Part shown: piece by piece, positions 1 to 22,065 of the stretch
Position numbering within the stretch: position 1 is the first letter of the stretch
Layout of the letters: each line of letters opens with the position of its first letter
Virus record (IMG/VR): IMGVR_UViG_3300027852_000611
Coordinates: 1-22,065 of that record
Strand: one strand, 5' to 3'
DNA: 22,065 nt
Origin: a virus
Position numbers and translations under genes: made by a program
The notes under the pieces: model-generated
What the model saw: the letters and a program-made list of their open reading frames with translations, nothing else
Told to the model about the DNA's origin: nothing
Database searches by the model: none

Positions 1-1007
1 ATTTCTGACATTATTATAGGGTACGGAAACGAGGTAGGGGTAGAGTAGCTGTTGTAAAACCCCACGTACATAGACATGAAAGAGGTGCCTTCTATAGCTG
101 CGCCGACAAAGATCCTCTGCCCGTTCACTACCACCCAATAGTCTAAAGGCAGTTGATAGGCAGGGAACCACTTCTGCGTAGACTCTCCTGTATTTATGGC
201 GTCGCTGGTATACGCTGTGTAGTACCTAACTCCTATATTGTAGTAGTCTCCTAACACATCTTGAGACGTGTCGAACCTCGCCAAAATAATTTTAGTGCCG
301 TCTAGGCCAGGTCCTTGTAAGACCAGACGCCTATCGTCCGATACAAGGTCAGAGTCTATGTCTATCCACTCTTGGCTGGCTGCAGATAAATCTGACTGGC
401 GCACCTCTATAACAAAAGAGTCACTAACAGAGAAGTTGGTACCTCCGTTAGTTATGAGGAAATCTATACCTGCGCTGGTGTAGGGTACGCCTGTTGTTGC
501 CGAAGCGAGAGCACCGGTAACTGACCCTACTACGGACCATGTGTCAGATCCTGCAGAAGCACTAGTAACAGTGAGGGTAAACGCTTCCGTTACGCTCCCG
601 CCTTTAGTCTCTACGCTACCTAAAGTCCCGTTGCCGGTACCAGTGAAGTCGCCTGAGTCTATGTAGAACTTGTCTCCGGCGGCAAAATTAGTGCCTCCAG
701 AGGTCAGTTTAAATGCCACCTTTGTATAGTCAAACTCTGTACCGGTGATATAATTTGTACTAACGGTGCCACTAACCGAACCAACCACAGACCAAATCTC
801 TTCTCCTGCTGTAGTGTCATCAGAGCACGTAACAGTCCACAGTTCACCAGACCCTGCTGAATCCAAATCAACACGGCTGGTAGTCCCGTTACCTGTATTT
901 CCTCCGTCGGCGGTAATGGTACCCTGTTCACCGTACCCCATAGAAAGCCTACGAATAACTTCGAGAAGCTCATAGTGTCCTGTACACGTCCCAGCTTTGT
1001 GTGGCAT
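1..1007 (-). CDS. Distal tail / virion structural protein, partial (C-terminus beyond window)
   Basis: An open frame of 335 codons starts with ATG one base after the tape measure stop and runs off the left edge. Two tandem beta-rich repeats are visible, at about residues 36-118 and 120-202. They share GNGT near the start, WSVVGSV in the middle, and GGTNF followed by (G/S)D(K/S)F at the end. This repeat type is known in phage tail and capsid-surface proteins. At about residues 285-335 the pattern WVVVNGQR ... YVGFYNSYSTP ... FPYP resembles a conserved block that I recall from phage tail structural proteins. The position directly after the tape measure fits a distal tail or tail-tip component. 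The exact role, such as adhesin, baseplate hub or tail decoration, cannot be decided without the missing C-terminus. Confidence 0.75.
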   Translation of the reverse strand, partial: MPHKAGTCTGHYELLEVIRRLSMGYGEQGTITADGGNTGNGTTSRVDLDSAGSGELWTVTCSDDTTAGEEIWSVVGSVSGTVSTNYITGTEFDYTKVAFKLTSGGTNFAAGDKFYIDSGDFTGTGNGTLGSVETKGGSVTEAFTLTVTSASAGSDTWSVVGSVTGALASATTGVPYTSAGIDFLITNGGTNFSVSDSFVIEVRQSDLSAASQEWIDIDSDLVSDDRRLVLQGPGLDGTKIILARFDTSQDVLGDYYNIGVRYYTAYTSDAINTGESTQKWFPAYQLPLDYWVVVNGQRIFVGAAIEGTSFMSMYVGFYNSYSTPTSFPYPIIMSE

Positions 1008-4000
1008 TTACCGTTTCTCCAACAATTCTCGAACTACATCAGGGTTATTTTGGATAGAGTTTATCACAACTCTCTCCCCCTCTGATGAATCCATGTAGTC
1101 TTTTATTACTCCACTGTCCCAGGCGTTAATGACTCTTAGGCCAGGCTGTTGTGAAGGCTGTACAGAGTCTGAAATTTTAGAAGCTATGTCGTTAATGCCG
1201 TTGGAACTTTTCATCCCCACTACACCGCCAGAAGAGAAACCTCTCAATGCTTGCTGGTTTGCTCTGTGAATAGTGCCAGCGCCCAGTTGTTTTACCAGTT
1301 TGGCATTTAGTATAGCCTCTCCGTTAGAGACTGCTATAGGTCTGATAGCTCTACCGCCTTCCATGACAACACCAGGCACAGAATCCGAAGTCCCGGTACC
1401 TGGCCCCTTAATAATGCCCCCAGAGCTGAAACTGGTTTGTACGTCTCCGTTACTGACAACTCCACCGGTTTTGGCCTTGGAGAAGAGGCCTAACAGACCG
1501 GATGCCGGTCCGTTCTTTCCACCAAAAGAGCCTATCCCAGACAGTATAGCTTCCTGCAGAGCTGCTTTAGCGATCTGTTTAGAGAGGTCGGCAAAAAACC
1601 TTCTGGCAGAATCCCTCATCTTAGTGAAAGATTCGTCACCTGTAGCAGCCATATCCACCAAACTACCAGACAAAGCCCCTATAGAGTCTGTCAAACCCTG
1701 CGTCATAACGTCCTTCCACTCTACCAACTTATCTTGTGCGTCGGTGAGCTTGGCGTAGGCTAAGTCCAGTATGGTGGGGTCTAAACTATCTAACTGAACC
1801 TGTAAGTTTTCTACTTGGTCCTTCGCACCCCTCAAATCCTTCTGCAACCCCACGTCTGTAGGCTTCAGACCTTGCTGGGTCTGTATCTCATCTTTAGTAG
1901 CTTCTGCGGCGGTTAGTTGACCCTCCAATGAAGATCTCTGTTCCTCCTCCGTTAAAGCCCCACCTAACGACAGTCGGTACTTCTGCTCCCCAGAAAGTTC
2001 TGAAGCCTTTACCTCATCTTCCTTAAGCTTTAAAAGCCTTCTGTTGTAGCCAGCTATCTGTTCGTCTTGAGTGTTTTTATACTTCTGGGCCTCTGCACCT
2101 TTCTCTGCCTGTTCCGCCTGGATCTTGGCGTAGCCTTCTATCGCACCGTACTCGGCCAGCATGCCTTCAAGGGCTTCCGTAGTGTCTGAACTTAAAAGAG
2201 CCTGCTCTTTGGTGTTGTCGGCAAGAAGGTTGTTAAGGACTAGTACGTCTTCTTCATAGTCCTCTGGCTTCTCCAACTCCAAGCCCTTCTTCACTAGTTC
2301 CAAGTTCTTCTTACGAATCTCTAAAAGCCTCTCAGCTACCTCCTGCAACTCTTTCCTAGTCTCGTCTTCCTGAGTACCTTCTAAGACGCCTTGCTTGTCT
2401 CGTAACTTAACCAGCTTACGGTCAAACTTGTCCTTACGCTTTGTATCTCCTATATCCTTGGCAAACCCTCTCACCTCTTCAGTGGCTGAAATTTCCCTGG
2501 TAACCTGCCCACGCTGTAACTTCTGCTTCTGCTGAAGTAGTCCTCCTTCTTCCAGCACGGAAGGGAACTTGCCCTGTTCTTTGGCTTTTTTAATATCCCT
2601 TGATAGGCGGTTAATCTCCGTCTCTACGTCCGCTTCAGGGATGTATGTAAACCCTTCAACTTTCCTTTTTTTCTCTGCTGTTGTTTGAGCTTTAGCGGCT
2701 TGGTCACTCTTTATAGCCTTCTGCACATCTTCAAGGAACTTTCTAAACTCCCGAGTAAGTTGAATCCTTCCGTCTTCGTCGGCCTTAGTAAATCTCGCTG
2801 ACTCCTCGGGCACTTGAAGATTTTTTAAATACCTAGAAAGTTGGCCGCCTTCACTGGTTAGCTCAGTGAACTCGGCTATGCCAGTATCTCCTGTCTTCCG
2901 CAACTCTTTGTTGGCCTCGGTTACTGCCGCCTTAGCAATCTCTAAAGCAGCTTCTTGGGCTTGTTGTTGTTGGGCCACGTAAGTTAGGTCTGAAAGATCC
3001 TGCACCCCGCTGGATGGTAGCCTAAACTGCCCAAAGAACCCTTCGCCTCTAGACCTAATACCTGTTTCCCTCTGCTGCAACGTAGCGATAGCTTCCTCTA
3101 TCTCTACCACGTTGCCTTTTTCAGCAGCACTCTCTTTAACGGCAGCTATGTAAGCGGTGAGCTCTTCAAAGGTATCGATGCCCGCAGACTCAAGACGAGT
3201 GACGGTATCTTGGCGCCTTTCTACAACACCTTTTGTAGACTCTGCGTCCCTTTCTAGGGAAGTTACAACTTCCGCTCCTACTTCCCTTAAAGTCTGTAAA
3301 ATTTCCTCAGTAGAAGCATCCACGCCTAATGCGCTGAGGCGTGACGAAAGAGCTTCTACTTTGGCCGCGTCCGCAGGAGAAAGGCCCTCGGCGCCTAGGT
3401 TACGTACCGCGTAATTTACCGCTTCCTCGCGTAACGCTTTGGCCTGCGTATCTGCCCCTGTCCTCGTTGTCGCAATGCCTGACAACTCAGCAGCCCTATT
3501 AGCGTCTGCTTCCCCGGTTCCCAGACCTAGCTGTGATAATACATTTCTAGCTGCTAAAGAGCCTGCTTCCAAACCAGATAAAGACTTGACCAACTCATCC
3601 CTAGCAGCCTGAGTCTGCCCTTCCACCAGGTCGCCCAACACCGCATTTATGTTGTCAGAAAACCCCTCAATAACTTCCTGCAGGCCTTTTAAAGTACCTT
3701 CTGTAGACTCCGCCTTGTCTAGGTCATAGTCTTCTAACGCTTCCTCTATGCCGGCCAACTCTGACTGGCTTTTAGCCAAAAGAGACTGCGCCGCTGATAT
3801 TTTCCCTTCTATACCTTCGCCAAAAAGTTTATTTAGGCCAGGGATGTAGTCTTTGAAAGAGGTTACTAAAGTTGCTGCAGTAACAACTACTGAAAGTAAC
3901 TTGCCAAGAGGGTGCAGGCTGAACCCGGCCTTAAAAACCCCTACCAAACCACCTAACTTAGTGGTGGAGGCTGTAATACCTTTAACCCCTCCTGCATCTT

Positions 4001-6824
4001 TCCCAAAACCTTTACCTAAAAACAGCGCTAGAGTGGACCCTAGTGCGATAATAGCGTTAACAACTTCCCCGGCCAGCTTGCCACCAGAAGCCTCCGCCCC
4101 TGTAGTAGCTGCGGAAGTTACTCCGGCAGCCCCTAGCGCCGCAGCGCCTTTCTTCAGGAACCCTCCCCTGGTCTTAACCGCCGCAGTAGCTCCGGCAGCC
4201 AGCGACGCTATGAAGCCTCCTGATGCGCCGCCCTTTACGTTGCTCTTCTCTAAGCCTTCATCGACTTTCTTTAAAAACTCGGTCAGATAGGTGGTGGCTT
4301 CGGCCAGGGATCCCACCAAGGTACCGGACAACGTATCCGCCAGACCGGTGATAACGGCGCCTAAGTTCTGCGCGGAACCGCGCAAAGACTCCAACTGAGT
4401 TTTAGACCCTTCCGCCGAGGCGCCTGGATCTCCGATTCTGGCCAGTGAGTCATTTAACTGGTCTACGTTTTTAGTAAGAACTTTGAAAACGTTTTCAGCC
4501 CTGGTGTCGATGACACGAGAAAAAAGCTTGGAGGCAGAGCCAGAAGCACCTAGCCTTTTAAACTCTTCGATTACTGACTGTAGAGGGTTCTCTGACTGCC
4601 TGAACTGGAAAAACTTGTCCTGCACCTGCTCTGAGCTGAGGTTTTCCCCGAGCTCCGCGTAGCGCTGAACCAAAACATCCACAGTCTTTTTGTCTGGGCT
4701 CATCAACTCCAGTACAGTCTGTCTTAGGCCAGTGGAAACTGTGGAGGCTTTGATACCGGCGTTCCTAAGAACCGTTACAGCAGAAAGAAACTGCTCTGAG
4801 CTTATGTTATACGCCTTAGAGACCTGTAAACCTCTACTAAGGATAGTGCTAAGATCCTCCGCTGTCAGCTTAGAGATATTTACCGCTTTGGTGAGTTGGT
4901 CAGCAATACTTCCGTCAGACAGGTCTGTATAAACGTTCCGCATGGTACTAATAAGGTCAGCGGATACTTGTAGGGTGCTGTTGGTGGCGGCGGCAAATTG
5001 CGCCACAGCTTTAAGTGCTGTGTCTTGCTCTTCCGGAGATACCCCGGCCTGAGCCAAAACCTGTGCCGATTGCGCTATCTCATCGATACCAAACTTAGTA
5101 GTGACTGCAACGCTTTTAATGGTAGCTTCGATCTTCGACATATCCTTGTCAGTGGCACGAGACACCGCTTGGATAGACTTTAGGCTAGCATCCAGACCTA
5201 CGAGCCCGCCCGTTAGTCCTTTCACTGCGCCCAACACTTGGTATAGAGCACCATACCCAATAGCATAACGAAAGAACTGCCTTAGTGTCCGGCCCGCAAA
5301 CTCCGAAACCTTGCCGAAATTAGTCATCCCACCACTAACAGCCTTGAGACGTTCTTTAGACTTACCTAGCTGGGTATTAACTCTAACTAGGTCTTTCTCT
5401 ACGCCTTCAAGTTTTAACGCACTACCTGGAGTAGCTCCTCTTTGAGAAAGTAATACCTGTCTTTGCGCCTCCAAGAACTCTTTCTGTCGGCTCAGGTAAG
5501 CGTTAGCTGACACTTGCTTTTCTGGGGCTACTTTGTAAAAGTCCCCACCTGCCCGGTCTAATGCACGTCCACCAGATGCAGCCTCGGCCACCTTGGCCTG
5601 ATTAACTCTAAGGCGAGATAAAGTCTGGGCAGTCTTCTCAGTTTGAATTCTGAGCTCTTTCTGCCTCTCAATGCTGTTCTTGTGTCGTGCTTTATTAGCC
5701 TTATCCCGCCGTAGTGTGGCAGCGTTAACCTGAGTGTCCAGCTTAGCTTGTCTAGTCTTCTCACTACCTAGTTGCTGCAGACCTCTGGCCTGCTGTCCGA
5801 GCCCTACGTTGAGATCCCTAAGTCCTGTTAGTTCCTTACTGAAAGACTTACCAGTAACTTTCTCAAGCTCTTGATAACTTTTCTTGAGAGCGGTAACTGT
5901 CGCAATTCTTTCTTTTATTTTGGCGCGGTCGGTATCTATCCGGGTTTGGGCACCGGGCTTTCGTAACTCCCTGCGCTTAGCAGAAGGTGAGGTGATCTTG
6001 TCCAGCTCTTCAAAGGCGGTGTTGAGGGGGGCTTTGGCTTTGCGGGTCTGCGCGTAGAGGTCGGTCTCTCGGTCTATACCTCTCTGACGGTCCAGTTCCC
6101 GCTTCTTCTGCGCTCTGACATCTCTGCCAAACTCGTCGGCAGTTTGTAGTCGCTTTTGTAGTTTTCTCTTATCTTTGGCGTCGGTAAACGCTATGCCTCC
6201 TACGGAAGTGTCCAAGAAGGTCTTATCGTCAGCACTTAAAATCTCTCTGGAACCTAGAGACTTAGTTATCCCCCCTTGGCGCTTTAGAGCCTCCTTAGTA
6301 AACGCTTGAAAGTTAGCTATGTCCTCTTGCACCCCTTTTTGGGCTAATAACTTAACTCTCTTTTTGGGCGTAGCTTTAGCGTACCTATCTAAAAAGGACT
6401 CACCTCGTTGTATAGAGTCGGCATTGGCTATGACGGACTTATTCAGCTCTTCGCCAGCCGTTTTATAGACATTCGCTAGTTGTAAAAACTGACTCCTAGT
6501 GGTCTTGGCAAAACCCTTTAACTCCTTAGGGAAGTCCTCTCCAGAAGGTACAAGGCTTTGCAGTAGGTCCGTCTTCTGCACCTTCTCACCTTTGCGCCTA
6601 CCTCTCTGAACAGTCTCTTGCTTTAGTACCTTGTCCGCAGAGTTTAATATTGTACGGTACGTCTTAGCTAGTTCGGCACTAGCCTTCTGCACCTCTGGTG
6701 TAGGTACTTTGGAGAGTTGCGTAATAGAGTCTTTAATCGTCTTACGCAACTTGTTCGCAGACACTTTAGTCAGCTTTGGGTTAAGTTCTAAACCTATCTC
6801 AGCTTGTACAACTTCCTTAGCCAT
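1008..6824 (-). CDS. Tail tape measure protein
   Basis: At 1,938 residues this is the longest gene in the window, and it lies directly after the tail assembly chaperone, where tape measures sit. The first 500 residues or so are Lys/Arg/Glu-rich and helical. A TP901-type tape measure core spans about residues 515-790: a hydrophobic start near QFFRYAIGYG, then alternating helices such as AQSAQVLAQAGVS and VTVLRNAGIKAST. A Gly/Ala-rich hydrophobic stretch follows at about 840-990, as is typical of the part thought to enter the membrane during DNA ejection. A long charged coiled-coil region comes next. Near residue 1745, RRFFADLSKQIAKAALQEAI matches lambda-type tape measure C-termini, and a Gly-rich tail contains SSGGIIKGPGTGTSDSVPG. 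At roughly 0.15 nm per residue the tail would be near 290 nm. The start ATG is 2 bases after the upstream stop, which suggests translational coupling. Confidence 0.95.
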   Translation of the reverse strand: MAKEVVQAEIGLELNPKLTKVSANKLRKTIKDSITQLSKVPTPEVQKASAELAKTYRTILNSADKVLKQETVQRGRRKGEKVQKTDLLQSLVPSGEDFPKELKGFAKTTRSQFLQLANVYKTAGEELNKSVIANADSIQRGESFLDRYAKATPKKRVKLLAQKGVQEDIANFQAFTKEALKRQGGITKSLGSREILSADDKTFLDTSVGGIAFTDAKDKRKLQKRLQTADEFGRDVRAQKKRELDRQRGIDRETDLYAQTRKAKAPLNTAFEELDKITSPSAKRRELRKPGAQTRIDTDRAKIKERIATVTALKKSYQELEKVTGKSFSKELTGLRDLNVGLGQQARGLQQLGSEKTRQAKLDTQVNAATLRRDKANKARHKNSIERQKELRIQTEKTAQTLSRLRVNQAKVAEAASGGRALDRAGGDFYKVAPEKQVSANAYLSRQKEFLEAQRQVLLSQRGATPGSALKLEGVEKDLVRVNTQLGKSKERLKAVSGGMTNFGKVSEFAGRTLRQFFRYAIGYGALYQVLGAVKGLTGGLVGLDASLKSIQAVSRATDKDMSKIEATIKSVAVTTKFGIDEIAQSAQVLAQAGVSPEEQDTALKAVAQFAAATNSTLQVSADLISTMRNVYTDLSDGSIADQLTKAVNISKLTAEDLSTILSRGLQVSKAYNISSEQFLSAVTVLRNAGIKASTVSTGLRQTVLELMSPDKKTVDVLVQRYAELGENLSSEQVQDKFFQFRQSENPLQSVIEEFKRLGASGSASKLFSRVIDTRAENVFKVLTKNVDQLNDSLARIGDPGASAEGSKTQLESLRGSAQNLGAVITGLADTLSGTLVGSLAEATTYLTEFLKKVDEGLEKSNVKGGASGGFIASLAAGATAAVKTRGGFLKKGAAALGAAGVTSAATTGAEASGGKLAGEVVNAIIALGSTLALFLGKGFGKDAGGVKGITASTTKLGGLVGVFKAGFSLHPLGKLLSVVVTAATLVTSFKDYIPGLNKLFGEGIEGKISAAQSLLAKSQSELAGIEEALEDYDLDKAESTEGTLKGLQEVIEGFSDNINAVLGDLVEGQTQAARDELVKSLSGLEAGSLAARNVLSQLGLGTGEADANRAAELSGIATTRTGADTQAKALREEAVNYAVRNLGAEGLSPADAAKVEALSSRLSALGVDASTEEILQTLREVGAEVVTSLERDAESTKGVVERRQDTVTRLESAGIDTFEELTAYIAAVKESAAEKGNVVEIEEAIATLQQRETGIRSRGEGFFGQFRLPSSGVQDLSDLTYVAQQQQAQEAALEIAKAAVTEANKELRKTGDTGIAEFTELTSEGGQLSRYLKNLQVPEESARFTKADEDGRIQLTREFRKFLEDVQKAIKSDQAAKAQTTAEKKRKVEGFTYIPEADVETEINRLSRDIKKAKEQGKFPSVLEEGGLLQQKQKLQRGQVTREISATEEVRGFAKDIGDTKRKDKFDRKLVKLRDKQGVLEGTQEDETRKELQEVAERLLEIRKKNLELVKKGLELEKPEDYEEDVLVLNNLLADNTKEQALLSSDTTEALEGMLAEYGAIEGYAKIQAEQAEKGAEAQKYKNTQDEQIAGYNRRLLKLKEDEVKASELSGEQKYRLSLGGALTEEEQRSSLEGQLTAAEATKDEIQTQQGLKPTDVGLQKDLRGAKDQVENLQVQLDSLDPTILDLAYAKLTDAQDKLVEWKDVMTQGLTDSIGALSGSLVDMAATGDESFTKMRDSARRFFADLSKQIAKAALQEAILSGIGSFGGKNGPASGLLGLFSKAKTGGVVSNGDVQTSFSSGGIIKGPGTGTSDSVPGVVMEGGRAIRPIAVSNGEAILNAKLVKQLGAGTIHRANQQALRGFSSGGVVGMKSSNGINDIASKISDSVQPSQQPGLRVINAWDSGVIKDYMDSSEGERVVINSIQNNPDVVRELLEKR

Positions 6825-6826
6825 TT

Positions 6827-7396
6827 CTAAAACCCCATACTTTTAAGTGACGCCTTTCCCTGCGCCGTTGATATATCGTGGACCTTCGCGCTTTCGCTAG
6901 ACCCTCCTGACATCTCTCCACCAAACCCGTAAACACAGGCTTCCAACTGTACTCTGCTAAGCCTGGAGGTGTGGGTGTGAGACGCTTTAATAATTTCGAG
7001 GGCGATGCCTCGGTCTACTTCTGTGTAGAGGTACTTCGCTTTGTGGTAATCAAACCCGGTACTGATAAGGGCACTGACGCTAGTGTCCAACTCTGATACG
7101 TAACTGATGTAGTCAGAGTAAAAGCCTTTACTGGCAGGTTGAGTATTAACGCCCTCCGACGGTTTTTCAAACTCAGCTTTAAGGGCGAGTACCCTTTCTG
7201 AGAAATACTTTATATGTTCGTTAGTAATTTCTTCTATACCACAGCCAAGTAGTAAGGATTTGTGATAGCAGGCAGCAATAAGAGACTCCTCTTCAGAAGG
7301 TAGGTTATCAAACTCCTTGAACAGGATTTCAAAAGCCAGAAGAGGGATAGGAAACGGTAGTTCCGTTTCCTTTAAAAATATAGAGGGTTCAAACAA
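6827..7396 (-). CDS. Tail assembly chaperone (gpG-like), TTG start
   Basis: A 189-residue acidic, helical protein between the tail tube and tape measure genes, the position of lambda G/T-type tail assembly chaperones, which load the tape measure and recruit tube subunits. The assignment is mainly positional. The start must be TTG: an in-frame TAG lies 13 bases upstream and there is no ATG until near the C-terminus. A GGAG SD lies 7 bases before the TTG. Both the SD and the TTG fall in the right arm of a perfect 17-bp inverted repeat, so translation may be structurally controlled. I see no canonical G-to-GT slippery site near the 3' end and no separate T frame, so this is probably a single-product chaperone. 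The stop TAG is 2 bases from the tape measure ATG. Confidence 0.75.
   Translation of the reverse strand: MFEPSIFLKETELPFPIPLLAFEILFKEFDNLPSEEESLIAACYHKSLLLGCGIEEITNEHIKYFSERVLALKAEFEKPSEGVNTQPASKGFYSDYISYVSELDTSVSALISTGFDYHKAKYLYTEVDRGIALEIIKASHTHTSRLSRVQLEACVYGFGGEMSGGSSESAKVHDISTAQGKASLKSMGF
7350..7370 (-). repeat. Small hairpin inside the first codons of the chaperone gene
   Basis: GGAAACGG (7350-7357) and CCGTTTCC (7363-7370) form an 8-bp perfect inverted repeat with a 5-base loop, about 9 codons into the chaperone gene. It is the second hairpin in the 5' part of this message, after the 17-bp repeat over the start codon. Confidence 0.5.
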
Positions 7397-7440
7397 GGCT
7401 AAACTCCACTAGTAAATACCTGAGAGTTTAGCCTTGTTTG
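7390..7440 (-). promoter_or_regulatory. Long inverted repeat covering the SD and TTG start of the chaperone gene
   Basis: Bases 7390-7406 (CAAACAAGGCTAAACTC on the plus strand) and 7424-7440 are a perfect 17-bp inverted repeat with a 17-base loop. In the minus-strand mRNA the distal arm contains most of the GGAG SD and the TTG start codon. The hairpin would therefore block initiation unless opened, for instance by ribosomes finishing the tail tube gene 22 bases upstream. There is no U-run, so it is not a classical terminator. Confidence 0.7.
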
Positions 7441-7461
7441 GGGTGTATAGCTAGGTTTGTA

Positions 7462-8280
7462 CTACTGCTCCCCACCTCCTATGTACATACCTACTGGGTG
7501 GTTGGGTATAATATCAGCCAAGTGTTCAAGATCTTGGCCAGCACCGTACTCAGACGCTGAAGGCTGTAAAGCATCCAACTCCAACGCGAAACTTGCAAAG
7601 TCAGTAGCGTTAGTGGCGTAATCCATACTGCCTGCTATAGAAGTTTTCCAGAAATTAAACCCTATTGGGCGGCCTGTAGATTGATCTACCTGTATCAGGC
7701 TGGCAGAAAAATAGTTGGTCTGCGTAATGCCGCCTACGGCAATGGCTTTGGCGTGAAAGATGTGGACAGTAGCTGTAGTACCGGTAACAGCAACGGCTAG
7801 GCCGGGGGCAATTGTCAAAGTATCCACAGCCACACTGACTACGCGGGAATGTTGTACTGTATCAGGTTTGCCGTCTTCATAGATAACCACCAAGTCGTCA
7901 GTGGCAAAGCTAGTGCCTTCTCCTGTAGTAACATCAACAGTAGTAGCTGCAACAACTTCGTCAGAAACCACTAGGGATGCCACGTCGGCAGCCGCTGCTG
8001 GAATACCTTCCCCCAGCATAACGCTTAGGTTACGGCGCGAACCTTCTCTCAAGGTTCCTGTAACAGAGCTTTCTTGGGAAATGATAGCACTGGTGATAGT
8101 CTTCTGCGGAAACCCTCCAAGCAGCTTAACAGACTCTTGAGAGGCTGTTACAGTAACTTCATCAACCACTCCTACGGAGTGTGTTTGCAGTAGTTGTCCT
8201 GCTGAACTCAAAGCGCCTAAACGCAGTTCCGCAGTACCTATAGGGTATTTATTAGTAACTGGACTTCCTAAAGTTGCCAT
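7462..8280 (-). CDS. Major tail tube protein
   Basis: A 272-residue beta-rich, Thr/Val/Ala-rich protein directly upstream of the chaperone and tape measure genes, the standard place of the siphovirus tail tube (lambda V-like) subunit that polymerises around the tape measure. Residues about 110-175 (VDVTTGEGTSFATDDLVVIYEDG and following) look like an inserted small beta domain of the kind that decorates tube subunits. The start is ATG with a GAGG SD 8 bases upstream. The gene has its own likely promoter (8324-8351) and a perfect palindrome in its leader (8293-8306), which would suit a high-copy structural protein. The assignment rests on position and composition rather than a diagnostic motif. 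Confidence 0.8.
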   Translation of the reverse strand: MATLGSPVTNKYPIGTAELRLGALSSAGQLLQTHSVGVVDEVTVTASQESVKLLGGFPQKTITSAIISQESSVTGTLREGSRRNLSVMLGEGIPAAAADVASLVVSDEVVAATTVDVTTGEGTSFATDDLVVIYEDGKPDTVQHSRVVSVAVDTLTIAPGLAVAVTGTTATVHIFHAKAIAVGGITQTNYFSASLIQVDQSTGRPIGFNFWKTSIAGSMDYATNATDFASFALELDALQPSASEYGAGQDLEHLADIIPNHPVGMYIGGGEQ

Positions 8281-8292
8281 GTTTGTTTCCTC

Positions 8293-8306
8293 TTGAAACG
8301 TTTCAA
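8293..8306 (-). promoter_or_regulatory. Perfect 14-bp palindrome in the tail tube leader
   Basis: TTGAAACGTTTCAA is fully palindromic and lies 13 bases before the tail tube ATG, just upstream of the SD and downstream of the putative promoter. Its placement and TTTGA/TCAAA ends recall the palindromes before the right-hand genes, but the centre is longer. It could be an operator or a weak leader hairpin. Confidence 0.5.
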
Positions 8307-8323
8307 ATTATATGCGCCATAGG

Positions 8324-8351
8324 AGTATAGCACTCGTTAACAAGCCTTCAA
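8324..8351 (-). promoter_or_regulatory. Putative sigma70-type promoter for the tail tube gene
   Basis: On the minus strand, TTGAAG (8351-8346) is followed after 16 bases by an extended -10, TGC-TATACT (TATACT at 8329-8324). A second -10-like TATAAT lies at 8312-8307. The site occupies the 73-base gap between the upstream gene and the tail tube gene. Confidence 0.55.
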
Positions 8352-8353
8352 AA

Positions 8354-9106
8354 CTAGAAAGCCTTCTTCAACTTATTCCGTCTACGAAACCCGTAAGCCC
8401 TACTAACAGGGTCAAATAAGGGCCTCGGTTCCTGTCTCCTTGAATGGGTCCTGGTGCCATTCTCAAAAAATGCCAACTTCTTTAAGGGTCCTGTCAAGTG
8501 TAGCGCAGACCCTGTTGAGTCCGGAGCTAAGTACCTGCCCATAAGAAACTCAGACAAAGCGGCGTTACTTGTAGGGGCAGAGTATCTGTAGGAGTAGTTC
8601 ACTACTAAAGAAACATTAGTCCCTCTAACTCTTGGTTTCTTACTTATTCTTTTGCTTCTGGTAATGCCTTTGGTGGTTCCTTGGGTATCTACTGCGGCTT
8701 GAAGCAGCTTATTGGTCTGCCCGGTGTACCTCCTAAAGCTCTTAAACTGCTTCCTCTTGTAATATCTATCCTCAAGAGGGTCCCAAGGCTTGTGTAGCAC
8801 AACCCCTAAGCCTCGTATCGGTGTGTCATCTACATAACGCCCGCCATCTCTGGCTTCATTAACCAGTGTCTTCAACCCTACTCTACGAAACGACTGATAA
8901 TCCTTTACTAGTAGAGGTTCTACAGTCTTAGTCCAGTAATAGTCAGAGACCTTAGCGCTCAATACCTTACCGTCAGAGGAGTTTGTCAAGGTATCACCTT
9001 TCTTACTTTTCCCAAACAGGGCTTTGACAATAGACTCCTCTGACAAGCGTATTGTTATGTTTTGAGCCTTGGAGCTCTTAGACCTAGCCACTGGCTGCTT
9101 TACCAT
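8354..9106 (-). CDS. Tail completion / neck protein, putative
   Basis: A strongly basic protein of 250 residues with runs such as YYKRKQFKSFRRY, KRISKKPRVR and FRRRNKLKK. It lies between the connector genes and the tail tube, where HK97 gp10-like or lambda Z-like completion proteins are found. I recognise no family motif, so the role is positional. I take the ATG at 9106, which overlaps the previous gene by 23 bases. A longer frame from TTG at 9157 exists, but it has no usable SD and a 74-base overlap. The ATG also lacks a clear SD, so initiation is probably coupled to translation of the upstream gene. Confidence 0.6.
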   Translation of the reverse strand: MVKQPVARSKSSKAQNITIRLSEESIVKALFGKSKKGDTLTNSSDGKVLSAKVSDYYWTKTVEPLLVKDYQSFRRVGLKTLVNEARDGGRYVDDTPIRGLGVVLHKPWDPLEDRYYKRKQFKSFRRYTGQTNKLLQAAVDTQGTTKGITRSKRISKKPRVRGTNVSLVVNYSYRYSAPTSNAALSEFLMGRYLAPDSTGSALHLTGPLKKLAFFENGTRTHSRRQEPRPLFDPVSRAYGFRRRNKLKKAF

Positions 9107-9524
9107 ACACAGAAGCTGTACGGATTCCAGACTGCTTATCGTACTCTTGAGGCTCAACCCTTACATCAGAGACGTACATAAACCCCTGTTTAGGCCCTAC
9201 AACAACGCCTGAATAGTCCATTACATCATAACTTTTTCCTACAGTGAAGATGTCTTTTATGTCCCCAACGAGACTTAAGATATTGTAGTTAGCAGCATCG
9301 TTAGTAGTTCTCGCTCCTACCCTAAATACGAAAGAGTACAAAGGTGCTTTAGGGGCCTCGTCGAAGGTCAAAAACTCCCACACCAACGCATCTTTACTTG
9401 AACTCAAGAGGTCTGTCACTGCGGTCACATCGTCCATATCCACAAGTTTTAGATCTTTAGATACAGCCAAATCATTAACCATCTTGTCTATGGAGCTTTT
9501 AAAAGCCAAGGCAAACTGAGGCAA
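9084..9524 (-). CDS. Head-tail joining / tail terminator-like protein, putative; TTG start
   Basis: A 146-residue protein in the connector-to-tail interval. An N-terminal amphipathic helix is followed by alternating strands (LYSFVFRVGARTT, FMYVSDVRVEPQEYD). This layout and size fit tail terminator proteins of the lambda U class, but I see no diagnostic motif. The start codon is TTG with a GGAG SD 7 bases upstream. The TTG follows the previous gene's stop by one base, so start and stop are nearly coupled. The 3' end overlaps the following gene. Confidence 0.6.
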   Translation of the reverse strand: MPQFALAFKSSIDKMVNDLAVSKDLKLVDMDDVTAVTDLLSSSKDALVWEFLTFDEAPKAPLYSFVFRVGARTTNDAANYNILSLVGDIKDIFTVGKSYDVMDYSGVVVGPKQGFMYVSDVRVEPQEYDKQSGIRTASVYGKAASG

Positions 9525-9525
9525 A

Positions 9526-10104
9526 CTATTTCTCCAAGAGGTAGGCGCGTTTCATGTTGAGTTCGGTATCCACCTCTTTAATGGTGTACCGCTTATCTTC
9601 TATCTCCAACTCCCCTCCTTCCGTGGGAGTTACGTAACTAGGTAACAACGCCCTGAACCTAGTGTAAACCACAAAGTCCAAGCCTGCGTCGGCATTGTTG
9701 GATGACGTTCTCTGTATGTAACACGGCACACTATAGGTAGTAGTTTCGTAAATGTCTCCTCCCATACCTGACGCTGAGTCAGTTTTGGTAAAAGAGATAA
9801 TATTGGCAGTGTGTGTGGCTTTTTGAAGTAAGTAAATGTAGGTGGAATAAATGTCCCTAGTGGTATCGACAGATGACGACACTAGTAGGTAAACCTCACC
9901 GTTGGCAGACCTTAGGAGAGGGTATTCCCTTGGTAACTGCTCAGAGCTGGTAAGGTTACGTCGTAGGGAGCTGTGTTCTCTCTCGTTAATTACCCTACCA
10001 AACGACTCCAAGGAACCTTTGATAACCTCAGGAACCCATTTAGTGCCGTCGTACCCGTCGTAGGTATTCGTATCAAACTTCTTAGCAGCTCTGGTGAGTA
10101 ACAC
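9526..10104 (-). CDS. Head-tail connector protein, putative (stopper-like); GTG start
   Basis: A 192-residue protein, the second gene of the connector set. The middle (EVYLLVSSSVDTTRDIYSTYIYLLQ) and the C-terminal end (GGELEIEDKRYTIKEVDTELNMKRAYLLEK) are strand-rich, as in head-completion stopper proteins that close the portal channel. The family is inferred from order and composition only. It starts with GTG, preceded by an AGGAG SD at 6 bases, one base after the stop of the upstream gene. Confidence 0.6.
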   Translation of the reverse strand: MLLTRAAKKFDTNTYDGYDGTKWVPEVIKGSLESFGRVINEREHSSLRRNLTSSEQLPREYPLLRSANGEVYLLVSSSVDTTRDIYSTYIYLLQKATHTANIISFTKTDSASGMGGDIYETTTYSVPCYIQRTSSNNADAGLDFVVYTRFRALLPSYVTPTEGGELEIEDKRYTIKEVDTELNMKRAYLLEK

Positions 10105-10105
10105 A

Positions 10106-10615
10106 TTACACTCCTGTTATAGGGTTGTAGCCTGAATACGTAGACTTCACCGGGGAGAGGGGCGTAGCTACAGAAGTCACCGCCGCCGCATCATTAATAA
10201 TTCGTTTATAGGTCGCCACATTACCTTTAACGACATCCCTCATATCTTTCAAATCGAGCGTCCTTGGCCTGGACATCTCATCCTTTCCGTTAGACACCTT
10301 CTCTGGGATAACAAGAAGCGTCTCTATGGCACGGTAGGCCGCAAACCACATACTGTAAATTGACAACTGCATAGCAGTCTTATCCGCTGCAGAAGGTGCA
10401 GAGAGGATGTCTTGGTCTAACGCATCCTCCGCAGGGTCGTAAATACTGGCATCCCAATCATCTACATAGTCCCCTGGGTACCACTCATCCATGTCCAGCA
10501 TGAACTGAGTCTTAAGAGTCTGCGTGGTCAAGATGTTTGCAGGTAAGTCTGCTTCGTCTAAACCTAACGCGGCCTGCACGGCCTCTACGGTGGTATACAA
10601 GATTGGTGTGGCCAC
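10106..10615 (-). CDS. Head-tail adaptor (gp6-like connector), putative; GTG start
   Basis: A 169-residue, mostly helical acidic protein. Its N-terminus, TTVEAVQAALGLDEADLP, resembles the first helix of portal-binding adaptors, which usually begin with a short 'leucine after valine' helix pair and a Tyr/Trp-rich middle (here YSMWFAAYRAIETLL). It lies after the capsid gene and before other connector genes, which supports an adaptor ring under the portal. The start is GTG with an AGGAG SD 5 bases upstream. Confidence in the exact ring position is modest. Confidence 0.6.
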   Translation of the reverse strand: MATPILYTTVEAVQAALGLDEADLPANILTTQTLKTQFMLDMDEWYPGDYVDDWDASIYDPAEDALDQDILSAPSAADKTAMQLSIYSMWFAAYRAIETLLVIPEKVSNGKDEMSRPRTLDLKDMRDVVKGNVATYKRIINDAAAVTSVATPLSPVKSTYSGYNPITGV

Positions 10616-10627
10616 GGTAACTCCTGG

Positions 10628-10909
10628 TTAGAACTCTTTTAAAACACCTGCTTCGTACTGTGACTTTTCCCAAAAATTGTCTTCAAGGGAAATAGGTTCG
10701 CTGGGTACGTTCAAACTGTATCTTGCACCTGTTACTAAATTTGTAATAGGTCTTGTTACTGCAACCAATCTTACCTTACCACTGGCTTCTTTATCTGTTT
10801 TAACTACTTTGGGTATAGAAGCCGAAAACTCTTCTTCGGACTTGTTGTCCGCTACGGCTTGTGCTGTAGGGGCCTTTCTACTTCTACCTCTTTTTGTGGG
10901 CTCTGACAT
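10628..10909 (-). CDS. Small conserved-position protein after the capsid gene
   Basis: A 93-residue protein with a basic, disordered N-terminus (TKRGRSRKAPTAQ) and a short folded C-terminal part (NLVTGARYSLNVPSEPISLEDNFWEKSQYEAGVLKEF). It sits between the major capsid gene and the first connector, the position of lambda FI, but I see no sequence reason to call it FI. It starts at ATG with an AAGGAAA SD and lies downstream of the hairpin at 10933-10954. Confidence 0.6.
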   Translation of the reverse strand: MSEPTKRGRSRKAPTAQAVADNKSEEEFSASIPKVVKTDKEASGKVRLVAVTRPITNLVTGARYSLNVPSEPISLEDNFWEKSQYEAGVLKEF

Positions 10910-10932
10910 TTCACTTTCCTTATATTAGGGAA

Positions 10933-10954
10933 AGGCGGGGCCTAAGCCCCGCCT
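10933..10954 (-). terminator. GC-rich hairpin after the major capsid gene (attenuator or weak terminator)
   Basis: AGGCGGGGC (10933-10941) and GCCCCGCCT (10946-10954) form a perfect 9-bp stem with a 4-base loop. On the minus strand it is followed only by TTTCCC, a short U-run, so partial termination or mRNA 3'-end protection is more likely than full termination. This would lower expression of the genes after the capsid. Confidence 0.6.
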
Positions 10955-10978
10955 AAACATTCTAACTTACCGACCTAC

Positions 10979-12169
10979 TTATGCACCGATAACCAAACCC
11001 TTGAATGCTTCAGGATAGATTTTAGTGAACATAGAAGACTGGTCAAAACGCATACCTTTGGCACGACGAAGAACGTAGTTCTCAATCGCTTCGTAGGAGG
11101 CACTAACGTTTACAATCTTACGGATAGCGTAACGAGAGTCTATACCTATAACAGTATCCGCGCCCACTACAGAAGTATCTACCAACAACACTTTGGGGGG
11201 TTGTAGGGTAAGGTTCTCTACAGTGAAGATAGTGTCGATACGTGGAGACGTTGGGTTATCCCCAGTAACAACAGGCTTACCGGTACGGTTTTCCAACTCA
11301 AGAGCTGTATCAATGTCCATGACCAACCAGTCAATGCCAAGTGTTCTGTAATTTTCATACAGAAACTTCACATATGCCTTTTGAGTCATCTTCACACCAG
11401 GAATACCGGAGTCCAAAGTAGAGGCATTGGCTGCTACCACTGCTGCCACGTTGGAATCCACATCCCCGCTGATTAAACCAGACAAGTCTTGCTCAGCGCG
11501 GTTAATCGCCTGCTGTCGAGAGTTGGCGGTCAAGGCCAGGGAAACCAGGTCAAGAGTTGACGCCTGTAGTGCCTCATCTGAGATTTCCAGACCGATAGCA
11601 CGAGTAGGCATACGGTAGCTCTTATCGCTGGTAGTGATTTGAACCATGTTTGGGGGTGGCGCCAGTTGAGAGATAGGCTGATCCGAAACATCCTTAGGTC
11701 CAGTCACGTTGATAACCGGCTGTTCAATACGGCTGGAAGTTACGTTAGAGGTAATAGCAGTCATATCGTTCAAGCTTTTCAAAAAGGGGTCGTCACTTTC
11801 GTTTAGCTCAGAAAATACAGACTGAAGCACCACCTCTGGGTAGAGGATACGTGAGGCTGGGGTGCCAATACTAGCGCCACCGTCACGGGTGATAGCCCCA
11901 GCGTTTAGCACTGCATTGCCGCTCATCACATCCGCCATTGTAGGCGGGTTGATGCCGTAGTTGTTACTGCTACTCAAAAACAAACCAGCACTGGACGCCA
12001 TCTGGTCGAAGGTAGAGGCAGTAGGGTGGTTTGTTTTAAAATTACGGTTAATGTACTGAGATAAAGAAACGCCTGCGTCGGCGGCCTTTTTGTATAAACT
12101 TACGTCCAGCTTAACCTCTTGGTTGTTGCCTTGGCAGTCTTCAAAACTTACTGAATTTTCTTCTGGCAT
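10979..12169 (-). CDS. Major capsid protein
   Basis: A 396-residue protein in the lambda E / HK97 position, after a decoration gene and before the connectors. An N-terminal helical and extended arm (residues 1-90) precedes a core with features expected of the HK97 fold: YRMPTRAIGLEISDEALQAS (spine-helix entry), then a long helix SLALTANSRQQAINRAEQDL, a middle A-domain-like segment (WLVMDIDTALELENRTGKP), and a C-terminal SYEAIENYVLRRAKGMRFD. The start is a choice. ATG at 12169 has an AGGA SD with 7-base spacing. A frame continuing to TTG at 12229 would add 20 residues and overlap the decoration gene by 14 bases, but has no SD. I prefer the ATG. Confidence 0.85.
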   Translation of the reverse strand: MPEENSVSFEDCQGNNQEVKLDVSLYKKAADAGVSLSQYINRNFKTNHPTASTFDQMASSAGLFLSSSNNYGINPPTMADVMSGNAVLNAGAITRDGGASIGTPASRILYPEVVLQSVFSELNESDDPFLKSLNDMTAITSNVTSSRIEQPVINVTGPKDVSDQPISQLAPPPNMVQITTSDKSYRMPTRAIGLEISDEALQASTLDLVSLALTANSRQQAINRAEQDLSGLISGDVDSNVAAVVAANASTLDSGIPGVKMTQKAYVKFLYENYRTLGIDWLVMDIDTALELENRTGKPVVTGDNPTSPRIDTIFTVENLTLQPPKVLLVDTSVVGADTVIGIDSRYAIRKIVNVSASYEAIENYVLRRAKGMRFDQSSMFTKIYPEAFKGLVIGA

Positions 12170-12215
12170 GATGTCATCCTGATTATCTAAAAATGAGTCC
12201 AAGTATCTGGAGTGG

Positions 12216-12653
12216 TTAAATACGCTCAATCATTACAGTGTCACCAGCTACGCCGGTACCTGAAACAACCTTGATTACTTTCCAGTCGGCGCCCGCTAAA
12301 ATCTCCACCACCAAACCGCCAGCAGTATTGATAGCAGTCTGAGTGCCGGCGGCAACACGAGTACCTACCGCAGCAGTACCTACTTCTGCTGCATCGACAA
12401 CAGCAGTAGTAACGCGACCGCCCATCTGAACGGAACCAAAAGCAAACCCGTCATTAACAGTGTGGTCTACAACTGTTTCCAGGATACCGTCGATCTCGTC
12501 ACCTTTAGCGCACAACACGAAGTTATCAGCGGCGCCGTATTTAACAGCCTTGCCAATATCATTAGTAGTCAATTTATTGCTGGCGTCTGCTCCCAGAGCA
12601 CCTGATGCGTACTGTTGTTCCCCAACATTTTGAGTAAAAGAAAAAGAAGCCAT
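12216..12653 (-). CDS. Capsid decoration (head stabilisation) protein
   Basis: A 145-residue small beta-rich protein, rich in Gly, Ala, Val and Thr (for example GGRVTTAVVDAAEVGTAAVGTRVAAGTQTAIN), between the protease-scaffold gene and the capsid gene. In lambda-like phages this is the place of gpD, the trimer that cements capsid hexamers. The sequence is closer in style to the DUF2190-like capsid cement proteins than to gpD, but this is a judgement by eye. The start is ATG with a strong AGGAAGGA SD. Confidence 0.7.
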   Translation of the reverse strand: MASFSFTQNVGEQQYASGALGADASNKLTTNDIGKAVKYGAADNFVLCAKGDEIDGILETVVDHTVNDGFAFGSVQMGGRVTTAVVDAAEVGTAAVGTRVAAGTQTAINTAGGLVVEILAGADWKVIKVVSGTGVAGDTVMIERI

Positions 12654-12690
12654 ATTTCTGTCCTTCCTAAGTTAAAGATTAAATTAAAAG

Positions 12691-13278
12691 TTACTTTTTA
12701 CGAGAAACCAAACCCACTACGGTGTCATTGAAGTTATCTGAAGCTCCGATCAGCTCTACAGAAAGGTCTTCAGACTCCACCTGTTGACCAACAGGGTACC
12801 GCTCACGCAGCCTTGTCTGGTTTTGCTCATACATCGTTAAAAGGTTCTCAGCAGAGCAAGCGGAGAATTCTTGCGGGCTTGCACTAAGGGCCACATTCAT
12901 CCGGTTAATGGCCTCCTTCACGACACCTAAAAGCTTCTCCTGCGTAGCTTCCTGTGCAGACAGTTTGTCTTCAAGCTCAGAAACTTTAGAGTTGGCCAGT
13001 CCCAAATCAGTGGTCATAGAGAGAAGTTTGTCTATTAACTGTGTACTCCCTGTAACAGGTTCTTGGTCTTCAACCCCTTCTCCTGGTACTGTTGGTTCTG
13101 CTTCAGATACCTCCGAACCTTCCCCGTTGGCTTCAACAACAGGCGCAACAACCTCGGCCTGTACCTCTTCACCTCCCCCAATCACGTCGGAGACCTCCGC
13201 ACCTTCTATAATAGCTGCTTGAGCTTCAGGCGTGATGATCTCCTTAGCGGGGGTTTTTTTGAATATACCTTTAGGCAT
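12691..13278 (-). CDS. Nested scaffold protein from an internal start in the protease gene (Nu3-like)
   Basis: Met314 of the protease-scaffold frame (MPKGIFKKTPAKE) is preceded by GGAGGG (13288-13283), one of the strongest SDs in the window, 4 to 5 bases before the ATG. Initiation there would make a 195-residue protein that contains only the acidic coiled-coil part. Lambda makes its scaffold Nu3 from the 3' part of gene C in this way, and other phages with S49 proteases do so as well. The product should be the main scaffold, made in excess of the protease. It shares frame and stop with the longer gene, so annotation pipelines usually miss it. Confidence 0.65.
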   Translation of the reverse strand: MPKGIFKKTPAKEIITPEAQAAIIEGAEVSDVIGGGEEVQAEVVAPVVEANGEGSEVSEAEPTVPGEGVEDQEPVTGSTQLIDKLLSMTTDLGLANSKVSELEDKLSAQEATQEKLLGVVKEAINRMNVALSASPQEFSACSAENLLTMYEQNQTRLRERYPVGQQVESEDLSVELIGASDNFNDTVVGLVSRKK

Positions 13279-14217
13279 ATCGCCCTCCATTGTTTTACTT
13301 GCATTTAACGCCGGGGTTTCGTCTGCAACAAACATCCCCCCAACACCACGCCCAGAAGAAGGTGCTTCCTCTGAACCTAAAGACGATGCCAAGTAAATCA
13401 AAGCATCGTCAAAAGAACTGACCTCATCAATAAGGCCTATCTGTACCGCTTCTTCCGCGAACATTGTACTACCATCGCCAATCCTGGCTCTGACCAACTC
13501 GGGAGATTGCCCCCGACCTTCCGCGACGGCGTTAATAAATTTGCCGTGAACATAATCCATTTCGGTCTGGAGGTCTGCAAGGTCAACATCTCTCGGGGTT
13601 TCCAAGGGGTTGATGCGTGCCTTCTTATCGCCGGACCGCATTACCTTTACCGAAACGCCTTCTTTCTCAAGCTTTTTGGTAACATTAACCAACTTGGCAA
13701 TCACACCTATAGAACCTACGTTAGACATATCCGAGGCGCTGACCTGACTGCCTTGCACACCCAACCATACTGCCGCGCTGTGCATGTTACCCGCTACAAA
13801 CGTATGTAGAGGCTTTACCGCTTTAAACTGGTCCAGAGTCTGTACAACATCGTTCAGTCCATTAACGTCTCCGCCGGGGCTCGACACATGCAGCATAGCG
13901 GCATTCAGCGAATCGTCCACGGAGGCTTCCATAACCGCTTGCTGTAGCAAACCATAAGGCGTAGCTCCGAACATTAACGCCCAGAAACTGTTACCTTGAA
14001 CCAAAGGGCCTTGCACAGTAATAACGCCTATCTCTTTACCATCTACTGAGGCGCGACTAAGGAGGGGGGAGTGAAACTCCTCCTCCTCGTCCTCATACTC
14101 GTCAGAAAAAGCCTTCATCATAGTGGCAGTTTCTTCGTCTGTCATATTGCCGATGGCTTCTAAATCTTTTTCCCAGTCTTCTAACGACTGGTCTGAACCG
14201 GCCCATAGTTGTGGCAT
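12691..14217 (-). CDS. Prohead maturation protease (S49 / ClpP-like) with C-terminal scaffold region
   Basis: A 508-residue, two-part protein like lambda gpC. Residues about 60-285 form an S49-type serine protease. SSPGGDVNG (112-120) is the glycine-rich strand motif, S147 in GNMHSAAVWLG is the likely nucleophile, and a Lys in GDKKA (198-199) is the likely general base; NVGSIGVI (167-173) is the downstream family motif. Residues about 314-508 are acidic with a coiled coil (LGLANSKVSELEDKLSAQEATQEKL), as expected of a scaffold. The protein should assemble inside the prohead and clear the scaffold before DNA packaging. It starts with ATG 3 bases after the portal stop, with an AAGGAA SD. A nested start at 13278 probably gives a free scaffold. 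Confidence 0.9.
   Translation of the reverse strand: MPQLWAGSDQSLEDWEKDLEAIGNMTDEETATMMKAFSDEYEDEEEEFHSPLLSRASVDGKEIGVITVQGPLVQGNSFWALMFGATPYGLLQQAVMEASVDDSLNAAMLHVSSPGGDVNGLNDVVQTLDQFKAVKPLHTFVAGNMHSAAVWLGVQGSQVSASDMSNVGSIGVIAKLVNVTKKLEKEGVSVKVMRSGDKKARINPLETPRDVDLADLQTEMDYVHGKFINAVAEGRGQSPELVRARIGDGSTMFAEEAVQIGLIDEVSSFDDALIYLASSLGSEEAPSSGRGVGGMFVADETPALNASKTMEGDMPKGIFKKTPAKEIITPEAQAAIIEGAEVSDVIGGGEEVQAEVVAPVVEANGEGSEVSEAEPTVPGEGVEDQEPVTGSTQLIDKLLSMTTDLGLANSKVSELEDKLSAQEATQEKLLGVVKEAINRMNVALSASPQEFSACSAENLLTMYEQNQTRLRERYPVGQQVESEDLSVELIGASDNFNDTVVGLVSRKK
13283..13288 (-). promoter_or_regulatory. Internal Shine-Dalgarno for the nested scaffold gene
   Basis: GGAGGG on the minus strand, placed 4 bases from the in-frame ATG of Met314, inside a region that separates the protease domain from the scaffold domain. 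Confidence 0.65.
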
Positions 14218-14220
14218 ACG

Positions 14221-15675
14221 CTATTCCTTTTCCTGATTACCAGGAGTCTTATCAGGCGAATCAGGGGCTAGTGCCGCCTCTTGCCCGCCTTGTTTATTTG
14301 AAATCTGGTCAGAGGAGACAGCCTCATCCTCCATGTGTAAAAACATAGTACCACTTAACGGTGGTAGCGAAGAGTCTCTAAAGCTGGTTCCCAATAACAT
14401 TGCTGCTTCGTCATCTGTGATAAAGCCGAGAGAAAGTTGGTTAAGGATACGAGATTGTTTGACCGACTTGTGCGCCTCCAACTCGTTAGTGGGACGTAAA
14501 TCAATCGGATCAAACCTGAATTTTATGTAAATATCTTCGCCTTGCAGCCTGGCGCCCAAGGTTAAGGCGCGAGACATGAGGGCTTCAACTGGTTGGCGTA
14601 TCGTCTCCACGCTCTTCAAATACAGCATACTCTCAGTATTAGACAAACTCTGTGAACCTTTACCTATGCGAAGACCAAGTACAGAGGGCATGCTCTTTAA
14701 GGCGCTCGCCACCACTCCGCTAAGTGTCTCTAGAAGATCTGTGTAGCTTGCGCTCTCCCCCTTAGCACTTAACATATTGAAAGTAACATTATCAAACGCC
14801 ACAAACGCTTCCTCCGGCGTCGCGTCTTCTAAAACTTTGGAGGTGTCTGCCTGAAGTTGTGTGAGGTACGTGGCTAGTTTTTCGGTGTCGGCCTGAGTTC
14901 CAGCCGGCGCCGCTGCAATCGCTTTCTCCAAGTCAATGCTAGCCGTCACTCGGGAATGTCCAGTCCTCTTTAACACAACTCCCATATCTTCGATGAAATC
15001 CAGGAAGCGGTAAACATCCGGCAGTGCGCTTTCCAACATAGAGTGTGGTTGAAACTCCGAAGCGTCTAAGTGAAGACTCTCAACCCAAAATGTGGGAATA
15101 TCTAACGGCACGTTTGAGCCCCCAGAACTAACCTGCTCCGGGTACTTGCGCTTATCCTTCTTCACCACCCACTCAAGCTTGTCTACGTTCACCGGCACAA
15201 TGCGGTCTGGAAGACGGTACTTGTCGAGCACCAACTCCCCAGCACACCCTCCTGTTAACACCACCTCTTTCACCAACGTTTGCAGCAAACTGTCCACAGA
15301 TTGCTTGTCAGAATACCCTTGTGAATAGTCTTGTAAGGTGTCTAGGGAAGCCAGTATGGACTTAGCCACCAACGTCCCCGAACCGCTGAACTTGTGAGTT
15401 AGAGAGTCATAACCGTACACGGTGTAGCCAGACATGGAAGTATTGACGAAAGACGACACCGCCGCTGATAACAGCCCATTGACCTTAACAAGCGCCCTAA
15501 TGGCGTCTCTCTTAGACAGGGCCCTAACGTCACGAATACTACGGTTGTAGTAGTCCTGAGAGATTTGTGTAAGTTTAGACCCCTCCTCTTCGGTACTAAA
15601 TCCGGTAGAGGAAACCCTAGCTTTCTTTATTTGTGAAGGCTTAGGAGGAGTGATTTTTTTCTGCTTCTGTACCAT
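14221..15675 (-). CDS. Portal protein
   Basis: A 484-residue protein between the large terminase and the protease genes. The N-terminal part holds RDAIRALVKVNGLLSAAVSSFVNTSMSGYTVYGYDS, a typical start of the portal clip and wing. The C-terminal third holds LRIGKGSQSLSNTESMLYLKSVETIRQPVEALMSRAL, then IKFRFDPIDLRPTNELEAHKSV and LGFITDDEAAMLLG, the stem and tunnel-loop pattern of phage portals followed by the usual 'leucine-rich, then ITDDEA' helix. The end is acidic, Gln/Pro-rich and disordered. It would form the dodecameric DNA channel that docks the terminase. The SD is weak (AGGA 12 bases from the ATG). A likely promoter (15711-15739) sits in the 81-base gap upstream. Confidence 0.9.
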   Translation of the reverse strand: MVQKQKKITPPKPSQIKKARVSSTGFSTEEEGSKLTQISQDYYNRSIRDVRALSKRDAIRALVKVNGLLSAAVSSFVNTSMSGYTVYGYDSLTHKFSGSGTLVAKSILASLDTLQDYSQGYSDKQSVDSLLQTLVKEVVLTGGCAGELVLDKYRLPDRIVPVNVDKLEWVVKKDKRKYPEQVSSGGSNVPLDIPTFWVESLHLDASEFQPHSMLESALPDVYRFLDFIEDMGVVLKRTGHSRVTASIDLEKAIAAAPAGTQADTEKLATYLTQLQADTSKVLEDATPEEAFVAFDNVTFNMLSAKGESASYTDLLETLSGVVASALKSMPSVLGLRIGKGSQSLSNTESMLYLKSVETIRQPVEALMSRALTLGARLQGEDIYIKFRFDPIDLRPTNELEAHKSVKQSRILNQLSLGFITDDEAAMLLGTSFRDSSLPPLSGTMFLHMEDEAVSSDQISNKQGGQEAALAPDSPDKTPGNQEKE

Positions 15676-15710
15676 AGGTTAATTAAGTCCTGGGAACGTT
15701 CTACCTAGGG

Positions 15711-15739
15711 AGTATACAACAAAGGAGGAGTAGCGTAAA
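15711..15739 (-). promoter_or_regulatory. Putative sigma70-type promoter before the portal gene
   Basis: On the minus strand, TTTACG (15739-15734) and TATACT (15716-15711) are separated by exactly 17 bases. Each -35 and -10 has 4/6 and 5/6 matches to consensus. It lies in the only long gap between the terminase and portal genes and could start the head operon. It was found by eye only. Confidence 0.45.
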
Positions 15740-15756
15740 AACACCCTCTCCTAGTG

Positions 15757-17496
15757 TTAGAATTTGACCCCCTCCCCATAGTCAACTTTAGACTTACCTA
15801 CGAGCGGTAGCACCACACCATTCCCCGCCGCACGGGAACTACCAAAGATGTCAGAAGCTAGGCAAAGGTAGTTAAGTGCATGCGCCCAATGATCCTCCCT
15901 ATTTTCTAACTTAACCCAACGCCCCTCCCCACCTGAAATCTCCAAGCGTTTGATACCGGCCAGGTGCTCCCCCACTCTCTGAGCCTCCTGACATCGAGGT
16001 AAAAGTATCCGGCAAGCGTTGAAGAGCTCGCAAAATACGTCAATACTGGCCGTTCTGTCTGCCAAGCACACCCCAGTATTATCGTTCAACTTGTAGTAGC
16101 CTAAAATCTTACTAAAAGCAGCCGAGCCGGAGTAATAACACCCATACCCTACCCCACTCCTGATCCCGTTAGACACTATTTGAGCTGTTGTAAAATCAGG
16201 AGCACCGTCTAAAACGACTGAACCTACGCCGTTTTTATGTAAAATGTCTAAGATTTTAACGCCTAAAGTTTCGCCAAGTGCTGTAGAGTCAAGTACTTGT
16301 AAAGAAACTACTTGAATCTCTAATATTTCTTGGGAAACGTGGTCTATAGTGGGCTTGCCTAGAGCTATCCACGTCTGCTTCTTACCTACATCGATACCCG
16401 CCACACACCCCCAATGACGAGACGTTGCTTGAACTACTCTCTGCACCCTGTCTATAACGGAGACGTCAAAGCGGGAGTCACTAGCCTCGTCCGTCTGGCC
16501 TAGCTTAAAGTTTTTCCAGTTCCTGAGTGTCTTGTAATCCTCCATCTGTGCTAAGGTGCGGTGAGGAGGGTTAATGGCAGGAACGTCAAGTGGACAGACT
16601 TTAAACCCTTCGTGGTCTTTCTGCTTACCTGGAAACTCATGCACCCATTGGCGTCTCCCTGGGTTAATTAAGGAGGTGAACAGGTCTTTTTTACAGTGTT
16701 GACATTCACAATACGCCGACTTTATCTTCTCCGGAGTTGCGATAACGTCAAATTTGGTAACCTCATCTGCCTTTACCCCTAGTTCCGGAATAACTACATC
16801 TTGTAGGAAATCAGGTGCAGACCATGTATTACAATGCTCACACTGTACTTGGTACCGCCCCTTACTGGACTTCGCATACTCTGCGCTTATTCCATACCCT
16901 TCAACTGTCGGCGTAGAGAACTTAATAAACTGCCCTTCTCCCTCCTTCTCGTGCCCAAGGCGTGAACTGAAATCACTAAGAACTGACTGGTCTGAAAAAT
17001 CCACTTCATCAGAGACAACCATTGAGGCGGGTATAGAGATTGCTGAACTCTCTGAAAAAGTTCCCATGAAATATATGAAGCTGGAGCCTATTTGCTTGAT
17101 CTTCGTATTGTCAGTGTCTTGGTTAAGTAAAGCAGATAAGGCCTTACTCTCCTTTATGATTGGTCCTACTCGTGTTTTGGCGAAAACTCCCGCGAAACTC
17201 CCCGATGGTAAGGTGTAGATGATGTTTATGCCTGGGTTTAGTACGGACAAGGCCAGCCCTTTCCGTATACTGATGTCAGACAAACCTATTTGAGAACACT
17301 TGATAGTGGATTGCTTAGGCGCTGAAGACCCCGCTATGTCTTTTTGAAACTCATGTTCTGCGAAGCTCCACTTTCTAGAAGAGTCTTTTGGGAAAGAGGT
17401 GTTTTCCTCTATCCACTTAGGTATGTCCTTGAATGCTCTTCTATTAGAGACTTTAGCCCTCAAGCTACCGATAAATTGCTTTGTTATCTCACTCAT
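15757..17496 (-). CDS. Terminase large subunit (GpA family)
   Basis: A 579-residue DNA-packaging motor of the lambda gpA type. An N-terminal ATPase has a deviant Walker A-like segment at about residues 66-73 (KCSQIGLS, as in the variant P-loops of this family) and a Walker B with catalytic acid, MVVSDEVD (159-166). A small cysteine cluster, C219-x2-C222 and C263/C265/C268, looks zinc-binding. The C-terminal RNase H-like nuclease shows D369 (AGIDVG), D430 (VVLDGAPD) and D535 in EDHWAHALNY, the expected three acidic positions. GpA-family terminases generally cut at cos sites, which fits the cos-like DNA upstream. Its ATG overlaps the previous stop by 4 bases (ATGA). Confidence 0.93.
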   Translation of the reverse strand: MSEITKQFIGSLRAKVSNRRAFKDIPKWIEENTSFPKDSSRKWSFAEHEFQKDIAGSSAPKQSTIKCSQIGLSDISIRKGLALSVLNPGINIIYTLPSGSFAGVFAKTRVGPIIKESKALSALLNQDTDNTKIKQIGSSFIYFMGTFSESSAISIPASMVVSDEVDFSDQSVLSDFSSRLGHEKEGEGQFIKFSTPTVEGYGISAEYAKSSKGRYQVQCEHCNTWSAPDFLQDVVIPELGVKADEVTKFDVIATPEKIKSAYCECQHCKKDLFTSLINPGRRQWVHEFPGKQKDHEGFKVCPLDVPAINPPHRTLAQMEDYKTLRNWKNFKLGQTDEASDSRFDVSVIDRVQRVVQATSRHWGCVAGIDVGKKQTWIALGKPTIDHVSQEILEIQVVSLQVLDSTALGETLGVKILDILHKNGVGSVVLDGAPDFTTAQIVSNGIRSGVGYGCYYSGSAAFSKILGYYKLNDNTGVCLADRTASIDVFCELFNACRILLPRCQEAQRVGEHLAGIKRLEISGGEGRWVKLENREDHWAHALNYLCLASDIFGSSRAAGNGVVLPLVGKSKVDYGEGVKF

Positions 17497-17933
17497 ACTT
17501 GGGTTAGTCGTGTAAGTTCATTAAAGAAGATTTCTTGTTCTTCTTCCGGTAGATCCTTAACGGCTTGTGTAATTGCATTTCTCAAGATGTGGAGTTCCCC
17601 TTGTAGGTCAAAGTCTTTCTGCGCCCGGACATATAGACTAAGGAAGCTGTTGACCTGTCCTAACATACTGGAAACTTGTTGCGGAGTAGCCTCAATAATA
17701 AACGCTTTCTGGCTCTGGTTAAGTATGTCAGTCTGTAAAGATTTTAGAAGAGTGTATTGATGGATTAGTTCTTTCTGTATATCAATCTCCCCAGGTTCTG
17801 GAAGGAGTGCTTGTAGTAAGTTGTGGTGTTTGGTTGATAGTACCATCTCAGACAGGCGGTTTATCAGCAAGGTAGGATCTGCGTGCAGAGGTTCGTGTGG
17901 CGGGTTTTCTTCCATAAAGGGGTCGTTGGCCAT
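17493..17933 (-). CDS. Putative terminase small subunit (by position)
   Basis: A 146-residue, mostly helical acidic protein that overlaps the large terminase gene by 4 bases. Small and large terminase genes are usually joined in this way. I see no clear helix-turn-helix like that of lambda Nu1; the visible features are a helical middle (SLQTDILNQSQKAFIIEATPQQVSSMLGQVNSFLSLYVRAQ) and an acidic end (LPEEEQEIFFNELTRL). It could be another phage protein in the packaging operon. It starts at ATG with an AAGGA SD, and the cos-like region begins about 70 bases upstream. Confidence 0.55.
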   Translation of the reverse strand: MANDPFMEENPPHEPLHADPTLLINRLSEMVLSTKHHNLLQALLPEPGEIDIQKELIHQYTLLKSLQTDILNQSQKAFIIEATPQQVSSMLGQVNSFLSLYVRAQKDFDLQGELHILRNAITQAVKDLPEEEQEIFFNELTRLTQV

Positions 17934-18003
17934 GGGATTTCCTTGTGTTTAGAGTTTTGTTGATTTTGTCTTGTTTTTTACAAGAGGGCAAGTCTGAGGG
18001 TTG

Positions 18004-18051
18004 GGTGGGGGCTTTAACTTAGATTTAGGTGGGGGCTTTAACTTAGATTTA
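18004..18051. repeat. Two perfect 24-bp tandem repeats next to the small terminase gene
   Basis: Bases 18004-18027 and 18028-18051 are identical; each begins GGTGGGGGCTTTAAC and ends TAGATTTA. They lie 70 to 120 bases upstream of the small terminase ATG, where lambda has its cosB repeats for small-terminase binding. Confidence 0.7.
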
Positions 18052-18100
18052 GGCGTGTCGCGTTATCACAACTGTTTTCCAAAAATTTCAGATTTTGAAA

Positions 18101-18127
18101 GGGGCGTCAGTCCCCCTCCCGCCTATA
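18101..18127. other. Candidate cohesive-end (cosN-like) site
   Basis: GGGG-CGTCAGT-CCCC (18101-18115), followed by CTCCCGCC, is a GC-rich hyphenated palindrome in an otherwise AT-rich gap. It lies about 170 bases from the small terminase start, and the 24-bp repeats sit between the two. Lambda has the same order and a similar distance. This is an inference from layout. Confidence 0.4.
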
Positions 18128-18249
18128 ACTTTAACGGCTAAAATGTACCCCGTCTATGGCATAGAACCTGCAGAAGAATTAGGCGTGTAATCAAGTTATA
18201 ACCGCCCGTTGTTTATAGCTTTTTAGTATCACAGTAACTCCTTTTTAAT

Positions 18250-18261
18250 AGCCATATGGCT
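18250..18261. promoter_or_regulatory. Palindrome abutting the early promoter -35
   Basis: AGCCATATGGCT is a perfect 12-bp palindrome whose last base is the first base of the -35. It is placed like an operator for an upstream activator or a repressor. Confidence 0.45.
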
Positions 18262-18288
18262 TGCAGTTAGTAGCCATTCTGCTATTAT
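18261..18288 (+). promoter_or_regulatory. Putative rightward (early) promoter
   Basis: TTGCAG (18261-18266), a 16-base spacer and an extended -10, TGC-TATTAT (TATTAT at 18283-18288), point rightwards toward the small-gene operon. The predicted start near 18295 leaves a leader of about 35 bases before the first small gene. Confidence 0.6.
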
Positions 18289-18329
18289 TAATAGTGTAAG
18301 TTACTTAAACAGATACATAAGGAAACGCC

Positions 18330-18419
18330 ATGGATATTTTAAGCCCCGAAGCTATAAACATAATTACAATGTGTACAGTTAGCATTTTCTTTTGCGTGCG
18401 CTTTATAATTAAATCTTAA
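18330..18419 (+). CDS. Small membrane-like peptide (29 aa)
   Basis: ATG at 18330 follows a clear AAGGA SD and is the first start codon after the predicted early promoter. The peptide, MDILSPEAINIITMCTVSIF and on to a basic FIIKS end, is one hydrophobic segment (about residues 9-27) with a positive C-terminus, which suggests a single-pass membrane peptide. Small membrane peptides at the head of phage early operons are often host-takeover or superinfection-exclusion factors, but nothing here proves that. It lacks the TTTGACNNGTCAAA leader of the following gene. Confidence 0.5.
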   Translation: MDILSPEAINIITMCTVSIFFCVRFIIKS

Positions 18420-18422
18420 CCT

Positions 18423-18443
18423 CTTATAACTTTTAGTTATAAG
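18423..18443 (+). repeat. Hairpin between the small peptide and the next gene
   Basis: CTTATAAC (18423-18430) and GTTATAAG (18436-18443) form a perfect 8-bp inverted repeat with loop TTTTA. There is no U-run after it. It lies 4 bases before the palindromic leader element. Confidence 0.5.
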
Positions 18444-18447
18444 AAAC

Positions 18448-18461
18448 TTTGACAAGTCAAA
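18448..18461 (+). promoter_or_regulatory. Start-associated palindrome, copy 1
   Basis: TTTGACAAGTCAAA, ending 27 bases before the ATG of the 205-residue gene. The SD region that follows reads CATAGGGAATAAAATT. Confidence 0.75.
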
Positions 18462-18488
18462 CAAAACAAAACCATAGGGAATAAAATT

Positions 18489-19106
18489 ATGAACACTCTA
18501 ATCACAGCATATCAGCTAGCCCAAGCCAGCCTTTCGAAAGCAGCAAAAGCAAAGGCCGCCTCTTACGTCAAAGCTGAGAAGTCCGAACTAAAAGCAGTAG
18601 CAAACACGGCGGAAAAGTTTACAGATTACTTCACAAGCCTAGAACTGCTAAACGCCTCAGCCATGTTAGATAGCTTAAACAGCGTAGAAGGCGTGGAGGA
18701 TAAAAAATTCTACAACAATGTTAAAAAAGCTTTAGAGCGTGGCGCTAACCTGCAGGCCTTGTCCGAAGGGCAGACTATCGGACTAAAAAAAGGCGTGTTC
18801 GTTATCAAGAAAACCGCCAAGAAAAGCGATAGCCCTAAACCTGAAACGGCGACCGAGAAAAACCAGCGTTTAGAGTTAGAGCTAGAAGAACAAAAAGCTC
18901 TTACTGAAAAAGCAAAAGATGATGCTATTAAGTTAGCCACTTTTGAGGGCGCGTTATACGCCTTGAACACTCTATCTGTGGTGGATATGAATTTAAGCGG
19001 CGAAGAAAGTATGAAACTTTTACAGGTAGCCCAACAATTAATACTTAAGTTGGAAAAGAATACGCCTAAACAAGCCGCTAACAAAGCCGCTAACAAAGCC
19101 GCCTAG
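18489..19106 (+). CDS. Ala/Lys-rich helical protein, unknown function
   Basis: A 205-residue, nearly all-helical protein. The N-terminal 40 residues are Ala/Lys-rich (LAQASLSKAAKAKAASYVKAEKSE), a basic linker follows at about 105-120 (KKGVFVIKKTAKKSDSPK), and a charged coiled coil lies at about 122-150 (EKNQRLELELEEQKALTEKAKDD). The end carries a short protein repeat (ANKAANKAA) coded by a 12-bp DNA repeat, GCCGCTAACAAA. I recognise no family. It might bind DNA or act as a structural or adaptor protein, but that is a guess. It starts at ATG with an AGGGA SD after palindrome copy 1. Confidence 0.7.
   Translation: MNTLITAYQLAQASLSKAAKAKAASYVKAEKSELKAVANTAEKFTDYFTSLELLNASAMLDSLNSVEGVEDKKFYNNVKKALERGANLQALSEGQTIGLKKGVFVIKKTAKKSDSPKPETATEKNQRLELELEEQKALTEKAKDDAIKLATFEGALYALNTLSVVDMNLSGEESMKLLQVAQQLILKLEKNTPKQAANKAANKAA
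19073..19102 (+). repeat. 12-bp coding microrepeat
   Basis: GCCGCTAACAAA occurs twice in tandem and is followed by a third partial copy (GCCGC) just before the stop codon. Such repeats can gain or lose units by slippage without a frameshift. Confidence 0.6.
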
Positions 19107-19123
19107 AAAATCATACGGGAAAG

Positions 19124-19137
19124 TTTGACTAATCAAA
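19124..19137 (+). promoter_or_regulatory. Start-associated palindrome, copy 2 (variant centre, long stem)
   Basis: TTTGACTAATCAAA, ending 31 bases before the ATG at 19169. This copy has a variant centre, and its symmetry extends outward. Bases 19114-19128 can pair with 19133-19147 as a 15-bp stem with one G-U pair and loop CTAA. No U-run follows. Confidence 0.7.
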
Positions 19138-19168
19138 CTTTCCTGTAACGCAACATAGGGACCACGCC

Positions 19169-19480
19169 ATGAGCTACGTACAGCAGTTAGAAAGAGCTTG
19201 CCTTGCGTTTAAGGTCACTAAGTATAGCCAAAAATGGTTGTACATTAATGACAATAAACTGCCCGCCTTAGTCATTAACCCTGACAATACTTACGCCGTG
19301 TTAAGTTTCGACCACTTGGGTAGGCTTATAGGCCGGTATTACGACAACGGACAGGAGGACACTTACTATTACCCTACGTTAGCTTGCCCCAGTGTTCTGG
19401 TAGTGCCGGAATTTGTAGATTACGAGCTTCTGTACCTACCGGAAAAAACTTTGACCGGTCAAACTTTCCACAACCTGTAA
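19169..19480 (+). CDS. Hypothetical phage protein (103 aa)
   Basis: A 103-residue, Tyr-rich, strand-rich protein (KWLYINDNKLPALVINPDNTYAVLSFDHLGRLIGRYYDNGQEDTYYY). There is no signal peptide or membrane segment. I do not recognise a family. The last codons (TLTGQTFHN) are written by the next gene's palindromic element, so the C-terminus is shaped by a regulatory sequence. It starts at ATG; the nearest SD-like bases are AGGGA, 10 bases upstream. Confidence 0.65.
   Translation: MSYVQQLERACLAFKVTKYSQKWLYINDNKLPALVINPDNTYAVLSFDHLGRLIGRYYDNGQEDTYYYPTLACPSVLVVPEFVDYELLYLPEKTLTGQTFHNL
19450..19463 (+). promoter_or_regulatory. Start-associated palindrome, copy 3 (inside the 3' end of the upstream gene)
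   Basis: TTTGACCGGTCAAA, fully palindromic including the CCGG centre, ending 26 bases before the ATG at 19490. It lies within the coding sequence of the 103-residue gene and is flanked by GGAAA and TTTCC. Confidence 0.75.
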
Positions 19481-19489
19481 GGGATCAAC

Positions 19490-19795
19490 ATGGACACGAT
19501 TAATTTAACTCCTAAAACTATTGTCATGAACGACGGCACCGTCTACATACCAAGCGGTAGAGTGGCGCGCCTAATTACTCACTGGAGTGATATTAGCGAA
19601 GATGTTTGTTATGCCTGCTATGAAGGCTGTGTAAACGTCCCCTACCCTAAAGAAGGTGTGAGGTACATCACCTCAAAAGTAGTAGCTCAGACCCTTAAAC
19701 GTAGTGACGTTCTAAGCGCTGCTACCGACCACCCCAACGTTATAAGAGGTACTGCTGGTAGAGTTATTTCTGTACCTTCTTTGCAGGCGTGGTGA
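19490..19795 (+). CDS. Conserved phage protein of the 'NLTPH' type (101 aa), unknown function
   Basis: A 101-residue protein that starts INLTPKTIVM and continues with IPSGRVARL, then YITSKVVAQTLKRSDVLSAATDHPNVIR and GRVISVPSLQAW. This order, namely NLTPh near the start, PSG-x-ARL, a Y-I-(V/T)-S block, R-x-DV and a final G-R-(I/V)-x-x-V, matches a widespread small protein family that I recall from many phages and some bacteria; its role is unknown. Two cysteines in CYACYEGC lie in the variable middle. It starts at ATG with a GGGA SD and follows palindrome copy 3. Confidence 0.7.
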   Translation: MDTINLTPKTIVMNDGTVYIPSGRVARLITHWSDISEDVCYACYEGCVNVPYPKEGVRYITSKVVAQTLKRSDVLSAATDHPNVIRGTAGRVISVPSLQAW

Positions 19796-19814
19796 TTGCA
19801 AATTGGGCAAAAAC

Positions 19815-19828
19815 TTTGACAAGTCAAA
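19815..19828 (+). promoter_or_regulatory. Start-associated palindrome, copy 4
   Basis: TTTGACAAGTCAAA, ending 18 bases before the ATG at 19847, between two genes. The AAAACT and CTTT flanks match copies 1 and 3. Confidence 0.75.
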
Positions 19829-19846
19829 CTTTCATAAGGAATCAAA

Positions 19847-20176
19847 ATGAATAATTTAGAGCAGGCAGTATTGAGGCAATCTGGCCTAGGCCTAAAACAG
19901 TTTCGCAAGTGTAAGAAGTTCCCAGGGTTCAGGTCGCAAAAGAGTATCGAGACCTTCTATAAGGAGCACCGAGTGGGGATCTTAGTTTACCTAAAGCAGA
20001 GTACCTACTCAGAAGGCTGTAGTTTAGGCGAGTACCTCTACAGACAGAGAAGTGACTCTGAGATCACCCTAACAGATATAGAAGACGTTTTGCTGGGGAT
20101 TCCCAACCCGTGGCAGGCGTGGATTACAGTGGATATTGTACTGGCTGTGGTGGGGCTTGTTTCTTCGTATATATAA
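19847..20176 (+). CDS. Hypothetical phage protein with a hydrophobic C-terminus (109 aa)
   Basis: A 109-residue protein with a basic, helical N-terminal half (GLKQFRKCKKFPGFRSQKSIETFYKEHR) and a final hydrophobic segment (about 93-109, ITVDIVLAVVGLVSSYI) that could be a tail anchor in the inner membrane. I recognise no family. It starts at ATG with an AAGGA SD and lies after palindrome copy 4. It is followed directly by a strong hairpin terminator, so it is probably the last gene of the first right-hand operon. Confidence 0.65.
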   Translation: MNNLEQAVLRQSGLGLKQFRKCKKFPGFRSQKSIETFYKEHRVGILVYLKQSTYSEGCSLGEYLYRQRSDSEITLTDIEDVLLGIPNPWQAWITVDIVLAVVGLVSSYI

Positions 20177-20193
20177 TTATTTTAGCTTTTTAG

Positions 20194-20232
20194 CTTATAT
20201 GCTGTTGAGGCAACAGCATATAAGTAATTTTT
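20194..20232 (+). terminator. Intrinsic terminator of the first rightward operon
   Basis: CTTATATGCTGTTG (20194-20207) and CAACAGCATATAAG (20211-20224) form a perfect 14-bp stem with loop AGG. TAATTTTTGG follows. It lies 18 bases past the last stop codon. Confidence 0.75.
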
Positions 20233-20275
20233 GGGGTTGTCAAGAGGTAAATAAGGTTTAGGGAGAGGCTTAGGC

Positions 20276-20395
20276 ATGGCGTTAGTGAAAAGTATACACA
20301 ATTACGTGTTTTTGGGCCTTTTTCGTACGTTTTTTAACCAAATAAAAAAAAATAAAAAACTATATATTAGTTTTGCTTTTTTTGTTTCCGGGTAG
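20276..20395 (+). CDS. Possible small basic peptide (39 aa)
   Basis: ATG at 20276 has a GAGG SD 7 bases upstream and opens a 39-codon frame with aromatic and lysine-rich segments (VFLGLFRTFFNQIKKNKK). It lies in an AT-rich gap, where chance frames are common, and its SD is part of an 11-bp repeat (GAGGCTTAGGC) that also occurs at 20571-20581 without a gene. Treat it as a candidate only. Confidence 0.3.
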   Translation: MALVKSIHNYVFLGLFRTFFNQIKKNKKLYISFAFFVSG

Positions 20396-20528
20396 AAATA
20401 GGCCATTTTAACGATTCTGACCTTCTAACGGGTTTTTCGATTAGGGGTCAAACTAATACACGATTTTAATCAGTATTTAGCGTAGTTGTAAGTTATTGAA
20501 AGCTATAGAGAAATAAACACTACTTTCC

Positions 20529-20561
20529 ACCAAAGAAAGTGGTGTAACTTTCTTTGGTTTT
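20529..20561 (+). terminator. Hairpin with U-run, likely intrinsic terminator
   Basis: ACCAAAGAAAGT (20529-20540) and ACTTTCTTTGGT (20547-20558) form a perfect 12-bp stem with loop GGTGTA; TTTA follows. It may end transcription that passes the first terminator, or a short non-coding transcript. Confidence 0.6.
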
Positions 20562-20626
20562 ATGCATTAAGAGGCTTAGGCGCGGGTTTAGGCGGGGTTT
20601 TATAAGGTATGAGGGTTATTAAACAA

Positions 20627-20667
20627 TAAGTTATATGATATATAATATAATTATGTAATATAACTTA
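20627..20667. repeat. AT-rich inverted repeat
   Basis: TAAGTTATAT (20627-20636) and ATATAACTTA (20658-20667) are perfect 10-bp arms around 21 bases that are nearly all A/T. This could be a DNA-unwinding element or a cruciform. Confidence 0.55.
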
Positions 20668-20836
20668 CTATAATCCTTAAGTGCTAAATACGGCCTGTTG
20701 GGACTATTTTTACCTCTTTTTTACTTACTTACTCTGGCTGACTAAACGAATTCTATTCTAATGGGTACGCACTAGGTTTTTGGGGAATTATTTTTTTCAG
20801 GCCGTTTTCGTATACAATTATATTTAGTTTTAGGTT

Positions 20837-20872
20837 CCCCACGCCTAACCCCACGCCTAACCCCACGCCTAA
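20837..20872. repeat. Three tandem 12-bp repeats (iteron-like)
   Basis: CCCCACGCCTAA occurs three times without a gap, ending 21 bases before the next ATG. The reverse complement contains TTAGGCGTG, which also occurs at 18049-18057 and 18179-18187. It is a candidate binding array for a phage initiator or regulator. Confidence 0.75.
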
Positions 20873-20893
20873 CCCTTTGATAAGGAAGTGAAA

Positions 20894-21838
20894 ATGAGTA
20901 TATTCGACGAACCTAGCGAAAGTCCAGATTATAGTAAAAACCGATTCAAAGACCTACATGAGGGTTCTAATATCGTAGGTAGTCCATTCACAGTGGTCGA
21001 AAAGTATCTAGACACTGTTGTGGTGTCGTGCCCTCACAACCACCGCAAGACTCTGAGGTCTGTTGACTTAAAGAGAAAGCATGTTTGCAAGGCATGCAGC
21101 GCCGATACTGCTGAGAAGCCTCTCAGTGGCCTACAGAGGAAAAGGCAGGCAAATGCCCAACAAAGGTACCTCACCACCTTACTAACACGCCTAGACCAAG
21201 AACCAGGGCACTACGTACTGCCAAAACTTGTCGTAGATGAGTTGCTTAAGTGTTCAGTCGCCGGGCATAAGGAGTACACCAGAACACTTGTGGATCTAAC
21301 CAAAACAGATTACGACCCCCTCACAGAGCAGCAGCAGTGCCAAGTTTTGGAAAGTACCATTAAACTGTCTCGGGACAACTTCGAGGAGATAGGTGGGAAA
21401 ATAGAAGCAGTAGAGAAAGGCCTAGCCACGGCGTTAGAAGAAGTATTCGACGCCCTGAAAGTAATTGTATTGGAAATCCCCTCCTTAGATCACCAAATAG
21501 AGAGGGGGTTGAGACTAAGGAGGCAGACCCTTACAGAGGTAAAGAAGAAAGACTACAGGGAATTGCTTGAAAAAGTAACTAAAAAAATCATAGCAGCACC
21601 ACTCCTCAGTAAAACCAAGAAAGATCCAGAAATGGCTGGCACCTACGCAAGAGGTAGGACAGAAGAAGTAAAAAGACTACTTGTAGAACTTTACGGTGAA
21701 GGGGCAAAATTAAGTCACTTAAACGAATTGGTGGAGGACTTCAAAGGGTCTGCTAAAGGCGCTTTAGAGGACAGTACATTGGCAGAAGATTTAAAGTCTT
21801 TGACAAGTCAAACTTTTAACACAGGGAATTTGAAATGA
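20894..21838 (+). CDS. Protein with zinc-knuckle-like N-terminus and long helical region, unknown function
   Basis: A 314-residue protein. Near residues 40-70 the pattern VVVSCPHNH ... LKRKHVCKAC gives C46-x-H48 and C65-x2-C68 as a possible zinc site of the type seen in phage nucleic-acid-binding and HNH-linked proteins. From about residue 75 it is helical and highly charged, with a likely coiled coil (DNFEEIGGKIEAVEKGLATALEEVF; RQTLTEVKKKDYRELLEKVTKK). I see no nuclease or polymerase motif. I take ATG at 20894, with an AAGGA SD 7 bases upstream. GTG at 20888 would sit on the SD. The gene lacks the palindromic leader and instead follows the 12-bp array. Its last codons (SLTSQTFN) are written by palindrome copy 5. 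Confidence 0.75.
   Translation: MSIFDEPSESPDYSKNRFKDLHEGSNIVGSPFTVVEKYLDTVVVSCPHNHRKTLRSVDLKRKHVCKACSADTAEKPLSGLQRKRQANAQQRYLTTLLTRLDQEPGHYVLPKLVVDELLKCSVAGHKEYTRTLVDLTKTDYDPLTEQQQCQVLESTIKLSRDNFEEIGGKIEAVEKGLATALEEVFDALKVIVLEIPSLDHQIERGLRLRRQTLTEVKKKDYRELLEKVTKKIIAAPLLSKTKKDPEMAGTYARGRTEEVKRLLVELYGEGAKLSHLNELVEDFKGSAKGALEDSTLAEDLKSLTSQTFNTGNLK
21799..21812 (+). promoter_or_regulatory. Start-associated palindrome, copy 5 (inside the 3' end of the upstream gene)
   Basis: TTTGACAAGTCAAA, ending 22 bases before the ATG at 21835 and lying within the coding sequence of the 314-residue gene. An AGGGAA SD follows. Confidence 0.75.
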
Positions 21839-22065
21839 AGATTAGATTTTTAACTACAAGTCTCTTAAGAAACTTAGGTGCTTGTAAGGATGGGATAGAG
21901 TTTTTTCAGCGTAATAAGTTGGAAGGGCTTCCTCTTGACCTTTTAGGTAAAGTTGAAGGAGATTATTGTAATTATATTGCTTGGGTTAGACGGGAAGTAA
22001 GTCCTTTAGAGGTTTCTGGAACTATTTTTCGTAACACAAGTACAAGAGAAAGCAGGGAGTTTGAT
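21835..22065 (+). CDS. Hypothetical phage protein, partial (C-terminus beyond window)
   Basis: ATG at 21835 overlaps the previous stop (ATGA) and has an AGGG SD 8 bases upstream. The 77 visible codons begin MKIRFLTTSLLRNLGACKDG and continue IEFFQRNKL. The 'L-x-x-L-G-A-C-x-x-G-(I/V)-(E)-(F/W)-F' pattern is one I recall from small phage proteins of unknown role; I cannot name the family. The frame is open to the right edge. Confidence 0.65.
   Translation, partial: MKIRFLTTSLLRNLGACKDGIEFFQRNKLEGLPLDLLGKVEGDYCNYIAWVRREVSPLEVSGTIFRNTSTRESREFD

Follow-up and report, generated by a model that had tools for sequence, protein, structure and literature searches.

A long hairpin over the start of a tail assembly chaperone-like gene lies at a probable conserved terminator position in a virus family

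In tailed phages the demand for tube protein greatly exceeds that for tape measure protein, and the question raised by this locus is how such a difference might be obtained where the start of the gene behind the major tail (tube) protein gene (MTP) lies inside a long hairpin. The window, i.e. the whole stretch of DNA analysed, was a virus record of 22,065 bases with its tail genes on the minus strand (Table 1). The window MTP matched phrog_28493 (unknown function, E 6e-17) and phrog_807 (major tail protein with Ig-like domain, E 4.9e-5). The tape measure ATG was found 2 nt past the stop of the chaperone-like gene. After the UAG stop of MTP (7464-7462), the same frame remained open for 20 codons (7461-7399, minus strand), across the 5' arm of the long hairpin (hairpin 1), and was closed by a UAG 2 nt upstream of the TTG start of the chaperone-like gene.

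Table 1. Positions of the genes, hairpins and putative signals considered in the window.
Feature	Positions	Strand	Remarks
Major tail (tube) protein gene, MTP	7462..8280	-	272 aa; PHROGs matches and relatives
Tail assembly chaperone-like gene	6827..7396	-	189 aa; starts with TTG; name taken from its place between MTP and tape measure
Tape measure protein gene	1008..6824	-	phrog_28, E 1.3e-27
5' arm of hairpin 1	7424..7440	-	CAAACAAGGCTAAACTC
3' arm of hairpin 1	7390..7406	-	GAGTTTAGCCTTGTTTG; contains TTG start, most of SD, T-rich TTGTTT
Loop of hairpin 1	7407..7423	-	17 nt
Shine-Dalgarno-like GGAG	7404..7407	-	7 nt ahead of TTG; read from sequence
Hairpin 2, within chaperone-like gene	7349..7371	-	8-9 bp, loop 5
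Extended -10 promoter-like TGCTATACT	8324..8332	-	52 nt upstream of MTP ATG; with TTGAAG at 8346-8351

A sequence-only reading of this stretch had described a perfect 17-bp inverted repeat over the Shine-Dalgarno (SD) sequence and the TTG start, and the two arms were indeed complementary at 17 of 17 positions. Hairpin 1 was the longest perfect inverted repeat in the window (loops up to 40 nt); in 200 dinucleotide shuffles of the window the longest repeat measured 8-14 bp, mostly 9-10 bp, and 14 bp was reached once. Folded alone it had an energy of -26.9 kcal/mol (z -7.4; 0 of 200 shuffles equally stable), and the 141-nt region around it gave a folding z of -5.6. Nothing in the record pointed to a mobile element or a family of repeats: beyond the two arms of the hairpin there was no further exact copy of the arm, and the 12-base arm core, with 2 mismatches allowed, was present at one extra place, as chance predicts. 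Exact 12-base arm cores 8-30 nt apart were found in no other contig of viral_contigs, in a search from which records very near the window were possibly excluded, and Rfam covariance models gave 0 matches to positions 7000-8500 at E up to 1. Hairpin 1 is represented by a single sequence. Several perfect hairpins were also seen on the right-hand side of the window (18422-20558), among them one of 14 bp with a 3-nt loop (20194-20224) and one of 12 bp with a 6-nt loop (20529-20558).

Relatives were sought with the MTP and the 189-aa protein, singly and as alignments, and related IMG/VR contigs were retrieved, together with one genome contig, from Methylovulum miyakonense (L048); the 189-aa protein alone retrieved no related contigs. 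The window MTP had no match among 50,697 phage records. With the MTP of the nearest relative (L020, 63% MTP identity) as query, 10 phage records were matched at E up to 0.01, including Caulobacter phage Seuss, Achromobacter phage JWF, Acinetobacter phages EAb13 and Mystique, and Pseudoalteromonas phage KB12-38; five of the 10 were examined. The capsid protein matched 31 phage records, with Vibrio and Pseudomonas phages, of which five were examined (SHOU24, K478b, PMBT3, Lana and UAntarctica). A first set of MTP and capsid-only relatives overlapped with a larger set of 51 gaps, which formed 38 clusters at 90% MTP identity (37 without the window); the scan of each gap began 10 nt ahead of the MTP stop and ended 160 nt behind it. 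L079 and L087, where MTP runs off the contig, were left out, and L011, with a chaperone-like gene and no MTP in front of it on its own strand, was not counted. The next gene was not chaperone-like in several loci (e.g. L055, L069, L070, L074, L078 and L081). In L011 (3889-5582) most of the large ORFs nearby were on the other strand from the chaperone-like gene, owing either to a rearrangement or to faulty assembly. The 130 nt downstream of MTP were identical in L048, a bacterial genome contig, and L086, an IMG/VR record, which may link one member of the family to Methylovulum miyakonense as host. Two Vibrio phages, SHOU24 (L005, about 5110-5172) and K478b (L006, about 7345-7483), had an extra long hairpin just upstream of the tape measure gene.

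Hairpins behind MTP were common in these relatives. Of the 37 clusters other than the window, 32 had a canonical terminator-like hairpin in the 170 nt scanned at the MTP stop, each with a positive terminator score (d > 0); the remainder of these loci, window included, gave a background of 28 in 249,588 nt (0.019 per 170 nt). In the first set, 17 of the 18 MTP relatives and 3 of the 5 relatives linked by the capsid protein alone had one (background 0.14 per kb elsewhere; 32 hits in 1,200 shuffled gaps). The clusters with no hit were L067, L076, L077, L078 and L081, and the miss in L067, a stem with TTTTCCCA, was barely under the threshold. A terminator had been annotated behind MTP by the depositors of Seuss and JWF. 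Most relatives had stems of 6-14 bp with T-runs, the terminator-like stem ending approximately 3-74 nt upstream of the next start; the distance from stem end to start was 3 nt in L071, 6 nt in L077, 9 nt in L075 and 10 nt in L083. Gap hairpins with no T-run were seen in L077 (16 bp), L078 (10 bp), PMBT3 (8 bp) and UAntarctica (8 bp). The post-MTP gap is thus probably a conserved terminator position, at which the window carries an atypical hairpin that probably hides the start.

Scored as a terminator, the window hairpin had a suitable stem and position (a core of 11 bp with 5 GC pairs, -15.7 kcal/mol, behind the MTP stop) but not a short loop or a clean T-run: the loop was of 15-17 nt, the tail was TTGTTTGA, and these two features brought d down to -22.9. 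It is unlikely, though worth weighing, that hairpin 1 is a plain intrinsic terminator with an odd loop and tail, its overlap with the start being a by-product of the short gap. Such a terminator would occupy the gap where most clusters have their terminator-like hairpins, its GC-containing stem part is followed by 5 T of 8 in the tail, the hairpin passed a loose terminator scan that 0 of 50 shuffles of the same gap passed, and the hairpins of L071, L075 and L083 also lie near the start in short gaps. However, the negative score stands against 32 of 32 positive scores in the relatives with hits, the loop is long, and the T-run, broken by a G, is itself within the perfect stem.

Both the TTG (7396-7394) and the SD fall within the 3' arm, apart from the first G of the SD, which was also paired, as G-U, in the predicted fold of hairpin 1; SD and start were both paired in the minimum-energy fold, as in hairpins that sequester ribosome-binding sites (RBS), and the predicted unpaired probability of the TTG was 0.00. 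We infer the position of this start from three observations: the TTG was the first start codon following the in-frame stop, no other ATG, GTG or TTG stood ahead of the N-terminal SIF common to the relatives, and it aligned with the ATG of L020 in a pairwise alignment. Opening the stretch from -15 to +12 at the window start was predicted to cost 25.9 kcal/mol, the highest value of 50 loci (3.8-20.0 in the 49 relatives, mean 10.6, sd 4.3; 4.9-11.8 in 13 other genes of the window). These 50 loci include nine near-identical loci and the EAb13/Mystique pair, and exclude L051 (next ORF not found), L076 and the same-gap loci L048, L073, L092 and L094. The start codon was also predicted to be paired, by other sequence, in the near-identical loci L057, L059, L061, L062 and L064 (unpaired probability 0.01; opening 15.7-16.4 kcal/mol), so that hidden starts as such are not unique to the window. 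The stem over the start was not conserved: the longest perfect stem of the gap ended upstream of the start in 48 of 49 relatives, and in the exception, L081, that stem was just 3 bp. The translational occlusion proposed earlier is consequently favoured by the predicted pairing and its cost but not by conservation.

The closest comparisons were L020 and L077. In L020, a canonical terminator ended 21-23 nt upstream of the ATG that aligns with the window TTG; the start codon was predicted to be free (0.99), opening would cost 8.8 kcal/mol, and the SD region was predicted to be mostly paired (0.12 unpaired). The L020 terminator T-run aligned to the loop of hairpin 1, weakly, in a two-sequence alignment of a poorly conserved gap, and the stretch before and over the L020 start matched the window 3' arm at 12 of 17 positions by manual count. 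From this alignment hairpin 1 seems to be a separate structure that occupies this gap and is moved over the start, not a copied L020 terminator. Keeping the gene order and the aligned start with no stem over that start, L020 is the kind of relative that the sequence-only reading had itself named as counter-evidence. In L077 (3816-3858), a 16-bp perfect stem with an 11-nt loop and no T-run was followed by an ATG 6 nt downstream (opening 19.8 kcal/mol); judged by these features, L077 is a second case of a long hairpin replacing the terminator, and the window is not wholly alone in form.

L077 also bears on two further explanations. A recent origin of the perfect repeat through a template-switch mutation, or its introduction by an assembly error, in either case with no selected role, seems improbable. 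The arms are perfect, they were found in a single contig and the exact pattern revealed no second copy; template switching can reportedly give rise to RNA hairpins (PMC8794818). An accident of this kind would nevertheless have left the frame, the start position and the SD spacing intact and the start aligned with that of L020, and a long hairpin with no T-run lies at the same place in L077. It is likewise doubtful, to a marked degree, that hairpin 1 acts mainly as a stabiliser of RNA 3' ends or as a site at which RNase III cleaves between MTP and the genes behind it. The perfect 17-bp stem and the T-run-free gap hairpins of L077, L078, PMBT3 and UAntarctica would suit this role, and detaching the MTP mRNA would likewise lead to unequal expression, but most relatives have the shorter stems with T-runs already described, and typical RNase III substrates are longer than a 17-bp stem.

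Two parts of the earlier proposal concerned ribosomes and a second hairpin. Ribosomes leaving MTP had been thought to have to open hairpin 1; the MTP stop is 21 nt short of the stem and, given the size of a ribosome footprint, a terminating ribosome should not touch it, and this part is not supported. Readthrough of the MTP stop as a way of opening the hairpin was considered and rejected: other loci showed open frames of all lengths, with no family trait (in L077 and L068 the post-MTP frame was open for more than 200 codons, reaching into the next gene). The second hairpin, placed about 20 bases into the gene, does exist, from nucleotide 26 (7370-7363 with 7357-7350, 8 bp; 9 bp with the flanking A-U pair 7371/7349), but it was absent in L020 and unsupported as a conserved part. 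It was one of six window stems of at least 9 bp with loops of 3-8 nt (30 shuffles: mean 0.7, maximum 2), and by folding comparison alone the matching stretch folded at least as strongly in 6 of 23 relatives, via other stems. Hairpin 2 is probably incidental.

The name given to the downstream gene, tail assembly chaperone, agreed with its position between MTP and the tape measure gene, but gene order was the sole source of the label. The window 189-aa protein had no match in Pfam and PHROGs up to E 0.1, and single family members reached a best E of 0.063 against these collections, which is not significant. A fold search with the model of the 189-aa protein (pLDDT 78) gave no match at E of 0.001 or less, the best hit with a named role being the Seuss tape-measure chaperone (E 0.24), and in hhalign the profile of the window family did not match the chaperones of Seuss, JWF, EAb13 and KB12-38 (probability 0.5%). 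The chaperone-like proteins of the window (6827-7396) and ten loci had in common an N-terminal S-x-F and a late YGxGG-like motif. They are possibly an undescribed family.

No -1 frameshift had been seen in this gene by the sequence-only reading, and this held: a strict X XXY YYZ heptamer was absent from approximately the last 160 nt. The -1 frame at the stop was that of the tape measure gene, so there is no separate extension gene. Strict slippery heptamers were present in 3 of 23 relatives of the window gene's kind (L068, L071 and L077) and in 4 of 4 cultured phages examined (TTTTTTC in Seuss and JWF, AAATTTT in EAb13 and TTTTTTT in KB12-38). The window gene thus resembles the -1 frameshifted tail assembly chaperone pair, with ribosomal slippage annotated in Seuss, in lying between MTP and the tape measure gene, but differs from it in being a single product, with neither the strict heptamer nor an extension ORF.

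Upstream of MTP, 11 loci out of 44, one of them the window, had an extended -10 motif and 33 did not; 200 shuffles gave 2.3 on average and 6 at most. L048, L073, L081, L090, L092, L094 and Mystique were outside this count. A general promoter scan of the window showed no excess (17 found vs. 18.0 expected). TGCTATACT would act as a putative promoter, which fits with MTP being its own transcription unit in part of the family.

With a probability of roughly 0.55, hairpin 1 is a lineage-specific replacement of the post-MTP terminator and would lower downstream expression mainly by hiding the start. We infer any effect on transcription or translation from the hairpin itself, its position, the terminator-like hairpins of the relatives and the predicted occlusion. 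The post-MTP gap would be the site used by the family for lowering expression before the chaperone-like and tape measure genes, in most relatives via an intrinsic terminator, and in the window the long hairpin would take the place of this terminator, with its 3' arm over the SD and the start. In RNA reaching beyond MTP, the hairpin would already be folded, or would be folding, when the start emerges, and initiation would be blocked; some weak termination may come from the UUGUUU end of the hairpin, and the MTP mRNA may have its 3' end protected by the stem. Translation of the tape measure gene, with its ATG so close behind the chaperone-like stop, would probably fall along with chaperone-like translation. 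Tube protein would then be made in large amounts, and the chaperone-like and tape measure proteins in small amounts. The earlier suggestion that the hairpin sets this ratio agrees with a drop behind MTP, which the terminators of the family should give, but not with the lack of conservation of the start-covering stem. Against the replacement of a terminator by start hiding, hairpin 1 was seen in one sequence, and a stem that costs 26 kcal/mol to open would leave almost no initiation unless opened, and there is no known opener; the chaperone-like protein might be supplied via weak termination, RNA processing or an opener. More tentatively, the lineage may have swapped a leaky terminator for a translational throttle in which the 3' arm is formed by the RBS and the start, UUG UUU doubling as the T-rich end.

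Hairpins in mRNA that sequester the RBS limit initiation, for instance in gene control in RNA phages. The window likewise pairs SD and start in a stable stem, but this stem is at the terminator site of the family, is not conserved and has no known opener. Intrinsic terminators behind the major tail gene are the other known system: to those annotated in Seuss and JWF can be added the one predicted just after the major tail gene in Cluster O mycobacteriophages, e.g. Corndog (PMC4351075). The window hairpin shares with them the place before the chaperone and tape measure genes, and differs in its 17-bp stem, its 17-nt loop, its broken T-run within the stem, and in covering the next SD and start. 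A hairpin behind a tail gene covering the next start was not described in the literature found by our search, a weak absence, most subscription papers being outside its scope. Compared across its members, the family seems to have a common hairpin site for the drop in expression between tube and tape measure proteins, and in one lineage the device may have shifted from termination to start hiding; the compact gap would then be a simple case of one mode of control turning into another.
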